The position numbers were made by a program, and so were the translations under genes. The notes below the pieces were generated by a model. It was not told the origin of the DNA, made no database searches, and saw only the letters and a list, made by a program, of their open reading frames with translations. Shown here piece after piece: positions 1 to 64,000 of a DNA stretch of 64,000 nt. Within the stretch, counting starts at the first letter, position 1. The number at the start of each line of letters is the position of its first letter. The DNA is from Solwaraspora sp. WMMD406 (GTDB lineage: Bacteria; Actinomycetota; Actinomycetes; Mycobacteriales; Micromonosporaceae): contig NZ_JARUBF010000001.1 in the NCBI RefSeq assembly GCF_029626025.1, positions 3,162,001 to 3,226,000 on the forward strand, written 5' to 3'.

Positions 1-548
1 CGCCGGTCGAGCTCCGGGCGGTCGGTCACCGTTTCGGTGGTGTACGCCGGCAGGGTGGCGTCCAGCAGTCCGTCGACGTCGACCGGTGCCCGCCAGGCCA
101 GCAGGATCTTGCCGGCGGCGCTGGCGTGCAGCGGCATCCGTTTGCCGACCGACGAGGTGAACCGCACCGACTGGCTGCTCTCGATGAACAGGATGTCGGT
201 GGCTTCCCGACCGACCAGCACGCTCAGATGCAGCGTCTCGTCGACCTCGTCGCGGAACCGTTCGATCCACGGCAGCGCCACCGAGGTCAACTCCTGGTGG
301 ACGACGCCGATCGTGTTAGCCAGCGCGAGCAGCCGTGGACCGACCGTGTACGGCCCGCGACTGCGGCCCTGGGCGAGGTAACCCTCGACCACCAGAGTGG
401 CGAGAAAATTGTGCACCGTCGTCACGTTGGCGTCGACGTGTCGGGCGATGGCCTGCAGGGTCAGTCCGCGCGGATTCGCCGCGACGGCATCGAGGATCCG
501 CAAGGTCCTCGACACGGACTGGATGCCGGCCACCATTCCTCCTGGCAT
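1..548 (-). CDS. IclR-family transcriptional regulator, N-terminal part (runs off left edge)
   Basis: About 182 codons are visible on the minus strand, open to the left edge. The N-terminus has a winged helix-turn-helix of IclR type (QSVSRTLRILDAVAANPRG, then TLQAIARHVDANVTTVHNFL), followed by the start of the effector-binding domain with the family signature LHASAAGKILLAW. IclR proteins bind an operator as dimers and respond to small aromatic or sugar-derived ligands. The ATG at 548 is chosen; a second ATG at 536 is preceded by AGGAGGA with almost no spacing and is less likely. The target is unknown; the neighbouring gene set is divergent and unrelated by sequence. Confidence 0.85.
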   Translation of the reverse strand, partial: MPGGMVAGIQSVSRTLRILDAVAANPRGLTLQAIARHVDANVTTVHNFLATLVVEGYLAQGRSRGPYTVGPRLLALANTIGVVHQELTSVALPWIERFRDEVDETLHLSVLVGREATDILFIESSQSVRFTSSVGKRMPLHASAAGKILLAWRAPVDVDGLLDATLPAYTTETVTDRPELDR

Positions 549-1026
549 TGACGGAACGTCGAATTCAATACTGTTGAAAACGACTTCATGTACGCCAAGT
601 ATTGCCACCGCGAAATCTGATCGTCAAGGTTCGTAACCTCACCGAGATATCGATGGATACCGCTGCCATTTCAACGGAAAGCCCAGCTGGCGGCTAGGTT
701 ATCTCGCCGCCGTAGCGGTGCGGATCGGCGTTTTCGGTGCGGCTGACCGCTGTCGTCCCGGGTGCGAGGATCGGCGGATTCTCGCCGGCTCCCGGCGGGG
801 AACATCGGCCGGTCGGGCGGCGTTGGATCCTGGCGTTGGACCGAATAGCGCGGACGCCGCGCGGTGTGAGCGCGTGGGTGTGAGTACGCCACCGAGAGCG
901 TCCCGCCAACGAGCGTCCAGCCAACGTCTGACAATCGTGCGTGTTCTTGTTCTGTCCCGTTCGTGACCGGTCATCGCCCGTGTGGGGTTGGTGTCTGGTT
1001 CATTCCCCTCGGAACGGAGATTCGCT
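549..1026. other. 478-bp intergenic region upstream of the first C39-type peptidase
   Basis: No coding sequence with convincing composition is seen; minus-strand open frames here are arginine-rich shadows. The last 60 bases (tctgtcccgttcgtg ... cccctcggaacggag) resemble the 60 bases upstream of the paralogous peptidase at 9378, so the shared promoter/RBS region of the pair probably lies here. GGAACGGAGA at 1011-1020 is the ribosome binding site of the next gene. Confidence 0.5.
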
Positions 1027-1644
1027 ATGAACACGATCTTCCGTAAGTCTGTGCTGTCTGTTGCTGGTGTGTTGACCGCTGGTGGTGTGGTGGCCGCTCC
1101 CGCCGTGGCGCAGGCGGCGTCGCCGGGTTCCGGTGATGGTGGTGCGCGTGAGGTGCGGGTGCAGTACGAGGCGCAGCCGAACTTCTACTACTGCGGGCCG
1201 GCGGCGACGCGGATCGCGTTGACCGCGCAGGGCCATGCTCCGTCGCAGGACGAGGTGGCGGGCAAGCTGGGGACGACCGAGGCCGGGACCGACTCGGCGG
1301 AGGAGACGACCCGGGTGCTCAACGAGATGACCGGTGACGACGAGTACGAGACGACCGCGATCGGCGCGGAGGCCGCGAAGCCGGAGCACGTGGAGAAGCT
1401 GAAGGCCGATGTGCGTGCGGCGGTGGACGACGACCGGGCCGTGGTGGCGAACATCATGGGTACGGCGTCGGACGTCGACGGGGTGGCGCACTCGTACGAG
1501 GGTGGGCATTACCTGACGGTGACGGGTTACCGCGATGGTGGTGACTCGGTGAAGATCGCTGACCCGTTCTACGAGGGTCAGGAGTACTGGATGGACCTCG
1601 ACGCGCTGGCCGACTGGGTCGCCGCGCGCGGCTACTCCGCCTGA
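1027..1644 (+). CDS. Secreted C39-like cysteine peptidase, copy 1
   Basis: A 205-residue exported protein. The ATG at 1027 is chosen because GGAACGGAGA lies just upstream and because it starts a normal signal peptide (basic MNTIFRK, hydrophobic VLSVAGVLTAGGVVAA, cleavage near AQAAS). The mature part is a papain-fold C39_2-type domain: likely nucleophile Cys in NFYYCGPAA, His in EGGHYLTVTGY and Asp in IADPFYEG. It is closely related to the protein at 9378-10061 through the whole mature domain. Such proteins are exported and may cleave peptides or act as bacteriocin-like hydrolases; the substrate is unknown. A hairpin terminator follows directly. Confidence 0.85.
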   Translation: MNTIFRKSVLSVAGVLTAGGVVAAPAVAQAASPGSGDGGAREVRVQYEAQPNFYYCGPAATRIALTAQGHAPSQDEVAGKLGTTEAGTDSAEETTRVLNEMTGDDEYETTAIGAEAAKPEHVEKLKADVRAAVDDDRAVVANIMGTASDVDGVAHSYEGGHYLTVTGYRDGGDSVKIADPFYEGQEYWMDLDALADWVAARGYSA

Positions 1645-1659
1645 CCGGTGACAGTCCTT

Positions 1660-1694
1660 GGTGGCCGGGTTCCCGTACAGGGAACCCGGCCACC
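1660..1694 (+). terminator. Hairpin terminator after C39 peptidase copy 1
   Basis: A perfect 15-bp inverted repeat (GGTGGCCGGGTTCCC / GGGAACCCGGCCACC) with a 5-base loop lies 15 bases after the stop codon. There is no T-run, as is usual for high-GC actinobacteria. It lies between convergent genes and may serve both. Confidence 0.75.
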
Positions 1695-1709
1695 GGCGTC
1701 TTACGGCGA

Positions 1710-2696
1710 CTACCGTCGCGGCGAGCCGCTCGGCGGCGTACCGCCAGGATTGCCCTCGCCGCCGCCAGCGGGTCCGCCGCCGCCGGACGCAGCGGCACCG
1801 CCGCCCGGCTCGGTGGCCGTGTCCACCGCCACGGTGAGCGCGGCGGCGTAGCCGCCGGAGACGTCCCCGGTGACGGTGGCCAACTGCAGGGCGCCGCCGT
1901 CGTCGCCGAAGACGTTGTCCGACTCCAGGCTGAGCTGTGCCAGGTTGCCGACCGAGGCGTCGTAGCCGGCCTGCGTGTACACGGTGTCGCAGACGTCCTG
2001 CGGGAGGGCGACCTGGGAGGTGGCGATGGCGTTGGTGGCGTCGGTGATGTCCGCTTCGGTGGGGTACACCTCGAAGTGGATGTGCGGCCAACGGCCGGAG
2101 TAGCAGCCGGGGAAGACGGTGGTGAAGGTGACCGTGCCGTCGGCGTCGGCGATCTGGACACCACGGAGGTAGTTCTGGTCGGTGATGCCGTCGGAGTACA
2201 TCGAGTAGCGGCCTTCCCGATCGCAGTGCCAGACGTAGACGGCGACCTCGGCGAACGGCGTACCGCCGTTGGCGATGTCGGTGATGGTGAGTTCCAACGT
2301 CAGCGGCACTCCTTCGGCCGTACCGTCGGCGTCACCGAAGCTTGACCGGATGTCGCTGCGGACGACGCCGCTCTGGTCGAGGACGTCCGGGCCGTTGGAC
2401 CCGTCGCCGGGGTACGGCCCGGCGGTCTCGTCCGGGATCTCCCCGTCGGTCGTCGTGGCGGGGGTCGCTGCGGTGGTCGCGGCCGAACCGGCGCTGCTGC
2501 CGCCGTTGGTGTTGCTGCCGCACGCGGCGAGCCCGACGGTCGCCGCGCCCAGACCGAAGGCCCGGAGGATCTGTCGGCGGCCGAGCAAGGTGCCGAGGTC
2601 GAAGCCGAGGCCCTGGTCGACGAGTTCCTCGTCCGGCCTGGGCAACGGGCGGCCTTCGTACCGTGCGGTGCCGTCCCGGCGTGGGTCGCGCTGCAT
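1710..2696 (-). CDS. Intradiol ring-cleavage dioxygenase-like lipoprotein
   Basis: A 328-residue protein of the intradiol dioxygenase family, which uses non-haem Fe(III) to open catechols. The iron-ligand regions can be read: VYVWHCDREGRYSMYSDG and YSGRWPHIHFEV, giving the expected Tyr/Tyr/His/His set. The N-terminus has a twin-Arg-like RRQILRAFGLGAATVGLAAC with an LAAC lipobox, so the protein is probably exported folded and lipid-anchored; this is typical of a secreted actinobacterial subgroup whose natural substrate is unsettled. The C-terminus is a Gly/Pro/Ser-rich tail. The ATG at 2696 has GGAGAGACGG upstream. It is convergent with the C39 peptidase and divergent from the next gene. Confidence 0.85.
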   Translation of the reverse strand: MQRDPRRDGTARYEGRPLPRPDEELVDQGLGFDLGTLLGRRQILRAFGLGAATVGLAACGSNTNGGSSAGSAATTAATPATTTDGEIPDETAGPYPGDGSNGPDVLDQSGVVRSDIRSSFGDADGTAEGVPLTLELTITDIANGGTPFAEVAVYVWHCDREGRYSMYSDGITDQNYLRGVQIADADGTVTFTTVFPGCYSGRWPHIHFEVYPTEADITDATNAIATSQVALPQDVCDTVYTQAGYDASVGNLAQLSLESDNVFGDDGGALQLATVTGDVSGGYAAALTVAVDTATEPGGGAAASGGGGPAGGGEGNPGGTPPSGSPRR

Positions 2697-2895
2697 CCGT
2701 CTCTCCGTTCGTGACTACGAGATGTCATCGGCGTCGTGCCCTGGGCTGGACCAACAGTGGCCGTCCGCTCCAGCAGATGGCTGTGCCGCGTCTGTGGATC
2801 CGCTGTGCCGGTTGATGAGCCCGGATGAGCCCCATGACGACATCGCAGTGGGACCGGGGTCTTGGACCGGGGTCGACCGGTACGAAGATGGGCCC

Positions 2896-4119
2896 ATGAC
2901 GACGCCAGCACGGGACCGGATCGAAGCGGCGCTGCGGGCCTGGGACGGCTACGAGCGCAAGCGCGGCGCCACCCCGGTCATCGACTACGACTGTCACCCG
3001 GCCGACCCGGGTGAGCCGACCGACCCGGCCGGTTCGGCGGCGTCGGTGCCGGCGGCCAGCCGGGTCGCCGTACTCGCCGAATTGACCGCCGTCGCCGACG
3101 AGCCGGACTGCCGGGCCGATGCCAGGCTGCGGTCGCGGGTCGACGCCGACGTCACCTACCTGCGGGCGATGCTGGGGGAACGGCTGCCACTGGCCGACCA
3201 CGTACGACGCACCCAGGGCTGCGGGGTGGCCGGCTGGAACGACGACCATGTCGCCGAGGTGGGCGAGCGGGCCAAGGCCGGTCTCGCCGGTGTCGGCGTC
3301 GACTGGGACGCCCGTACGCTCGTCGAACTGGCCCACGGCGAGGGCCTGCTGCGCCGTCAGGACGCCCCGGACGCGATCCGGCAGGCGGCGGCCGACCTCG
3401 AACCACTGGTACGGGCGGCCACCGGCGCCGACGCGCCGTACCAGTTGACGATCGAGTCCGCCGATGTCGACGCCTACTGGTCGTACTGGCTCGACGGCGC
3501 CGGCTCGGCCGCGCGGCTGCGGCTCAACCGGCACCGGGCCGAGTTCAGTGAGACGCAGGCCCGGGTGTTCGCGTTGCACGAGGTGCTCGGCCACGCGTTG
3601 CAGTCGGCCAGCTGGTACGCGCGGTGGGCCGCCGTCGACGACGGCGCGGTACGCCTGCTGTCGGTGCACACCGACACCCAGGTGCTGCTGGAAGGGTTGG
3701 CGCAGGTGTTGCCGCTGTTCGTGATCGGCGACGACCCCGGGGCGGTCGCGCGGGTCCGATTGGCCCACTACATCCAGCTGGTCCGGGCCGGGCTGCATCT
3801 GGCGGTCAACGACGGTGTCCCGGTCGCCGACTGTGTGGTCTGGGCGCGGGCACGGGTGCCGTTCTGGTCCGACGAGGAGATCGGTGACGCGCTGACCGAC
3901 CGTGGGGTGGATCCGCTGCTGCGGTCGTACCTGTGGGCGTACCCGGCGGGCATCGACTGGTTCGTCGCGTTGGCCGACTCCGGCGACGCCGCGAGCCGGG
4001 CGGCGGTGCTGCGGGCGGCGTACCGGGGTCCGCTGGCCCCCGCTGACCTGGCGGCGCTGTGGCCGGCCGGCCCGATCATCGGGGGTTGGTCGCCGTCCCC
4101 CGGCGCTCGCCCGAGGTAG
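2896..4119 (+). CDS. HExxGH-motif putative metallohydrolase
   Basis: A 407-residue cytoplasmic protein, no signal peptide. The central segment VFALHEVLGHALQ contains HEVLGH; this HExxxH spacing is like that of M49 (dipeptidyl peptidase III, HELLGH), and a candidate third metal ligand follows in VLLEGLAQVLPLF. The rest is helical and Ala/Arg-rich. I do not recognise the exact family; a zinc peptidase-like enzyme is inferred from the motif only. The frame is open far upstream but codon composition becomes coding only from the ATG at 2896. A damaged partial copy of its C-terminus lies just downstream. Confidence 0.6.
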   Translation: MTTPARDRIEAALRAWDGYERKRGATPVIDYDCHPADPGEPTDPAGSAASVPAASRVAVLAELTAVADEPDCRADARLRSRVDADVTYLRAMLGERLPLADHVRRTQGCGVAGWNDDHVAEVGERAKAGLAGVGVDWDARTLVELAHGEGLLRRQDAPDAIRQAAADLEPLVRAATGADAPYQLTIESADVDAYWSYWLDGAGSAARLRLNRHRAEFSETQARVFALHEVLGHALQSASWYARWAAVDDGAVRLLSVHTDTQVLLEGLAQVLPLFVIGDDPGAVARVRLAHYIQLVRAGLHLAVNDGVPVADCVVWARARVPFWSDEEIGDALTDRGVDPLLRSYLWAYPAGIDWFVALADSGDAASRAAVLRAAYRGPLAPADLAALWPAGPIIGGWSPSPGARPR

Positions 4120-4220
4120 ACCAGGGCCGGGGGTCCTTGGGCCGCCGCGCGGATCAGGGCTACCGGCGTAGCCGGACGGGCTCGCCGGGTCCGCTGCGCC
4201 GGACGAGCCACGCTTCGGTG

Positions 4221-4709
4221 ATGTGCGATGCGGTTGCCGGAAGCCTGCATGATCGTGTCGTGGAGCTGGCAGGCTGGGAAGCGTTCAGCGCCGACGAGTA
4301 CGACGCGTGGATCGACGGCGACCGCGACTGGACCTCGCCCCACGTCAGGCGGATCTTCGAACTCTGGAAAGAAGCCGGGGACCAGGGGCTCAACAACGAG
4401 GGTGGCCAACTCGACGGCGATGTCCAACGTCACCCCCGGCGCCGTCCCGAGCCTGCCGTACGACGGCGGAATCGGCTACGCGGTGGCCGAGTGGACCGCC
4501 GAGTCGACTGGTTCGTCGCACTGGCCGGCACCGGTGGCCCGGTCGCCCGTACGGCCGCGCTGCGGGCCGCGTACCAATGGTCGTTGAACCCGGCCGGCCT
4601 GACAGCGCTCCGGCCGGACCCAGCATCGGCAGAGCCCGGCGATAGTCGGAAACCGTGTTGGGAAGCCGACAGCTTGTCACTCGAGACGAACCTCGCCAAG
4701 CATAGATAA
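4221..4709 (+). pseudogene. Chimeric remnant containing a copy of the HExxGH protein's C-terminus
   Basis: The frame contains two unrelated-looking parts. The first ~65 residues (VELAGWEAFSADEYDAWIDGD...) are plausible protein of unknown family. Near 4500-4620 it reads VDWFVALAGTGG...RAAYQW, which is clearly homologous to IDWFVALADSGD...RAAYRG in the preceding gene at about 3950-4060. The metal-binding region is absent. This looks like a decayed tandem duplication joined to another fragment. A short functional protein cannot be excluded. Confidence 0.45.
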
Positions 4710-4759
4710 TCTTGATAGTCTGAATCAAATTGCTGGCGCTGACGGGCGGGAGATCCCCG

Positions 4760-5059
4760 GTGACAGCCGATGTTTCAGTAATTGTCGATCATGTTCTGTT
4801 GGCTGCCCGGAGAGGCGCCGAAGCAGCCGATCTTGCGAGCGCGGTTCAGCTCCGGTCGAGCGCCGAAGTGATCATCATGGCCGTTCCGGGATCACGTGCC
4901 GCGCAAAGTGCCGAAATACTCGGACAGAGCTGGCGAGATCGGCTCGCTGGCTGGTGTGTCGATCTCGATCGCTACGCGACGACGTTGACTGCCGTAGGTG
5001 AGGGATATCTCCTCAGCGACGATCAGATCGCGGCCGAATTCGAGGCTGTGGGCGGATGA
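4760..5059 (+). CDS. Small helical ESX/type VII-associated-like protein
   Basis: A 99-residue all-helical protein. It ends with a pattern common in the DUF2580/EspC-like group that accompanies WXG100-type toxins: VPGSRAAQSAEILGQSWRDRL, GWCVDLDRYATTL, then GEGYLLSDDQIAAEF. The GTG at 4760 is preferred because GGGAG (4748-4752) is spaced correctly; an in-frame ATG at 4730 lacks this. It is followed after 15 bases by the putative toxin gene, so it is probably the small secretion partner or chaperone of that protein. Family assignment is by pattern and is moderate. Confidence 0.65.
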   Translation: MTADVSVIVDHVLLAARRGAEAADLASAVQLRSSAEVIIMAVPGSRAAQSAEILGQSWRDRLAGWCVDLDRYATTLTAVGEGYLLSDDQIAAEFEAVGG

Positions 5060-5074
5060 CGAGTCGCGCGGCCG

Positions 5075-6316
5075 ATGGCAACTTTTGGTGAGGTCCGCTC
5101 CTGGCGGCCGGGTCTGCTCGACAGCGCGGTGACGGATCTGGGCCGGCGACGCGACGAGCTACTCGAGTTGGCCGACGAACTCGCCGACGCCCGGCCGCCG
5201 CAGACCTGGTCGGGTGGGACGGCCCAGGCGGCGAGGGCGGCCATTGGCGGCCTGACCGACCGGATGGAGCACCTGGTCGCCGAGGTCGCGGCGGTCCGCG
5301 CGGCGGTCGCCGACGCGGCGGAAGGCGTGCGGGCGGTGCAGCGGCTGGTCGCCGAGGCCGACCATCTGGCCTGGTCCCACCAGTTCTCGATCAACGACGA
5401 CGGTTCGATCACCAACCATCTGCAGGATGCGGACCTCGCCACTGCGCTGGCGTCGTATCCCGAACGCGCGGCCGCCCTGACCCGAATCGGGGAACTGGTG
5501 CAGACCGTCCTGTCGCGGGCCGCCGAGCTGGATCAACTGCTCGTCATGATTCTCGACCGGGCGATTCGGGGCGAGATTGGTGACGGTGGCGCCAGGAACC
5601 TGACCGACGCGGCAGATCATGGCGATCAAGTCGGCGATGGCGGTCTGCACGACGACCTGTTGAGTAGGTATCGCGTATCGATCGATCCGGACGGGATGGT
5701 GGAATTTCCAAGTGGCGTTCTCGGCTGGGCGCTGGAACGCGCCGGGCATTCGCCGCAGGAGATGACAGCCGGCGAAGCACGACTACTCGAAGATCTCGGA
5801 CTGTTCGGGATCAAAGATGCCTACGACATCTACAAGACCGCCCTCAACTCCGGGGAAAACGTGTTCGACGGGGCCGGTCTGACCGACGGCCACTCGGACG
5901 CCTTCCGGCACGCGTACTGGAACGCGATGCTGACCAACCGGTTCGGCCCGGAGTGGACCGAGCAGTACACGACCGCGCACGAGCGCGGCGGCACCAACGC
6001 GGCCTCAGCCGAAGCGATGGACCTGCACAACAACGAAGTCGGCCGCCGCATCGCCGCCGAGCACCCGGGTGCCGGACCCGACGAACTCGCCGGTCTGATC
6101 GAACAAGCGGTCCGCGACGGCGAAATGGTCGTTGTAGCACCAGACGGACAACTCGTCCGCAGCAACGAGACCGCGATCGGCGACACCGGGTCGGCAACCG
6201 ACCCGCCCAGCGAGGGCGGGGCGGATCCCCCGGCACCCGATCCGTACCGGGACAACACATCCGGCGGCTACAACCCGGGCAGCGACGGAGACAACTATGG
6301 CACCTACGACAACTGA
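5075..6316 (+). CDS. Putative polymorphic toxin with C-terminal DUF6973-like domain
   Basis: A 413-residue protein with a modular layout: residues 1-130 are a WXG100-like helical hairpin (WRPGLLDSAVTDLGRRRDEL...), residues ~140-240 a linker, residues ~248-375 a compact domain (DGHSDAFRHAYWNAML, HERGG, MDLHNNEVGRR) resembling DUF6973, found at the ends of contact-dependent toxins. The last 40 residues are Asp/Pro/Gly-rich. No signal peptide is visible, which fits type VII export. Upstream is the small helical partner, and the downstream lipoprotein overlaps it by 20 bases, an arrangement typical of toxin plus accessory or immunity gene. Toxic activity is inferred. Confidence 0.65.
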   Translation: MATFGEVRSWRPGLLDSAVTDLGRRRDELLELADELADARPPQTWSGGTAQAARAAIGGLTDRMEHLVAEVAAVRAAVADAAEGVRAVQRLVAEADHLAWSHQFSINDDGSITNHLQDADLATALASYPERAAALTRIGELVQTVLSRAAELDQLLVMILDRAIRGEIGDGGARNLTDAADHGDQVGDGGLHDDLLSRYRVSIDPDGMVEFPSGVLGWALERAGHSPQEMTAGEARLLEDLGLFGIKDAYDIYKTALNSGENVFDGAGLTDGHSDAFRHAYWNAMLTNRFGPEWTEQYTTAHERGGTNAASAEAMDLHNNEVGRRIAAEHPGAGPDELAGLIEQAVRDGEMVVVAPDGQLVRSNETAIGDTGSATDPPSEGGADPPAPDPYRDNTSGGYNPGSDGDNYGTYDN

Positions 6317-6779
6317 CGAAGGTGAGGTGTGGGTCGGCCAAGGCCGACCCGGCATCGCGGTGGTCGGCCTGATCCTGCTGCTGGCCCTGGCCTCGCTCGG
6401 CGGATGTCAGCGAACAGGGGAGGACGACGCGGTGACGTTGCAGAAGGACACGCAGCTGTCGGAGCAGATCCAGCAGATCCAGCAGGGCGGTGAGCCGCGA
6501 CTGCTGCGGGACCTGACCGGTGGCGACTGGGACACGGTGCACGTGTTCCACGAGCCGGTCAGCCGCGAGTACGTCGAGGAGACGGTCGGCGCGTCGATCG
6601 ACATGGGTTCGTTCTTCTCCACTCGCGGTCACATCCTGATCTTCCTGAAGGACGGGCAGGTGCAGAGGGCCATCTACACGACGCCGAACAATCTGATAGC
6701 CGGCCAGTACGGCCCGCAGGTACGGCTGCAGTCCCGTGCCGAGCCCGGCTCGACCAAACTGGACCTGATCGAGCCGTAG
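6297..6779 (+). CDS. Lipoprotein paired with the polymorphic toxin (possible immunity protein)
   Basis: A 160-residue protein with a hydrophobic N-terminal segment (AVVGLILLLALASLGGC) ending in a lipobox Cys, so it is probably anchored outside the membrane. The remaining 120 residues (TGGDWDTVHVFHEPVSREYVE...) match nothing I recognise. The start overlaps the 3' end of the toxin-like gene by 20 bases, implying translational coupling. Position suggests immunity or an accessory role; this is inference from gene order only. Confidence 0.65.
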   Translation: MAPTTTDEGEVWVGQGRPGIAVVGLILLLALASLGGCQRTGEDDAVTLQKDTQLSEQIQQIQQGGEPRLLRDLTGGDWDTVHVFHEPVSREYVEETVGASIDMGSFFSTRGHILIFLKDGQVQRAIYTTPNNLIAGQYGPQVRLQSRAEPGSTKLDLIEP

Positions 6780-6828
6780 GCCGGGCCGGTGCCGGCGGCA
6801 TCCCGGTACGGTGCCGTCGTGACGAAGC

Positions 6829-7026
6829 GTGTGGGTGGTCGGGACGGGCTTCACCGACTTCCTGCTGTGCGCCGGCGGGCACATCGGCTACGGCGTACGG
6901 CCGTCGGCCCGGGGCCGGGGGATCGCGACTGGATCGACCTGGCGGAACCGCCCCGTCACCGGCTGCCATAAACCGTCGGCGGGTCGACCCCGCCGGCCGG
7001 GCCGGGACATTTCCCGGAATCGCTGA
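6829..7026 (+). pseudogene. Fragment of a GNAT acetyltransferase
   Basis: The reading frame contains GGHIGYGVRPSARGRGIAT, which is the acetyl-CoA pyrophosphate-binding motif A of GNAT enzymes (RxxGxG/A), preceded by a strand-like FTDFLLC. The homology ends after about 45 codons and there is no room for the rest of the fold, so this is a relic inside the ~370-bp gap between the toxin module and the next lipoprotein gene. Confidence 0.5.
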
Positions 7027-7151
7027 AACCAGGTGCCGCCGCTGTACGTCATGGGGTACGTCGGTCGAAACAGAAGTGTCGACCGAGACCGTGGCGGCGG
7101 GCGGCGGGAGCGCTCGTCGCCGGTCATCGATGATCGGATGAGGGTGACGAC

Positions 7152-7805
7152 GTGTTGACGAGTCGATGGATCGCCGGCTTGGGCATCGCTGTGCTGGCCG
7201 GTGCCGTGACAGCCTGCGGAACGACCGCACCGGCGGGTGACGAAGCGACCGGCCCGGCGCCGACGACGGCCGGCCAGGCCACCAGCGCCCCGGCGACCAG
7301 TTCGCCGCCGACACCGCGGGCCACGGCGACCGGTCTGCCCGAGGTGCTGTCCGGCACCCGGCAGGTGACGATCGTACGGGTCGACGGATTCGAATCGGGG
7401 CTGTCGATCGGCGACGACGGCCGACTGGGCGAGGTCGACGGCGACGAGGGCCGGCAGCTGTTCGTGCCGATCCCGCTGGACGGGCGGTTGTTCCTGATCG
7501 AGTCCTACCGGGGCGGCGGTGGTGGCCCCGGCACCGGCGAGCCGGTCTGCTGGCGGGTGCGCAACCCCGGCGACGGACAGTCGCTGTCGGTCGAGGGAGC
7601 GGACTGCGACGCCAGTGACCCCCGGCAGCGGTTCGAGATCGTCACCGCCGATACTGGCACCGAGAACACCTTCGTGATCAGCAACAGTTCGGCGTACCTG
7701 CGCACCTCGACCCGGTCCGGGCTGATCCTCGAGGAGCAGGGCGACGGCTCGCCGACGCCGGACGGGTTCCGGTTCAACGACAACGGGCCGGCACCGACAA
7801 ACTGA
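7152..7805 (+). CDS. Lipoprotein with the same C-terminal domain as the membrane protein at 8337
   Basis: A 217-residue lipoprotein: signal peptide with lipobox (VLAGAVTAC), a Thr/Pro/Ala-rich linker, then a ~150-residue domain that begins TRQVTIVRVDGFESGLSIGD and ends YLRTSTRSGLILEEQGDGS...FRFNDNGPAP. The domain is repeated almost motif for motif in the protein two genes downstream. It might be a beta-trefoil or lectin-like fold (it contains CWRVRN and ISNSSAYLR) but I cannot name the family. GTG at 7152 has GAGGGTGACGA upstream. It precedes the sigma-factor gene by 23 bases and is likely co-transcribed. Confidence 0.7.
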   Translation: MLTSRWIAGLGIAVLAGAVTACGTTAPAGDEATGPAPTTAGQATSAPATSSPPTPRATATGLPEVLSGTRQVTIVRVDGFESGLSIGDDGRLGEVDGDEGRQLFVPIPLDGRLFLIESYRGGGGGPGTGEPVCWRVRNPGDGQSLSVEGADCDASDPRQRFEIVTADTGTENTFVISNSSAYLRTSTRSGLILEEQGDGSPTPDGFRFNDNGPAPTN

Positions 7806-7828
7806 CCGGACCGGTGGGGGCAAGACGG

Positions 7829-8347
7829 ATGCGCGACGCCGACGAGTTCGACGCCTTCTACACGGCGTCGGCCAACCGGGTGCTCGGCCACCTGTACGTG
7901 GTGATCGGCGACCGGGCTGAGGCGGAGGACGCGGTCGCCGAGGCGTACGCCCGGGCCTGGGCCCGGTGGTCGTCCGTGCGCGACTGCGACAGCCCGGAAG
8001 CCTGGGTACGCACGGTGGCGTACCGGATCGCGGTCAGCTCCTGGCGCAAGGCGGTGAACCGGCTGCGGGCCCACCGCCGCGACGCCGCCGGCACACAGCC
8101 GGTCGACGCCACCTCGGTCGACCACGTCGCGCTGATGACGGCGCTGCGCCAGATCACCGTCGACCAGCGTCGCGTCGTCGTGCTGCACCACCTGGTCGGT
8201 CTCAGCGTCGCCGACATCGCCGTCGAGACCGGCACCAACGTCAACACTGTCAAGACGTGGCTGGCCAGGGGACGTAAGGCCCTGGCCGGTCACCTGGCCG
8301 ACGGCGAGCGGCAGAGCACCGGCGACGGGAGGAGCTATGCGGTCTGA
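7829..8347 (+). CDS. ECF RNA polymerase sigma factor (SigE-like family)
   Basis: A 172-residue extracytoplasmic-function sigma factor. Region 2 (DEFDAFYTASANRVLGHLYV, then RAEAEDAVAEAYARAW) and region 4 (ADIAVETGTNVNTVKTWLAR) are intact, so it should recruit RNA polymerase to its own promoter class. The ATG at 7829 is preferred to a GTG 15 bases earlier because a GGTGGGGG stretch at 7813-7820 is the ribosome site. Its stop overlaps the next gene by 11 bases. No zinc anti-sigma protein follows; the following membrane protein with an exported sensor-like domain may take that role. Confidence 0.9.
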   Translation: MRDADEFDAFYTASANRVLGHLYVVIGDRAEAEDAVAEAYARAWARWSSVRDCDSPEAWVRTVAYRIAVSSWRKAVNRLRAHRRDAAGTQPVDATSVDHVALMTALRQITVDQRRVVVLHHLVGLSVADIAVETGTNVNTVKTWLARGRKALAGHLADGERQSTGDGRSYAV

Positions 8348-9128
8348 GCACGATCCCGAAGCGGCGCTGCGGGACATGGCCGAGCACGCCGAGCGGACCG
8401 GCCGGATCTCCGTCGCCGCCGACATCCGCCGCCGGGGCGACACGATCCGCCGCCGCCGACAGCTTGCCACCGCCGCGTTCGGTGTCCTGCTGATCGGGGC
8501 GGTCGGCGCCGGTGCGGCCGCTGTCCAGATCGACCGGGCGGCACCGCCGCTGCCGATCGGCCCGGCCGGTCCGACCCCGACCCCGATCGTGAGCCCGGAC
8601 GCGAGCCAGGACGCGAGCCCGAGCCCGTCGGTGGGCACCCCGTCCGTCGCGGACCCGATCGGTGCGCCGCCGGTCCCCGGTGATCCGCTGCTCGTCGGGG
8701 ACCGGCAGATCGCAATCGTGCGTACCGAGGCGTTCGAATCGGCGGTGTCCCTGCTCGACGAGGGACGCCTCGCCGAGGTCGACGGCGACGAGGGCCGCCG
8801 GCTGTTCGTGATCGAGCCACAAGGCGAGGGCACCTATCAAATCCGGACAGCCGAGCCGGACGCGGACGGGGCCGACACCTGCTGGCAGGTGGGGTCGTCG
8901 GGTCGCGATTCACTCGTCGTGGGCGCGGCGGTCTGCTCACCGGACGAACCGCGCCAATGGTTCGACATCGCCGTCGTGCGGGAGCAGGGCGACGACGCGT
9001 ACGCGATCAGCAACAGTGGCGCCTATCTGCGCCACTCCCGGACCAGTGGGCTGATCTTCGAAGAGTTGGGTGACGCGACGTCGACGGCGGTCTTCCGGTT
9101 CGTCGACAACGGTCCGGCGCCGGGCTGA
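8337..9128 (+). CDS. Single-pass membrane protein, putative sensor/anti-sigma partner
   Basis: A 263-residue protein. Residues 1-38 are cytoplasmic and charged (DPEAALRDMAEHAERTGR, DIRRRGDTIRRRRQ), residues ~40-62 form one membrane span (LATAAFGVLLIGAVGAGAAA), then a Pro/Ser/Thr linker and an exported ~150-residue domain (RQIAIVRTEAFESAVSLLDE to YLRHSRTSGLIFEELGD) that is paralogous to the lipoprotein at 7152. GGGAGGAG lies before the start and the gene overlaps the sigma-factor gene. The topology fits an anti-sigma factor that senses an outside signal; the cytoplasmic part lacks a ZAS motif, so this is inference. Confidence 0.7.
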   Translation: MRSEHDPEAALRDMAEHAERTGRISVAADIRRRGDTIRRRRQLATAAFGVLLIGAVGAGAAAVQIDRAAPPLPIGPAGPTPTPIVSPDASQDASPSPSVGTPSVADPIGAPPVPGDPLLVGDRQIAIVRTEAFESAVSLLDEGRLAEVDGDEGRRLFVIEPQGEGTYQIRTAEPDADGADTCWQVGSSGRDSLVVGAAVCSPDEPRQWFDIAVVREQGDDAYAISNSGAYLRHSRTSGLIFEELGDATSTAVFRFVDNGPAPG

Positions 9129-9169
9129 CCGGCGGTCAGGCGCCGGGCTGACCGGCGGTCAGGCGCCGG
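9116..9169 (+). repeat. 23-bp tandem repeat across a stop codon
   Basis: Two full copies and one partial copy of a 23-bp unit starting GGCGCCGGGCTGACCGG lie head to tail. The first copy carries the stop codon of the preceding gene (9126-9128), so the duplication does not extend the protein. It is GC-rich and self-complementary in parts and could act as a weak terminator. Confidence 0.7.
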
Positions 9170-9377
9170 CGGAATGTCGGGCACCGCCCGGCGGTTGGAT
9201 CCGGTACGCCCGCGAGACCGTACCCGCCGCGCTGACGTCGGCGGAGCACCACCAGGTCGGCGGGATGGTCCGTCGACCGATCATCACCTGTTACGTCTGT
9301 TCTGTCTCGTTCGCGGGGTCTGGCACCGCCTGGTGACGGTGTCCGGATCCCCGTACCCCTCGGAACGGAGACCCCTC

Positions 9378-10061
9378 ATGACCACAATTTTCCGTAGATC
9401 CGCGCTGTCCGTCGCTGGCCTGCTCGTCGCCGGTGGCGTCGTCGCCGGCCCCGCCGTCGCCGCCCAGGCCGCCCCGTCCGGCGGTTCGGCGAGCCTTGCC
9501 GCCGCTGCCAGCTCCGACCGTGGCGACCGTGGCGGTGAGCGCGGCGACCGCTCCGGCGGCGACCGGGTGCTGAACACCCGCTACGAGCGGCAGCCGAACT
9601 TCTACTACTGCGGGCCGGCCGCGACCCGCATCGCCCTGACCGCGCAGGGCCACGACCTGTCGCAGGACGAGGTCGCCGCGAAGCTGGGCACGACCGAGGC
9701 CGGCACCGACTCGGCTGAGGACACCACCCGGGCGCTCAACGAGCTCACCGGCTCGGACAAGTACCGGACCACCGCGATCGAGTCCAGCAAGGCCGATCGG
9801 ACGCAGATCGACCAGCTGCGCGACGACGTACGGGCCACGGTGGACGACAACCGGGCCGTGGTGGCCAACATCATCGGTACGGCGAACGACGTCGACGGCC
9901 TCACCCACTCCTACCCGGGCGGGCACTACGTGACCGTCGTCGGCTACCGCGACGGCGGCGACGCGGTGCGGATCGCCGACCCGTGGTACGAGGGCCAGGA
10001 GTACTGGATGTCCACCGAGACCCTGGCGCACTGGATCGCCGAGCGCGGCTACTCCCACTGA
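9378..10061 (+). CDS. Secreted C39-like cysteine peptidase, copy 2
   Basis: A 227-residue paralogue of the protein at 1027. It has a signal peptide (MTTIFRRS, then LSVAGLLVAGGVVAG), a longer low-complexity spacer after cleavage (GDRGGERGDRSGGDR), and the same peptidase core: Cys in NFYYCGPAATRIALTAQG, His in PGGHYVTVVGY, Asp in IADPWYEG. The sequence cccctcggaacggag before the ATG at 9378 matches that of copy 1. A long hairpin terminator follows. The pair flanks a ~7-kb block of unrelated accessory genes, and both are probably expressed together through their similar leader regions. Confidence 0.85.
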   Translation: MTTIFRRSALSVAGLLVAGGVVAGPAVAAQAAPSGGSASLAAAASSDRGDRGGERGDRSGGDRVLNTRYERQPNFYYCGPAATRIALTAQGHDLSQDEVAAKLGTTEAGTDSAEDTTRALNELTGSDKYRTTAIESSKADRTQIDQLRDDVRATVDDNRAVVANIIGTANDVDGLTHSYPGGHYVTVVGYRDGGDAVRIADPWYEGQEYWMSTETLAHWIAERGYSH

Positions 10062-10075
10062 CCCGATCCGATCCC

Positions 10076-10114
10076 GCTGGCCGGGTTCGGCGCGAAGCGC
10101 CGAACCCGGCCAGC
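10076..10114 (+). terminator. Strong hairpin terminator after C39 peptidase copy 2
   Basis: An 18-bp perfect inverted repeat (GCTGGCCGGGTTCGGCGC and its complement) with a 3-base loop lies 14 bases after the stop codon. It sits between this gene and the convergent cas6, so it may stop transcription from both sides. Confidence 0.85.
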
Positions 10115-10137
10115 GGCGTTTCCGCATCCGATGCGGA

Positions 10138-10965
10138 TCAGCGCTGCGGGGGCGGGCTGAGCCGGCGCCGGACGTGACCCATGCCCATCGCGGTCCGGTC
10201 ACCGAACCCGGCGTACGTGGCGAACGTGGCGAGGGCGTCGACTGCCCGCCGCGCGTCGCCCGGCACGCCGGTCGCCTCGGCCAGCTGGTACGTCACCGAG
10301 CCGACCGTTCCCCGGCGGAACCGGTGCTCCGGATTGTGCTGCCCCGGCTCCACGAGATGCGTGGCCATCCGCAGCTGGGCGTCGACCACCTCCAGATGGT
10401 CGGCGACCGCCGTCGCCGCCGACGCGGGCAGGGCCACCTCGCCGGCGAACGCGTCCCAGCGGCGGGACAGGTTGCCGAACACCCGTTCCGCGTCCGGCCA
10501 GGGGCGCTGGCGGCGCGCGCCGTCCCCGCGCCCGGTGGCGAACCCGACCGGGGTCAGCAGGTCGAAGGCCCAGGTGGTCGCGTCCGGATCGGCCCCGGTG
10601 GCCAACTCGGCGTACGACAGGGCGTGTACGGCGACATCGACGGTGCGGTAGCGGGTCTGGGCGATCTGATGCCCGGCGGCGGAGTGCAGCGCGGCGAGCA
10701 CCGGGGCGGCGTACGCGTCGACCAGTAGCCCGACCACGATCCGGGCCGGCTGACCCGGCTCCGACGGTGCCCGACCGCGCTCGTCGACGATCGGGCTGAG
10801 GGTGAACGGCTTGTAGCGGGGGCGGTCGTGCAGCACGGTGGACAGTTCCGGGTCGACGGCGCGGACCGCCTTGAGGAAGGCGGCGTAGACGGCCGGACCG
10901 GTGTGTGGTGGTGGGACCGCCGTGGCGGCGGTCGGCACCAGGGAGACGACGATCTGGGTGGGCAT
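10138..10965 (-). CDS. cas6: CRISPR pre-crRNA processing endoribonuclease Cas6
   Basis: A 275-residue RAMP-fold protein. The first ferredoxin half has the family pattern HDRPRYKPFTLSPI after FLKAVRAVDPELSTVL; the C-terminal half ends with LATFATYAGFGDRTAMGMGH, the Gly-rich loop diagnostic of Cas6 (usually GxGxKTxxGMG). Cas6 cuts within CRISPR repeats to release crRNAs carrying an 8-nt 5' handle. No other cas gene is adjacent: upstream is an AsnRS-like biosynthetic gene, divergent, and downstream a convergent peptidase. The arrays it could serve are about 42-48 kb away. The start ATG at 10965 gives a normal N-terminal strand (MPTQIVVSLVP). Confidence 0.85.
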   Translation of the reverse strand: MPTQIVVSLVPTAATAVPPPHTGPAVYAAFLKAVRAVDPELSTVLHDRPRYKPFTLSPIVDERGRAPSEPGQPARIVVGLLVDAYAAPVLAALHSAAGHQIAQTRYRTVDVAVHALSYAELATGADPDATTWAFDLLTPVGFATGRGDGARRQRPWPDAERVFGNLSRRWDAFAGEVALPASAATAVADHLEVVDAQLRMATHLVEPGQHNPEHRFRRGTVGSVTYQLAEATGVPGDARRAVDALATFATYAGFGDRTAMGMGHVRRRLSPPPQR

Positions 10966-11092
10966 CGGGCCGGCGTACCTCTCGGTCCGGTTGTGGTCGG
11001 CGGGGCGCACCCACTCAACCAGACCGACGCTAGCGAGCCGGCCGCTACCCGACAATGGGTCGATTTCCTCGATTTGACTACATATCCCACTC

Positions 11093-11122
11093 TTGACAGT
11101 CGTCGATAATTTGATCTAGGCT
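11093..11122 (+). promoter_or_regulatory. Probable sigma70-type promoter of the tRNA-synthetase-like cluster
   Basis: TTGACA (11093-11098) and TAGGCT (11117-11122) are separated by 18 bp in an unusually AT-rich stretch for this DNA. They lie about 30 bases before the AsnRS-like gene, in the divergent intergenic region shared with cas6. Confidence 0.55.
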
Positions 11123-11153
11123 CACGTACGCCTTGCTCGACGTTTATTGACGG

Positions 11154-12200
11154 ATGTTTGCTGCCGCACGATTGGCGCCGCGCTTGAACTCCCACAGTGC
11201 TCACCCCTCGGTTCCCGCGACCAAGAACGTGGTGCCGCGATTCATCGAGATACTCGACGATCCGTGGTACCGCTGTCTGGTCCGGCTGCAGAGTCTGGTG
11301 ACGGCCGAGACCGCATCCTTTTGGCAGCACAACGGCGTACACGCTCTGCATCTGCCGATCACCACCAGTTCGGTGTCGTCGCCGATGGGGCTGGGCAGTG
11401 ATTCCCTGCCGGTGCGCGTCGACCTTTTCGGGGTGCCGACATTTCTCGCCGACTCCATGCAATTCATGTTGGAGTACGGTTGTCGACTCACCGAACGCGG
11501 CTGCTATTATCTGATGCCGAGTTTTCGCGGCGAACTTGCCGACGAGACACATCTGAACCAGTTCTTCCACAGCGAGGCGGAGATTCCCGGTGGACTCGAT
11601 GACACCGTGCGAGTCGCCGACGAATACCTTCGGCATCTCACCGCCTCGGTGCTCGCCAGCCTCGCCGACGAGGTATCGGCCGTCGCCGGCGGCGTGACCC
11701 ACCTGGAACACCTGCTCGCCACCCCGACCGCCCGGCTGACCTTCGCCGAAGCGGCCGATCTGCTCTCCGGAGAGCCGGACGCCGTCGTGTCCACCCAGCA
11801 CTACCGGACCCTTACCCGCGCCGGCGAGCGACACCTGATCGAGCGGCTGGGGCCGGCGGTCTGGGTGACCCACTACGACCCGCTCGCGGTGCCGTTCTAC
11901 CAGCGCTGCGACCCGGCCACCGGCCAGGCCTGCAACGCCGACCTGCTGCTGGGTCCCGGCGAGGTGATCGGGGCGGGTGAGCGACACACCTCAGCCGCCG
12001 ACGTCCGTGCCGCGCTGCGGCGCCACGCCGTCGCCGCCGACGACTACACCTGGTACGTCGAGATGAAAGCACACCGACCACTGCGGACCAGCGGCTTCGG
12101 GATGGGCGTGGAACGCTACCTCATGTGGGTGCTGAAGTGTCCGGACATCCGCCGCCTGCAACTGGTCGAGCGGTACAACGGCCAGCACCGCGTGCCGTAG
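11154..12200 (+). CDS. Asparaginyl-tRNA synthetase-like / asparagine synthetase-like class II enzyme
   Basis: A 348-residue protein with the catalytic core of class IIb aminoacyl-tRNA synthetases but without the N-terminal anticodon-binding OB fold. Motif 2 is in MPSFRGE...THLNQFFHSEAEI and motif 3 in FGMGVERYLMWVL (GxGxER). The core activates an amino acid as its adenylate; stand-alone AsnRS/AspRS cores include archaeal asparagine synthetases and enzymes that form amides in natural-product pathways. It is the first gene of a tightly packed plus-strand operon, 3 bases before the PhyH gene. A role in amidation or aminoacyl activation is inferred. Confidence 0.75.
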   Translation: MFAAARLAPRLNSHSAHPSVPATKNVVPRFIEILDDPWYRCLVRLQSLVTAETASFWQHNGVHALHLPITTSSVSSPMGLGSDSLPVRVDLFGVPTFLADSMQFMLEYGCRLTERGCYYLMPSFRGELADETHLNQFFHSEAEIPGGLDDTVRVADEYLRHLTASVLASLADEVSAVAGGVTHLEHLLATPTARLTFAEAADLLSGEPDAVVSTQHYRTLTRAGERHLIERLGPAVWVTHYDPLAVPFYQRCDPATGQACNADLLLGPGEVIGAGERHTSAADVRAALRRHAVAADDYTWYVEMKAHRPLRTSGFGMGVERYLMWVLKCPDIRRLQLVERYNGQHRVP

Positions 12201-12203
12201 GCC

Positions 12204-13223
12204 ATGCTGGCGCTGCGACCGGCCGCCGAACGCGACACGTCGGGGCTGCGCGCCCGGCTGGTGCGCGACGGTTACCTCTACCTTCCGGGTCTGCTCGACC
12301 CGGCCACGGTTGCCGCGGTGCGCCAGCAGGTGTGCGCCGGGCTGGCGACCGTGGGCTGGCTGCCCGGCGGCGACCACCCGCCCGGCGGCGACCGCTCACC
12401 CGGCGGCGACCACCCGCCCGGCGGCGACCAGGCGGACCGCGAACTGGTCTGCCCGGCGGGCATGCGTTTCGACCAGAACTCGTTCCGGTCGATCTACCCG
12501 GCCGTCCAGCGGATCGAGGACCTGCACCGCCTGGGTCACACCCCGGCGCTGACCAGCCTGATGCGCGGACTGCTCGGCACCGACGTCTTCTGCCATCCGG
12601 CGAAAGCCGCCCGGCTCGTTGCGCCCACCCCGCCGGAGCAGCCGTACGCCACCCGGGCCCACCAGGACTTCGTCGTGCAGCGGGTCAGCGCCGACGTACT
12701 CACCGCCTGGGTCGCGCTGACCCCGTGTGACGCGCGGCGGCCCGGCCTGTGTCTGATCCCCGGCTCGCACCTGGCCGGCTTCCAGCCGGTCGACGCCGCC
12801 ACCGGCGGCAGCCGCCCCATCTACCTGCCGGTGGCACCGGACGACCCACGCTGGGCCAGCGCCCGGTACGCGCCCGGCGACGTGGTGGTGTTCCACAGTC
12901 TCACCGTGCACGGGGCGCAGGCCAACCGCAGCGACCGCTTCCGCCTCTCGGTCGACCTGCGGTACCAGCCGAGCACCGATCCGATGCGCGCCGAATTCGC
13001 CCACCCGCACGGCTGGCCGACCACCCCGGACTGGCCACAGCTGTGGGGCGGGTGGGCCAGCCGGCACTGGGTGAGCCTGCCGTCCGACCTCGAACTCGTG
13101 GACGGGCCCGCGCTCACCGACCGCGACGCCAGCGCGGGCGCGGTGCCGGTGCCCCGGTCACGGCTGCTGGGTCGACCCGACCTGCTGGATCAACCTGAAC
13201 GACGAGAGGAGTCGCGCCGGTGA
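12204..13223 (+). CDS. PhyH-family Fe(II)/2-oxoglutarate dioxygenase
   Basis: A 339-residue member of the phytanoyl-CoA dioxygenase family. The iron ligands are seen in ATRAHQDFVVQ (HxD) and in VVFHSLTVHGAQANRS (distal His), followed by RFRLSVDLRYQ with the 2-oxoglutarate-binding Arg. These enzymes hydroxylate unactivated carbons. An insertion of 18-bp tandem repeats encodes a PGGDHP-type linker at residues ~54-76. It overlaps the next gene by 4 bases. The substrate is presumably an intermediate of the cluster product. Confidence 0.85.
   Translation: MLALRPAAERDTSGLRARLVRDGYLYLPGLLDPATVAAVRQQVCAGLATVGWLPGGDHPPGGDRSPGGDHPPGGDQADRELVCPAGMRFDQNSFRSIYPAVQRIEDLHRLGHTPALTSLMRGLLGTDVFCHPAKAARLVAPTPPEQPYATRAHQDFVVQRVSADVLTAWVALTPCDARRPGLCLIPGSHLAGFQPVDAATGGSRPIYLPVAPDDPRWASARYAPGDVVVFHSLTVHGAQANRSDRFRLSVDLRYQPSTDPMRAEFAHPHGWPTTPDWPQLWGGWASRHWVSLPSDLELVDGPALTDRDASAGAVPVPRSRLLGRPDLLDQPERREESRR
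12363..12431 (+). repeat. In-frame 18-bp minisatellite in the PhyH gene
   Basis: Nearly four head-to-tail copies of an 18-bp unit (CCCGGCGGCGACCACCCG and variants) encode PGGDHP / PGGDRS repeats. The unit length is a multiple of three, so copy-number change keeps the frame. Confidence 0.85.
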
Positions 13224-14065
13224 CCCTGATGTCCAAGGACGAGTTCACGGCGTTTTTCGAGCCGTACGCGCAGAACGTCGAAGGCTTCTACGAGGTCGCG
13301 TACTGGCGACTGGCCGACGAACTGATCAAGGAGATGGTGCGTCGCCGGCTGCGGCCACGGCCCGGACAACACCTGCTGGACGCGGGCGGCGGCACCGGCC
13401 GGTGGGCGGTCTGGGCCGCCGGCGAATTCGACGTGTCGGTGACCGTCGCCGACCTGTCGCCCCGGATGCTGGACCAGGCCCGGGTCACCGTCGCCGACGC
13501 CGGTCTGACCGAGCGGATCGACCTGGTGGAATGCGACCTGCACCACGCGCCCGAGTTGCCGGACCAGCGGTTCGACGCGATCTTGAGCACGTACGGGGTA
13601 CTGAGCTTCCTCGACGACCCGCAGGCGGCGTTCCGCACCCTGTTCCGGGTCCTCAAGCCGGGCGGCCACGGCCTGCTGATGAGCCACTCCCTGTCCAACG
13701 CGCTCGCCTCGAAGGTCAACCGGGACGGTGCCACCGCCGCCGAACTACGGGAACTGGCCGAGACCCGGATCGTGCGCTGGGCGCCGCATGTACCGCCGCT
13801 GCGGGTCTTCTCCGCCGCCGACTTGCGCGCTCTGGCCACCGGCGCGGGCTTCGATGCGGTCGACGTCATCGGCGTGACCTCGGTGATCAGCCCCGGCCCG
13901 GAGGACTTCGGCTACCCGTACACCTCGGTCAGCGCGGTGTCGCAGGCGCTGGCCGACCCGGACTACTTCGCCACCGTGCTCGAGCTGGAGGTGCAGGCCA
14001 GTGAGCAGCCGGAATGGGCGGAACGCGGAACCAACCTGATGCTGCACGTACGGCGACCCGAATGA
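13220..14065 (+). CDS. Class I SAM-dependent methyltransferase
   Basis: A 281-residue Rossmann-fold methyltransferase. Motif I is LLDAGGGTGRWAVWAA, the ribose-binding acidic residue follows in VTVADLSPRML, and motif post-I/II is IDLVECDLHHAP with LKPGGHGLLMSH. No extra domains are present. The GTG start at 13220 overlaps the PhyH stop (GTGA), with GAGAGGAG before it; an ATG three codons later is possible. It is translationally coupled to a second methyltransferase. The acceptor group (N, O or C) cannot be told. Confidence 0.85.
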   Translation: MTLMSKDEFTAFFEPYAQNVEGFYEVAYWRLADELIKEMVRRRLRPRPGQHLLDAGGGTGRWAVWAAGEFDVSVTVADLSPRMLDQARVTVADAGLTERIDLVECDLHHAPELPDQRFDAILSTYGVLSFLDDPQAAFRTLFRVLKPGGHGLLMSHSLSNALASKVNRDGATAAELRELAETRIVRWAPHVPPLRVFSAADLRALATGAGFDAVDVIGVTSVISPGPEDFGYPYTSVSAVSQALADPDYFATVLELEVQASEQPEWAERGTNLMLHVRRPE

Positions 14066-14889
14066 CCGCCCCCCTCGACACGCCCACCCCGGCCCGTGAA
14101 CCGGCCGATACCTGCGACGCCTCCGAGGCCGCCCGCGAGCCGTACGACGCGCTCGCCGCCGTCTACGACCGGTGGACCGTGGCCAACGACTACCCGGGCT
14201 GGGCGGCGTTCGTCGACGCCCGGATCCCGGCGGCGAGCCGGGTGCTGGACGTCTGCTGCGGAACGGGGACGATGGCCGAACTGCTGCTCGCCGCCGGCCA
14301 CCGGGTCAGCGGGATCGACCGGTCGGCGGCGATGCTGCGGCAGGCGCGCCGCCGGCTGCCGGTCGGCACCCCGCTGCGCCAGGCCGACCTCGCCGGACCG
14401 GTCCGGGTCGACGGAGCCGGCTTCGCCGACGCGGGCTTCGACGCCGCCGTCTGCTGCTTCGACAGCGTCAACTACTTCCGCACCGACGAGGCGATCGGCA
14501 ACCTGTTCGCCTTCGTGTCCGCCTCGCTGCGTCCCGGAGGCTGGTTCGTTTTCGACGTCAACACCCGACGCAAGCTCGAAGACGTCTTCGGGTCCAGCCA
14601 CTACGGCGACGACGCGGGCGACTTCGCCTACGTGTGGCGCAACCGCTACTCGGCGCAGCGTCGCAGCTGCGAGTTCGCCATCTCGCTGTTCGTGGCCGAT
14701 CGGCCGGACGGCGGCTTCACCCGCCACACCGAGTCGCACGAGCAGCGCTGGTTCGACCAGTCGGAGTTGCGCGGCTTCGCGGCCGCCGCCGGGTTCACCG
14801 TCGACGCGGTGACCGACGACTACGGCGAGGGCCTGCCGACGGAACAGACGCTGCGGGAAAGCTGGGTGCTGCGCCGTGGCGACGGATGA
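14062..14889 (+). CDS. Class I SAM-dependent methyltransferase
   Basis: A 275-residue methyltransferase with motif I RVLDVCCGTGTMAELL, motif II RVSGIDRSAAML and the late motif LRPGGWFVFDVNTRRK. Its ATG overlaps the previous stop as ATGA. It is not closely similar to the methyltransferase before it, so it is not a recent duplicate. The 3' end overlaps the next gene by 14 bases in another frame, keeping the operon packed. Confidence 0.85.
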   Translation: MTAPLDTPTPAREPADTCDASEAAREPYDALAAVYDRWTVANDYPGWAAFVDARIPAASRVLDVCCGTGTMAELLLAAGHRVSGIDRSAAMLRQARRRLPVGTPLRQADLAGPVRVDGAGFADAGFDAAVCCFDSVNYFRTDEAIGNLFAFVSASLRPGGWFVFDVNTRRKLEDVFGSSHYGDDAGDFAYVWRNRYSAQRRSCEFAISLFVADRPDGGFTRHTESHEQRWFDQSELRGFAAAAGFTVDAVTDDYGEGLPTEQTLRESWVLRRGDG

Positions 14890-16135
14890 GCGTCGACGTC
14901 CGTTGGCCGACGCCCGACCACCGGGGCGCGACGAGCAACCGGCAGCGGCACACCTGGTCCGGCACGGGTGGACCGACTGGGACGCCGCCGGCCCGACCGA
15001 GCTTGCTCCGCTGACCGAGGCGGGGATCGACCGGATGCGCGCCGCCGCCGCCCGGTTGCGTCCGGCGTGCCCGGTGCGGGTGGTCACCTCACCGGTCACC
15101 CGGGCGCTGCACTCGGCGCACATCGTCGCCACCGACCTGAACCTGCCGCTGCTGGTCGAGCCCGACCTGCGGGAGTGGCAGGCGGACCGGGACGGCCGCC
15201 CGGTGGACCGGGCCGCTTTCGGGCGCGCGCTGGAGTCGTTGCACCGGCCCGGCGGGCCGGGTACGCCGCCGTGGGAGACGGTGAGCGAACTCCGAGCCCG
15301 GGTGTGCGCCGTGCTGCACCGGTACCGGGACGCGTCGACGGTGTTCGTCAGCCACGGTGTCGCCCTGCACGCGGTGGCCGGTCGGGAACTGCCCCCCGGT
15401 GGTCTGCTCACCGTCGCGGCGGCCGATCTGCCGGACGGTACGTCCGGGGCCGCCCTGCCGGACGAGTCCACCGGGCGGCATCCGGGTTCACCCGTGAACG
15501 CCATGCTGCGGCGGCTGCTGGACAGCCAACGGGAGCGGCCGGCAGCGGCGCACGTCGCCGGCATCATGCTGCCCGCACCGGTGCGGGTGGCCACCGTCGA
15601 CCGGGCACTTCGGGACCTCGCCGCCGCCGACGACCTGCTGCGCAGCCAGTTCAGCCGAAGCCCCGCCGGTTACCGGGGATCGCAGCTCGACGATCCGGAT
15701 GTGGCCTGCGCGGTCGTCACCGGCGACGTCCCACCCGCGACCCACCTGCGGGCCCAGGCCGCCCAACCGATCGACCCGTACGGTTGGCCACTGATCCGGG
15801 TCACCCTGGTGCCCGGCGACCCCGCCCTGCTGTGCCTGGCGGCGAGCCCGGTGATCGCCGACCGGCGGTCGGTCTGGGCGATGCTCGCCGACCTCGGCCA
15901 GCGCTACTGGACCTACGCCGATCGCGGCGACACCAGGCCGGCCGCCGGGCCCGGCGGCATCGATCGCGGCGACGCCGGGCCCGGCGGCATCGATCGCGGC
16001 GACGCCGGGCCGGCCGCCGGGTCAGCCGACGGGGTCGGTCGCCCCGTCCAGCACACCCGGGTCGGCCAGGTCGGCCAGGCTGGCCAGCCGGATCCGCCGG
16101 TCGTGGCAGAGTTGGCGAAACCGGGGATCGAGTAA
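14876..16135 (+). CDS. Histidine phosphatase fused to a degenerate half condensation domain
   Basis: A 419-residue two-domain protein. Residues ~25-190 are a histidine phosphatase (phosphoglycerate-mutase-like) with the phospho-accepting HLVRHGWTDWD and a second conserved FVSHGVALH. Residues ~205-350 follow the N-lobe of an NRPS condensation domain: LRDLAAADDLLRSQF, IDPYGWPLIRVTL, then LCLAASPVIADRRSVWAML where HHxxxDGxS is expected. The catalytic His is missing and the C-lobe is absent. The C-terminal 60 residues are encoded by 30-bp repeats and low-complexity sequence. It starts with GTG inside the previous gene, and its 3' end overlaps the convergent deacetylase gene by 114 bases. Confidence 0.7.
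   Translation: MATDERRRPLADARPPGRDEQPAAAHLVRHGWTDWDAAGPTELAPLTEAGIDRMRAAAARLRPACPVRVVTSPVTRALHSAHIVATDLNLPLLVEPDLREWQADRDGRPVDRAAFGRALESLHRPGGPGTPPWETVSELRARVCAVLHRYRDASTVFVSHGVALHAVAGRELPPGGLLTVAAADLPDGTSGAALPDESTGRHPGSPVNAMLRRLLDSQRERPAAAHVAGIMLPAPVRVATVDRALRDLAAADDLLRSQFSRSPAGYRGSQLDDPDVACAVVTGDVPPATHLRAQAAQPIDPYGWPLIRVTLVPGDPALLCLAASPVIADRRSVWAMLADLGQRYWTYADRGDTRPAAGPGGIDRGDAGPGGIDRGDAGPAAGSADGVGRPVQHTRVGQVGQAGQPDPPVVAELAKPGIE
15939..16020 (+). repeat. In-frame 30-bp minisatellite
   Basis: About 2.7 copies of a 30-bp unit (beginning CGATCGCGGCGACGCCGGGC) encode IDRGDAGPGG repeats at the C-terminus of the phosphatase fusion. Like the other repeats in this cluster, the unit is a multiple of three. 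Confidence 0.8.
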
Positions 16136-16828
16136 CGCCGCGCTGTCGCTGACGCGGATCTCCCGCGCCCACTTCCAGCGCCGCGACGTCGGCCGGCACA
16201 ACCGGGTGAGATCGGCGGTGTCGTCGGCCGGATGAGCGACGATCATGTGCCGGCCGGCCGGCACCGCCGCCACGTACGCCAGCAGCGCCTCGGTCTTCGT
16301 CGCGGTCGGCTGCACGGACAGGTGCCACACCGAGTCCACCGGCAGCCCGGTACCCGGCGGTTCGACCGCATCCCGGCACGGCAGCCCCGTTTCGGCGCTG
16401 AGCCGCGCGAGCAGGCCGGCGTCGAAGACCCGTACGTGGGACTCGACGTGGGTCAGCGCGACGCCGGCGGCACCGGCGGCCGCCACCTGGGCGCGCAACT
16501 CCGTCCAGACGTCCGGCAGGTGCGCCTGCGCCCGTAGCTCGTCCAGCCCGGCGACGAACGCCCCGTCGGCCGCCCGCAGACTGTCCGCCGTGGTCAACGG
16601 GTACCAGCGGTGCAGCTCCCACTCGCAGAACAGGGTCAGGTGCGCACCGAGCGGCAGACCGGCCCGACGGGCCAGCCACATGCCACGGGCCGCGTCCGGG
16701 CCGGGCACGATCACCGACGCCTGGGTGACGACACCGGCCGCGTGGCAGGCCAGGATGCCGTCGGTGATCGCCGGGCAGGCGCCGTAGTCGTCGGCCTGCA
16801 GAATCAGCGTGATCTGTCCGTCGCTCAC
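16022..16828 (-). CDS. YdjC/ChbG-like carbohydrate deacetylase
   Basis: A 268-residue YdjC/ChbG-type protein. Metal-binding and catalytic motifs are visible: LILQADDYGACP near the N-terminus, LGAHLTLFCEWE, and THVESHVRVF. Members remove N-acetyl groups from amino sugars with a divalent metal. Its 3' end runs 114 bases into the convergent phosphatase-fusion gene, so both proteins use the same DNA on opposite strands there. It is coupled to the upstream dehydrogenase gene by a 4-base overlap. The substrate is presumably an acetylated sugar intermediate of the cluster. Confidence 0.8.
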   Translation of the reverse strand: MSDGQITLILQADDYGACPAITDGILACHAAGVVTQASVIVPGPDAARGMWLARRAGLPLGAHLTLFCEWELHRWYPLTTADSLRAADGAFVAGLDELRAQAHLPDVWTELRAQVAAAGAAGVALTHVESHVRVFDAGLLARLSAETGLPCRDAVEPPGTGLPVDSVWHLSVQPTATKTEALLAYVAAVPAGRHMIVAHPADDTADLTRLCRPTSRRWKWAREIRVSDSAALLDPRFRQLCHDRRIRLASLADLADPGVLDGATDPVG

Positions 16829-17859
16829 CGCGCCCGCCTCGCCCGGCCCGCCGCGACCAGCCGGTACCGGTCCGCGCTGGTCGCCCAGCGCGGCTGCCCG
16901 CCCTGGCTGTGCCGTGCCAGGTCGGCCACGACGGCCGCGAAGATCCGCTGGTTGGCTTCGACGGTCAGCCCGCCGATGTGCGGGGTGTGCACCACCCCCG
17001 GAGCGGTACGCAGCGGATGCTCCGCCGGCAGCGGCTCGGTGTCGTAGACGTCGATGCCGAGCCGCAGCTCACCGCGCCGTACCCGCTCGTACAGAGCTGT
17101 CGTGTCGACGGTGGCCGCCCGGCCGACGAGCACCACCACGGCGTCGCGGCGCAGCGCGCCGACGCAGCGCGCGTCGACGACGCCGGCGGTGTCCCGCCTC
17201 GGCTGGGTGGCGACGACGAGGACGTCCGCCGACGCGCACAGCTCGGGCACCGACCGCAGCCGTACGCCGAGGTCAGCGGCCTGTTCGACGGTCAGGTACG
17301 ACGACGACACCTCGACCTGGCAGCCGAACGGGCGCAGCAGCTCGACCAGGGTCCGACCGATGCCGCCCATGCCGACGATGCCGACCCGCCGCCCCCGCAG
17401 GCTGGTGAACCGGTGCGCCGGGGCGGGTTCGTCGATCCACCCGCCGGCGGCCAGCCGGTGGTGCGCCGCCGGGATGTCCCGCAGGCAGGACAGGAGCAGG
17501 CCCAGTGCGAACTCCGCCACGTCCGCGCCCATCGCCCCGGACGCGTCGACGCAGCGGATGCCCCGGTCGAGGGCCGCCGGTACGTCGAGGAAGCGCCACC
17601 GTCCGTCCTGGCCGCAGCCGATGAAGGAGAGTCCGGGCAGGTCGTCGAGTTCGGTGCCGCCCAGCGGCGGCACCGGGGTGTCCCAGCCGGCCACCACCAG
17701 CGCCCAACTGTCCGACAGGTGCGCCGCGATCCGGTGCGGTGCGCTGTCGACCGGCAGGTGCGTGACCTGTCCCAGGGTGTCGAGCCGCCGCAGCGCCTCG
17801 GGGCCGAGGCAGTACCGGCGGCCGAAGTCGTCGGACAGCAGCAGGACGCGCCGGGTCAC
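16825..17859 (-). CDS. D-isomer-specific 2-hydroxyacid dehydrogenase
   Basis: A 344-residue dehydrogenase. The NAD-binding GxGxxG is in RRVGIVGMGGIGRTLVELL; the catalytic triad region includes DVLVVATQPRRDTAGVV (Arg region), GIDVYDTEPLP (Glu) and VVHTPHIGGLT (His). It oxidises or reduces a 2-hydroxy acid using NAD(P). The GTG start overlaps the previous stop (GTGA). With the Gfo/Idh enzyme upstream, it suggests redox tailoring of a hydroxy acid or sugar acid unit. Confidence 0.85.
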   Translation of the reverse strand: MTRRVLLLSDDFGRRYCLGPEALRRLDTLGQVTHLPVDSAPHRIAAHLSDSWALVVAGWDTPVPPLGGTELDDLPGLSFIGCGQDGRWRFLDVPAALDRGIRCVDASGAMGADVAEFALGLLLSCLRDIPAAHHRLAAGGWIDEPAPAHRFTSLRGRRVGIVGMGGIGRTLVELLRPFGCQVEVSSSYLTVEQAADLGVRLRSVPELCASADVLVVATQPRRDTAGVVDARCVGALRRDAVVVLVGRAATVDTTALYERVRRGELRLGIDVYDTEPLPAEHPLRTAPGVVHTPHIGGLTVEANQRIFAAVVADLARHSQGGQPRWATSADRYRLVAAGRARRAR

Positions 17860-19040
17860 GACAAGGCCCCGGCGGTGGCGTCGGCACCCGTACCGGCGGC
17901 GTGGGGATCGGCTCTCGGGCCGTCGGCGGCGTGGGGATCGGCTTTCGGGCCGGCGACGGCGGGCGGTGGCGCGGGCAGGAGGTCGCGCAGATCGGTGCCG
18001 GGATCGACGGGCAACCACTGTGGAGCCCCCCGGCGGGCGGCCAGGTAGCCGGCCAGGCACACCTCCAACGCCCGGACCGCCCGCTGACCATGATGTTCCG
18101 GCTGGCGGCCGTGCAGCGTCGCGTCGATCAGCTCGTCCCAGGACCGGGTCCACTGGACGGCGGCGAGCGCGCTCTCGCCGACGTCGATGTGCCGCCACCC
18201 GATCCCCGCGCTGTCGCGGATCCGCAGCGCCGGACCGCGTACCTCGCCGTCCGGTCCGGCCAGCACCGCGCCGACCTCGATCGTCCCGTCGTCGCCGAGT
18301 AGCCGCAGCAGCGGCTGACCCGGCACCGGTCGGCCACATTCCAGCTGGCCCCGTACGCCGTTGGCGTGCTCCCACAGCAGCAGTCCGTGCCGTTCCAACA
18401 GCAGGCCGGCGTGCTCGCGTCGGCCGGTCAGATCCAGCAGCCCGTGCACCCAGCGCACGGCCGAGCCGCCGGCGACGTCGAACGCCAGGTCGATCCAGTG
18501 CGGTGCCCAGTCGTACAGGGTGCCGTCCGGGCTGTAGCCCTCCACCCGCAGCAGCCGGCCGATCGCGCCCTCGGTGACCAGCCGGCGGGCGGTCACCGCC
18601 GGCAGGCCAAAGCGGCGCTCGTGGTTGACCGCCAGCACCAGCCCGGCGTCGCGCGCCGCGTCGACGGTACGCCGGGCCGACGCCACCGACGTGGCCAGCG
18701 GCTTCTCGCACAGCACCGACCCGGCGTAGCCGGCGTCGATCAGCCGCCGGACGACCTGTGGTTGGGCGATCGGGCCGGTGGCGATCGCCACCAGGGTGAC
18801 GCCGGTGGCGACCAGTTCCTCGACCGACCCGACGGCGGTGCCGCCGTGGCGGGCCGCGACGGCGACAGCCCGCGCACCATCGAGGTCGTACGTCGCGGTG
18901 AGCGTCGCCCGGGACGTCCTGGTGACCGTCAACGCGTGGGCGCCACCGGCGTCACCGCAGCCGATCACCCCCGCCGGCAGCGTCCCGCCGGTCGGCTGTT
19001 CGGCCGGCGACTGACCGTCGGGCGTGGTCCCGGCCGGCAT
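17856..19040 (-). CDS. Gfo/Idh/MocA-family NAD(P)-dependent oxidoreductase
   Basis: A 394-residue oxidoreductase. The N-terminal Rossmann motif is AGVIGCGDAGGAHALTV, followed by the conserved VLCEKPLATS (catalytic Lys of EKP) and NHERRFGLPAV. Such enzymes act on sugars, sugar nucleotides or inositols. The ATG at 19040 overlaps the upstream stop as ATGA. The C-terminus carries a repeated ADPHAADGP segment encoded by two 30-bp tandem copies at 17895-17954. Confidence 0.85.
   Translation of the reverse strand: MPAGTTPDGQSPAEQPTGGTLPAGVIGCGDAGGAHALTVTRTSRATLTATYDLDGARAVAVAARHGGTAVGSVEELVATGVTLVAIATGPIAQPQVVRRLIDAGYAGSVLCEKPLATSVASARRTVDAARDAGLVLAVNHERRFGLPAVTARRLVTEGAIGRLLRVEGYSPDGTLYDWAPHWIDLAFDVAGGSAVRWVHGLLDLTGRREHAGLLLERHGLLLWEHANGVRGQLECGRPVPGQPLLRLLGDDGTIEVGAVLAGPDGEVRGPALRIRDSAGIGWRHIDVGESALAAVQWTRSWDELIDATLHGRQPEHHGQRAVRALEVCLAGYLAARRGAPQWLPVDPGTDLRDLLPAPPPAVAGPKADPHAADGPRADPHAAGTGADATAGALS
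17895..17954 (-). repeat. In-frame 30-bp tandem duplication
   Basis: Two near-identical 30-bp units (GGCGTGGGGATCGGCTCTCG and variant on the plus strand) encode repeated ADPHAADGP/K in the oxidoreductase C-terminus. Confidence 0.75.
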
Positions 19041-19786
19041 CAGAACATCCGCCCGTAGCCGCAGTTGCGGCACTGCGGCAACGCGAACTCGCCACGGACG
19101 TTGGCCCGGTGCACCCGCAGGCGTTCCGGCGACGACCACGCCTGCTCGACGGTCATCGTGGCGATGTTGCCGAACGTCTTGCGGGCCAGGTAGTCCTCGC
19201 AGCACAGCAGCAACTGCCCGTGGGCGTTGATGTGCAGCTCGTTCATCACCACCCCGCACGCCTTGCGTTGGGTGACGCCCAGCGGGATCAGTCCGGCCCG
19301 GTTGGAGGCGTTCAATTTGATCTGCGCGGCGGTCTTGTACCGGATCTTCGGGTGCGCGCCGTCGCCCCGGGCGAGGATCTGCGCCACGCCCGGCGGCATC
19401 CGGTCGCCGTGCTGGGTGACGATGAACGCGTCGACCACGGCGTCGAGCCGGTCGAACAGCGCGGGGGTGAGGAAGTCGCCGTTAGTGTACAGCGCGATCC
19501 GGGCCAACGGCATCGCGTCGCGGGCCAACTCCAGCAGATCGGGCATGCGGTCGTCGGCCAGCGGTTCCCCGTAGTTGTGCGGGGAGAACTGGTTGCAGAA
19601 ATGGTTGGCGCCGAGGTCACGGACGATCCGGGCGAACAGCTCGGTCGGCATCCGTACCTCGTTGCTGCGCAGACCCCGGTCGAAGACGCTGTTGGGGCAG
19701 TACGCGCAGCGACGGTTGCAGTAGGTCGTCGTCTCCACTTCGACGAACATCGGCTGGTGGTCGGTGAACACGCCCATGATCCTCAC
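19040..19786 (-). CDS. Radical SAM/SPASM-type enzyme
   Basis: A 248-residue radical SAM protein. The [4Fe-4S] cluster motif is TTYCNRRCAYCPNSVF (CxxxCxxC), and a C-terminal SPASM-like cysteine set is present: QRKACGVV, LLLCCEDYLA with FGNIAT, and LPQCRNCGYG. It probably makes a carbon-centred radical on a small substrate or peptide. GTG at 19786 overlaps the upstream stop (GTGA); an ATG three codons in is an alternative. The radical substrate is unknown. Confidence 0.85.
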   Translation of the reverse strand: MRIMGVFTDHQPMFVEVETTTYCNRRCAYCPNSVFDRGLRSNEVRMPTELFARIVRDLGANHFCNQFSPHNYGEPLADDRMPDLLELARDAMPLARIALYTNGDFLTPALFDRLDAVVDAFIVTQHGDRMPPGVAQILARGDGAHPKIRYKTAAQIKLNASNRAGLIPLGVTQRKACGVVMNELHINAHGQLLLCCEDYLARKTFGNIATMTVEQAWSSPERLRVHRANVRGEFALPQCRNCGYGRMF

Positions 19787-20574
19787 CTCACCGTCGCGAC
19801 CGTCGCGGGCAGCCTGCGGGCGTAGACGAGCAGGAAGTAGCGGTAGTCAGGGCCGAGCCGCAACGGGGGTACGCAGCCCCGGTTGCGTTCGTTGAAGTGG
19901 CTCACCACATAGGTGTGTCCGGCTGCGTGCAGCGCGCCGAGCAGCTGGTGCAGGGTCTGCGGCAGTGCGGCGAACCCGTGATACTCGATGAGTACCTGGT
20001 CGACCCGCGCCAGCCGGGCACCCACTTCCTCGACGACCGCCGTCTCGGCGCCCTCGATGTTGAGTTTGAGCAGCGACACCGGCTGGTCCAGGTAGTGGCT
20101 GAGCCGGGTGGTGGGCACGGTGATCGGTTCGCCGGTGACGGCCGGCGGGAAGCCGCCGCTGTCCGAGCCGGTGGCGGCGAACGTCGCGGTGCCGTCCCGG
20201 CCGGCCAACGCCGCTCGTACCGGCTCGACTCCGGTGATCCGGTTGCGGTCGAGGTTGCGGCACAGCATCTCGTACAGCTCGGGGTCGGGTTCGAAGACGG
20301 TGATCGACGCGTCGGGGAACAGCTCCCGGAACCGCAGCACGCTCAGCCCGACCCAACCGCCGCCGTCGATGATCTGTTCCGGGCCGGCCAGCGGCTCGAC
20401 GTCGTAGATCCGGTCGGCGTACAGCAGCTCCACGGTGGAGGCGAACGGCCGGGCCCGCGGATACTCCAGCACGTACGGGCCGAGGTTCACGGTGCCTCGC
20501 TGCGGGAATCCCGGCGTCCGCATCCGGGCGACCAGTTCGGTCACCTCGGCCGGCGACACCCGATCGGTGATCAC
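19783..20574 (-). CDS. FkbM-family methyltransferase
   Basis: A 263-residue protein with FkbM-type methyltransferase layout: EQIIDGGGWVGLSVLRFREL as motif I, ITVFEPDPELYEMLCRNL as the SAM ribose region, and SLLKLNIEGAETAVVEE, the FkbM hallmark. FkbM enzymes are O-methyltransferases acting on hydroxyls of polyketides or sugars. It is coupled to the radical SAM gene downstream. The start is GTG. Confidence 0.85.
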   Translation of the reverse strand: MITDRVSPAEVTELVARMRTPGFPQRGTVNLGPYVLEYPRARPFASTVELLYADRIYDVEPLAGPEQIIDGGGWVGLSVLRFRELFPDASITVFEPDPELYEMLCRNLDRNRITGVEPVRAALAGRDGTATFAATGSDSGGFPPAVTGEPITVPTTRLSHYLDQPVSLLKLNIEGAETAVVEEVGARLARVDQVLIEYHGFAALPQTLHQLLGALHAAGHTYVVSHFNERNRGCVPPLRLGPDYRYFLLVYARRLPATVATVR

Positions 20575-20580
20575 GAGCGG

Positions 20581-21225
20581 TCACTTCCCTTCCATGCGGC
20601 GCTGGCGCAGGAAAAACGACCAGCGGCGGTGGTGGTGCGGCTCCACGATGGTCCGCAGGTGGGCGGCGCCGTCGGCGACCAGGGCCTCGACCAGCGCGTC
20701 GACGGCGGCCGGCCAGGGACCGGGCCGGTCCGGACGAGGACGGTAGATCGACAGCAGCAGCCGGCCACCGGGGACCAGTAGCCGGTCGACGTCGGCGAGT
20801 GCCGCGACCGGGTCCGGCAGGTAGTACAGCACCTCGCCGAGCACGGCCAGGTCGAACGAGGCGCGCAGCGGCAGCCGGGTCAGGTCGGCGCAGACGAACC
20901 CGTGCCGGGCCGGACGGGCGGCACGGGCGGCACGCGCGGCGGGTGGCAGCGCCGCCGCCGACCAGTCCACGCCGACGTAGCGGCCGGCGAAGGCCGGCCC
21001 GCCGAGCGCCTCGTACAGCAGCCCCTGGCCGCAGCCGAGGTCCAGCACACTGTCCGGGGCGTACCGGTGGATCTGTCCGGCCAGCGCGGTGAACCGGTAC
21101 CGTTCCGCCGGGTCGCCGAGGTAGTCCCAGCGGCCGGTGCGGTACTGCTCGTCCCAGTCCCGGTGCCGCAACGCCCGGGCCGCACCGACCGGGTCCGCCG
21201 CGCTCACCGGATCTCCCGCGCTCAC
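20581..21225 (-). CDS. Class I SAM-dependent methyltransferase
   Basis: A 214-residue methyltransferase. SVLDLGCGQGLLYEALGG is motif I, YVGVDWSAAAL motif II, and DLAVLGEVLYYLPDP the post-II region. It begins with GTG at 21225, overlapping the end of the aminomutase fusion by 4 bases. This is the fourth methyltransferase in the cluster; all four belong to different subgroups by sequence. Confidence 0.85.
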   Translation of the reverse strand: MSAGDPVSAADPVGAARALRHRDWDEQYRTGRWDYLGDPAERYRFTALAGQIHRYAPDSVLDLGCGQGLLYEALGGPAFAGRYVGVDWSAAALPPAARAARAARPARHGFVCADLTRLPLRASFDLAVLGEVLYYLPDPVAALADVDRLLVPGGRLLLSIYRPRPDRPGPWPAAVDALVEALVADGAAHLRTIVEPHHHRRWSFFLRQRRMEGK

Positions 21226-23273
21226 CGGATCTCCCGGACCGGCGGGAGCGCTTCAGCGGCCGCCGCCACGGCTTGGTCGATCTGGCCTTCGGTGTGCACG
21301 GTGGAGACGAAGTTGACGTCGCGGCGCAGCAGGAAACCCCGGCGGGCGAGTTCGGCGACGAACCGGTGTGCGCGCCGCTCGTGCGTCGCCGGATCAGCCG
21401 CCAACCGCAGGCAGGGCATCGGATCGTAGCCGACCAGCACGTCACCCAGACCGGCGGCGCGGGCATGAGCGTTGACACCGTCGCGGAGCCGTCGGCCGAG
21501 CGCCGCCAACCGCTCGTAGTAGCCGGGCCGGCGGTACTCGCGCAACGCCGCTTTCATCACCTCCAGCGACAGCAACTCGCCGCCGAACGTGGTCGACACC
21601 CGCAGCCCGGCGAAGTCGGCCATCACCTCCCGCCGCCCGGCGACCGCCGCCAACGGCATCCCGGCGGCCAGCCCCTTCGACAGGCACAGCAGGTCGGCGC
21701 GGACCCCGTACGCTTCGGCGAGTCCGCCCGGCGCGAGCCGGAACCCGGTGACGATCTCGTCGCAGACCAGCAGGCAGCCCGCCTGGTCGCAGGCGTCCCG
21801 CAGCGCCCGCAGGAACTCCGGGTCCAGCACCCGGTGGTACGGCGTACTGAGCAGCACGGCGGCGGTCCGCCGGCCGTCGCGGCGGACCGCCTCGAGGAAC
21901 CGTTCGTCGTCGGCGTCGGCGCGCAGCTCGTACCGCCGGCCGAGTTCGGCCGCCACCGCCGGCACACCGGCGCTCGGCCCGGCGAGCTGGTCGTGCCAGC
22001 CGTGGTAGCCGGCGAGCAGCACCAGGTCACGGCCGGTGCGGTGGCGGGCCAGCCGGACAGCGGCGGAACACGCCTCCGCGCCGGACTTGAGGAACCGCAC
22101 CGCCTCCACCCCCGGTACGCAGGCCGCCAGTTCCTCGGCGGCGGTGACCTCGGCCGGTGCCGGCAACGACAGCAGCACTCCTCGACCGAGGCGTTCCCGC
22201 AAGGTGTTGCTGACCGCCGGGTGGTCGTATCCGAGGGTCGCCGCGCCCAGGGCCAGCACGAAGTCGACGTACGCGTTGCCGTCGACGTCCCACACCACCG
22301 TGCCCGATCCCCGTTCCAGATAGACCGGGTAATCGCCGTCGGCGAAGTTCACCGGCCGTTTCTGGTACGTCTGCGTCATGCCGGGGATGACCGTCTCCGC
22401 CCGGGCGCGCATGGCCAGTGACCGGTGCAGCCGCAGCGGCGGGTTGCCCAGCGGCCGGGTGACCGGCTCCGGTTCGCGCCGTACGGTGTGCGCGGCGGTC
22501 AGGCTGCGGTGCCCGCCGCGCGCGGCCAGCCACTGCCGGCCGATGTCACGGGCGACGACCGACCTGGTCCAGAGCACCCGGTGGCGGCGGGTGGCCGCTT
22601 CGGCGACGACCCGTTCCCGGACCCGCTCGTCCGGGCAGGCGAGGCCGTCGGTGAGCGCGAGCGCGCGGGCCACCATCGGCACCCACCGGTCGGTACGGTG
22701 CAGGTGCGGGCAGAGCGGCAGGTAGTTCGCCGCCCAGCTGGTGGCGGTCAGCCGGACCAGCTCCACCCGTGTGCCGGGCACCGGTTGCGACTCGCCCGGC
22801 CGCTCGAAGGTGCCGCCCCGGGCGACGTGGGCGTTGCCGAACACGATCTGCGTGCAGTCCTGCTCGTACAGGTCGGCGATCAGCGCGTCGAGGTCGACCG
22901 GGGCGGTGAACTCCCAGTCGTCCTCCAGATGCACGCCGACCTGGCTGGTGGTGTGGGCGAAGAGGATCGACAGTGCGCCCTGCAGCCCGACCTGACGCGG
23001 TAGTTCCTCCACCACCACTTCGGCGACCTGCGGATGTTCCCGCGGCAGCCGGGTCAGGAAGTCGCGGGTGGCGGCCAGCTCGCCGGGGCGCAGCGGGTAG
23101 GCGGGGTCGATCGTCACCAGCACCCGGAACCGCCCGCGAAACGACACCTGATCGAGGAAGCTGCGGTAGGTGACCGCCAAGGTGTCCCGGCCGACCGAGG
23201 TGGTCGTGATGTCGATCAGCTCGTCCGGGCTGCCGCCGGACGGCCGGCGGTCAGTAGAAGCGGCCATCGTCAC
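21222..23273 (-). CDS. Fusion of a glycosyltransferase-like domain and a GSA-aminomutase-type class III aminotransferase
   Basis: A 683-residue two-domain protein. Residues ~15-270 resemble a GT-A glycosyltransferase (FRVLVTIDPAYP, VGVHLEDDWEFTAP with an acidic metal-binding motif). Residues ~285-683 are a complete PLP class III aminotransferase related to glutamate-1-semialdehyde 2,1-aminomutase: NFADGDYPVYLERGSGTVV, GYHGWHDQLAG, LVCDEIVTGFRLAPGG, and the PLP Lys in LLCLSKGLAAGMPLAAV. An enzyme that both transaminates and transfers sugar, or a tethered pair of steps, is implied. GTG at 23273 overlaps the next gene upstream by 23 bases; an ATG follows two codons later. Confidence 0.75.
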   Translation of the reverse strand: MTMAASTDRRPSGGSPDELIDITTTSVGRDTLAVTYRSFLDQVSFRGRFRVLVTIDPAYPLRPGELAATRDFLTRLPREHPQVAEVVVEELPRQVGLQGALSILFAHTTSQVGVHLEDDWEFTAPVDLDALIADLYEQDCTQIVFGNAHVARGGTFERPGESQPVPGTRVELVRLTATSWAANYLPLCPHLHRTDRWVPMVARALALTDGLACPDERVRERVVAEAATRRHRVLWTRSVVARDIGRQWLAARGGHRSLTAAHTVRREPEPVTRPLGNPPLRLHRSLAMRARAETVIPGMTQTYQKRPVNFADGDYPVYLERGSGTVVWDVDGNAYVDFVLALGAATLGYDHPAVSNTLRERLGRGVLLSLPAPAEVTAAEELAACVPGVEAVRFLKSGAEACSAAVRLARHRTGRDLVLLAGYHGWHDQLAGPSAGVPAVAAELGRRYELRADADDERFLEAVRRDGRRTAAVLLSTPYHRVLDPEFLRALRDACDQAGCLLVCDEIVTGFRLAPGGLAEAYGVRADLLCLSKGLAAGMPLAAVAGRREVMADFAGLRVSTTFGGELLSLEVMKAALREYRRPGYYERLAALGRRLRDGVNAHARAAGLGDVLVGYDPMPCLRLAADPATHERRAHRFVAELARRGFLLRRDVNFVSTVHTEGQIDQAVAAAAEALPPVREIR

Positions 23274-24627
23274 TCACCAGCGCCAACGATCCGGCCCGGC
23301 CGCAGCGCCGGCAGGCTCCGGGCCGGTCCGGGGTGACCCAACCGAACACTTCCGGCCGGTGCCCACGGTGGCAGTCCCGGCACAGCTGTCGCAGCAGGTC
23401 CCCCTGGTCCATCGCGCGCGCGAACCGGCGGGCCGCGTGCCGGGCGAGCCGTGCGTCGTGCGCCGCCAGGGCCGCGCGAATCCGCTCGACGATGGTGCCG
23501 GTGCCGGTGCCGGTGCCGGTGTCGGTGTCGGTGCTGGTGTCGGTGGCGGTGCTGGTAGGGGTGTCGGTGGCGCGGCCGGTCGCTCCGTGGTCGTGCCCGG
23601 ACCCGAGCGCACTGCGGGTGACTGGGTTACGGCTGGTCAGCCACCATCTGTCGGGGGAGAGGTCGAGCACCACCGGATGACCGAGCCGCAGCAGGCGGCG
23701 GTGTCGGCGCCGCCGCCGGTGCACGGTGTCGGCGCCGCGCTCCGTACCGGCGGTGTCGTCCGTGCCCGTGGTGGTACGCACCCGCAGCCCGGCGGCCACC
23801 AGCGCGGCCACCAACCGATCGGGGTGGCCGCCCGCCGGGGCGTTGATTCCGACCTGGGTCGGGGCGATGCTCGACGGCAGGGTCAATCCGTGCTGGTCCC
23901 GGTGGTGCATCGCCACCAGGGCCAGTACTTTGCCGGTGAAGCCGATGTCGAGTAGCTGGGCGGTCTCGCCGAGCGCCGCCCGGTAGCGCCGGGCGATCAG
24001 ATACGAGGTGGACAGCACGGTCGGACGCCCGTCCGGCAGGCAGCTGACCGTCAGGTAGCAGACGTCGCCGTACCCGGCCGGTGGGGGAACCCGGACGCTC
24101 ACCACCGGCAACCCGACCGAGGCGAACAGCGACTCCAACGCCCGCTGGTGACGGTCCAGCATGGCCCGCGCGGCGGCGTCGTCGACCCGCTGCGTCACCT
24201 GGACGGCCGGCCAGATGTAGCGTTCGCGGAACAGCGGCGTTATCGGTGGGGGGCAGCTGCGCAGCAGGCCACCGACGGCCACCAGCGGCCCGTCGTGTGC
24301 GCTGCGGCGCAGCGTCTCCACGTTCGACGCCATGTTGTCCGGCTGGAGCACGAACGGCCGCGGGGTACCGTCCGGCACGGGCAGCGTCACCGTGTACACG
24401 TTGCGGTAGTCAGGAAAGACAGCGCGGTACGCCTCCTCGGGCAGCAGGAAGTCGTGCCGGGCCAGCATCGGCGGGCCGCATTCGGCCAGCGCCGCCAGAT
24501 ACCGGTCGAGGAGCAGGTCGATAGTGGCCAGTCCACGTTCCCGCCAGACGGTGACCCCGCCGGCGTCGCCGCCGGGGGCGAGCAGGTGCGCGTCGTCGAG
24601 CACCCTGCGGTAGCTCCGATCACGCAT
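23251..24627 (-). CDS. Prolyl-tRNA synthetase-like class II enzyme with C-terminal zinc ribbon
   Basis: A 458-residue paralogue of the ProRS/ThrRS core. Recognisable parts are FLLPEEAYRAVFPDYRNVYT, LQPDNMASNVETL, FRERYIWPAVQVTQ, and TGKVLALVAMHHRDQHGLTL followed by PSSIAPTQVGINAPAGG, which corresponds to the active-site/anticodon-domain junction (LPPxIAPxQV) of ProRS. A linker of GT/TD repeats and a zinc-ribbon C-terminus (CRDCHRGH ... CRRCG) follow. Synthetase paralogues like this aminoacylate carrier proteins, small molecules or tRNAs in biosynthesis. ATG at 24627 has CGGGAGGTGCC upstream. Confidence 0.7.
   Translation of the reverse strand: MRDRSYRRVLDDAHLLAPGGDAGGVTVWRERGLATIDLLLDRYLAALAECGPPMLARHDFLLPEEAYRAVFPDYRNVYTVTLPVPDGTPRPFVLQPDNMASNVETLRRSAHDGPLVAVGGLLRSCPPPITPLFRERYIWPAVQVTQRVDDAAARAMLDRHQRALESLFASVGLPVVSVRVPPPAGYGDVCYLTVSCLPDGRPTVLSTSYLIARRYRAALGETAQLLDIGFTGKVLALVAMHHRDQHGLTLPSSIAPTQVGINAPAGGHPDRLVAALVAAGLRVRTTTGTDDTAGTERGADTVHRRRRRHRRLLRLGHPVVLDLSPDRWWLTSRNPVTRSALGSGHDHGATGRATDTPTSTATDTSTDTDTGTGTGTGTIVERIRAALAAHDARLARHAARRFARAMDQGDLLRQLCRDCHRGHRPEVFGWVTPDRPGACRRCGRAGSLALVSDDGRFY
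23493..23573 (-). repeat. Hexanucleotide microsatellite within the ProRS-like gene
   Basis: About thirteen GGTGCC/GGTGTC/GGTGTT-type hexamers lie in tandem and encode an alternating Thr-Gly/Thr-Asp/Thr-Ser linker before the zinc ribbon. It keeps the reading frame and is likely length-variable among strains. Confidence 0.8.
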
Positions 24628-25180
24628 CCGGCACCTCCCGGTCGACCACCGGCATCCGCCGGCCGACCGTTGACGCCACCCGGCCGGCTGTCGCGGGACC
24701 GAGCGGCAGCGGGGTACCGCCGAGGTCGGCCGCGAACCGCAGGCAGGCCAGCCGACGGAAGGCACCGACCGTCCAGACGCCGGCGACGCCGTGGCCGGCC
24801 AGCACGGTCTCCAGTTCCTGACCGAGACGGGCCAGCCCGTCGGCCGCCGTTTCGTTGGTGGTGTGCCCGCTGGTCGGGTCGACGGCCTGGGCGAGGAGCA
24901 CCGTCGAGCCGCTGCCGTCGCCACCGAGTCCCCAGCCGAGCGAGTAGCCACGGGTCAGGCCGATCCGCAGCCACCCCGGCCGCAGCAGGTCGAATTCGGT
25001 ACCGACACCGCGCAGCTGCCAGCCGCCGCGACCATGTCGAGCGGGCGCGTGGTGCCCGTACCGCAGCGGATCCGCGCCGCCGACGGGCAGCGCGGGCAGG
25101 TCGAGCAACCGTTCGAAGCCGTACCGGCGCATCGCCTGGACCACGACGGCGCCGCCGGACAGGTCAGCAGACGGCGGCAT
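24620..25180 (-). CDS. Hypothetical protein encoded inside the cluster
   Basis: A 186-residue protein I do not recognise. It is soluble, with segments MRRYGFERLLDLPALPVGG, GVGTEFDLLRPGWLRIGLTR and LACLRFAADLGGTPL. It has no signal peptide and no visible metal motif. It is locked between the ProRS-like gene (8-base overlap) and the MccF-like gene (17-base overlap), so it is surely co-expressed and probably assists one of them. A synthetase accessory or acyltransferase role would be a guess. Confidence 0.6.
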   Translation of the reverse strand: MPPSADLSGGAVVVQAMRRYGFERLLDLPALPVGGADPLRYGHHAPARHGRGGWQLRGVGTEFDLLRPGWLRIGLTRGYSLGWGLGGDGSGSTVLLAQAVDPTSGHTTNETAADGLARLGQELETVLAGHGVAGVWTVGAFRRLACLRFAADLGGTPLPLGPATAGRVASTVGRRMPVVDREVPDA

Positions 25181-26174
25181 CCACGATCTCCAACACCTCG
25201 GCCACCGGATCGAGCCGCACCCGTACCCCGATCGGGAGAGTCGCCATCGGGTCGGTGTGCCCGACGTCGGCACCGAACAGCATCGGGACGTCGCGTGACG
25301 GCACCCAGCGGCGGATCAGTTCGCGCCAGTGCTGTTCGACACCAGCTCCGCCGCGCAGCGTCCGGCCGGCCACCAGCCCGACCATCCCGTCGAACACGCC
25401 GAGCATCGCCAGCTGGGCCAGGCACCGCTCGACCGGCTCCGGCTCGGTGGTCACGGTTTCCAGCAGCACCACCGCACCGGTCCAGTCCGGCCAGTAGCGG
25501 GTACCGCCCAGCGCGCACAGGGTTTCGAGGTTGCCGCCGATCAGGGGCCCGGTCGCGGGGGCGGCGCCGGACCACTGCCAGCCCTCCGCCGGGGCCATCC
25601 GCCGTGGCCGTACGTCGTCGCTGCCCCAGGCGAGGAACTCCTCGGTCCATTCCGGCGGCGGAACCACCCGGCCGGCGGGCACCGGCTGCCCGGTCACCCG
25701 CAGGAACCCGGCGCGGGTGTAGTCGAGCGGACGCGGGTATTCGGCGAACTCCGGCAGCACGGTGGGTCCGTGGAAGGTGACCACGTTGCCGACGGTCAGC
25801 CCGGCCAGCAGCAGCGCGGTGATGTCGCTGTAGCCGATGATCGGCTTGGGGTCGGCGCGTAACGCGGACCAGTCGACCAGGTCGAGCACGCCGTTGCTGG
25901 TGTGCCCGCCGATAGCCGCGACCACCGCCCGTACCTGCGGATCCCGCAGGAAGGTGGTGAGTTCGGCGGCCCGGTCGCGCGGATCGCGACGGGCCTGGTG
26001 GTCGGTCATCGGGCCGGTCGACACGGTGAAGCCCAGCCGCCGCAGCGCGGCCACCCCGCGCGACAGGCGCTGCGGATGGCGTACGGCGCCGGACGGGGCC
26101 GCCACCGCCACCAGGTCTCCCGGCGCGAGTCGGCGCGGCAACAGTGGAGCCACGTGAGCGGAGCTGCCGGGCAC
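25164..26174 (-). CDS. MccF-like serine peptidase (S66 family)
   Basis: A 336-residue S66 peptidase (LD-carboxypeptidase/MccF family). The nucleophile Ser is in PIIGYSDITALLLAG, the catalytic Glu in VVLLETVTTEPEP and His in GADVGHTDPMATLP. S66 enzymes either trim murein tetrapeptides or, as MccF, detoxify aminoacyl-nucleotide antibiotics by cutting the amide. Its place inside a cluster of tRNA-synthetase relatives makes a self-immunity role attractive (inference). GTG at 26174 with AGGAG upstream is preferred; ATG at 26186 is the alternative. Confidence 0.8.
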   Translation of the reverse strand: MPGSSAHVAPLLPRRLAPGDLVAVAAPSGAVRHPQRLSRGVAALRRLGFTVSTGPMTDHQARRDPRDRAAELTTFLRDPQVRAVVAAIGGHTSNGVLDLVDWSALRADPKPIIGYSDITALLLAGLTVGNVVTFHGPTVLPEFAEYPRPLDYTRAGFLRVTGQPVPAGRVVPPPEWTEEFLAWGSDDVRPRRMAPAEGWQWSGAAPATGPLIGGNLETLCALGGTRYWPDWTGAVVLLETVTTEPEPVERCLAQLAMLGVFDGMVGLVAGRTLRGGAGVEQHWRELIRRWVPSRDVPMLFGADVGHTDPMATLPIGVRVRLDPVAEVLEIVDAAVC

Positions 26175-26272
26175 GTCACTCCTCATCGTCGATGTGGCAA
26201 CGGCCAGTGGTCGTGCGTGGACCGTGTCAACCGATGGCGCTATGCTACGCCGGATCTTGGGAGGGATCACGA

Positions 26273-27052
26273 GTGCCGGTCTACTTCTACTGGTCCGGCC
26301 AGGACTTCGACTTCGGCAACCTGTTGGCCATCGCGTCGGCTGCGGTCCACCACCCGCAGATCGTCGTCATCGTGGACGAGACACCACGACGGAACGTGTG
26401 GTACGACGCGGTGCCCGAGTTGCCGGGAGTACGGGTGGAGCGCCTGGATCTGGACGAGTTGCCGTCCGTCGCGCACGCCGACCTGTACCGGCGGATGCGG
26501 TTCGTCGCCCACCGGGCTGATCTGGTCCGGTTCGGGGTGCTCGCCGCACGCGGCGGGATCTACCTGGACACCGACACGCTGACCTGCCGTCCGATCGCCT
26601 CGCCGGGATCGCGGCTGCTGCTCCGCGACGACAAGATCGTCCATATTGGTGTGATAGCGCTGCCTGCGGGTGATTCACTAGCCAACGCCATGCTTGACCG
26701 ATTCACCACGATCCCCGACAAAGATCTCGATGTTTACCAAAGCGTCGTTTACCATTGGACGGACGTCGTGCGCAATTCCCCGGAAGCGGTGACCTTCGGC
26801 GGCCTCGACGACTTCTTCCCGGTGCACTGGCGAGACTGGGAACAGATATTCCAACCGGCCGGCTTCGCCGGTGACCCGGACCGCGTCACCGTCCTGCACC
26901 ACTACGGCTACTTCAGCCGCGCCTACACCCGTGGCATGACGGCGCACTGGCTCGACACCCACCCCTGCCTGTTCAGCTCGCTCGCCCGGCCGCTCCTCGA
27001 CCAGGTCCGCGACCGGCTCGACGTCGACCTGCGCCAACTGGCCACGTCATGA
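26273..27052 (+). CDS. Glycosyltransferase with DXD motif
   Basis: A 259-residue GT-A type enzyme of the group with a sugar-binding DXD region: RRMRFVAHRADLVRFGVLAA then GGIYLDTDTLTC, where DTD coordinates the metal and the nucleotide sugar. The N-terminus starts directly with a beta strand (VPVYFYWSGQDFDF). GTG at 26273 has TTGGGAGGGATC upstream. It is divergent from the MccF-like gene and overlaps the kinase gene by 4 bases (ATGA). Confidence 0.8.
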   Translation: MPVYFYWSGQDFDFGNLLAIASAAVHHPQIVVIVDETPRRNVWYDAVPELPGVRVERLDLDELPSVAHADLYRRMRFVAHRADLVRFGVLAARGGIYLDTDTLTCRPIASPGSRLLLRDDKIVHIGVIALPAGDSLANAMLDRFTTIPDKDLDVYQSVVYHWTDVVRNSPEAVTFGGLDDFFPVHWRDWEQIFQPAGFAGDPDRVTVLHHYGYFSRAYTRGMTAHWLDTHPCLFSSLARPLLDQVRDRLDVDLRQLATS

Positions 27053-28014
27053 CCCGGCCGGCGACCAGCAGAATGCCCTGGCCGGCGACGACCAGAGTGC
27101 CCTGGCCGGCGGCACCGGCCGCCTTCCGGGCGGCCGTGGTCGACCTGCTCGGCGCACCGGTCGTCGCCGACACCACCCAACCCGGCGGATTCTCCCGTGG
27201 CGTCGCCAGCCGGCTGCGCTGCGCCGACGGGCGGCGGGTGTTCGTCAAAGCGATCGACACCACCGACGACGGATACGCGCTGTCGCTGTACGAGCGGGAA
27301 GCCCGGGTGGCACCGCAACTCCCACTCGGCCTACCCGCCCCCTGGTTCGTCGGCACGGTCCGCGCCGCCGACTGGCTCGGGCTGGTCTTCCACGACGTAC
27401 CCGGTCAGATCGTCACCCCACCGTGGACCAGCGGCCGGTTGCGCCTCGTGGTGGACTGCCTGACCTCGCTGTCCGCGCTCGCCACCCCGTGCCCGGTCGC
27501 GGACCTGCCCGACTGGGGCGGGCCGGCGTCGCAATGGCACGGCTGGAACCACATGCTGGCCACCGGCGGCGTACCGGCCGACGACGCGGAACTGGACCCG
27601 GCCACCGTCGTCGCCCTCGCCGCGCTCGAACGTGACTACCCGCAGGCCGCCGCCGGCGACACCCTGCTGCACTCGGACCTGCGCGCCGACAACATCATGC
27701 TGGCCGCCGACAACACCGACAGCACCGTCACGCTGGTGGACTGGGCACAGGCCGCCCGAGGCGCGGCCTGGCTCGACCCGCTGATCTTCGCCCTCGGGGC
27801 AGCGTTGGACGGCGTCCCCGAGCCCGACGGGCTGTTCCTACGGCATCGAGCCGCCCGTGCCGCGCCGGCCGGCGCGGTCGACCGGGTGCTGGCCGCCCTG
27901 GCCGGCCGCTTCGTCTACCTCGCCCGGACCCCCGGACCAGCCCCGGTCCGGGCGCTGCAGCAGCGCGAGGCCCGGATCTGTCTCGACTGGCTCCATCAGC
28001 GACACGCCCTGTAG
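27049..28014 (+). CDS. APH-family phosphotransferase
   Basis: A 321-residue aminoglycoside-phosphotransferase/choline-kinase fold protein. The Brenner motif is LLHSDLRADNIMLA (catalytic Asp, metal-binding Asn) and the magnesium Asp is in VTLVDWAQAARG. The ATP-binding Lys is probably in RVFVKAIDTTD. The first 20 residues are a Pro/Ala/Trp repeat. It may phosphorylate the product as self-resistance or a pathway intermediate. It is co-transcribed with the upstream glycosyltransferase and the downstream exporter. Confidence 0.8.
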   Translation: MTRPATSRMPWPATTRVPWPAAPAAFRAAVVDLLGAPVVADTTQPGGFSRGVASRLRCADGRRVFVKAIDTTDDGYALSLYEREARVAPQLPLGLPAPWFVGTVRAADWLGLVFHDVPGQIVTPPWTSGRLRLVVDCLTSLSALATPCPVADLPDWGGPASQWHGWNHMLATGGVPADDAELDPATVVALAALERDYPQAAAGDTLLHSDLRADNIMLAADNTDSTVTLVDWAQAARGAAWLDPLIFALGAALDGVPEPDGLFLRHRAARAAPAGAVDRVLAALAGRFVYLARTPGPAPVRALQQREARICLDWLHQRHAL

Positions 28015-28026
28015 AGGAGTGGCAAG

Positions 28027-31000
28027 TTGCCCAAACAGAAGTCGTGGCTGCGTCGGCTCGCCGGTGCCTGCCTGCGCCACCCGTGGGTGGTGGCGTTCGC
28101 GTTCCTCTCCGCCGTCTTCGGCGTCGCGCTGGAGGCCGTCGGCCCGCTGCTGTACCGCGACGCGGTGGACGGCGCGCTCGCCGGCGACACCTCGAACCTC
28201 GGCTGGATCGCCTCGATCCTGGCCGGCCTCGCGGTCGTCAAGTTCGCCGCCGCCTACGTACGCCGCTACTTCGGGGGCCGGCTCGCCCTCGACGTCCAGC
28301 ACGACCTGCGACAGCGGGTCTTCGCCGCGGTGCACCGCCTCGACGGCGACAAGCACGACGAACTGCACACCGGCCAGATCGTCTCCCGCGCCAACAGCGA
28401 CCTCCACCTGGTGCAGGCGCTGCCGTCGATGCTGCCGCTGATCGTCGGCAACGCGGTGCTGGTGCTCACCGCGCTGGCGCTGATGCTCTGGCTGTCCCCG
28501 CTGCTGACCCTGGTGCTGCTGCTGATCGTGCCGCTGACCCAGTACATCGTCATCCGTGGGCACCGCACCCTGCGCCCGGCGACCCAGTCGGCGCAGCAGC
28601 GGGTGGCCGACTTCGCCCAGCACGTGGAGGAAACCGTCACCGGGGTCCGTGTCGTCAAAGGCTTCGGCCAGGAGGAACGCGAGATCGCCCGGATGGACCG
28701 GCTGGCCCGCCGGCTGTTCGCGGAGAAGCTGCGGGTAGCCCGGGTCGCCCGGTGGCAGAGCGTCGCCGTCACCGCGCTGCCCTGGCTGGGCCAGCTGGGC
28801 GTACTGGCGGTCGGCGGCACCCTCGCCCTGCGCGGCGACCTCAGCCTCGGCACCTTCGTCGCGTTCGCCGGCTACATGACCAGCATGATCGGACCCGCCC
28901 GGATGTTCGGCGGGCTCGCCATCACTGTCCAGCTCACCCGGGCCGGGGTGACCCGGGTCTTCGAGGTCATCGACTCCCAGCCGGTGGTGGTGGAGGCACC
29001 GGACGCGGTGGACGTACCCGCCGGACCGCTGCGCGTCGCACTCGACGGCGTCCGCTTCGGCTACCACCGGGCCCGCCCGGTGCTCGACGGCATGTCGTTG
29101 ACCGTCGCACCGGGGGAGACCCTGGCCCTGGTCGGCGCGGAGGGCTCCGGCAAGTCGACCGTGCCGGTGCTGCTGTCGCGCTTCTACGAGGTCCAGGACG
29201 GCGCCATCCGCCTGGGTCCGCCCGGCGCCGAACGCGACATCCGCGACTACCGGCTGGCCTCGCTGCGCCAAGCGGTCGGCGTCGTCTTCGACGAGGCGTT
29301 CCTGTTCTCCGACACGATCGCGGCGAACATCGCCTACGCCCGGCCCGACGCCAGCCGGGCCGACGTGGAGAGAGCGGCCCGCGACGCCGGGGCGCACGAC
29401 TTCATCACGGCCCTGCCCCAGGGGTACGACACCCCGGTCGGGGAACGTGGCCTGGACCTGTCCGGTGGCCAGCGGCAACGGGTCGCCTTGGCCCGGGCAC
29501 TGCTGAGCGAGCCACGGGTGCTCGTCCTCGACGACGCGACCTCGGCCGTCGACCCGCTCACCGAAGCCGCGATCCACACCGTACTCGGGGCCACCTCCGC
29601 CGGCCGGGCGACGATCCTGGTGGCGCACCGCCGGTCCAGCCTGGCGCTGGCCGACCGGATCGCGGTGGTCGACGGCGGCACGGTGGTCGACGTCGGGACC
29701 CAGGCCGAGTTGACCGAACGCTGTGCGCTGTTCAACCGGCTGATCGCCGGCGACAGCCCGGACATCGACGAACCCGCCCCGGCCGCCGACGAGCCCGCCC
29801 CGGCCGCCGACGAGCCCGCCCCGGCCGCCGACGACCTGACGACCGCCGAGACCGCCGTCGAGGCGACTGACGCCGACGGTTCGCCGTCGGCGGTCGACCG
29901 CCGGCTCTGGCCCGACCCGCCGGCACCGGAGGCCGAACCTGCCGGTCTGCCCCCGGCCACCGACACGCCACACATCGGCGTCGACGAGATCGTCACCACC
30001 GACGACCCCGCCGACGCCCGGCTGCGCCGCAACCTGCGCCCGGTGTACCGGTATCTGCGGCCCGCCCTGGCGATGACGGTCATCGGCACGCTCACCTCGA
30101 TCGCCGTACCCCGGCTGGTCGGCTACGGCATCGACCAGGGCGTGAACCCGGGACGCCCGGCGGTGCTGTGGCTGGCGGTGGCGCTCGGCCTCGCGGCGGT
30201 GGTGATCAACGGTGTCACCGTCTGGTCCGGCGCGATGCTGTCAGCCCGGGCCGGGGAGACCGTCCTCTACCAGCTGCGGATGCGGACGTACGCGAAACTG
30301 CAGCGGCTCGGGCTCGACTTCTACGAGCGGCACAAGGGCGGCCAGCTGATGACCCGGATGACCACCGACATCGACGCCGCGCTGACCTTCATCGAAACCG
30401 GCATCACCACCGCCGTCACGTTGCTGCTGACCGCCGTCGGCATCGTCGTCGTCCTGCTGCTCACCGATGTCACCCTGACCCTGGTGGTGCTGCCCGTGCT
30501 GCCGCTGCTGATCGGCGTCAGCCTGGTCTTCTACCGGGTCACCACCAAGGCGTACGCCGAGGCGCGGGAGCGGATCACCGAGGTCAACGTCAAGATGCAG
30601 GAGAGCGTGTCGGGTCTGCGGGTGACCCAGGCCAACACCAGGGAGGCCACGGCGGCGGCCGCGTTCACCGCCCGCAGCGAGGCGTTCCGGCGCTCCCGGC
30701 TGCGGGCACAGCGCTACGTCGCCGCGTACTTCGCCTTCCTGCCGCTGGTCGCGGACCTGACCCTGGCGGCGGTGATAGCGGTCGGCGCCGCCCGGGTCGC
30801 CGCCGGGGCGATCGAGGTCGGCGTCCTGGTGGCGTTCCTGCTCTACCTCGGTCTGCTGTTCGGCCGGGCACAGTCGCTGTCCGCCGTCTTCGAGGGCTAC
30901 CAGCAGGCCGTCGTCGGGCTGCGCAAGTTCGCCGACCTGATGGGCATGCGCAACTCGGTGCCGACCCCGGCCGATCCGCGTCCGCTGCCGCCGCGACTAC

Positions 31001-31728
31001 GCGGCGAGGTCCGCTTCGACCAGGTGTCCTTCCGGTACGACGACGACGGGCCGTGGGCGTTGCGGGACGTGTCGTTGACCGTCGCGCCCGGTGAGACGGT
31101 GGCGCTCGTCGGCGAGACCGGCGCCGGCAAGTCCACTCTGGTCAAGCTGATCACCCGCAGCTACGACGTGCAGGCCGGTCGGATCGAGGTCGACGGCGTC
31201 GACATCCGCGACTACGACCCGGTGCTGCTGCGCCGCCGGATCGGCATCGTGCCACAGGAGGCGCACCTGTTCACCGGTACGGTCGCCGACAACGTGCGGT
31301 ACGGCCGGCCGGACGCCACGCCGCGACAGTGCGAGCAGGCCATGTCCGCCGTCGGCGGCCTCGGCGTGGTCGAGCGCCTACCGGACGGCTTCCACCAGGA
31401 GGTGGGTGAGCGGGGCGGCCGGCTCTCCGCCGGCCAACGGCAGTTCGTCGCGTTGGCCCGCGCCGAGTTGACCGACCCCGGGCTGCTGATCCTCGACGAG
31501 GCGACCGCCGCGTTCACCCCGGGCACCGAGGCCGAGGTGTTGGCCGCGCAGCGCCGGCTCGCGGGCCGCCGGACCACGATCCTCATCGCGCACCGGCTGT
31601 CCACCGCAGCCGCCGCGGACCGGATCTACGTGCTGGCCGACGGCGCGGTCGTCGAGCAGGGCACCCACCGGGAACTCCTGGCCGCCGACGGACGGTACGC
31701 CCGGATGTGGGCCGCGCACGTGAGCTGA
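28027..31728 (+). CDS. Fused double ABC exporter (TMD-NBD-TMD-NBD)
   Basis: A 1233-residue protein holding two complete half-exporters. The first membrane domain (residues ~15-300) is followed by NBD1 with Walker A GAEGSGKST (residue ~370) and LSGGQRQRVALA; the second membrane domain (~680-960) is followed by NBD2 with GETGAGKST (~1028) and LSAGQRQFVALA. H-loop His is in VAHRRS and IAHRLS. NBD2 has Ala and Thr in LDEATAAF as usual. A linker with three EPAPAAD repeats joins the halves. TTG at 28027 has GAGGAGTGG before it. It probably exports the cluster product. Confidence 0.85.
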   Translation: MPKQKSWLRRLAGACLRHPWVVAFAFLSAVFGVALEAVGPLLYRDAVDGALAGDTSNLGWIASILAGLAVVKFAAAYVRRYFGGRLALDVQHDLRQRVFAAVHRLDGDKHDELHTGQIVSRANSDLHLVQALPSMLPLIVGNAVLVLTALALMLWLSPLLTLVLLLIVPLTQYIVIRGHRTLRPATQSAQQRVADFAQHVEETVTGVRVVKGFGQEEREIARMDRLARRLFAEKLRVARVARWQSVAVTALPWLGQLGVLAVGGTLALRGDLSLGTFVAFAGYMTSMIGPARMFGGLAITVQLTRAGVTRVFEVIDSQPVVVEAPDAVDVPAGPLRVALDGVRFGYHRARPVLDGMSLTVAPGETLALVGAEGSGKSTVPVLLSRFYEVQDGAIRLGPPGAERDIRDYRLASLRQAVGVVFDEAFLFSDTIAANIAYARPDASRADVERAARDAGAHDFITALPQGYDTPVGERGLDLSGGQRQRVALARALLSEPRVLVLDDATSAVDPLTEAAIHTVLGATSAGRATILVAHRRSSLALADRIAVVDGGTVVDVGTQAELTERCALFNRLIAGDSPDIDEPAPAADEPAPAADEPAPAADDLTTAETAVEATDADGSPSAVDRRLWPDPPAPEAEPAGLPPATDTPHIGVDEIVTTDDPADARLRRNLRPVYRYLRPALAMTVIGTLTSIAVPRLVGYGIDQGVNPGRPAVLWLAVALGLAAVVINGVTVWSGAMLSARAGETVLYQLRMRTYAKLQRLGLDFYERHKGGQLMTRMTTDIDAALTFIETGITTAVTLLLTAVGIVVVLLLTDVTLTLVVLPVLPLLIGVSLVFYRVTTKAYAEARERITEVNVKMQESVSGLRVTQANTREATAAAAFTARSEAFRRSRLRAQRYVAAYFAFLPLVADLTLAAVIAVGAARVAAGAIEVGVLVAFLLYLGLLFGRAQSLSAVFEGYQQAVVGLRKFADLMGMRNSVPTPADPRPLPPRLRGEVRFDQVSFRYDDDGPWALRDVSLTVAPGETVALVGETGAGKSTLVKLITRSYDVQAGRIEVDGVDIRDYDPVLLRRRIGIVPQEAHLFTGTVADNVRYGRPDATPRQCEQAMSAVGGLGVVERLPDGFHQEVGERGGRLSAGQRQFVALARAELTDPGLLILDEATAAFTPGTEAEVLAAQRRLAGRRTTILIAHRLSTAAAADRIYVLADGAVVEQGTHRELLAADGRYARMWAAHVS
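29770..29832 (+). repeat. In-frame 21-bp minisatellite in the exporter linker
   Basis: Three copies of a 21-bp unit (GAACCCGCCCCGGCCGCCGAC and variants, positions 29770-29832) encode EPAPAAD repeats between the two halves of the ABC exporter. Confidence 0.85.
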
Positions 31729-31734
31729 CCCGAC

Positions 31735-31761
31735 CGGGGTCGGCCGTGCCGGCCGGCCCCG
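31735..31761 (+). terminator. Hairpin between convergent exporter and ligase genes
   Basis: CGGGGTCGGCC and GGCCGGCCCCG form an 11-bp near-perfect stem with a 5-base loop, 7 bases after the exporter stop. Further GC-rich direct repeats (TGGTCACGCCTGGCCGG twice) fill the space up to the ligase gene. Confidence 0.6.
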
Positions 31762-31804
31762 TCGCGGCTGGTCACGCCTGGCCGGGGTCAGCTGTGCTGG
31801 CTGG

Positions 31805-33376
31805 TCACGCCTGGCCGGTCAGGTCGCGGCTGGCCCCGTCTCGGCTGGTCATGTCGCGCAGCACCGAACGGCGCATCTTGCCCTCGGCGGTACGCGGCAG
31901 CACCGCCGTGAACTGCACCGTCTCCGGCACCTCCGCCTCGGTCAGCGCGGCCCGGCACAGCTGCCGGACGGCCGTCGGGGACAGCCCGGCCCCGGGCACC
32001 GGCTGCACCAGCGCGTGCAGGTACGGCCGACCGTCCTCGGTCCACAACCCGACGACGGCGACGTCGGCGACCTCGGGATCATCGCCGATGACCTCCTCGA
32101 CCCGACTCGGGTAGACCGTGACCGACCCGATGTCGATCGTCTCGGACATCCGATCGGCGAGGAACAGGTAGCCGTCCTCGTCGAGCCAGCCGAGGTCGGC
32201 GACGCTGACGTACGCCGGATCGTCGGGTGCCCGACGCAGCTCACGGTCGCCGACGTAGCTGTTCGCGGCACCGTAGTCGAGACGTACGAAGATCTCGCCG
32301 ATCTCGCCGACCGGCACGTCGCGGCCGTCGGCGTCGAGGATACGCACGTCGGTCGCCTTCCCGACGGTGCCGGGCTTGCGTAGCCACTGCTCGCCGTCGA
32401 CGACCATCGGCCGACCCGCGCCGCTGAGTTCCGAGCTGTAGTAGACCTCGAACAGCCGTTTCGGGCCGACCAGGTCGATCCAGCCCCGCTTGACCCAGCC
32501 CGGGCAGGGGGCCGCCCCGTGGGACACCCGGGTCAGCCGGTCGAACGCGGCACGGTCCAGGTCCGGGGTGGCCAGCACACTCATCATGTGCCCCGGTGTG
32601 ATGCCCATCGAGAAGACCTCGTGCCGGCGCAGCAGGGTACAGACCAGCCCGGGGTCGAAATCGGACATGGTGATCACCGCCGAACCGGTGAGCATCACGT
32701 GGGTGGACGGCGCGAAGTTGCCGGTGTGATAGAGCGAGCCGCAGATCAGCCGGGTGGCGGTGCCCGACGAACGGCCGGACGGGTCGGCCAGTCCGGCGCT
32801 GCGGTACGGCATGTCCCGCTTGCCCGCCCAGCTCAGCTTGAACCGCATCACCTTCGGCAGCCCGGTCGCGCCACCCGAGGTCATGTACAGGTGCGTCCGG
32901 TCGGCGTCGACCGGCCCACGCCGCTGCCCGGTCGACGCGGCGGCGGCCGCCGGGACCACGTCGAATCCGCCGGTCGCGTCCACCACCACCGTGTCGTGCC
33001 GGGCATGGGCGACGGTGTCGACCAGCACCGGCCGGCCCAACCGGGTGGCGACCACGTCGAGCAGCGCGTCCTGGTCGGACCGGTCGAGGTACGGGCTGAT
33101 CGGCAGCACAGCCGCCCCGGCGTGCCAGGCGGCGAACACGAGACTGTAGTAGACGATGTGGTTTTCGATCGCCAGCACCACGACGTCCCCGTCGGCCACT
33201 CCGGCGGCGGCCAACCGTGCGGTGAACTCGCCGTACTCCGCCCGGATCTCACCGAAGGTACGGGATCGTTCGCTGCCGTCCGGGTCGGCCACCACGAACG
33301 CCACCTGTCGGGGTGCCTGATCGGCGATGTCGGTGAACCGGTCGATCAGCGGTATCGCGGCGGGAATAACGGGCAC
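31805..33376 (-). CDS. Acyl-CoA/amino-acid adenylating enzyme (ANL superfamily)
   Basis: A 523-residue AMP-forming ligase. The phosphate-binding loop is MTSGGATGLPKVM, the adenine-binding region FEVYYSSELSG, the hinge region LGWLDEDGYLFLADRM, and the C-terminal catalytic Lys is in RTAEGKMRRSVL. No carrier-protein domain is fused. It activates an acid as acyl-AMP and passes it to CoA, an amine or a carrier protein. It is convergent with the exporter and in the same direction as the MetRS gene upstream. Confidence 0.85.
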   Translation of the reverse strand: MPVIPAAIPLIDRFTDIADQAPRQVAFVVADPDGSERSRTFGEIRAEYGEFTARLAAAGVADGDVVVLAIENHIVYYSLVFAAWHAGAAVLPISPYLDRSDQDALLDVVATRLGRPVLVDTVAHARHDTVVVDATGGFDVVPAAAAASTGQRRGPVDADRTHLYMTSGGATGLPKVMRFKLSWAGKRDMPYRSAGLADPSGRSSGTATRLICGSLYHTGNFAPSTHVMLTGSAVITMSDFDPGLVCTLLRRHEVFSMGITPGHMMSVLATPDLDRAAFDRLTRVSHGAAPCPGWVKRGWIDLVGPKRLFEVYYSSELSGAGRPMVVDGEQWLRKPGTVGKATDVRILDADGRDVPVGEIGEIFVRLDYGAANSYVGDRELRRAPDDPAYVSVADLGWLDEDGYLFLADRMSETIDIGSVTVYPSRVEEVIGDDPEVADVAVVGLWTEDGRPYLHALVQPVPGAGLSPTAVRQLCRAALTEAEVPETVQFTAVLPRTAEGKMRRSVLRDMTSRDGASRDLTGQA

Positions 33377-33473
33377 AGCCCGACCTCCTTGATCGAAGGC
33401 TCACTCGACGCCTCGCCGCGATACCTTACCGCACACCTTCAGTAGTGCTGTCCGGCCGCAGTGGACGACCAGG

Positions 33474-35027
33474 TCAGGGTGCCACCTCGATGCGCGGGAA
33501 CAACGCGCCCGCCTTGGTCACCTTCGTGCCGGTGAGTTCGTCGAGCCAGGCGTCGGCACCGGGCACCGTGGACGGCGCCGATCCCACGTTCTGCAGGACC
33601 GTGGCACCGGCCTCCGGCAGGAACGGCATGATCAGGTCACCGAGCTGCCGTACCGCCCCGACCAGGTGGTGCAGGGTGGTGTCCAGCATCGCCTGCGACC
33701 GCGGGTCGTCGGACTTGGCCAGATGCCAGGGCGACCGCTCGTCCACGTAGGCGTTGGTCCGCCGGACCAGGTCCCAGACGCGGGCGAGCGCCTCGCGGTG
33801 GTCGTACCCCCGCATCGCCGCCACCGACGCCTGCCGGGTCTGCGCGACCTGCGCGGCCAGCGCCGCCTCGGGCTCGCCCCGGTCCGCCGGCTCGGGCACC
33901 ACCCCGTCGCGGTAGCGCACCGTCATGCTGGTCGCCCGGCTCAGCAGGTTGCCGAGCCCGTTGGCCAGGTCCGAGTTGTACCGGCTGATCAGCCGCTCCT
34001 CGGTGAAATCCCCGTCGATGAACGGCGAGAATTCGGCGAGCAGGAAATAGCGTACGGCGTTGATTCCGTAGCGGGCGATCAGGTCGGCCGGGTCGACCGC
34101 GTTGCCCATCGACTTGCTGAGCTTGACTCCGGAGGCGGTGATGTAGCCGTGCACCACGACTTCCGTCGGCAGCGGCAGTCCGGCCGACATCAGCATGGCC
34201 GGCCAGTAGACGGCGTGGAACCGGGTGACGCCCTTGCCGACGACGTGTACCCGGCGCTGGGCGTCGGCCCAGTACCGCTGGTATTCCTCGCCGTCGCGGG
34301 TCCAGCCGAGCGCGTTGATGTAGTTGGTGAGCGCGTCGATCCAGACGTACATCACCTGGCCGGAGTCGCCGGGAACCTCGATGCCCCAGCCCCGGGCGCG
34401 TTCGGTCGACCGGGAGATGCTGATGTCGGCCAAGCCGCTGCGGATGAAGCTGATCACCTCGTTGTAGCGGGACTCGGGGACGATTTTCAGCTGGCCCGAC
34501 TCCAGCGCCTCGACGAGACGGTCACCGTACCGGGACAACCGGAAGAAGTAGTTGCGTTCCGCGACGAGTTCTGGTTCGACAAGATGCTCCGGACATTTAC
34601 CGTCGACCAATTCCGCCGGGCTGTAGAACTGTTCGCAGCCGACGCAGTACAACCCCTGGTAGTCGCGGGCGTAGATGTCGTCGTTGGCGGCCATCCGACG
34701 CCAGATTTCGATCGCGCCGTCGATGTGGTCGCGGTCGACACTCGTACGGATGAAACGGGTCAGGTCCATTTGGAGTTCTGCCGCGAGCTGCTCGAAGTAG
34801 ACGACGTTACGGTCGACCAACTCGCGGGCGGTGAGTCCTTCGCGTTCGGCGGCGAGAACGTTCTTCAGGCTGTTTTCGTCGGACCCGCTCAACAGGTAGA
34901 CATCCTCGCCGCACGCGCGCATGTGTCGGGCGTAAGCATCGGCCTGCGCGTATTCGAAGGCGTGACCGAGGTGCGGACGTGCGTTCACATAGGGGATGGT
35001 CGTCGAGACGAAGGACGTCGAGGTCAT
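33474..35027 (-). CDS. metG: Methionyl-tRNA synthetase
   Basis: A 517-residue class I synthetase with all MetRS landmarks: TIPYVNARPHLGHAFEY (HIGH-type), YCVGCEQFY...GKCPEH zinc knuckle, YVWIDALTNYINALGW, and ASGVKLSKSMGNAVDP (KMSKS-type). The C-terminal helical anticodon domain is present; the tRNA-binding EMAP domain is absent, as in many actinobacteria. Its place inside a biosynthetic cluster, beside an adenylating enzyme and a P450, suggests a second, possibly inhibitor-resistant copy rather than the housekeeping one; only the genome could tell. Confidence 0.85.
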   Translation of the reverse strand: MTSTSFVSTTIPYVNARPHLGHAFEYAQADAYARHMRACGEDVYLLSGSDENSLKNVLAAEREGLTARELVDRNVVYFEQLAAELQMDLTRFIRTSVDRDHIDGAIEIWRRMAANDDIYARDYQGLYCVGCEQFYSPAELVDGKCPEHLVEPELVAERNYFFRLSRYGDRLVEALESGQLKIVPESRYNEVISFIRSGLADISISRSTERARGWGIEVPGDSGQVMYVWIDALTNYINALGWTRDGEEYQRYWADAQRRVHVVGKGVTRFHAVYWPAMLMSAGLPLPTEVVVHGYITASGVKLSKSMGNAVDPADLIARYGINAVRYFLLAEFSPFIDGDFTEERLISRYNSDLANGLGNLLSRATSMTVRYRDGVVPEPADRGEPEAALAAQVAQTRQASVAAMRGYDHREALARVWDLVRRTNAYVDERSPWHLAKSDDPRSQAMLDTTLHHLVGAVRQLGDLIMPFLPEAGATVLQNVGSAPSTVPGADAWLDELTGTKVTKAGALFPRIEVAP

Positions 35028-35093
35028 CAGTGTGCCCAGCCTAGTGGTAGTCGCTTCGAGTGGGTCTGTGGTGGTCGCTTCGAGCAGGTCACC

Positions 35094-36341
35094 CTAGCCT
35101 ATCGCCCGGTTTAGCCGCATCGAACGTACCCAGGTCATGCCGGCCGTACGGGTGATCTGCGGGGCCGGCCGCCCGACCGGCGGCCAGGCCGGCGGATCGG
35201 TCAGCGCGCCGAGTCCGGCCCGGACCAGGTGGGCCGACAGCCGGGCTCCCATGCAGAAGTGCGGGCCACGGCCGAACGTCAGGTGCCGCCGCAAGGGTCG
35301 GTCGGGATCGATCTGGTCCGGTCGGGGAAAGGCCAGTGGGTCCCGATTTGCGCCGACCAGTAGCAGGGTGACCCGACTGCCGGCGGTGATTCGGCGGCCA
35401 CCAACCGATATATCCGCTATCGCGGTACGTGGTGCGAAATGGAACGGGCAGGCCAACCGGAGAACCTCGTCGACGAATCCGTCAGGATGGGCGGCGAAGA
35501 CGGCACGCCGGCCGGGTTCGGCGAGCCACGCGTAACCGAGAGCGAGCGCGGTCCGGGTCGGCTCCAGCCCCCCGGTGAGTAGTTGGGTGAACACCGCCGC
35601 CAGATCCGCCGGATCCGCGCCCTGGCCGAGGGTGGTCCGGAAACAGTCGGCGACCTCTCCTTTCGCCGTCGGCAGGTAGCGGTGCTGGAAGTAGTCGACC
35701 AGGTTGGCCAGGGCGCTCGCTGCCGCGGCCACCAGCGGTTCGTGGAAGGAGTCGAGCGACAGGTAGCCCAGCAGGTCGAGTCCCCACCGGCCGATCCGGT
35801 CACGGTCCTCGGCGGGGGCGCCGAGCACGTCGGTGATGCCGGCGACGGTGAACGGCGCGATGACCTCGGAGACGAGATCGGCGCCGACGAGGGGTGTGGC
35901 ATCGGTGCCGGCCGACGGTACGGCATCGGTGCCGGCCGGCCATGCCGCGACCTGGTCGCGGGCCAGCTGGTCGAAGCGGTCCCGCCAGCCGGAGGTCGCC
36001 GCCGCGTTGAGCGTGGCACGGAACGCCCGGCGCAGTCCGGCCAGCCGGTCGGCGTCCGAGAAGACCAGCCAGCGGGCCAGGTGCTCCTCGACCGGCGCGG
36101 CCAACGCCCGCTCGGCCGCCGAAAGGTCCGACGTAGACTCATCGGAGGAGCGGCCAGCCAGTCTGCGATCGGTGAGCAACGTCAGGACGTCACGGTGGCG
36201 GGTGACGAACCACGACCGCGACGGCCGGTGGTAGTAGGGCGCATCGTGCGCCAGCAATGACGACAAGGTCGGATATAGTCGGCTGGCCAGCAGCTGGTAG
36301 ATGTCCGCGTCCTCGTCGTACCCGTCAACGGGCCCGACCAC
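35094..36341 (-). CDS. Cytochrome P450
   Basis: A 415-residue P450. The haem-Cys loop is HLTFGRGPHFCMGARLS, the K-helix ExxR is VDEVLRLACP, and the I-helix reads QLLTGGLEPTRTAL, where the usual A/G-G-x-E/D-T acid-alcohol pair is altered by an inserted Pro. This may change oxygen activation. Residues ~140-165 contain a short TDAVPSAGTDATP duplication. It probably hydroxylates or couples a cluster intermediate. The gene is divergent from the MOSC gene, with only a 35-base gap holding both starts. Confidence 0.85.
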   Translation of the reverse strand: MVGPVDGYDEDADIYQLLASRLYPTLSSLLAHDAPYYHRPSRSWFVTRHRDVLTLLTDRRLAGRSSDESTSDLSAAERALAAPVEEHLARWLVFSDADRLAGLRRAFRATLNAAATSGWRDRFDQLARDQVAAWPAGTDAVPSAGTDATPLVGADLVSEVIAPFTVAGITDVLGAPAEDRDRIGRWGLDLLGYLSLDSFHEPLVAAAASALANLVDYFQHRYLPTAKGEVADCFRTTLGQGADPADLAAVFTQLLTGGLEPTRTALALGYAWLAEPGRRAVFAAHPDGFVDEVLRLACPFHFAPRTAIADISVGGRRITAGSRVTLLLVGANRDPLAFPRPDQIDPDRPLRRHLTFGRGPHFCMGARLSAHLVRAGLGALTDPPAWPPVGRPAPQITRTAGMTWVRSMRLNRAIG

Positions 36342-36376
36342 CGCGCACCACCTCCTGTCGCCTGTGGAGGCACAGC

Positions 36377-37162
36377 ATGACCGGCTCGTCGTCCACCAGC
36401 ACCGATCCCGCCGGCGGCGGCACCGATTCCGCTGGCGTCGCCGACCCGGACGGTGCCGTTTCGTCTGGCGCAGGTTCCGCTGGCGTCGTCGTTTCGGTCA
36501 ACGTCGCGCGCACGATCGTCGACGGACCACCGGGCGGCGTCGAGTCTAGCGGGATCGACAAGCGGCCCGTCACCGGCGCGGTCCACGTTGACGATGGTGG
36601 CATCGTCGGCGACCTGGTGGTCAACACCGCCGTCCACGGCGGGATCCATCAGGCCCTGTACGCGTTCCAACTGGCCGACCTGCTGAGCTGGTCCACCGAA
36701 CTCGACCGTCAGCTGAGCCCCGGCGCGGCGGGAGAGAACCTGACCCTCGACGGCGTCGACTGCAACCTCGCGGTGATCGGCGAGCGCTGGCGGATCGGCG
36801 GCGTGGTGGTCCGGGTCACCGGGCCGCGTATTCCCTGCCGTACGCTCCCGTGGTTCTGGGGGCAGGAAGGTCGGTTCGTGCCGCGTTTCGCCGCCGCCGG
36901 CCGCCCCGGTGCCTACTTCGCCGTCGAGCGGCCCGGCTCGATGTGCGCCGGCGCCGAGGTCGAGGTGCTGCACCGGCCCGATCACGAAGTGACCGTACGG
37001 GACGTCTTCGCCTGGCGGATGGGCCGGCCCGAACTCACCCCGCTGATCTCCCGGGCCGTCGACGACCTGCCGCCCAAGCTGCGGGACCGGCTCGCCCGCG
37101 CCGTCGCTACCACCACCAGCGGCGGAGACGACGGCGGTCAGCCTGCCGGATCCGAGCCATGA
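36377..37162 (+). CDS. MOSC-domain protein
   Basis: A 261-residue MOSC protein. After a Gly/Ser/Asp-rich ~50-residue N-terminus, the domain shows GIDKRPVTGAVHV, GIVGDLVVNTAVHGGIHQALY and AGENLTLDGV, then ITGPRIPCRTLPWF with the conserved Cys. MOSC domains handle sulfur or molybdenum-cofactor transfer and include YiiM-type hydroxylamine reductases. ATG at 36377 has GTGGAGG upstream. Its link to the neighbouring P450 is only by position. Confidence 0.8.
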   Translation: MTGSSSTSTDPAGGGTDSAGVADPDGAVSSGAGSAGVVVSVNVARTIVDGPPGGVESSGIDKRPVTGAVHVDDGGIVGDLVVNTAVHGGIHQALYAFQLADLLSWSTELDRQLSPGAAGENLTLDGVDCNLAVIGERWRIGGVVVRVTGPRIPCRTLPWFWGQEGRFVPRFAAAGRPGAYFAVERPGSMCAGAEVEVLHRPDHEVTVRDVFAWRMGRPELTPLISRAVDDLPPKLRDRLARAVATTTSGGDDGGQPAGSEP

Positions 37163-37252
37163 TCCACTTCGGCTCAGCGACCTGACACGCCGAGCGGCGG
37201 TTTGATCAGCCGCTGTGGCTCACGATTCGGAGCTTCTACCGCTCGACGCTGC

Positions 37253-37292
37253 GCTGGGCGGGCCCGACCAGGATCGGTCAGGCCCGCCCAGC
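37253..37292. terminator. Bidirectional terminator between MOSC and cellulase genes
   Basis: GCTGGGCGGGCC and GGCCCGCCCAGC form a 12-bp perfect stem, extended inward by CGACC/GGTC pairing. It lies between two convergent stop codons. Confidence 0.75.
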
Positions 37293-37311
37293 GGAGCGGG
37301 TCAGGGTCTGG

Positions 37312-39360
37312 TCAGGAGGCGGTGCAGGTCAGGTCGGCCGGCGTCGCGCTGGACCCGGAGCCGAGGAACCCGAACGAGGTCGCGGCGGTCGGCGCCAACG
37401 CCCCGTTGTACGCCTCGTTGCGGACCGTCACGGCCGCGCCGGAGGTGGTCAACCGACCGTTCCACAGCGACGCGATCGACGTACCGCTGGGGTTGGTCCA
37501 GGTGACCGTCCAGCCGGAGATCGCCGAGGTGCCGGTGTTGCGGACCTCGACACCGCCCTGGAAGCCGCCCTGCCAGCTGCTGGTCACCGTGTACGTGGCG
37601 GTGCAGCCGTCGTCACCGGGGCCGCCGTCGTTGGCCGCGGTGGTGACCGTCCGCGCCGGCGACGACGGCGAGACGTTGCCGGCGGCGTCGCGGGCCCGGA
37701 CCGTGAACGTGTAGCTGGTTTCGGGGGTCAGGCCGGAGGCGGTGTACGTGGTGCCGGAGACCGTGGCGACCGGGGTGGCCGGGCCGCCGGCGGTGGACCG
37801 CAGCACCTGGTACGAGGTGACGCCGACGTTGTCGGTCGACGCCGTCCAGGTCAGGGTCACCGAGTCGGCGGTGACGTCGCTGGCGGCCGGCTGGCCGGGC
37901 GCGGTCGGCACGGTGACGTCGTCGTCCCCGCCGCCGTCGCTGTAGCGCTGGCCCAGGCTGATCCCGGTGGTCGAGCCGACGCCGCCGAGCGGCACCTGGT
38001 GGTCCAGGCCGACGAACGTGCCGTCGTGCTGCCACAGTGCCGGCTTGAGCACCTCGTTGTACTTGACCTCGTCCCAGCTGGTCCAGTCGTCGAGCAGCAG
38101 ACCACCGGTGTCACCGGAGTTGGGGTTTAGCGACCAGAACGTGTGGTGGATGCCGTAGTCGATCATCAGGTCGCGCAGGGCGTGCAGCCACTTGTCCTGG
38201 CGGGCGTCCTGACCGTACCGGCCGCCCCACTCGCCGATCAGCAGCGGCGCGGTGTCGTCCTCGTGGATGTAGAGCCAGTTGGGCCGCCACACGTCCTCGG
38301 TCAGCGACGCCTTGTCGAACTCGCCCTGGAACCACGGCTGCTCGTACACCAGCGGGCCGTAGTCGTGCGGAGAGTAGACCAGCTGGTCCTGGTTGGCGCC
38401 CAGGTCGATCGGGTGTTCGGCGACGCCGCGCAGGTTGCCGCCCCACCAGTTGTAGAAGTAGTTGGGGCTGAGGTCCGGGTTGGTGTTGGGGGAGTCCCAG
38501 TCCGCGTGGGCGCGCGGGTAGACCTCGATGCCTTCGCAGAGGATCAGCAGATTCGGGTTGATCGCCAGGATCCGTCGGCCGGCCGTCTCGCAGGCGTGCT
38601 TGAAGTTGTCCTGGTCGGTCGACGAGTCCCACTTGGCCCGCTGCGGGTCGTTCGGGGTGCCGTGCGGCTCGTTCTTGATGTCCATCGCGACGATCGTGTC
38701 GTTGTCGCGGTAGCGCGTGGTCACCCACTCCCAGCCCTGGTAGAAGTCTTCGACGGTGATCGAGCCCTTCCACCACACCGGGTAGAGGTGGCCGGAGTTG
38801 TCGGCTTCGGCGCTGTGCACGTCCAGCATGACCTTCAGGCCGTACTTTTCGCACAATTCGAGCCAGTAGTCGAAGATCTGCAGGTTGTTGAGGCCGTCCA
38901 GCTCCGGGTTGACGTACGCGTTGATGTTGGGCCGGGCCAGCGGCTGGCCGGCCTTCCATTCCAGCAGCAGCTGGGTGGAGATCGGCACCCGGACGATGTT
39001 GATGCCACGCTGCGACATCGCCCGGGTGACGGCCTCGATGTTGGCCGACCACAGGCCGTGAAAGACCCGCTCGGTGGCGTTGTAGCCGAACCAGTTGGCC
39101 CCGGTGAGCCACACCTGGTTGCCGGCCTCGTCGACGATCGTGTTCCCGTCGGTGTGCAGCCAGTCGTTCTCCGGTACGGCCTCGGCGACTGCTTCGGCTG
39201 GTGCTTCGGCTGTTGCTTCGGCTGTTGCGGTGGTGGGGGCAGCCGGTGGGGCGGCGGCTGCCGTGGCGGTGGTCGGGACGGCGGCGACCGCCCCGAGGAG
39301 CAGGGCGGCCGCCGTTGTGGCGGCCCACCGTGTCCGGATCGACGTCCGTATCGACGGCAT
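37312..39360 (-). CDS. Secreted GH5 cellulase with FN3 and CBM2 modules
   Basis: A 682-residue exported endoglucanase-type enzyme. A signal peptide (WAATTAAALLLGAVAAVPTT) and an Ala/Glu/Thr-rich linker precede a GH5 domain: acid/base Glu in VAMDIKNEPHG and nucleophile Glu in LLIGEWGGRYG. A fibronectin III module (VPTAPGQPAASDVTADSVTL...) and a C-terminal family 2 cellulose-binding module (CTATYTVTSSWQGGFQGGV, ending with DLTC) follow. It hydrolyses beta-1,4-glucans outside the cell. ATG at 39360 has AGGAGAAC before it. A CebR-like operator lies 62 bases upstream. Confidence 0.9.
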   Translation of the reverse strand: MPSIRTSIRTRWAATTAAALLLGAVAAVPTTATAAAAPPAAPTTATAEATAEAPAEAVAEAVPENDWLHTDGNTIVDEAGNQVWLTGANWFGYNATERVFHGLWSANIEAVTRAMSQRGINIVRVPISTQLLLEWKAGQPLARPNINAYVNPELDGLNNLQIFDYWLELCEKYGLKVMLDVHSAEADNSGHLYPVWWKGSITVEDFYQGWEWVTTRYRDNDTIVAMDIKNEPHGTPNDPQRAKWDSSTDQDNFKHACETAGRRILAINPNLLILCEGIEVYPRAHADWDSPNTNPDLSPNYFYNWWGGNLRGVAEHPIDLGANQDQLVYSPHDYGPLVYEQPWFQGEFDKASLTEDVWRPNWLYIHEDDTAPLLIGEWGGRYGQDARQDKWLHALRDLMIDYGIHHTFWSLNPNSGDTGGLLLDDWTSWDEVKYNEVLKPALWQHDGTFVGLDHQVPLGGVGSTTGISLGQRYSDGGGDDDVTVPTAPGQPAASDVTADSVTLTWTASTDNVGVTSYQVLRSTAGGPATPVATVSGTTYTASGLTPETSYTFTVRARDAAGNVSPSSPARTVTTAANDGGPGDDGCTATYTVTSSWQGGFQGGVEVRNTGTSAISGWTVTWTNPSGTSIASLWNGRLTTSGAAVTVRNEAYNGALAPTAATSFGFLGSGSSATPADLTCTAS

Positions 39361-39422
39361 GCGGCGCGTTCTCCTGTCGTGGGGTGTGCTGGTTCTGCGG
39401 TTTCCGGTGTGCATGACAGCTA

Positions 39423-39436
39423 TGGGAGCGCTTCCA
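39423..39436 (-). promoter_or_regulatory. CebR-type operator of the cellulase gene
   Basis: TGGGAGCGCTTCCA matches the 14-bp palindrome TGGGAGCGCTCCCA bound by the LacI-family cellulose-utilisation repressor CebR, with one mismatch. Its place between the cellulase start and its upstream region predicts induction by cellobiose or cello-oligosaccharides. Confidence 0.75.
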
Positions 39437-39652
39437 TCGACAGGTTACGACGTACCAAGGTCGCCATGGAAGGCTGCTTCGTAGATCGCGTCGAGCATCG
39501 TCTCGGCATCGCTTCGATCACACCGAGCGGGTCGCCGAGGAATTCGGCGGCCGCCACAGAGGGTGCGGGGCTGATCGCCGGGTGGCCAACCCGAGGACCG
39601 GCACCCGCACTGAGCGTCAACGGCTCGCAACGCTGCGCCAACGATGGCCTGG

Positions 39653-39682
39653 TTGACTTTTGTTATGGGCATAACGTAATCT
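39653..39682 (+). promoter_or_regulatory. Promoter with embedded palindromic operator for the ABC-ABC-TetR-MFS operon
   Basis: TTGACT (39653-39658) and TAATCT (39677-39682) are 18 bp apart. Inside the spacer lies a perfect inverted repeat GTTATGGGCATAAC (39662-39675). A repressor bound there would block RNA polymerase. The TetR protein encoded third in the operon is the obvious candidate, giving autoregulation. The ~220 bp between this site and the cellulase operator hold only scraps of a minus-strand frame. Confidence 0.7.
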
Positions 39683-39770
39683 CGTTGCCGAGAACGGATC
39701 TCGTTGCTGCCGAATGCGCATCCGCTGGATGTTCGGACGGCGATACACGCCCATAGACAGGAGTGGCGGT

Positions 39771-41576
39771 ATGCCGTCACGCAGTGACCGGGAGTCTGCG
39801 CCGCAGGCCAAGTCGACTCCGATGGCGACACTGTTGAGGCCGGTTCGGGGTCGCTTGATCATGGTGATCGTCGTGCAGGCAGTCGCATCTGCGCTGATGT
39901 TGTCGCCGCTGGTGACGGGAGCGATGATCGCGGAGCGCCTGATCGCGGATGCCGGTGATCCCGGGATCTGGCCGGTGCTGGTAGCAGGCCTGGTGTTGCT
40001 GGGCCTGGGGCTGATGTTAAAGGCGTCGGCGGATCTGATCGCGCATCTGGCAGACAACGATCTGACGTTGATTCTGCGGCGGAAGCTGGCGGCGAGGCTG
40101 CGGGGCGCGCCGCTGGGGTGGTTCACCGACACCAGCGCGGGCCGGGTCAAGCAGGGCATGCAGGATGACGTCACGGCACTGCACCATCTGGTGGCGCATT
40201 CCTACGCCGAGCTCGCCGGCGCGGTCGTCACCCCGATCGCCGCCTACGCCTACTTGTTCTTCATCGACTGGCGGCTGGCGCTGGTGCTGATGGCTCCGTT
40301 GCCGGTATTCGTGGTGATCTACGGGCGGATGCTGGCGGGCATGGGCAAGGACATGGACGAGTACGGCCGGGTGCTCGAGGGCGTCAACAGCGCGGTAGTG
40401 GAGTTCGTCGACGGCATCCCCGTGGTGAAGACGTTCGGCCAGACGGGGCGGGCGAGCGCAGCCTATCGAGCGGCGTCGGACCGGTTCACCAAGTTCTTCA
40501 TCGAATGGGCCCGGCCGATGATCGCACCGGAGACGATCGCGAACCTGGCCGTCGCCCCCACGGCGCTGCTCCTGCTCACGCTCGTGTTCGGCAGCTGGTT
40601 CGTCTCGCTCGGCTGGATGCAACCGGTGCAGGTGATCCCCTTCGCCCTCGTCGGCCTAGGTATCGGCGGTCCGATCTCGGTGCTGACATCGAACGTGATG
40701 GCACTGCAAATGGCGAATGGCGCCGCCGCACGCCTGAACGACCTTCTGGACACCGAGCAACTGCCCGAGACACCCGTGCCGTCCGTCCCCACCGGGACGA
40801 GGATCGAGCTGGACCGGGTGAGTTTCGGCTATGACGCCGACCGGATGGTGCTGCACGATGTCAGCGTCGCCTTCGAGCCCGGGACGGTCACCGCCATCGT
40901 GGGCGCATCGGGCTCGGGCAAGACGACCTTGGCCCGGCTCCTGCTGCGCTACGCCGACCCCGCGATCGGCCAGGTGCTCCTCGGCGGCGTACCCCTTCCC
41001 GATGTCGCGTCGGATGAGCTGTTCCGCACGGTCGGGGCGGTGTTCCAGGACGTGCGCCTGCTGCGGATGAGTGTCGCGGAGAACATCGCCCTGGCCCGCC
41101 CCGACGCCTCACGCGCAGAGGTCGAGCAGGCCGCCAGGTCCGCGAGCATTCACGACCGCATCCTTGAGCTGCCGCAGGGCTACGACTCCGTCATCGGCGA
41201 GGACGCGCGACTTTCCGGCGGGGAGGCGCAACGGGTCTCCATCGCCCGTGCACTGCTACTCGACCCCGAGGTCCTGGTGCTCGATGAGGCGACCTCCGCC
41301 GCCGACGCCGAAAACGCCCGAGCCATCCAGACCGGGCTATCGGCCCTGGTCTCCAAGCGATCCCGGACCATCATTGTCATCGCCCACCGACTCGATTCGG
41401 TCGCGGGGGCGGATCGCATCCTCGTTCTCGACGAGGGCCGCGTCGTCGAGGACGGCACCCATCGGGAGCTGATCGAACGGCACGGCGCATATCACCGACT
41501 GTGGCACGCACAGCACCCGGCCGACCCCTTACAAACGGCGGCGATGCGGAATGCCACGGCAGGGGGCACGCGATGA
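39771..41576 (+). CDS. ABC exporter half-transporter 1 (IrtA/YbtP-like)
   Basis: A 601-residue half-transporter: six membrane spans (residues ~25-310), then an NBD with Walker A GASGSGKTT, signature LSGGEAQRVSIA, Walker B VLVLDEATSAAD and H-loop IVIAHRL. The signature motif variant and pairing with a second half-transporter resemble IrtAB/YbtPQ pairs that handle siderophores, but substrate is not proven. ATG at 39771 has GACAGGAGTGGCG upstream. Codon choice is less biased than in the 11-37 kb cluster, suggesting a separate origin. Confidence 0.8.
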   Translation: MPSRSDRESAPQAKSTPMATLLRPVRGRLIMVIVVQAVASALMLSPLVTGAMIAERLIADAGDPGIWPVLVAGLVLLGLGLMLKASADLIAHLADNDLTLILRRKLAARLRGAPLGWFTDTSAGRVKQGMQDDVTALHHLVAHSYAELAGAVVTPIAAYAYLFFIDWRLALVLMAPLPVFVVIYGRMLAGMGKDMDEYGRVLEGVNSAVVEFVDGIPVVKTFGQTGRASAAYRAASDRFTKFFIEWARPMIAPETIANLAVAPTALLLLTLVFGSWFVSLGWMQPVQVIPFALVGLGIGGPISVLTSNVMALQMANGAAARLNDLLDTEQLPETPVPSVPTGTRIELDRVSFGYDADRMVLHDVSVAFEPGTVTAIVGASGSGKTTLARLLLRYADPAIGQVLLGGVPLPDVASDELFRTVGAVFQDVRLLRMSVAENIALARPDASRAEVEQAARSASIHDRILELPQGYDSVIGEDARLSGGEAQRVSIARALLLDPEVLVLDEATSAADAENARAIQTGLSALVSKRSRTIIVIAHRLDSVAGADRILVLDEGRVVEDGTHRELIERHGAYHRLWHAQHPADPLQTAAMRNATAGGTR

Positions 41577-43306
41577 TCCGTCGACTCTCCCGCTACCTCG
41601 GCCCCGAGCACGCCCACCTGCTGCGCAGCCAGCTGCGATGGGTGATCGCCGCGACCTTCCTGCAGGGCATCACGCTGGCGTTCACGATCCCGATCCTGCG
41701 GGCGCTGCTGATCGGTGCTCACGCAGAACTGGTCTGGTGGGTGGGCGGCTTCGCGCTCTCGGCCGTCGTGGCGTGGCTCGTCGACTACCGGGCCACGGTC
41801 AAAGGCTTCGACGTCGGCAGCACCACCCTGGACCAATTGCGCTACCGGCTCGGCGACCACGTCGCGACGCTGCCACTGGGCTGGTTCACCCCGGGACACA
41901 CCAGTACGTTGGGAGTGACCTTGAGCAAGGGCGTCATGGACATCCTCGCCCTGCCGGTCCGTCAGTTCTCAGCCCTGCTGCGGTCGGTGCTGGTGCCGCT
42001 CGTCCTCATCGTCACCCTGCTTGTCGTCGACTGGCGCATCGGGCTGGTGGCGCTCGCCGCCGTTCCGTCCGTGCTGCTGGTGTTCTGGTGGGCTGGACGA
42101 CTCGGCAGGCGAGCCGACGCCGCCGTCAACGAGGCCACCGCCGCAGCGAGCGATCAAATGGTGGAGTTCGCGCAATCCCAGCCGGTGCTGCGCACCTTCG
42201 GACGGCAGGGCCCTGCGGCTGAGCAGTTCGACCGTTCACTGCAAGAACAGGCCCGCACAGAACGCCGACAGTTGTGGCTCGTGCTCCCGCCGCTCATCGT
42301 GAACGGGTTCATCGCCCGTCTCGTGCTCCTCGCACTGCTGTCGCTGGTCATCGCCGTCGCCGCAGGGATCACCGATCCGGTCGCGCTGGCAACGCTACTG
42401 GCGACACTACCGGTCATCAATCTGATCGTCACACCCCTCGGGGATGTCGCCGCGAATGCCACCGTCATCCGCATCCGTTCCGCGCAGATGGACGCCGCCG
42501 ATGCCGTCCTGGACACCCGTCCGCTACCGGAACCGGCCATGTCCACCTCCCCGGCGGATGGGACGCTCGCCTTCGATCACGTCTCTTTCGCCTACGACGA
42601 CGACCCGGTCCTGCACGACATCTCCTTCACCGTGGCGCCGGGCACGACGACCGCGATCGTCGGCCCGTCCGGGGGTGGCAAGTCCACGATCATCCGGCTC
42701 GCCGCCCGGTTCTTCGACCCCCAGCACGGACAGATCCGCCTCGGCGGCGTGCCCCTTCCTGGGCTCGGCGCCGAGAATCGGCATCAGGCGATCTCCCCGG
42801 TCTTCCAGGACAGCTACCTGTTCTCCGGTACCTTGGCCGACAACGTCCGGCTCGCCCGTTCCGACGCCACCGACGCCGAACTTGCGGACGTGGCCGCACG
42901 CTCCGGTCTCACCGAGGTGATCGCCGTACTCCCCGAAGGCTGGGACAGTCAGGTCGGCGAAGGCGGGGTACGGCTCTCGGGCGGGGAGAAGCAGCGGGTC
43001 GCACTCGCCCGAGCCTTCCTCAAGAACGCCCCGGTGCTGCTCCTGGATGAAGCGACTGCCTCCCTGGACGCCGAGAACGGGAACCTTGTCACCGCCGCCG
43101 TTCACGAACTGGCGCGCGATCGCACCGTCATCGTCATCGCCCACCAGCTGACGACGATCGTCGAGGCCGACCAGATCCTCTTCATCGAGGACGGACGGAT
43201 CACCGAGCGCGGCACCCACGACCAACTTCTCGAACACGACGGCGGCTACGCCGCGCACTGGCACGCGCTGACGGCGGCAACGACATGGAGGCTGATCGCA
43301 CAATGA
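41573..43306 (+). CDS. ABC exporter half-transporter 2 (IrtB/YbtQ-like)
   Basis: A 577-residue half-transporter, the partner of the preceding gene (ATGA overlap). Membrane domain at residues ~15-300, then NBD with GPSGGGKST, LSGGEKQRVALA, VLLLDEATASLD and IVIAHQL. The two proteins should form a heterodimer. Siderophore or drug transport is likely. Confidence 0.8.
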   Translation: MIRRLSRYLGPEHAHLLRSQLRWVIAATFLQGITLAFTIPILRALLIGAHAELVWWVGGFALSAVVAWLVDYRATVKGFDVGSTTLDQLRYRLGDHVATLPLGWFTPGHTSTLGVTLSKGVMDILALPVRQFSALLRSVLVPLVLIVTLLVVDWRIGLVALAAVPSVLLVFWWAGRLGRRADAAVNEATAAASDQMVEFAQSQPVLRTFGRQGPAAEQFDRSLQEQARTERRQLWLVLPPLIVNGFIARLVLLALLSLVIAVAAGITDPVALATLLATLPVINLIVTPLGDVAANATVIRIRSAQMDAADAVLDTRPLPEPAMSTSPADGTLAFDHVSFAYDDDPVLHDISFTVAPGTTTAIVGPSGGGKSTIIRLAARFFDPQHGQIRLGGVPLPGLGAENRHQAISPVFQDSYLFSGTLADNVRLARSDATDAELADVAARSGLTEVIAVLPEGWDSQVGEGGVRLSGGEKQRVALARAFLKNAPVLLLDEATASLDAENGNLVTAAVHELARDRTVIVIAHQLTTIVEADQILFIEDGRITERGTHDQLLEHDGGYAAHWHALTAATTWRLIAQ

Positions 43307-44001
43307 ACGCCGCCCGCACAGGCAGGCCACGCAAGCTCACCGAAGCCGATATCGCCGAGGCGGTCCTCGCCGAAGGCTTCGCCGGACTGACCGTTCCCGC
43401 CGTCGCACAGCGGCTCGGCGTCTCCACCATGACGCTCTACCGCTACACGCCGACCCGCGCCGGGTTGCTCGCCTTGACCTGGGACCACGTCCTCGACAAG
43501 ACGACCTGGCCGCCGGTCACCGGCCACTGGCGGGAGATCCTGCATCGGCACGCCACCACCCTGTGGGATCTCCTCGCCACCCACCCCGGAGCCGTGACAG
43601 AGCTCTCCGGCGCGGTCGTACCACCGCGGATGATGGGACTGTACGACGACCTCGCCCTGGCGCTGACCGAGCAGGGATTCACCGCCGACCAGGCCGTTCT
43701 CGCCGTCGACACCACCATCGACCTCACCATCGACCACTGCCGAGGGGTCGAAGACCTCTCTCGACGAGAGGACGCGGCCAGTGCCGACACCCGCGAGCAG
43801 CTGGCAGCACTGTGGACTCTCCGACCGGAGGATCCGCCCGGCCGTGCTGGGGTGCGCGCAGCCATGCAGGAGGCGATAGCCACCCCCCCTCGTGACTGGT
43901 TCATCCGAAAGCTCGAACTGATGCTCGACGGACTCACCACACGCCGTATCGCCGCGGCAGATCCACGCCAGGGCACTTTTGAAGGAGAAGACACCCCGTG
44001 A
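43303..44001 (+). CDS. TetR-family transcriptional regulator
   Basis: A 232-residue regulator. The N-terminal DNA-binding domain reads RPRKLTEADIAEAVLAEGF then LTVPAVAQRLGVSTMTLYRY, the TetR HTH. The C-terminal ligand domain is helical. It overlaps both neighbours by 4 bases and is thus co-transcribed with the transporters it is expected to control, through the palindrome at 39662-39675. Confidence 0.85.
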   Translation: MNAARTGRPRKLTEADIAEAVLAEGFAGLTVPAVAQRLGVSTMTLYRYTPTRAGLLALTWDHVLDKTTWPPVTGHWREILHRHATTLWDLLATHPGAVTELSGAVVPPRMMGLYDDLALALTEQGFTADQAVLAVDTTIDLTIDHCRGVEDLSRREDAASADTREQLAALWTLRPEDPPGRAGVRAAMQEAIATPPRDWFIRKLELMLDGLTTRRIAAADPRQGTFEGEDTP

Positions 44002-45281
44002 CACCGACTTCTGTGGCCGTACCCGCTCCTTCCGCGACCGTACCCGCTCCGCAGATCAAGGTTCTGCTGACCGCCGTATTCTTGGCCTACCTCGCCCAGA
44101 TGACGCTCAATCCGATCATCGCTCCGCTGTCCCGGGAGGTTGGTCTCGCCGAGTGGCAGGTCGGAGTGACCATCAGTTCCGCCGCGATCATGATGGTGCT
44201 TGTCAGCGGCGCGTGGGGACGACGTTCTCAGTCGCGGGGGCGCAAGCCCGTGCTGGTGCTCGCCCTCGCGCTGGGGGTCGTCACCACGAGCGTCTTCGCG
44301 GTCATCGCGCAACTCGGAATGGCTGGCTTGATCACCGGCACCACGTTGTTCGTCCTGTTCGTGGTATTCCGCGGCATCGGTTTCGGCCTCTCGATCTCAG
44401 CGATTCCACCCACCGCACAGGCGTACATCGCCGACATCACCCCAGACGAGGAGACACGCGTCGCAGGGATGGCCCGGGTTGGTGCGGTGCAGGGTGTCGC
44501 CCAGATCGCGGGAGCCGTCATCGGAGGGCTCCTCGCATGGTTCGGGCTGTTGACACCACTGATCGCCGTGCCGCTCCTGTTCACGTTCGGACTCCTGCTC
44601 GTCCTGGGTCGCCTGCGCCGTGAGCCACGCACCACACTGATCGAGAAGCCCACGCGAGTGCGCCCGACCGACCCACGCATCTGGCCTTTCCTGCTCGCCG
44701 GTTTCGGCCTTTTCACCGCGCTCGGGTTCGTGCAGATCGTCACCGGGTTCATCGTCCAAGACCGGCTCCACCTCGACGCCAACACCGCAGGAGTCCTCAC
44801 CGGCGCGGCCCTTCTCGCCGCAGGACTGGGCATGGTCCTCGCCCAAGGCCTCATCGTGCCGCGTACCAGATGGACACCTGCCACCCTGCTACGCGTCGGC
44901 GGAGCCGTCGTACTGGCGGGGTTCCTGCTCCTCGTCCCCGACGCCGGACCCATCCTGCTGTTCGGCTCCATCGCCGTCGTGGGCATCGGATTCGGTATCG
45001 CCATGCCCGGCTTCACCGCCGGACCCACTCTGCTCGTCACACGTGAGGAACAAGGCGGTCTTGCCGGACTCGTCGCCGCCACCATGGGACTCACCTTCGT
45101 TGTCGCCCCCACCGCAGGCACCGCGCTCTACAGCGCCTGGCCGCCCCTACCCATCATCGTCGGCGCAGCAATCATGGCGATCCTCACGACCTTCGTCCTC
45201 ACCTATCCGCGATTCCGACAACTCCCACATACGACTCCTGCCGATTCACGCACAGGACATGCATCCCGAGATGATCACTGA
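43998..45281 (+). CDS. MFS transporter
   Basis: A 427-residue protein with twelve predicted membrane spans. The loop 2-3 motif is GAWGRRSQSRGRKPVL (GxxxDRxGRR-like), and the second half begins after a charged loop (RRVREPRTTLIEKPTRVRP region). GTG start overlaps the regulator's stop. The family exports drugs or siderophores by proton antiport; with the ABC pair it makes a complete uptake/export set under one TetR regulator. Confidence 0.85.
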   Translation: MTPTSVAVPAPSATVPAPQIKVLLTAVFLAYLAQMTLNPIIAPLSREVGLAEWQVGVTISSAAIMMVLVSGAWGRRSQSRGRKPVLVLALALGVVTTSVFAVIAQLGMAGLITGTTLFVLFVVFRGIGFGLSISAIPPTAQAYIADITPDEETRVAGMARVGAVQGVAQIAGAVIGGLLAWFGLLTPLIAVPLLFTFGLLLVLGRLRREPRTTLIEKPTRVRPTDPRIWPFLLAGFGLFTALGFVQIVTGFIVQDRLHLDANTAGVLTGAALLAAGLGMVLAQGLIVPRTRWTPATLLRVGGAVVLAGFLLLVPDAGPILLFGSIAVVGIGFGIAMPGFTAGPTLLVTREEQGGLAGLVAATMGLTFVVAPTAGTALYSAWPPLPIIVGAAIMAILTTFVLTYPRFRQLPHTTPADSRTGHASRDDH

Positions 45282-45443
45282 TCCTCAGTCCGTCATCGCC
45301 CGCGTCTTGGTGCTGACCGGTCGAAAGGCTTGCCGCTGCCGGTTCCCCGCAGGTCGTGACCTTCGCGCTCGTCCGGCTGTCCGTCGCGCTCGGCTAGGTG
45401 AGCCGCAGCGTCGAGACCGCCAGCAACCTGCCGATGCCGCTGA
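45282..45443. other. Short non-coding stretch before the cas1 remnant
   Basis: No intact gene is seen. In the frame of the cas1 remnant the sequence carries three stop codons within 50 codons, and reads RARDRSRR just before the recognisable part, so it may be decayed cas1 sequence. Confidence 0.4.
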
Positions 45444-45755
45444 CCCCGCTGCCGTGCCCGCGACCGCAGCCGCCGCGACGTGATCAACGCGCTGATCAAC
45501 TACCGTTCGGCACTGCTGCGGGAAACCGTGCACGGGGTGATCCTCGCCGCCGGGCTCGACCCGTACCTGTCGTTTGCACACCCCGAGCCGGGGCGGCCCA
45601 CGCTCGCCTTCGGCCTGATGAAGGAGTGACGGCCGGCGCCGTTGGAGAGCATTGTGTTGGCGACTTACCACCAACTGGTACGCCGCCAGGCGCTGCGGCT
45701 GCGCGGCTGGCTGCTCGACGAGCAGGGGCAGTACCGGCCGTTCCGTTGGAGGTGA
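45444..45755 (+). pseudogene. cas1: C-terminal remnant of cas1 with an internal stop
   Basis: The frame reads RDVINALINYRSALLRETVH, then GLDPYLSFAHPEPGRPTLAFGL and MKE, a stop codon (TGA at 45627-45629), then RPAPLESIVLATYHQL. This is the conserved C-terminal helical region of the Cas1 integrase (NALLNYGYALL...GLDPxxGFLH...LMEEFRP). The N-terminal domain and the catalytic Glu region are missing. Cas1 integrates spacers, so this copy cannot be functional alone. It ends 5 bases before the cas2-like genes and supplies their ribosome binding site. Confidence 0.75.
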
Positions 45756-45760
45756 CCGTC

Positions 45761-46039
45761 ATGCGGCCCAGCTGGTGGACCGTCACCTTCGACCTGCCCG
45801 ACGACCGCGACCGCCGGCAGCTGACGACGCTGCTGCGCCGCCACGGCGTACGGGTGCTGTACAGCGTCTTCACCATCCACATCGGTGACGAGCACCTGGA
45901 CCGGCTGCTCGCCGCCAGCGCCGAACGGTTCACCGGAGGCGGGCACCTGCTGGCCCTGCCATCCTGCCCGGACTGCGAAACCGCCGGGTACGGCGTACCG
46001 CTGGAAGTCCTCCCCGAGCAGGGCTGGGCCGGCTGGTGA
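45761..46039 (+). CDS. cas2: Cas2-like protein A
   Basis: A 92-residue ferredoxin-fold protein with Cas2 layout: WWTVTFDLPDDRDRRQL (strand 1 with the conserved Asp), LLRRHGVRVLYSVFTIHIG (the Q/L-Y-S-V-F strand), and LDRLLAASAERF. An extra CPDC pair sits near the C-terminus (LPSCPDCETAGYG), unlike classical Cas2. Cas2 bridges Cas1 dimers during spacer insertion. Start ATG at 45761 has GGAGGTGACC upstream. It is immediately followed by a second cas2-like gene. Confidence 0.7.
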   Translation: MRPSWWTVTFDLPDDRDRRQLTTLLRRHGVRVLYSVFTIHIGDEHLDRLLAASAERFTGGGHLLALPSCPDCETAGYGVPLEVLPEQGWAGW

Positions 46040-46326
46040 ACCGGCCGGTGCTCGTCGTCTACGACATCGTGAACGACCGCCGCCGTGCCGAGGTACGCGC
46101 CCGGCTCGGCCCGATAGCCGACCGCTTCCAGTACAGCGGGTGGCTGGTGCCACCGGAGGTCAACCTGACCGCGGCCCGGGTCGTCGCCGACCTCGCCGCA
46201 GTCGCCGGCCCGGCGGACCGAATCCACGGCCACGCCCCGTGCCCCGACTGCGCCCGCCGGGCCAGGTGGCTACCGGCCCGCCAGCCACACCGCCTCACCC
46301 GCCAACCCGGCTGGACCGCCCACTGA
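46036..46326 (+). CDS. cas2: Cas2-like protein B
   Basis: A 96-residue second Cas2-like protein: PVLVVYDIVNDRRRAEVRA (strand 1 with YDI and Asp), RFQYSGWLV (Q-x-S strand), then RIHGHAPCPDCARRARW with the same CPDC pair seen in the partner. GTG start overlaps the first gene (GTGA), so the two are made together and may form a heterodimer. With cas1 broken upstream, adaptation by this locus is probably dead unless a complete cas1 exists elsewhere. Confidence 0.7.
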   Translation: MNRPVLVVYDIVNDRRRAEVRARLGPIADRFQYSGWLVPPEVNLTAARVVADLAAVAGPADRIHGHAPCPDCARRARWLPARQPHRLTRQPGWTAH

Positions 46327-46378
46327 GCGTGAAGGGCCGCCCGAAACGGGGACGGGTGTCTCTCGTCAAGTAAGAGGC

Positions 46379-46401
46379 GGTACGGTACCGCGTGGTACAG
46401 T
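46379..46401 (+). promoter_or_regulatory. Operator/promoter region of the toxin-antitoxin operon
   Basis: Three GGTAC direct copies (46379, 46384, 46394), two of them inside palindromic GGTACC context, lie within 23 bases just before a TACAGT -10-like element and the antitoxin start at 46408. Phd/YefM antitoxins bind such repeated short palindromes, giving autoregulation. Confidence 0.5.
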
Positions 46402-46407
46402 CCGTGC

Positions 46408-46707
46408 ATGGAGAGGATCACGCTGCGGGAGTTCCGCGATGGTGCGGGCCGGGTGCTGGAGTCGGTCGAGCGCACCCGTGAACCGGTCGTCATCACCAAG
46501 TACGAGCGGCCGGTGGCCGTACTGGTGGGGATCGACGAGTGGGAAGAGCTCGAAGCGTTCCGGGACAGCAAGGACGCTGCGGTGATCGCCCGCTCCCGTG
46601 CCGAGGGGCAGTTCGTGCCGCTGTCAGCGGCGCTGGAGTCGCTCGGGGTCGATCCTCGGGAAGTCGAAGCGTTGCTGGCCGACCGCACCGACGGTGCGGC
46701 GGCGTGA
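46408..46707 (+). CDS. Type II antitoxin, Phd/YefM family
   Basis: A 99-residue antitoxin. The N-terminal DNA-binding part is ITLREFRDGAGRVLESVERT then EPVVITKYERPVAVLVGIDE, the standard Phd/YefM fold. The C-terminal ~45 residues would wrap the toxin. The GTGA overlap with the toxin gene keeps antitoxin synthesis ahead. Confidence 0.85.
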   Translation: MERITLREFRDGAGRVLESVERTREPVVITKYERPVAVLVGIDEWEELEAFRDSKDAAVIARSRAEGQFVPLSAALESLGVDPREVEALLADRTDGAAA

Positions 46708-46946
46708 AGGTTCAAGTCGACCGGGACGTGCTGGTCTGGCTGCACAAGCAGCCGCGCAACGTCTTCCTGACGGTCCTCGGCGCGATCCTTGACCTGGTGT
46801 CCGATCCTCTGCCGCAAAGTTCGACCGAGCTCCGTGACGGATCGGGCCGACGGCTGCGTGTTGGTGACTACCGGGTCCTTTACCGGATCGACGGCGACGA
46901 CCTGATCATCCACGCGGTCGGCCACCGCAAGGATGTCTACTCCTGA
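46704..46946 (+). CDS. RelE/ParE-family toxin
   Basis: An 80-residue RelE-fold toxin: VQVDRDVLVWLHKQPRN, STELRDGSGRRLRVGDYRVL, YRIDGDDLIIHAVGHRKDVY. The RVGDYRVLYRI and GHRKDVY segments carry the basic/aromatic residues used by RelE-type mRNA interferases. GTG start at 46704 overlaps the antitoxin stop. Confidence 0.85.
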   Translation: MKVQVDRDVLVWLHKQPRNVFLTVLGAILDLVSDPLPQSSTELRDGSGRRLRVGDYRVLYRIDGDDLIIHAVGHRKDVYS

Positions 46947-47090
46947 ATCAGCCTGCCAGCGGGTAAGCCGCCATCGGCCGCGACGGGGTCGGGACCGATG
47001 GCCGGTCGGGCAGCACCTTCTGCGGACAGGTGGGGCCGAGTAACTTCCGGCTGTCTCGACCGCCGATCGCCGTACGGGCGCAGGGCTGCT

Positions 47091-47288
47091 TCAGGCGTTG
47101 AACCCGTCGGTCTTGACCGCGCGGATGAAGGCGCTCCATCCGGTGGTGGTGAAGGTGAGGACCGGGCCGGTGTGGTCTTTGCTGTCGCGGATTGCGGTGG
47201 TGGAGGGGAGGCTGGCGACCTCGACGCAGGCTCCGCCGTTGTTGTCGCTGCGGCTGGACTTGCGCCAGGTGGGGTGGGGCGTGTTCAT
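47091..47288 (-). CDS. DUF397 protein
   Basis: A 65-residue DUF397 protein: TWRKSSRSDNNGGACVEVA, AIRDSKDHTGPVLTFT, WSAFIRAVK. DUF397 proteins are small partners of HTH/DUF5753 regulators in mycelial actinobacteria, where the pair acts in development or as an atypical toxin-antitoxin set. Its regulator upstream is only a fragment. The region 46947-47090 holds no gene. Confidence 0.85.
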   Translation of the reverse strand: MNTPHPTWRKSSRSDNNGGACVEVASLPSTTAIRDSKDHTGPVLTFTTTGWSAFIRAVKTDGFNA

Positions 47289-47290
47289 GA

Positions 47291-47440
47291 TCAGCCTCCG
47301 GTGTCGTCAGCGATCCGCTGGATGAGGGTGCGGGACTCGACCGGGCCGAGTGCGGCGGCGGTGAGTCGTTCCCAGAGCCGAGTGTATGCCCGGACCGCGT
47401 CGAGGCCGTCGAGGTAGGCGGCGTCGGGGAGGGTCTCCAC
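47291..47440 (-). pseudogene. C-terminal fragment of an HTH/DUF5753 regulator
   Basis: The minus strand reads NVETLPDAAYLDGLDAVRAY then TRLWERLTAAALGPVESRTL and IQRIADDTGG before a stop that touches the DUF397 start. This is the usual C-terminal end of Scr1/DUF5753-type regulators found upstream of DUF397 genes. The HTH and most of the body are missing, cut off by the divergent HTH gene. Confidence 0.6.
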
Positions 47441-47535
47441 GTTGAGGTTCCTGGGGTGTCGGCTGCCCGTGATTGCCGGTAAGTTCGCTCGTTGCCGAGT
47501 GGTGGAACATTGCTGGTAGGTGGAACAGATGGGGT

Positions 47536-48402
47536 GTGGGGTTGAGTAGTCCGTTGGTGCGTCGGCGTCGGTTGGCGAAGGAGCTGCGGCGGCTTCGGGA
47601 GGAGGCCGGGCTGACCGCCGAGGAGTTGGCGCGGGCGGCGAAGATGTCCCGGCCGAAGCTGTCCCGGTTCGAGACGGCGGATCGGGTGCCGTCGGTGTCG
47701 GACGTGAGCGCGATCCTGGGTGCGTTGTCGGTTGACGGCGAGCGGTGGCACGAGCTGGTACGGATGGCGAACGACGCCGCCGAGCGTGGTTGGTGGGAGT
47801 CGTACGGGTCAGGAATGGGCCGGCGTCAGGCGGTCTACGCGAATCTGGAGCACGGTGCGGTGAGCATCCGTGAGTACCAGTCGTTTGTGGTGCCGGGGTT
47901 GTTGCAGGTGCCGGCGTACACGCGGGCGCGGTCGGAGTTGGCGTTCAAGCAGGCCCGGTTGCCGTCGGCCGACCTGGATCGGACGGTCGAGGCGAAGATG
48001 ATGCGGCAGCGGATGTTGGCGCGGCCGGACGGTCCTCGGTACGAGGTGGTGGTCGAGGAGGTCGCGGTACGGCGGCCGGCTGCGCCGCCGGAGGTGATGC
48101 GGGAGCAGTTGCTGCACCTGGCGACGTTGGCCGAGGGGTCCGGCCGGGTGTCGGTGCGGGTGCTACCGCAGGGCGCTGAGCTGCGGGACTACTGGTTGCC
48201 GAGGTCGCCGTTCACGGTGTACCGGTTCGGCGGTGGTGATCCGGACGCGGTCGCGGTGGACACCGAAACGGTCGACCTGGTCTATACCGAGCCGGACGAG
48301 GTGGCGCCCTATGCGGATCTGTTTGGTCGGGTGTGGGAGTCGGCGTTGCGGGCTGAGGACAGCATGGGACTGCTCCGGGCTTTGGCTGGGGCGGGTCGGT
48401 GA
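47536..48402 (+). CDS. XRE-family HTH regulator with DUF5753 domain
   Basis: A 288-residue protein. Residues ~10-65 are a Cro/C1 HTH (LRREEAGLTAEELARAAKMS region, RPKLSRFETADRVPSVSDV). The rest is DUF5753: RGWWESYGSGMGRRQAVYAN, VSIREYQSFVVPGLLQVPAY, and DYWLPRSPFTVYRFGGGDPD. GTG at 47536 is chosen by position of AGGTGGAAC. It partners the DUF397 gene that starts 15 bases after its stop. Confidence 0.85.
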   Translation: MGLSSPLVRRRRLAKELRRLREEAGLTAEELARAAKMSRPKLSRFETADRVPSVSDVSAILGALSVDGERWHELVRMANDAAERGWWESYGSGMGRRQAVYANLEHGAVSIREYQSFVVPGLLQVPAYTRARSELAFKQARLPSADLDRTVEAKMMRQRMLARPDGPRYEVVVEEVAVRRPAAPPEVMREQLLHLATLAEGSGRVSVRVLPQGAELRDYWLPRSPFTVYRFGGGDPDAVAVDTETVDLVYTEPDEVAPYADLFGRVWESALRAEDSMGLLRALAGAGR

Positions 48403-48416
48403 GGAGAATCGAGAGC

Positions 48417-48611
48417 ATGAGCAGCTTTCCAGCCACAGGTTGGCGCAAGTCCACGCGGTCCGGCGGCGACGACAACTGCGTGGAGGTGAACGTCACGGAT
48501 GCTCGGGTGGGCGTCCGGGACAGCAAGGCGGGTCCGGCGGGTCCGGTCCTTGATTTCAGCCGTACGTCGTTTGCCTTGTTGATCCACAGTCTGCGTGCCG
48601 GACGGGGGTGA
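48417..48611 (+). CDS. DUF397 protein, partner of the preceding regulator
   Basis: A 64-residue DUF397 protein (GWRKSTRSGGDDNCVEVNVT, GVRDSKAGPAGPVLDFS, LLIHSLRAG). ATG at 48417 has GAGGAGAAT just upstream. Together with the HTH gene it forms the intact counterpart of the broken pair at 47091-47440. The following ~230 bases (48612-48840) contain no gene that I can support. Confidence 0.85.
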   Translation: MSSFPATGWRKSTRSGGDDNCVEVNVTDARVGVRDSKAGPAGPVLDFSRTSFALLIHSLRAGRG

Positions 48612-48840
48612 CCTGCGCTAACGCAGCTGACTGAGGCCACACCGAGCGGTGTCCGGGGTTTCCCGGGCACCGCTTTCGTGTGTCCGGGTGGGGGAGACGG
48701 TGGTGGATGCCTCTTGCGTCGGGTGTCCTCCGGATGCATCCTGTAACGGTGCTGATGCCGGAACATTCCACTGATGCGACACTGTTTCGCGGTCTGCCGT
48801 CGTCTCGTCCGCGAGACGTGGTCGGTAGGTGGCGGTCGCG

Positions 48841-49155
48841 GTGACGGCGGAGAGCGGCGCGACAGCCGGGCAAACCGAGTCGTGGCAGGTCAGAGCGGTC
48901 CGGTTCGGCCGGCGGTGGCGCGGGTTGGACCCGCAGGAGGTGTACGCCTACCTGCACCAGGTCGCCGATGAGCTGGATCGGCTGGCTGGGTTGGCGGCTG
49001 GTGAGCGGGCCGAGGCCGAACGCCTCCGCGAAGGTCTCCGGCAGTGGCGGCAGCGGCACGTCGGCTGCCGGTTCAGCGACCCGCCGATCCGGCCGGATCT
49101 GTCGGTGGGCAGCGCCGGTCAAGCGCGCTACCCACCGAATCGGGGGCGGTGGTGA
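48841..49155 (+). CDS. DivIVA-like protein, cassette copy 1
   Basis: A 104-residue protein with a DivIVA N-terminal motif (QVRAVRFGRRWRGLDPQEVY, AYLHQVADELDRLAGL) and a coiled coil (ERAEAERLREGLRQWRQRH), ending in a short polar tail. DivIVA proteins bind curved membranes. It is a close paralogue of the protein at 56133, with the same GRW end. GTG at 48841 with GTAGGTGG upstream is preferred. It opens the small-gene cassette that leads to CRISPR array 1. Confidence 0.75.
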   Translation: MTAESGATAGQTESWQVRAVRFGRRWRGLDPQEVYAYLHQVADELDRLAGLAAGERAEAERLREGLRQWRQRHVGCRFSDPPIRPDLSVGSAGQARYPPNRGRW

Positions 49156-49228
49156 GCGTCGAACCCTGCCCCGCATGGGTGCGCCCCGGCTCATCTCACG
49201 TCCCAGGTCCAGTTTGGAGGAGGCTCGG

Positions 49229-49447
49229 ATGACGCTGCACCGTCCCGTACGCCCGACCTGGATGTGCGCTGGTTGCGGCTTGCCGTGGCCGTGTCAGACG
49301 CGGCGGCGGGAGCTGTTGGCCGAGTACGCGGGCGCGGTGGTGTCGCTGTCGGTGTACATGGCGACGTGCCTGCTGGACGCGATGGCAGACCTGCCCGACT
49401 ACCGGTGCGGCTACCTGTACTCGCGGTTCATCGGGTGGTGGCGCTGA
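49229..49447 (+). CDS. Small Cys-containing hypothetical protein
   Basis: A 72-residue protein: MTLHRPVRPTWMCAGCGLPW then CQTRRRELLAEYAG, with C-x2-C...C near the N-terminus that may bind zinc, then a hydrophobic segment (AVVSLSVYMATCLLDAM). Similar short actinobacterial proteins exist next to DivIVA-like genes and are sometimes mislabelled flavin reductase; I assign no function. GGAGGAGGCTCGG is the ribosome site. Confidence 0.65.
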   Translation: MTLHRPVRPTWMCAGCGLPWPCQTRRRELLAEYAGAVVSLSVYMATCLLDAMADLPDYRCGYLYSRFIGWWR

Positions 49448-49626
49448 TGTCGGTCATCCGGCCCGGGGACGAGGACATGCACTTCGAGGACGGCTCGCAC
49501 CGCTGGTACCCGTTCGACCCGGACGACCACGACCAGCAGGCGTGGGAGGAGCGGGTGCGCGAACACCAGCGGCAGCACCGTGAGGAGAACCCGCCCCGGC
49601 GGCGGTGGCGACGACGGTCGATCTGA
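49447..49626 (+). CDS. Small acidic/basic hypothetical protein
   Basis: A 59-residue protein with an Asp/His-rich first half (HFEDGSHRWYPFDPDDHDQQ) and an Arg-rich end (PPRRRWRRRS). Its ATG overlaps the previous stop by one base (TGATG), so it is co-translated. Function unknown. Confidence 0.6.
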   Translation: MSVIRPGDEDMHFEDGSHRWYPFDPDDHDQQAWEERVREHQRQHREENPPRRRWRRRSI

Positions 49627-49660
49627 CCGCCGGGCTGAGCGCCGATGCCCGCGTTGAGCT

Positions 49661-49698
49661 GGGGTCGGGCCGCTGGCGGCAACCACCGGTCCGACCCC
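49661..49698 (+). terminator. Cassette hairpin, copy 1
   Basis: GGGGTCGGGCCGCTGG and CCACCGGTCCGACCCC form a ~14-of-16-bp stem around CGGCAA. The same hairpin occurs, perfectly paired, at 57174-57211 in cassette copy 2. It ends the small-gene operon. The IS605-type element begins right after it. Confidence 0.75.
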
Positions 49699-49964
49699 TA
49701 CCCCCGCACTGCTACCGGAATGCGGGCCAGTGCTCCGGCCTTCATGCCGGGGGTGAAGGCCCGCGCTGGGAGGGCCGCCGGGGCCCGAGCAGTGCTCTAA
49801 CCTGGCCGGTTCTGCTGCTCGATGTACTGCTTCACGATGCTCGGTGGCGCGCCGGTGACGGAGCCGGCGAAGTACGAGCCCGACCACAGCTTGTTGGCCC
49901 GGTAGAAGTGGCGTGCGAGGTCGGGGAACTCCTGCCGCAGGCGGCGCGACGAGACGCCCTTAAG

Positions 49965-50855
49965 ACCGCATCTCGCTAGGGGTTGTTGCTGGTCAGCAGG
50001 TTCAGCTTGACGGCTCGGCGGTAGCAGATCACGGCGCAGGCCAGGGAAAGGAATCCGGCAAAGTGGGAAGCCTTGCGTTCGTAGCGGCGGGCCAGGCGCC
50101 TGAACCGGGTGACCCACTCCAAGCAGCGTTCGATGACGTAGCGGTACCGGCCCAGCCTCGTCGACGACTCGATGCCCTTGCGGGCGATCCGGGCGGTGAT
50201 GTTGCGCCGTTTCAGCGTCTCCCGGCAGGACCGGTGGTCGTAGCCCTTGTCGCCGTGCGGCTTGCCCGGCCGCTTACGGGGGCGCCCGACTGGCTGCCGG
50301 ACCGGTCGTACCGCGTCAAGCGCATCGTCGAGAACCTTGTGATCGTTGACGTTTGCGGCGGACACCACCACGGCCAACGGCAGACCCCGCCGGTCGGACA
50401 CCGCGTGGATCTTGGAGCCGGGCTTGCCCCGGTCTACCGGGCTGGGCCGGTCAGGTCCCCCCTTTCACCGCCCGCACGTGCATACCGTCAACACTCGCCC
50501 TAGACCAGTCGATCTGCCCAGCCAGGCCGAGCACGTCGAGCATCGCCCGGTGCAGGGCGTCGAACACCCCGAGTGCGGTCCACTCGGTGAACCGGCGGTG
50601 CGCCGTCGGCCGGGAGATCGGGAACGACGCCGGCAGAGCCGCCCACGCACAGCCGCTGCGCAGCACGTACAGGATCGCGGCGAGCGCGACCCGGTCATCG
50701 GTACGCGGGCGGCCACCGCCCTGATGGCGTTTCGGGTGTTCGGGCAGCAACGGTTGCGCGAGCTGCCACAACGAATCCGGACAGTACTTCTCGACATCAC
50801 TCACACCGGTACAACGAACGACCCAGCCAACCAACAACCCCTAACGAGATGCGGT
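49965..50855 (-). mobile_element. IS5-family insertion sequence inside tnpA
   Basis: The terminal inverted repeats are ACCGCATCTCGCTAGGGG (left) and its near-complement CCCCTAACGAGATGCGGT (right), 17 of 18 positions matching. CTTAAG occurs on both sides (49959-49964 and 50856-50861); the disrupted tnpA needs only one copy, so up to 6 bp were duplicated. The length without the flanks is about 890 bp. Confidence 0.85.
49976..50837 (-). CDS. IS5-family DDE transposase, two frames joined by predicted +1 frameshift
   Basis: The first frame (50837-50451) encodes the HTH half (LWQLAQPLLPEHPKRHQGGG, RTDDRVALAAILYVLRSGCA, IDWSRASVDGMHV with the first Asp). It stops just after a homopolymeric AAAGGGGGG stretch. 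The second frame reads through the same point (PVDRGKPGSKIHAV) and continues to SAANVNDHKVLDDAL, HGDKGYDH and YVIERCLEWVTRFRRLARRY. The fused product has the complete DDE set. Slippage at the A3G6 run would produce it, as is common in this IS family. Confidence 0.8.
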
Positions 50856-51135
50856 CTTAAGTGAGTTGACCAAGCGGGAAACGGCGACTTTGGGCGGGTG
50901 GTCGACCAGCAGGTGGACGTGGTCGTGTCCGCCGTTGAACTCGACCAGTTCGGCCTCGAAGTCGGCGCACACGTCCCGCATGATCTGTTCCATCCGGGTC
51001 AGGTGCCGGTCGGCGAACACCTCGTGCCGGAACTTCGTGACGAAAACCAAATGGACGTGCATCGCGAAAACGCAGTGCCTGCCGGTACGGACACCCTCAA
51101 GTTCTGCCATAGACCAACATGATATCGTGTGTCTC

Positions 51136-52332
51136 GTGCAGCTCCGGTACCAGTTCCGGGTCTATCCGACACCCGACCAGCAGATCGCGCTGGCCCGGGC
51201 GTTCGGATGCGCCCGGGTGGTGTTCAACGACGGGCTGCGCGCACGCCAGACCGCACGCGAGCAGGGTCTGCCGTACATCTCCGACGCCGAGCTGTCGAAG
51301 CGGGTCATCACGCGGGCCAAGACGACACCCGAGCGGGCGTGGCTGGGCGAGGTATCCGTCGTGGTGTTGCAGCAGGCCCTCGCGGACCTGAACACCGCGT
51401 ACCGCAACTTCTTCGCCTCGATCTCAGGCAGACGCAAAGGTGCGAAGGTGGCACCGCCCCGGTTCCGGTCCCGTAAGGACAACCGGCAGGCTGTCCGCTT
51501 CACCCGCAACTCCCGGTTCACGGTCCTGGACAACGGCCGTCTGCGGCTGCCGAAGATCGGCGACCTCGCGGTCCGCTGGTCGAGGTCGTTGCCGTCGGAC
51601 CCGTCGTCCGTGACGGTCATCCGGGACGCCGCCGGCAGGTATTTCGCCTCGTTCGTCGTCTCGTCCACGGACGAGCCGCTGCCGCCGACCGACGCCGAGG
51701 TGGGAATCGACCTCGGGCTGACGCACTTCGCGGTCATGTCGGACGGCACGAAGGTCGCCGCACCCCGGTTCCTGCGCCGCGCGGCCCGCAAACTCAAACG
51801 GCTGCAACAGGCCCTGTCCCGCAAACAGCGCGGGAGTCAGAACCGCAAGAAGGCTGTTGTGAAGGTCGCCAGGGCACACGCCCGGGTGGCCGACACCCGG
51901 CGGGACTGGCAGCACAAGCTGTCCACGAACGTGGTTCGCGAGAATCAAGCGATCTATGTCGAGGACCTGTGCGTCACCGGTCTCGGCCGCACGAGGCTGG
52001 CGAAGTCCGTCCACGACGCCGGATGGTCGTCGTTCGTGGGCATGGTGGAGTACAAGGCGGCGAGGTACGGACGAACCTTCGCCCGGGTGGACCGGTGGCT
52101 CCCGTCCACCCGGATGTGCTCGGACTGTGGCCGGATCGAGGAGAAGATGGCGCTCGACGTCCGGTCGTGGGTGTGTCCGTGTGGCGGTCACCACGACCGG
52201 GACGTCAACGCGGCGATCAACATCAAGGCCGCCGGGCAGGCGGACTTCAACGACCGTGGAGCGCGGGTAGGACCGGGACCCGTCCCGGCACCGCGCGGTG
52301 AAACGGTAACCCACCAGAACACAAGCGCGTGA
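51136..52332 (+). CDS. tnpB: TnpB, RNA-guided nuclease of IS200/IS605 elements
   Basis: A 398-residue TnpB. The N-terminal helix-turn-helix part is YQFRVYPTPDQQIALARAFG. The RuvC-like catalytic residues are in EVGIDLGLTHFAV (Asp), AIYVEDLCVTGLG (Glu) and GHHDRDVNAAINI (Asp), with the zinc finger CSDCG...CPCGG between. All appear intact, so the protein may still cut DNA guided by the omega RNA from the right end although tnpA is broken. GTG at 51136 is the likely start, 25 bases from the divergent tnpA start. Confidence 0.9.
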   Translation: MQLRYQFRVYPTPDQQIALARAFGCARVVFNDGLRARQTAREQGLPYISDAELSKRVITRAKTTPERAWLGEVSVVVLQQALADLNTAYRNFFASISGRRKGAKVAPPRFRSRKDNRQAVRFTRNSRFTVLDNGRLRLPKIGDLAVRWSRSLPSDPSSVTVIRDAAGRYFASFVVSSTDEPLPPTDAEVGIDLGLTHFAVMSDGTKVAAPRFLRRAARKLKRLQQALSRKQRGSQNRKKAVVKVARAHARVADTRRDWQHKLSTNVVRENQAIYVEDLCVTGLGRTRLAKSVHDAGWSSFVGMVEYKAARYGRTFARVDRWLPSTRMCSDCGRIEEKMALDVRSWVCPCGGHHDRDVNAAINIKAAGQADFNDRGARVGPGPVPAPRGETVTHQNTSA

Positions 52333-52344
52333 CACGCGCGGTGT

Positions 52345-52382
52345 GGCTGGAATCGCCGCCGTTTAGGCGGCGAGGATGTCAA
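52345..52382 (+). ncRNA. 3' end of the predicted TnpB omega RNA / IS right end
   Basis: CGCCGCC-GTTTA-GGCGGCG (52354-52372) followed by AGGATGTCAA is the conserved right-end hairpin of IS605-type elements. In known systems an omega RNA from the tnpB 3' region ends here and the adjoining host sequence (AGAGAAGGCAGACG...) becomes the guide. The RNA's 5' end cannot be set from sequence. Confidence 0.6.
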
Positions 52383-52403
52383 GAGAGAAGGCAGACGACG
52401 ATC

Positions 52404-52532
52404 ATGGGCGTCTGCGCGTTGACCAGCGCCGCGTTACTCGGTTTCCTGGCCGGGCTATTCCCGTTTCGGGTCAAGAGCCGCTGGTGCCCCAAGTGCGGCG
52501 AGCTGACCACCACCCCACCGCCGCCACGCTGA
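52404..52532 (+). CDS. 42-residue membrane microprotein with CxxC, copy 1
   Basis: A 42-residue protein: one predicted membrane helix (CALTSAALLGFLAGLFPF), a short basic stretch (RVKSRW), a CPKCG zinc-knuckle half and a TTTPPPPR tail. It is almost identical to the protein at 57245 (differences only near the start and one residue in the helix). AGAAGG precedes the ATG. It lies 54 bases before the first repeat of CRISPR array 1. The IS605-type element has replaced its upstream DNA. Function unknown; position next to both arrays suggests linkage to the CRISPR locus. Confidence 0.7.
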   Translation: MGVCALTSAALLGFLAGLFPFRVKSRWCPKCGELTTTPPPPR

Positions 52533-52585
52533 CACTCAGCCTCGAAATTCGGCTCGGGTCTACTCATCCTTGATGTCTTGGTGCC

Positions 52586-53122
52586 GGTTCTATCTGGCGC
52601 GGTTTTCGTGTGTCCGGGGACCGGTCGTGACGAGCAACGCCGTCAACTCCGCCATCCTGTTTCAATCCGGTGCGGTTTTCGTGTCCGGGGACGGAGGAAT
52701 CTTTGCGGTGGAATTCTTCCACCGAGAGAAGTTTCAATCCGGCGCGGTTTTCGTGTATCCGGGGACTAGAAGGTCAAGACGAGGGTCGCCGCGCTCGAGC
52801 GGTTTCAATCCGGCGCGGTTTTCGTGTGTCCGGGACCCAGTCACACCTGCCCGAAAGGCACGGTACCCGAAATTTTCAATCCGTCGCGGCTTTCGTGTGT
52901 CCGGGGACCCTGAGCCCTTGGAGGGGCCATGCGTTACACCGTGGTTTTAGTCCGGCGCGGTTTTCGTGTGTCCGGGGACCGGTGGGATGGACGTGCTGGA
53001 CAGCACGGACGGCCAGGGTTCAATCCGGCGCGGTTTTCGTGTGTCCGGGGACTCCATCCTCCTGCGGGAAACCGGCGAGGCCGTCAGTTTCAATCCGGCG
53101 CGGTTTTCGTGTGTCCGGGGAC
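52586..53122 (-). CRISPR. CRISPR array 1: 8 degenerate 36-bp repeats, 7 spacers
   Basis: Repeats start at 52586, 52659, 52731, 52802, 52873, 52944, 53017 and 53087. The plus-strand consensus begins GTTTCAATCCGGCGCGG and ends TTTTCGTGTGTCCGGGGAC. Spacers are 34-38 bp. Read on the minus strand the repeat ends ATTGAAAC, the usual 8-nt crRNA handle of type III/I-B systems, so transcription should run leftward. Only the rightmost repeat matches the consensus fully; the others have substitutions or 1-2 bp deletions, worst at the left, as expected for the old trailer end. Confidence 0.95.
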
Positions 53123-53460
53123 CGTGTCCGAAATGTCGGCCGGTCTGAGCTGGGCAAACAGGTGACTCGGAGGGCAACCTCATGATCATCATGATCTTGG
53201 TGCCGGCTTAGTTGATCTCCGTAAGGTGAGTTTTCGCAGGTCGGGCTTACTTTGGGATCTTTCCGCCAACCTCCCCCGGATCCCGGGCGTGTCGGAGGTT
53301 GTCGCAATCGACATTTCGCCACAACTCCGGCACTTAATCTTGCGTACATCGATGTGCTGTCCGTCCTTGATGGATGCTGATGGGCTCGGCGTGGCTGTCT
53401 CACCTCCCGTCCGGTAGTCGCCGACAGGCCGATGTGGAAATTGTCGCTCACCGGGTTGGC
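53123..53460 (-). promoter_or_regulatory. Leader of CRISPR array 1
   Basis: This flank is ~85% identical by eye to 59089-59440 beside array 2 (shared CGTGTCCGAAATGTCGG, CAACCTCATGATCATC, ACTTTGGGATCTTTCCGCC, CTTGCGTACATCGATG, GATGTGGAAATTGTCGCTCA). It directly abuts the best-conserved repeat, so it is the leader; open frames in it are not conserved between copies. Confidence 0.8.
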
Positions 53461-53739
53461 TCCGGCAAGAGGAAACGACTCGTCCTCGGGCAGCGGATCA
53501 GCGGACCGTACGTCGTGCTGCTGTGCAACGAGATACGGGTCGGGAGCTGCTGGCCAGGCGTTGATCGGCCACAGATGCTCCGAGTCGGGAGCTTCAAGCA
53601 AGCTGTGTCAGACAACTGACGCTGGTGGAGTCGGAGAGACGGGGCCAGAGCAGAGCCTGTCGGCTCCCGTTGTGTCGCAGTATGCCGACGGCGGCGTTTG
53701 ATCATCACCCCGGCTCGTGCAGTGCTTCGGCTCGGCGTG
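53461..53739. other. Intergenic stretch between leader 1 and HTH gene
   Basis: The minus strand reads AWPAAPDPYLVAQQHDVRSA then DPLPEDESFPLAG up to the leader edge, which looks like a fragment of a protein tail, out of frame with the SAVED-like gene end found at the matching place beside array 2. No complete gene is visible. Confidence 0.4.
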
Positions 53740-55074
53740 TTACGCGGCGAGCATTTCTGCCAGCCCTCGGGCCTCCGGAGCGGACCGAATCGGGCCTGGC
53801 ACCTTGCGGTAGAAGTCGACGGCGCGGCTGCGAGTGAGGCCGGTGCGTTGGTGGGCGGGGGCGTCGGCGAGCGCAGCGGCTGCCGACTGGCAGGCGCCGA
53901 TGGTGTCGCCGTCGCGGTGCTGGCAGGTGGCGGCGTCGATGCGTAGCAGAGTGCGGGTGAGTGTGCTGGTCGGGGCCGACAGGGCGAGCGCGTACGTCTG
54001 GCTTTCGCGGGCACGACTCGTCTCGCCGAGCGCGCTCAGGGCGTGGGACAGGTGGACGTGGTGCTTCTGCTCGCAGTGGCCGAACCAGGAGTCGGCTCGC
54101 TCCGATTCGGGCAGGGTGTCGGCGAGCTGGTCGGCGTCGCGCAGTGCCGAGTTGGCTTCGTCGCGGCGTCCAGCGAGAGCGTAGGCGCGGCCTGCGACGG
54201 TTGCGGCCAGGGTCGCGGCGGCGGTCGGTCCCTGGCCAGCGGTCCGGCGTGCCTGCTCGGCGAGCTCGGTTGCTGCCTGCGGCGCGCCGAAGTTGAGCGG
54301 AACCATCGCCTTGCGGGCCAGGACCCAGGCGTGCAGCGACCGGTCGCCGGACTCCGCGGCGGCGCGGGCCGCGGTGCCGAACCAGGCGTACGCCTCACGC
54401 CGGTTGCCGAGGTCGTGCAGGACGACTGCGGTCATCCCGCCGAGTTGGCCGGTGATCCTGGCCAGCGCGACCCGGGTGGTGGCCGGCTGCGGACGCTGGA
54501 GCAGCTGGGTGACATCGGCGAAGTCGGTGAGCAGGTCGGCGAGGACGTCGGTGGGGACACGTCCGCCGTACCCGAAGCTGTGTTGCTCTGTGGCCGCTTT
54601 CAGCCGCGAAAGGTCGGCCGGGCCGCCGACGGACAGCGCACGGTCGGCGGCGGCCAGGACGTCCGCGACGTGGTTCAGCGGGGCAGCGGTCAAGCCGGCG
54701 GCGAGGGCCGTACGCAGAAGCTCACGGCGGTACATGGACTCATCCTCCCTCGCGGAACGTGTTTCTGCCGCGATGTCGTTGGCGTCGTCCTCCCAGGATC
54801 GGGCAGCGAGGCCGAGCATGGCACCGGGGATGCGGAGTCCGTCGGCGATACGTTCGATGGTATCGATGCCCGTGACACGGCCTTCGCCTCGTGCGATCAG
54901 GCTGACTCGCTCAGCCTTGAGGCCGGTGGCGGCGGCGATGGCGTTGAAGCTGAGCCCTGCTGCCTTCGCCGCGCTGAAGACGGTGCTGAAGGTGCGGGTT
55001 GCGAGGGCTTCCACGACGCGCCGGTCACCGAGCAGGCGGCGAGGTAGCCCACGAGGCGATGTCGACGGGTCCAC
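53740..55074 (-). CDS. XRE-family regulator with TPR-like C-terminal domain
   Basis: A 444-residue protein. An N-terminal HTH (TFSTVFSAAKAAGLSFNAIA, AATGLKAERVSLIARGEGRV) is followed by ~330 residues of helical repeats rich in Ala/Leu/Arg (WFGTAARAAAESGDRSLHAW, YALAGRRDEANSALRDADQL, HLSHALSALGETSRARESQT), typical of TPR signal-transduction regulators in Streptomyces relatives. GTG start at 55074. The operon partner is not evident. Confidence 0.8.
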   Translation of the reverse strand: MDPSTSPRGLPRRLLGDRRVVEALATRTFSTVFSAAKAAGLSFNAIAAATGLKAERVSLIARGEGRVTGIDTIERIADGLRIPGAMLGLAARSWEDDANDIAAETRSAREDESMYRRELLRTALAAGLTAAPLNHVADVLAAADRALSVGGPADLSRLKAATEQHSFGYGGRVPTDVLADLLTDFADVTQLLQRPQPATTRVALARITGQLGGMTAVVLHDLGNRREAYAWFGTAARAAAESGDRSLHAWVLARKAMVPLNFGAPQAATELAEQARRTAGQGPTAAATLAATVAGRAYALAGRRDEANSALRDADQLADTLPESERADSWFGHCEQKHHVHLSHALSALGETSRARESQTYALALSAPTSTLTRTLLRIDAATCQHRDGDTIGACQSAAAALADAPAHQRTGLTRSRAVDFYRKVPGPIRSAPEARGLAEMLAA

Positions 55075-55379
55075 GCGACTCCTCGAACTGTGATCATGCC
55101 GATCGATGCGCTATATCGCTTCTTGTGAGATTAGGTGACCCCCTGTAATGAGAGCCCCATCGTGGGGTTACCAGCGATGAGGTTGGTGCTGTCTAGTTTC
55201 CGTAGTCGCAGCCAGACCACAGATGGAGTCCTCCGGCAGTCCTCCCGGTCCCGGCCGTCCGTGACTGATCTCGAAGGCACGAAACGCAACCGCCGGCCGC
55301 ACCGCTTCGCGGTCTCAGCCGACACGCACTTCTCCGTCCGAAGAGATTCCCGACGGTCCTTCCCGCGAAGGAGAGAAGC
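55075..55379. other. 305-bp intergenic region with divergent promoters
   Basis: No gene is supported. The segment GAAGGAGAGAAGC at the right end is the ribosome site of the next small gene. Its sequence CCCCATCGTGGGG (around 55147) is a small perfect palindrome that could be an operator. Confidence 0.4.
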
Positions 55380-55742
55380 TTGAACAGGAACCAGGTTCCC
55401 GACAACAGGTACCAACGGACCCGACAGCCCATGGTCAACGCGGGTCCGACGCCGGATCGGCCGCCGTTGCCGCGACGGACGCCGGGGCAGACGGACATCG
55501 GGCGTGATCCACGTTTCCGGTTGCTCGCCGCCCGTGGGGCGGCGGCGGCACCTGACGGTGACCCGCAACGGACGCCCTTGGATGGTGTGGCGGCGGCGAT
55601 GCGGAACCGGCCGGACGCGGATGTGCTGGCCCAGGCGCGGGAGACCGTCGCCGAGCACATGCCGATCCGGTTGGCCGAATGCCGAGCGTGCGACGTGCCG
55701 GCGCGCGCCGCGACAGGTTACGACGTACATGGAAGAACGTAG
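55380..55742 (+). CDS. Hypothetical protein
   Basis: A 120-residue protein, Pro/Arg-rich at the start (QVPDNRYQRTRQPMVNAGPT) and with a more structured end (DADVLAQARETVAEHMPIRL, AECRACDVPA with two Cys). TTG at 55380 follows a good GAAGGAGAG; an ATG at 55431 is an alternative. I do not recognise the family. The end runs close to the convergent HTH gene. Confidence 0.5.
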   Translation: MNRNQVPDNRYQRTRQPMVNAGPTPDRPPLPRRTPGQTDIGRDPRFRLLAARGAAAAPDGDPQRTPLDGVAAAMRNRPDADVLAQARETVAEHMPIRLAECRACDVPARAATGYDVHGRT

Positions 55743-55800
55743 ATCAGTACTTCGCCCGAGCCGGCCGGGTCCGCGCTGCCGATTCGGAGGGTGGAGAAGG

Positions 55801-56025
55801 CTACTCGTCGGCGTCCGGGCGCGGCGGCCGGTTGTGCTTCGCCCACTCGGTGATCTCGGCGGCGAGGTACACCTTCATGCCGCGTAGCTCCTGGTAGGGC
55901 TTCGGAAAGCCGGGTCGGCGGGCGATCTGTTGGAACCGCTGCCGAGACACGCCGAGGTACTCGGCGATCTCGTACGGACCCATCAACTCGCCCGGTCCTC
56001 CGGTCATGAGCCGAACGGTAGGCAT
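55801..56025 (-). CDS. Small HTH (AlpA/excisionase-like) DNA-binding protein
   Basis: A 74-residue protein with a MerR/AlpA-like winged HTH: GPYEIAEYLGVSRQRFQQIA, RRPGFPKPYQELRGMKVYLA, AEITEWAKHN. Such proteins act as excisionases or small regulators, and often mark remnants of integrative elements. Starts at 56025, 56007 or 55980 (the last after GGAGGACC) are possible. Confidence 0.75.
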   Translation of the reverse strand: MPTVRLMTGGPGELMGPYEIAEYLGVSRQRFQQIARRPGFPKPYQELRGMKVYLAAEITEWAKHNRPPRPDADE

Positions 56026-56132
56026 GTTCGGGTCTACCCAATCGGACCTACCCTATTGACTACTCCTGCAAGTGTGGCTCATGATTCGCGTGTGCCAGCA
56101 GGGATCGGGAGACGCGGGATCGGGGTTGCGCC

Positions 56133-56426
56133 GTGTTCGAGGGCGTGGGGCATCAGGTCGAACCGCACCAGGTCAGGGCGGTCCGGTTCGGGTCGCGGTG
56201 GCGTGGGCTGGACCCCGACGAGGTGTACGTCTATCTGGGGCTTCTCGCCGACGAGCTGGATCGGCTGGTCCGACAGAGCGATGCCGCTCGGACCGAGTCC
56301 GAACGGCTCCGGGAAGGACTGCGGCAGTGGCGGCAACGGCACATCGGCTGCCGGTTCGACGACCCGCCGCCGGCATCGGGTGATCCGGAGCCTGGTCGGC
56401 AAACCCGGAACAGGGGTCGGTGGTGA
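56133..56426 (+). CDS. DivIVA-like protein, cassette copy 2
   Basis: A 97-residue paralogue of the protein at 48841: HQVRAVRFGSRWRGLDPDEV, YVYLGLLADELDRLV, SERLREGLRQWRQRH, GCRFDDPP and the same ending NRGRW. GTG start at 56133. It opens the cassette that leads to array 2. Coiled-coil DivIVA folding and membrane binding are inferred from the family. Confidence 0.75.
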   Translation: MFEGVGHQVEPHQVRAVRFGSRWRGLDPDEVYVYLGLLADELDRLVRQSDAARTESERLREGLRQWRQRHIGCRFDDPPPASGDPEPGRQTRNRGRW

Positions 56427-56539
56427 GCGGCGGAGCTCGCTGGACGATCCACGTACCCACCCCTGGCCAGACGAGGCGGCCCCGAGCGGCGCGGACACGC
56501 CAACCCGGGGCCTTGATCGGACACGGGAGGTCCGACCCG

Positions 56540-56788
56540 ATGAATAGTTTCCCCGCCCCACCGGACGAACTCGCACCCGCCCGGCTGATGGCGCTCTACC
56601 CGCCCGGCAAGAGCCCTGTCATCGACCGGGCGGAGAACGCGCTCCGAGCGTTCGAGGCCATCGACCGGCCCAGCGCCGAACGTCTGCTGTCCATGTGGGC
56701 ACACACTCCGGAGTTGTCTCGCCGGGAGCGAGCCGCCGTGCTCGCCCGGTTCGATCCCACTGGTTCGAGCGGAGGGCGTACGTCGTGA
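56540..56788 (+). CDS. Small hypothetical protein
   Basis: An 82-residue helical protein (MNSFPAPPDELAPARLMALY, RAENALRAFEAIDRPSAERL, LSRRERAAVLARFDP). CGGGAGGTCCGACCCG before the ATG at 56540 is a good ribosome site; the open frame upstream is not coding-like. It overlaps the next gene (GTGA). It has no counterpart in cassette copy 1, where a different small gene occupies this place. Confidence 0.65.
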   Translation: MNSFPAPPDELAPARLMALYPPGKSPVIDRAENALRAFEAIDRPSAERLLSMWAHTPELSRRERAAVLARFDPTGSSGGRTS

Positions 56789-56961
56789 CGATCCTGGTGA
56801 TCGGCCCGCGCGAGCTGCCGAAGACGGACACGGTGGAGGTGTGGTGTGACGCGGGTTCCGGCGGGACGGGGCAGCGCATCATGGTCTCCGTGAAGCTGCT
56901 GACCCTTTCCGGGCGCGACCGCGGGGAGGGCCGAACGGCGCTGTACGAGTACAAGTCGTAA
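56785..56961 (+). CDS. Small hypothetical protein
   Basis: A 58-residue beta-rich protein (TILVIGPRELPKTDTVEVWC, GTGQRIMVSVKLLTLSGRDR, TALYEYKS). GTG start overlaps the previous stop, so both are made together. No family recognised. The next 280 bases hold only the cassette hairpin. Confidence 0.6.
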   Translation: MTILVIGPRELPKTDTVEVWCDAGSGGTGQRIMVSVKLLTLSGRDRGEGRTALYEYKS

Positions 56962-57173
56962 CTACTGCCGGGAGTGACCGAACCGGGCCAATTTCTGGCC
57001 GGGCGTTCCGTCATCCGTGTGGGCGAGGCGGCCGGAACTGGCTCGGGCGGTTACGTCGTACGGTGCCCCGGCTCCATGGCCGTTCACTAGTGCCCAACGC
57101 CTACGCCAACGGGCATCGTACGGCCGCGCGCGCTCCGGGCTTCCGTTCCGCTTGGGCGACCCGGCGGACCTCG

Positions 57174-57211
57174 GGGGTCGGGTCGGTGGCGGCAACCACC
57201 GACCCGACCCC
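57174..57211 (+). terminator. Cassette hairpin, copy 2
   Basis: GGGGTCGGGTCGGTGG and CCACCGACCCGACCCC form a perfect 16-bp stem around CGGCAA. It is conserved with copy 1 (49661-49698) while neighbouring sequence differs, so it is under selection as a terminator or RNA structure before the 42-residue gene. Confidence 0.8.
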
Positions 57212-57244
57212 ACCATCCTCATCCGTAGGGAAGGGCAGAGGATC

Positions 57245-57373
57245 ATGGACATCTGCGCGTTGACGAGCGCCGCGTTGCTCGGCTTCCTGGCCGGCCTGTT
57301 CTCGTTCCGAGTCAAGAGCCGCTGGTGCCCCAAGTGCGGCGAGCTGACCACCACCCCACCACCGCCACGCTGA
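57245..57373 (+). CDS. 42-residue membrane microprotein with CxxC, copy 2
   Basis: A 42-residue protein nearly identical to the one at 52404: CALTSAALLGFLAGLFSF membrane helix, RVKSRW, CPKCGELTTTPPPPR. AGGGCAGAGG precedes the ATG. The ~60 bases after the stop (CCCAGCC...AAATTCGGCTCGGG) are also shared with copy 1 and lead straight into the CRISPR array 54 bases away. The strict repetition of gene plus spacing at both arrays argues for a real gene. Confidence 0.75.
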   Translation: MDICALTSAALLGFLAGLFSFRVKSRWCPKCGELTTTPPPPR

Positions 57374-57647
57374 CACCCAGCCCCAAAATTCGGCTCGGGG
57401 CTTCTCGTTACTCGCGTCTTGGGGCCTGTTTCAATCCGGCGCGGTTTTCGTGTGTCCGGGGACTGCGGCCCGCTACGTGGACCCCGCCAACCCTAGCGAG
57501 TTTCAATCCGGCGCGGTTTTCGTGTGTCTGGGGACTGGAGAGCTCTATCGGGTCGAAGGCAACTGAGACGGCCCAGGTTTCAATCCGGCGCGGTTTTCGT
57601 GTGTCTGGGGACGGCAGCCCTTACCGTTGTGGCGGGAGCGTTTGCAA

Positions 57648-58533
57648 TGAGGCTTATTCAGCAGGCCTCCGACCCGCTACAGTAGACCCCCAATAAAAGG
57701 ACGATCCGCTCTTCCGTAGGATGGAGTTACCACACAACATCACAAAGAAAAGCGGACCGCCGAACATGTATCATACCACTGGCTTCACCACGGACCAGAT
57801 CCGCGACCTCTGCGTGCTGGTCCGAGCGGAATGCCAGGATCTGGATGTGGAGCCGTGGCCCCCGGTCCTTGGTCTCTACCGCGCTGTCGTCGTCGCGTTG
57901 ACCTACATGCGTCGCAACCGCGTCCAAGCGGAGATCGCCGAAGCACACGGCGTCTCCCAGCCGACGATCTCGCGAGCGGTCACCGGCATCACCCCGGTCC
58001 TCGATCGCGTGCTGACGGAGTTCGTACCGACAGCCGACGACCTCAGCCCGACCGACCAGTACATCGTCGACGGCACCCTGCTTCCCTGCTGGTCATGGCG
58101 CACGCACCGCTGTCTGTACTCCGGCAAGCACAAGACCACGGGCATGAGCGTCCAGGTCGCCTGCACCCTCGACGGCGCGCTCGCCTGGATCTCCGATCCC
58201 GTCACCGGCAACCACCACGACTCGTACGCGATCAACGACACCGGGGTCCTCGTCACCCTGAATCCCGGAGACTGGATCGGTGACAAGGGCTACGTCGGCA
58301 ACGGCATGATCACCCCGTACAAGAAGCCCAAAGGTGGCGAGCTCGCGGAATGGCAGAAGGAATACAACAGGCAGGTCAACAAGATCCGCTGGGTTGTGGA
58401 ACAGGTCGTCGCGAACCTGAAGACATGGCGGATCCTGCACACCGACTACCGCAGACCGCTCGCGACCTTCACAGAAACGATCTCCTGTGTTATCGGGTTG
58501 CACTTCTACAGGATGGCCTGTGAATAGACCTCA
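57648..58533 (+). mobile_element. IS5-family (ISL2-like) insertion in spacer 3 of array 2
   Basis: Imperfect terminal inverted repeats are visible: TGAGGCTTATTCAGCAGGCC at the left, and at the right the complement of TGAGGTCTATTCACAGGCC. The flanking spacer pieces (57613-57647 and 58534-58539) add up to about 38-41 bp, the size of one spacer, so the IS interrupted a pre-existing spacer. The target duplication is too short to define. Confidence 0.75.
57721..58527 (+). CDS. IS5-family transposase (DDE_Tnp_4 type)
   Basis: A 268-residue intact transposase: HTH (EIAEAHGVSQPTISRAVTGI), first Asp in DQYIVDGTLLPCW, second in DWIGDKGYVGNG, and Glu in INKIRWVVEQVVANLKTWRI. ATG at 57721 or 57766. It differs from the other IS5-family enzyme in the window (49976), which uses frameshifting. 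Its lower GC and codon use show recent arrival. Confidence 0.9.
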   Translation: MELPHNITKKSGPPNMYHTTGFTTDQIRDLCVLVRAECQDLDVEPWPPVLGLYRAVVVALTYMRRNRVQAEIAEAHGVSQPTISRAVTGITPVLDRVLTEFVPTADDLSPTDQYIVDGTLLPCWSWRTHRCLYSGKHKTTGMSVQVACTLDGALAWISDPVTGNHHDSYAINDTGVLVTLNPGDWIGDKGYVGNGMITPYKKPKGGELAEWQKEYNRQVNKIRWVVEQVVANLKTWRILHTDYRRPLATFTETISCVIGLHFYRMACE

Positions 58534-59088
58534 ATAGAGGTTTCAATCCGGCGCGGTTTTCGTGTGTCTGGGGACTTGCAAGTCCGAGCATGCCATCCGG
58601 CATTTCTCACGTTTCAATCCGGCGCGGTTTTCGTGTGTCTGGGGACACGATGAGCTTTTCTGACATGCCCCCTCATGAGCAGGTTTCAATCCGGCGCGGT
58701 TTTCGTGTGTCTGGGGACACGCGTGTAGAGGAAGGAGTTTCGCCCTCCCCGAATTGTTTCAATCCGGCGCGGTTTTCGTGTGTCTGGGGACCTGGGGACC
58801 AAGGTCCTTCTCGAACGCATGACGGCGATCAACACCGGTTTCAATCCGGCGCGGTTTTCGTGTGTCTGGGGACAGCTACGAAATTGAGGTTACCTGCCAC
58901 GGAACCTCTAGTTTCAATCCGGCGCGGTTTTCGTGTGTCTGGGGACTGAGGGAGAAGGCGACAGCTGAGGGAAAGAAGGTTTCAATCCGGCGCGGTTTTC
59001 GTGTGTCTGGGGACATTCGGTCACGCTGATCTCGCCAAAGTCTGGCGCTTTGGTTTCAATCCGGCGCGGTTTTCGTGTGTCTGGGGAC

Positions 59089-59413
59089 CGTGTCCGAAAT
59101 GTCGGGCGGTCTGAGCTGGGCAAACATGGTGCTCCGAGGGCAACCTCATGATCATCGTGATCTTGGTGGCGGCTCGGATGATCTCTGTGGGGCGGGTTTC
59201 CGCAGCTCGGGCGTACTTTGGGATCTTTCCGCCAACCTCCCCAGGATCCCGGGCGTGTCGGAGGTTGCCGCAATCGACATTCCACCGCGACTCCGGCACC
59301 TAATCTTGCGTACATCGATGTTCTGTCCGTCCTCGATGGAGGCCGCTGGGCCCGGCGTGGCTGTCCCACCTCCCGTCCGGTAGTCGCCCACAGGCCGATG
59401 TGGAAATTGTCGC
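59089..59413 (-). promoter_or_regulatory. Leader of CRISPR array 2
   Basis: Homologous to 53123-53460 (see array 1 leader). The homology reaches a few codons into the end of the SAVED-like gene, meaning that the duplication unit included DNA beyond the leader. Transcription of the array is expected to start here and run left; both this and the SAVED-like gene read in the same direction, so read-through could also feed the array. Confidence 0.8.
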
Positions 59414-60541
59414 TCACCGGGTCGGCTCCGGCAAGGGAAACGGTTGGTACGAGTGGGTGTCCCGGTCGAACGAAAAGACCGTCCACCGCCCCGGATCCGG
59501 TGCCGCCAGGCGGGCACCCAACGCCAGCGAGATCGCCACCGAGCCGCTGAGGAACACCGCGTACCGGCCGGTGCGGGCCGCACTCGGCAACGCAGCGGCC
59601 AGCCACTCCCGGCGGGCCTGCTCCACCACCCCGGTATAGGTGGCCGCGTCCTCGGCCAGCAACGAACCCGCGCTGCGCAGCACCAACAGGTGACCGATGC
59701 CGTGTTGTCGGCAGGTGTCCCGTACCGGATCGGCGAACTGGCGCCCGAAACCCTGCAGATCCAGCGCGAGCGCCGCCCGCGACGGATCCCCGCCCGCCAC
59801 GACCTCCAGGCTCGCCGACAGCGGAGCCGCCGCCGACTCGGTGGCCCGCAACGCCGTCGCCGCGAAATACGGGGGAGACCCGTCGGCCTGGCGGACGGCG
59901 TGGACCCGCACCTCACGCGAATGGGTGTGACCCAGCCGGGCCCCGAACCAGAACGCCAGATGCAGTGGCATCGTCGGGATCAGATTGACCCGGGTCGCCT
60001 CCGGCGTCAGCCGCTGCGCCAGCATCAACGCGTTGAACGTCTCATCCGCCAACTCCTCGACCCGAGACTTGTCCACCACCGGATCGCCGGACAAGGTGAC
60101 CGCCGTCGCCACCGTCACCGCACACGTCGACCGGCTGAACTCCTCGGCCTGCTGCTCGTACTGCCGGGCCCTGGCCAGCCCGCGCCCGACGTCGCGCGCG
60201 GTCACCACGATCCCCACCTGCACCTGCCGGTGCGCCCGCTCCCGCAGCCCGAACCCGGCCACCAGCAGCGCCACCCCGGCCAGGCAGCCCACCACGAACC
60301 ACCACCGGCCGGCCGCCTCACCGACCATCACCGACTTGGCCGCCTCGACACCGAACCCGCCGGCCAGCGCACCGCCGACCGCCACCGCCGCCGTCCCGTC
60401 CGACAACGCCGCCCGCAGCCCGCCCGCCCAGCCGTCCCGGTCACCGCCCGCCCCGCCGCCGGCTCGGCCCGCCCGGCCGCCACCGGTGGCCGAGCCGAAC
60501 ACCGTCAACCGTGGCCCGTCCCACCGATCGTCCGTCACCAT
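59414..60541 (-). CDS. Membrane-anchored SAVED-like (cyclic-nucleotide sensor) protein
   Basis: A 375-residue protein. A Gly-rich N-terminus is followed by one or two membrane spans (residues ~48-65 weak, ~80-98 clear: WWFVVGCLAGVALLVAGF) and a ~260-residue soluble domain of two similar halves: MPLHLAFWFGARLGHTHSRE then VRVHAVRQADGSPPYFA, and VAISLALGARLAAPDPGRWT then VFSFDRDTHSYQPFPL. This is the pattern of SAVED, a tandem CARF-like sensor of cyclic oligonucleotides in CBASS and some type III CRISPR loci. No effector domain other than the membrane part is present. Divergent from the CARF-HEPN gene. Confidence 0.65.
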   Translation of the reverse strand: MVTDDRWDGPRLTVFGSATGGGRAGRAGGGAGGDRDGWAGGLRAALSDGTAAVAVGGALAGGFGVEAAKSVMVGEAAGRWWFVVGCLAGVALLVAGFGLRERAHRQVQVGIVVTARDVGRGLARARQYEQQAEEFSRSTCAVTVATAVTLSGDPVVDKSRVEELADETFNALMLAQRLTPEATRVNLIPTMPLHLAFWFGARLGHTHSREVRVHAVRQADGSPPYFAATALRATESAAAPLSASLEVVAGGDPSRAALALDLQGFGRQFADPVRDTCRQHGIGHLLVLRSAGSLLAEDAATYTGVVEQARREWLAAALPSAARTGRYAVFLSGSVAISLALGARLAAPDPGRWTVFSFDRDTHSYQPFPLPEPTR

Positions 60542-60693
60542 GAGATCATCGACGCCACCCCGCCACTGTGGAACCCCACCGCCGGGACACACCGATGATC
60601 GGATTTCCGACACAGCGGATCTGGTCGCTGACTCGCTGGTAACGTCTGCCGGCTCAACAACATCATCGAATAGTGATCGGGATAGGACGGACC

Positions 60694-63084
60694 GTGTCCC
60701 CTTGCACTGTCTACCTGCTACACGCCGTCGGCCACGCCGACCTGGGCGTACCGCCGCCGGACACCGCCGGTGCCACCGACCTGCTCGCCCAACTCGCCCA
60801 CCTGTCACCCGGCGACGACCGCGTCGCGGACATCCTGCGGCTACGCACCCCGCCGCAGACCACCAGCGACACCGCGCCGCTCGCCGCCGCACTCGCCGCG
60901 CTGCGGGCGGACCCCGGCCCGGCCGCCGCCGACCCCGAACCGGCCAGCGCCGCCGCCGTACACCTGGTGTTGGTCAGCACCGCGCGGGTCCGCCCGATCG
61001 CCGACGCGATCGCCGCCGCCCTCGACCACCAACCCGACCTGTACGGCGGACCGATCACCGCCGTCACCATCGCCGAAGCCGACAGCCTCGACGAAGCCGA
61101 CATCGCCGCCAGCGTCACCCGCGTCTTCGCCGACCGCGCCGCCGGGGCCACCGACCGGGCGTACGTCGTCTGGGGCAGCGGCGCCACCCAGTCCGCCCTC
61201 GGCGCGCTCGACGCCGTGATCGCCTCCGGCCTGCCCTGGTCGCTGATCCGCATCGGGCCGACCGCCGCGCCCCGGCACGCCGTCTACGACCCCACCGCCG
61301 ACCTGCCCGTCGACCCGGTCGTGCCGCTGCTGCGCCGCTGGCGCTACCACGACCTGCTCCGCGACCTCGCCGACACCGGCCACCTCGACCTCACCGCCGA
61401 GCAGCGGCGGATCATCGACGCCGAAGCCGACCAGTACGGCCAGGCACACACCGCGCCGACCGCCGGCCGGATCCGCGCCGCGATGGCCGCCGCGTTGATG
61501 CGCGGCGACGGCAGCAGCGGGTTCGCGGTCCGCGTCTACGTCGTCTACCGCTACCAGGAGCTACGCGTACACGACGGCACCCCGCTCGACCTGATCGACT
61601 GGGCGCGGCGGCGCAACGGCCGGAAGATCGCCACCCTCGGCGAAATGCTGCGGGCCGTCCGCGACGAACGCCACGACCCCGACGTCATCGCCGCCAAGGC
61701 CGCACCCAGCGGGCGGTGGCTCACCTCCCCGATCGTGGAGCGGCTCAACGAGATGGGCCGCGCCAGCGCCCACGAACTCGCGCCACCGCAGCCGGCGATG
61801 CTCGCCGCGCTGCGCGAACACCTCGCCGCCTACGACGCCGCCCGCCCCGACGACCCGCCGGCCCCACCCGGACTCGGGCCGCTGCCCCTCGTCCCCGGCG
61901 ACACCATCTGCTACCTCACCGTCCTCGGTGACCCGCCCCGCGACGGCAGCCCGTTCGTCGTCGAACAGATCGCCGACGCCGCCACCGACCGCGCCCGCCG
62001 CGACGACCTCGACCCGGCCGTCCGCACCTACCTGGGGGTACCGGCCGGCCACCCGGTGCCGGTCAGCGCCATCGTGCTCGGTACCGCGTCGCGCACCTAC
62101 CCGTACGCCCGGTCGGTCGTCGAGCGGCTGCGGGCCGCCGGACACCCCGCCGTCGCCGCCCCGGTCGCCGACGTCGGCACCGCCGCCGACGACCCGGCCG
62201 CGTTCACCGAACAGGCCGCCGCCGACCTGCTGCACCAGCACCTCGGCGGCGACATCGGGGCGATCGTGCTGATCCCCACCGGCCCGAAGGAACACGTGCT
62301 GACGTTGCTCGCCGCCGCGCAGCGGGCCGCCGCCGCCCGAGGCGTCCCGCTGTTCCTGCGTCAGCTCGTCACCCGCGACCGGGACGTGCTCACCGCCGGC
62401 ACCCACCGGCTGCCGCTGCGGTTCGGCACCGACCAGGCGATCCTGACCGCCGCCAGCCACGCCCTGGACATCGCCGAACTCGACACCGCCGGCCGGCTGC
62501 TCGGCATCCTCGCCGTCGGGCTGCCGCTGAGCGCCCGCGCGGTGAGCCTGTCCGACGCGTTGCGCTGCGCCACCCGGCGGCTGCGCAGCTGGCCGGCGCT
62601 GATCCAGGCGACCGCCACGGCCACCGAGGACCTCACCATCGGCATGATCGCCGAACGGTTCGAGGTGTGGGCGGCGCTACCCGGCGTCGACACCGACACC
62701 GCCACCGGGATGCGGGCCGTCGTCGGCGCCTGCGCCAGCTTCGAGAACTCCCTCGACAACGAGCAGCTGAAAAGCGGCGTCCGGCAGAAGTTGCTGAAAC
62801 CGATGTTCGAGGTCCGTAACCGGCTGACGATCACCCACGGCGACGGCCCGTTCGACGCCCGCGCGCTGGCCCAGCTGGTGCGGCAGCGTACCGGCGGGGC
62901 GCAGGACACCGTCAGCGGCCTGCTCGCCGCGATGGCCGCCGGAGTCCGCGACACCCTCGGCGACCGGCCCGGCGGCGGCCCCCGGCTGGCCGACCTCCTC
63001 GACGAGCTGCGCGCCGACGTACGGCGGCTGCGCGACGCCGAACAGGCCCGCCGGTCGGCCGTACGGCAGCACGCAGGCCCGTAG
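60694..63084 (+). CDS. Large CARF-CARF-HEPN protein (Csm6/Csx1-like ribonuclease)
   Basis: A 796-residue protein. Residues ~88-180 look like a CARF domain (AVHLVLVSTARVRPIADAIA, YVVWGSGATQSALGALDAVI). Residues ~450-545 look like a second CARF (VSAIVLGTASRTYPYARSVV, GAIVLIPTGPKEHVLTLLAA). The C-terminal helical part holds FEVRNRLTITHGDG at 706-719, an RNx5H HEPN ribonuclease motif. CARF-HEPN proteins degrade RNA when cyclic oligoadenylate made by Cas10 binds the CARF. Two CARFs in one chain would act as a pseudo-dimer. GTG at 60694 has AGGACGG upstream. Confidence 0.65.
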   Translation: MSPCTVYLLHAVGHADLGVPPPDTAGATDLLAQLAHLSPGDDRVADILRLRTPPQTTSDTAPLAAALAALRADPGPAAADPEPASAAAVHLVLVSTARVRPIADAIAAALDHQPDLYGGPITAVTIAEADSLDEADIAASVTRVFADRAAGATDRAYVVWGSGATQSALGALDAVIASGLPWSLIRIGPTAAPRHAVYDPTADLPVDPVVPLLRRWRYHDLLRDLADTGHLDLTAEQRRIIDAEADQYGQAHTAPTAGRIRAAMAAALMRGDGSSGFAVRVYVVYRYQELRVHDGTPLDLIDWARRRNGRKIATLGEMLRAVRDERHDPDVIAAKAAPSGRWLTSPIVERLNEMGRASAHELAPPQPAMLAALREHLAAYDAARPDDPPAPPGLGPLPLVPGDTICYLTVLGDPPRDGSPFVVEQIADAATDRARRDDLDPAVRTYLGVPAGHPVPVSAIVLGTASRTYPYARSVVERLRAAGHPAVAAPVADVGTAADDPAAFTEQAAADLLHQHLGGDIGAIVLIPTGPKEHVLTLLAAAQRAAAARGVPLFLRQLVTRDRDVLTAGTHRLPLRFGTDQAILTAASHALDIAELDTAGRLLGILAVGLPLSARAVSLSDALRCATRRLRSWPALIQATATATEDLTIGMIAERFEVWAALPGVDTDTATGMRAVVGACASFENSLDNEQLKSGVRQKLLKPMFEVRNRLTITHGDGPFDARALAQLVRQRTGGAQDTVSGLLAAMAAGVRDTLGDRPGGGPRLADLLDELRADVRRLRDAEQARRSAVRQHAGP

Positions 63085-63254
63085 GTCGGCGCGCGCCGCG
63101 CCGCCGGTAGGCCGCGCGGTGCCGCACCGGGCGGAACCGGGCTCCGGTGGCGGGACCTCCACCGGAGCCCGGCAGCCTGACCGGCGGCAGCCGATCACCG
63201 GCCTGACCGGCAGCCGGTCTGCTCACCAGCCGGTCTGAAGTAATGACGGGCCGG
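63085..63254. other. Intergenic between convergent CARF-HEPN and RAMP genes
   Basis: A 170-bp GC-rich stretch with several short direct and inverted repeats (GACCGGCAGCCGG, CCACCGGAGCCCGG) that may terminate both genes. No coding potential is seen. Confidence 0.4.
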
Positions 63255-64000
63255 TCACCGGCGACGGTTGCCCGGCCCGCCGCGATAGCCGTAACCGCCG
63301 GTACGCCGATTGGCCGGCGGCTCCGTCGTCGGGTCGTACGGCAGCGGCAACGAATCCGGATCCGCCGCGCTGCCGAGCGACAGTCGCCGACCCCGGCGGC
63401 TGTCCCGCTGGTTGCCGATCTTGTCGTTGGCGACCCACCAGTCGTACGTGGTGCCGCGTGGCGCGGACTGCGCCTCCTGATCCGGGCCGGTAGCAGCGTA
63501 CCGGGGGTAGTGCACCGGGACGCCGACGAACCCGTACGCCGTGTTGAGGAACCCGTCGCGCACCTCGGGCATCCGCTGCGTCAGCATGCCGTCGTACAAC
63601 GTGGCCAGCCGACGGGGCGTGTCGGTGTCGTCCGCCGCCGGGGACAGCGACAGCGTGCGGCAACGGTCCAGCAGCCGGTCACCGGTGAACAGCCGGGTGT
63701 CCGCCCAGTCGACCTCCACCCGTACCGCGCCGAAGCCCAACGGCTTACCCAGCCCCAGCTTCAGACACGCCCCGTCGGGCAGCGACAGCAGCCACAGCAG
63801 CGCCGCCAACTCCACCCGGCTGAGGTTGTCGACCTGCAACGTCAGCCGGAACGTGCTGCCCGGCTTCACCCAGCTCGACACCACCGTGCTCACGTCCGGT
63901 TTCGCGCCGGCCGGCGCGGCGTACTCCCGGTAGCGGGGCCGCCCGCCGACCCGAGGCCGCTGCGGCGGGTCCGTCGCCTCCGCCGGCGGCGTCCAGTACG
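63255..64000 (-). CDS. RAMP-superfamily type III CRISPR protein (Cas7-like), runs off right edge
   Basis: The last ~248 codons are visible; the frame stays open to the edge. FRLTLQVDNLSRVELAALLW is followed by KLGLGKPLGFGAVRVEVDW, the Gly-rich loop of RAMP proteins (cf. TIGR03986-type Csm/Cmr-associated RAMPs). A long C-terminal tail rich in Arg/Gly (DSRRGRRLSLGS, GGYGYRGGPGNRRR) is likely RNA-binding. It is the strongest sign that a type III effector operon continues to the right. Confidence 0.75.
   Translation of the reverse strand, partial: YWTPPAEATDPPQRPRVGGRPRYREYAAPAGAKPDVSTVVSSWVKPGSTFRLTLQVDNLSRVELAALLWLLSLPDGACLKLGLGKPLGFGAVRVEVDWADTRLFTGDRLLDRCRTLSLSPAADDTDTPRRLATLYDGMLTQRMPEVRDGFLNTAYGFVGVPVHYPRYAATGPDQEAQSAPRGTTYDWWVANDKIGNQRDSRRGRRLSLGSAADPDSLPLPYDPTTEPPANRRTGGYGYRGGPGNRRR

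Follow-up and report, generated by a model that had tools for sequence, protein, structure and literature searches.

A locus in Solwaraspora sp. WMMD406 probably provides a type III-D CRISPR system with its output through two arms, a Csm6-2 ribonuclease and, paired with it, a TM-SAVED membrane effector candidate. The locus lies in a 64,000-nt stretch (GCF_029626025.1, NZ_JARUBF010000001.1, 3,162,001-3,226,000), to which we refer as the window. Both open reading frames of the pair were confirmed at the coordinates listed below; they are divergent, with 152 bp between their starts. The initial annotation of this DNA had proposed that one signal could drive both an RNase arm and a membrane arm; the presence of these two arms we judge to be plausible.

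46036..46326, + strand: Cas2, 98% identical to the Cas2 of the sister locus L032 (comparison)
52586..53122, + strand: first CRISPR array, 7 repeats at no more than 5 mismatches, 8 with a looser match (repeat search)
57428..57612, + strand: 3 further repeats, with an IS element between them and the neighbouring block (repeat search)
58540..59088, + strand: CRISPR array of 8 repeats, nearest to the pair (repeat search)
59414..60541, - strand: TM-SAVED membrane effector candidate, 375 aa, starting at ATG 60541 or GTG 60538
60542..60693, no strand: intergenic region between the divergent starts, 152 bp (ORF coordinates)
60694..63084, + strand: Csm6-2 family CARF-HEPN-CARF-HEPN ribonuclease, 796 aa (profile and alignment to Actinomyces procaprae Csm6-2)
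63255..64000, - strand: type III-D RAMP protein (TIGR03986), cut by the window edge (profile match)

The Type III-D Operon

In three blocks between 52586 and 59088, the arrays comprise 18 repeats at no more than 5 mismatches, or 19 under looser matching. Beyond the window, the operon goes on with csx19, Cas7-type, Csx10-type and cas10 genes, in L009 up to 14178. Cas10 carries GGDD at residue 340, and a crude check of its first 200 residues found no HD dipeptide. The Csx10 model TIGR02674 was matched below its cut-off; for Csx19, TIGR03984 matched the orthologue in L029, and the frame is intact in L009. When eight neighbouring open reading frames were scanned, four gave Cas matches and four gave nothing. 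The neighbourhood thus contains a Cas10 with a cyclase motif, Csx10 and Csx19, as expected of type III-D. The initial annotation had assumed a type III context and had made its reading depend on a Cas10 with GGDD beyond the right edge; this gene is present just past that edge, and the type III-D operon adjoins the pair. CBASS was rejected as the main context on account of this operon.

A Csm6-2 Ribonuclease

The protein encoded at 60694-63084(+) matches the PADLOC model "CARF fused to a diverged HEPN" at 1.4e-61 and also CARF_m11 CARF_HEPNnew_CARF. These matches, together with the motif RNRLTITH at residues 708-715, bear out the earlier description of a double-CARF protein with a HEPN RNx5H motif. 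A profile built from nine sequences, the window protein among them, matches the A. procaprae Csm6-2 structures (PDB) 9w3u, 9w3v and 9w3w at 1.4e-25 to 8.1e-24, and this colinear match runs in order across residues 1-199 and 274-768 of 9w3u. The same three structures were the top matches of a Foldseek search with the predicted model (3.3e-17 to 3.1e-15; next match 3e-3), although TM-scores were low, at about 0.2, and the rmsd exceeded 20 Å. The poor quality of this model (pLDDT 53.5) accounts for these values, so the structural matches strengthen the profile evidence only slightly. The following residues of the window protein were placed by alignment to the A. procaprae enzyme:

61186..61188, + strand: T165 (= T175; alignment)
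61531..61533, + strand: HEPN1 catalytic R280 (= R295; alignment, catalytic role as reported in PMC13187428)
61771..61773, + strand: HEPN1 catalytic H360 (= H369; alignment)
62287..62289, + strand: K532 (= K533; alignment)
62815..62838, + strand: HEPN2 R708-x6-H715 (= R723, H730), residues 708-715 (motif and alignment)

The protein shows the features that we used to define the family, namely a single chain of about 795 residues (here 796) with two CARF and two HEPN units, an R-x4-6-H motif in HEPN2 (R708-x6-H715), a separated R/H pair in HEPN1 (R280, H360), and a type III-D location with Csx19, Csx10-type, TIGR03986 and Cas10 adjoining. By sequence the protein belongs to Csm6-2, so the RNase itself is not new: the family was described in 2024 and its cryo-EM structure in 2026. 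The initial annotation had not recognised this combination of proteins; however, the double-CARF enzyme is Csm6-2, and Csm6-2 next to a membrane effector named CorA is already in print (PMC11229360, PMC12830947).

Like A. procaprae Csm6-2 (797 residues), the window enzyme carries two CARF-HEPN units per chain and resides in a type III-D locus. Identical residues are found for all four catalytic positions (R295, H369, R723 and H730 in 9w3u numbering) and for T175 and K533, which contact a ligand phosphate according to PMC13187428 and are kept in 9 of 9 aligned rows, window included. On the other hand, the two sequences are distant (19-21% in the Foldseek alignments), and the spacing from R to H in HEPN1 is 79 residues in the window protein versus 73 in A. 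procaprae. Several ligand contacts are also not kept: R25, F68, D100, R415, R422, S456 and Q532 do not occur at the aligned columns, although HMMER instead aligns a profile arginine with R415. R25 and F68 are linked to cA5 in the A. procaprae enzyme. At the columns of its homotetramer feature, L474 of the window protein aligns with L479, and L473 with R478. The two loci differ in that the 170-bp gap between Csm6-2 and the cas operon in the window does not contain a Crn4 gene.

A Membrane Protein with a SAVED Domain

The protein encoded at 59414-60541(-) matches SAVED in Pfam (PF18145, 37.7 bits versus a cut-off of 26.2) and NCBIfam (NF033611, 74.9 versus 33). Since a membrane helix was also found near its N-terminus, the description of a SAVED-like protein with a membrane anchor stands.

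59435..60061, - strand: SAVED domain, residues about 161-369 (NF033611 match)
60245..60301, - strand: strong transmembrane helix, residues 81-99 (hydropathy, mean 2.26)
60338..60394, - strand: weak Gly/Ala-rich hydrophobic stretch, residues 50-68, possible first TM helix (hydropathy 1.35)

Hydropathy analysis also finds helix 81-99 in two distant relatives. Because the Arg/His-rich segment LRERAHRQ comes right after this helix, the SAVED part is predicted to be cytoplasmic; this topology rests on hydropathy, which alone does not settle it. The weak stretch 50-68 is absent in L045, and the L058 protein begins too late to judge. It is outscored by a further stretch at 328-346 (1.69 versus 1.35); since the latter falls within the SAVED match, we read it as the SAVED core. 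The structure model of the protein, built from only two sequences (window and L046), has a pLDDT of 35.8, too low to display the two-fold internal similarity described in the initial annotation or the two CARF-like subdomains expected of a SAVED fold. SAVED structures in the PDB were matched neither by the sequence alone (best E 0.24) nor by profiles of two or six proteins (best E 5.7 and 0.52).

In PADLOC, the protein fits nearly the whole of the SAVED6 model SAVED_TM (PDLC02014, 5e-37) and matches, almost end to end, a model named "CorA-like" (PDLC01176, 1e-110). Both are database models, and we know of no tested member of either. E. coli CorA has no match to PDLC01176; it matches two other PADLOC CorA-like models, PDLC01174 and PDLC01043, weakly (0.0015 and 0.04), and neither of these matches the window protein. 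A Pfam search at E ≤ 10 with the window protein returned SAVED alone and no CorA domain (PF01544), which was found at 1.6e-56 in E. coli CorA as the positive control. CorA channels carry a C-terminal pair of TM helices with a GMN motif. The window sequence has no GMN motif, and its strongest helix lies near the N-terminus (81-99 of 375) rather than in a C-terminal pair.

From these profile matches we conclude that the membrane partner is a member of a TM-SAVED family unrelated to CorA despite its PADLOC label "CorA-like", and that two unrelated families share this name. The name of PDLC01176 and the published pairing of Csm6-2 with CorA would suggest a genuine CorA-family channel with SAM-AMP gating; this is highly improbable given that the CorA domain is lacking, PDLC01174 and PDLC01043 are silent, the strongest helix sits near the N-terminus and SAVED scores above both cut-offs. 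The identity as a CorA channel was therefore rejected. The CRISPR CorA of Bacteroides fragilis is likewise a type III membrane effector, with a C-terminal TM domain, SAM-AMP as signal and a PDE or lyase partner (PMC10600005); the window protein differs from it by the presence of SAVED and the absence of a CorA domain. Cam1 and Cap1 (TM plus CARF) are type III CRISPR membrane effectors gated by cA4 (PMC11229360, PMC12642688), and their sensor is CARF or CARF-like in contrast to the SAVED domain here.

Possible Signals and Mechanism

Upon recognition of target RNA, Cas10 would make cyclic oligoadenylates, a role that we assign to it because GGDD is kept and the sign of an HD nuclease is absent. 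One such molecule would bind to the intramolecular CARF pair of Csm6-2, whose two HEPN sites would then cut RNA without sequence preference; this activity was shown for the A. procaprae enzyme and is expected of the window protein, which keeps 4 of 4 catalytic residues. The divergently encoded TM-SAVED may sense a cyclic oligonucleotide through its predicted cytoplasmic SAVED domain and then, in the manner proposed for Cap14 of CBASS, oligomerise and open or damage the membrane. We infer both this activator and this membrane effect by analogy. Cap14 likewise joins TM helices (two) to a C-terminal SAVED sensor, and membrane damage upon its oligomerisation has been reported (PMC10419184). Cap14 belongs to CBASS and receives its signal from a CD-NTase, whereas the window protein adjoins Cas10; the two are likened by description, not by the sequence of Cap14.

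A single signal for both arms, as the initial annotation suggested, may be at work; in Csm6-2 the ligand contacts T175 and K533 are kept, while R25 and F68 are not. Alternatively, the two arms might read different species of one Cas10 mixture and fire at different thresholds, for example with cA5 or cA6 for Csm6-2 and cA3 or cA4 for SAVED. Such a two-channel output is conceivable but rather unlikely. It would agree with the reported binding of cyclic di-, tri- and tetranucleotides by SAVED domains (PMC11229360, PMC13187428) and with the preference of A. procaprae Csm6-2 for cA5. However, R25 and F68 are not kept in the window enzyme, so its ligand is not fixed by that preference, and in a survey of 1113 loci effectors with different cyclic oligoadenylates very rarely co-locate, CorA being the named exception (PMC11229360). 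We consider it improbable that TM-SAVED instead acts at the membrane as a sponge or ring nuclease, reducing the signal and shielding the cell from Csm6-2. This role needs no membrane anchor, A. procaprae Csm6-2 degrades its own activator, and Cap14, with its TM helices and SAVED, is reported to be toxic (PMC10419184), even though the SAVED domain of CalpL is a ring nuclease (PMC12409355, PMC11417357) and our scans, in which none was sought by name, returned no ring nuclease.

The "CorA" of Type III-D Loci

The reading of the membrane partner as TM-SAVED may account for a loose end in the literature. The "CorA" of actinobacterial III-D loci is puzzling because it goes with Csm6-2 and is not accompanied by SAM-AMP enzymes. 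The 2025 CRISPR classification calls it unclear whether this homologue senses SAM-AMP or another molecule (PMC12669027), and a 2024 survey speculates that the III-D clade uses cA6 (PMC11229360). We see an even chance that the "CorA" of actinobacterial type III-D loci is this TM-SAVED family, misfiled via a mislabelled profile, so that a SAVED-gated effector joins Csm6-2 and either SAVED serves cA5 or cA6 or two messengers operate. If so, a cyclic oligonucleotide would be a likelier ligand than SAM-AMP, as the SAVED domain would indicate, and the ligand question would become testable by a binding assay. Given the cA5 preference of A. procaprae Csm6-2, the family would then offer the first SAVED domain known to us that is tuned to cA5 or cA6; otherwise a single Cas10 would supply two receptors with two messengers. 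The finding is also a warning that two unrelated families can be counted as a single effector where profile sets carry the same CorA label.

In searches aimed at Actinomyces, a 495-residue part of 9w3u run against 394 genomes of the class gave G000 as the sole match; 0 of 38 genomes in the genus of G735 and 0 of 14 in that of G685 were positive, and PDLC01176 matched 3 of 208 genomes in the order of G735, in each case over a short weak stretch. Because these groups may well not include Actinomyces, the empty results carry no weight.

Distribution of the Pair

Among 150 genomes sampled from the family, 6 (counting that of the window) encode the RNase at a minimum of 60% identity, and PDLC01176 was matched near it in 5 of these 6. 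Micromonospora antibiotica is a further genome with the RNase and also holds the pair. Since the pair recurs in this way, it is not a product of chance. Of the 7 genomes that encode a close Csm6-2, 6 thus have the pair, and the divergent starts are 150-158 bp apart in five of the six paired loci (about 1.6 kb in L033). The remaining genome, G079, contains Csm6-2; TM-SAVED and the queried cas genes are absent within the 19 kb read, and PDLC01176 was not found in the genome.

Beyond these close relatives, tblastn detected no TM-SAVED at seven loci with a Csm6-2-like protein of about 30% identity (L034-L037, L039, L040, L049). A Csm6-2 profile search of 394 genomes of the class gave six matches, the window's own and five weak ones, of which two of f92 have long open frames (G765, G680) and the other three looked spurious; TM-SAVED was not found at the two f92 loci. 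In the distant lineage G035, a TM-SAVED (26% identical, below the Pfam and NCBIfam SAVED cut-offs) and a CARF_m11 protein stand at opposite ends of one III-D operon. Because this CARF_m11 protein lacks T175, K533, H369 and R723 at the aligned columns (in an uncertain alignment), a canonical RNase is not a constant part of the pair. Relatives sought in plasmids and in viral contigs were not found, and a search of plasmids with Cas10 returned 11 records, mostly from cyanobacteria.

Identity of the two divergent proteins

The initial annotation had reported two divergent open reading frames in the window (G000:C1:3162001-3226000, from a genome of 7.16 Mb), and both were recovered at these positions and in this orientation with a start-to-start gap of 152 bp:

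59414-60541, minus strand, TM-SAVED, membrane helix and SAVED domain
60694-63084, plus strand, Csm6-2, 796 residues, CARF-HEPN-CARF-HEPN

The plus-strand protein has no Pfam or NCBIfam family at E ≤ 1, and it matches the PADLOC models "CARF fused to a diverged HEPN" (1.4e-61) and CARF_m11 CARF_HEPNnew_CARF (CARF_m11 and SAVED6, used below, are names taken from PADLOC models). A PDB search with the single sequence returned nothing relevant (one ribosomal protein, E 0.79). A nine-sequence profile that includes the window protein matched three chains (1.4e-25, 2.5e-24, 8.1e-24), namely 9w3u, 9w3v and 9w3w, Csm6-2 from Actinomyces procaprae. The same three structures rank first in a Foldseek search (3.3e-17 to 3.1e-15; next match 3e-3) with an AlphaFold model built from four sequences at low confidence (pLDDT 53.5). 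Since these matches have a TM-score of about 0.2 and an rmsd above 20 Å, we count this ranking as supporting evidence only. In the A. procaprae enzyme, R295, H369, R723 and H730 are described as essential for cleavage, and substituting T175 or K533 abolishes activation (PMC13187428). The first four residues align with R280, H360, R708 and H715 of the window protein, the other two with T165 and K532. R280, H360, T165 and K532 are kept in all nine alignment rows, R708 and H715 in eight (gap in the ninth). Judged by sequence, the plus-strand protein is Csm6-2. Several ligand contacts of the A. procaprae enzyme, R25 and F68 among them, are not the same residue in the window protein, so the activator of the latter cannot be read from its sequence.

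The partner of this enzyme is, by its domain matches, TM-SAVED rather than CorA. The SAVED domain proposed earlier for the minus-strand protein scores above the curated Pfam and NCBIfam cut-offs. N-terminal of it lie a strong hydrophobic helix (81-99), also present in two distant relatives, and a weak one (50-68) that was not seen in the relative from locus L045, while the one from L058 begins too far in to show it. A further hydrophobic stretch (328-346; 1.69) falls within the SAVED match, and we interpret it as fold core. Over nearly full model length the protein matches PDLC02014 (SAVED6 SAVED_TM, 5e-37) and PDLC01176 (1e-110), which PADLOC labels CorA-like. E. coli CorA, our control for the CorA scans, matches Pfam CorA (1.6e-56) and, weakly and with its C-terminal part, the CorA-like models PDLC01174 (0.0015) and PDLC01043 (0.04), with no match to PDLC01176. 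TM-SAVED matches none of PDLC01174, PDLC01043 and Pfam CorA at E ≤ 10; these absences, together with the SAVED domain, rule out a CorA identity. Neither of the two proteins scanned matches both kinds of CorA-like model, and this split implies that the PADLOC label spans true CorA relatives as well as the TM-SAVED family.

The combination had been presented as unfamiliar. For the RNase this does not hold, because a 2024 survey describes Csm6-2 from 16 III-D loci, a fusion enzyme roughly 795 residues long (PMC11229360). According to the same survey, Csm6-2 of Actinomyces adjoins, and is twice fused to, a divergent CorA clade without SAM-AMP degrading enzymes, for which cA6 was speculated. The Crn4 paper reports the same pairing: of 12 III-D loci in which a Crn4 ORF adjoins Csm6-2, 5 have CorA (PMC12830947). 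A 2025 classification calls the signal sensed by III-D CorA unclear (PMC12669027). The correction from CorA to TM-SAVED may also apply to this published III-D clade. In the paper introducing SAM-AMP (PMC10600005), detection of CorA relied on CCTyper profiles at 1e-20. For TM-SAVED proteins in general there are bioinformatic predictions (PMC9704534); titles, abstract openings and passages of the open-access papers covered contain no description of TM-SAVED as a Csm6-2 partner.

A type III-D locus

Left of the pair lie three blocks of CRISPR array, 18 repeats in total. To its right, an operon runs across the window edge and was read from the genome (L009):

minus strand, RAMP protein, TIGR03986 (220 bits, cut-off 161)
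minus strand, csx19, frame intact; the orthologue in L029 matches TIGR03984 (2.2e-24)
minus strand, Cas7-type protein
minus strand, Csx10-type protein
minus strand, Cas10

The system adjoining the pair is type III-D. A Cas10 with a GGDD motif, expected just beyond the edge, is indeed present (GGDD at residue 340); no HD dipeptide was found in its residues 1-200. The closest named relative found to share the locus is Micromonospora antibiotica.

The array is duplicated with both flanks (52397-53386 and 57238-59352; flank copies of 193 nt, 87% identical, and 300 nt, 89% identical), and in the second copy most repeats show a one-base difference from the first. An IS transposase (DDE_Tnp_4, 57721-58527) interrupts the second array, and an IS605-type TnpB with a Cas12f-like TNB domain (50866-52332) lies directly left of the first. 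Of the 330-residue Cas1 of locus L032, only the last 140 residues have a match in the window (45477-45752, 56% identity); two Cas2-like ORFs follow it, so adaptation here may be degraded.

Proposed working of the pair

From domain content, residues and neighbourhood, which were observed directly, we infer that Cas10, on binding target RNA, would make a cyclic oligoadenylate, upon which Csm6-2 would degrade RNA, TM-SAVED would disrupt the membrane, and the two arms would jointly stop the cell. To our knowledge, a SAVED domain accepting cA5 or cA6 would be new, so Csm6-2 and TM-SAVED may respond to different messengers. Against such a design, and in favour of one signal to both arms, effectors within one locus usually share their messenger (PMC11229360).

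The pair in other genomes

Among 150 genomes of the family Micromonosporaceae, 12 have a Csm6-2-like match at E ≤ 0.001, six of them, the window's genome included, at ≥60% identity. PDLC01176 matches five of these six and one more of the 12 (G035), with no match in G034, G001, G064 and G113; in G114 and G105 its only copy adjoins the close Csm6-2. Counting M. antibiotica (L046), six of seven genomes with a close Csm6-2 have the divergent pair. Five of these six loci have an intergenic gap of 150-158 bp, against about 1.6 kb in the remaining one. The genome without the pair (G079) has, in the 19 kb read, Csm6-2 without TM-SAVED, Cas10, three RAMP proteins, Cas1 or Cas2; this orphan (L030 9605-11995) is 79-80% identical. 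Two genomes carry a tandem double Csm6-2 (L031 9377-14270, G105; L032 8788-14344, G093), 62-67% identical to the window's.

G035 encodes, on one strand, a III-D operon that begins with TM-SAVED (26% identical) and ends with a CARF_m11 protein (PDLC01976, 4e-267), and the partnership thus persists in a different layout. The Csm6-2-like match of G035 in the 150-genome survey was to a separate copy, broken and located on another contig. In an uncertain alignment, the CARF_m11 protein (L087 4014-6434) has none of T175, K533, H369 and R723 at the corresponding positions, and it is possibly another effector or regulator. In G821, TM-SAVED lies at a contig end and adjoins RT and Cas1 genes.

Seven loci with Csm6-2-like proteins of about 30% identity (L034-L037, L039, L040, L049) gave no TM-SAVED by tblastn, which counts against a strict pairing rule. 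Cas10 and RAMP genes lie near five of them; L037 has a short Cas10 match only, and none of the queried Cas10/RAMP genes was found near L035. No TM-SAVED was found in two loci of another family (f92). Outside Micromonosporaceae, PDLC01176 is rare among the genomes searched: it matched 1 of 396 across the phylum (the window's own), 1 of 35 genomes from a single other family, and 3 of 208 in another order, none of these three convincing.

In distant loci, a protein of about 700-760 residues starting [MV]HVFPA adjoins Cas10 or its remnant, without a PADLOC match in L047-L049, a Pfam match in L047 and L048, or an NCBIfam match in L047:

L047 6820-9108, [MV]HVFPA protein
L048 7289-9439, [MV]HVFPA protein
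L049 6951-9059, [MV]HVFPA protein

Possible separate exchange of the locus halves

Between the window and G060, G093, G105 and G114, TM-SAVED is 97-98% identical at the protein level, with the third position differing in 10 to 19 of 374 codons, and the window's Cas2 (46036-46326) shares 98% identity with the Cas2 of L032. Csm6-2 is 62-83% identical in the same four genomes, and Cas10 74-78% in the three whose stretch read includes it. This contrast among genes of the locus suggests that one half (adaptation, array and SAVED) was exchanged among species independently of the other (RNase and effector complex), the breakpoint seemingly lying near the shared promoter region. Taken together, Csm6-2, Cas10 and the RAMP proteins are 52-85% identical to those of the window (L029, L031, L032, L033).
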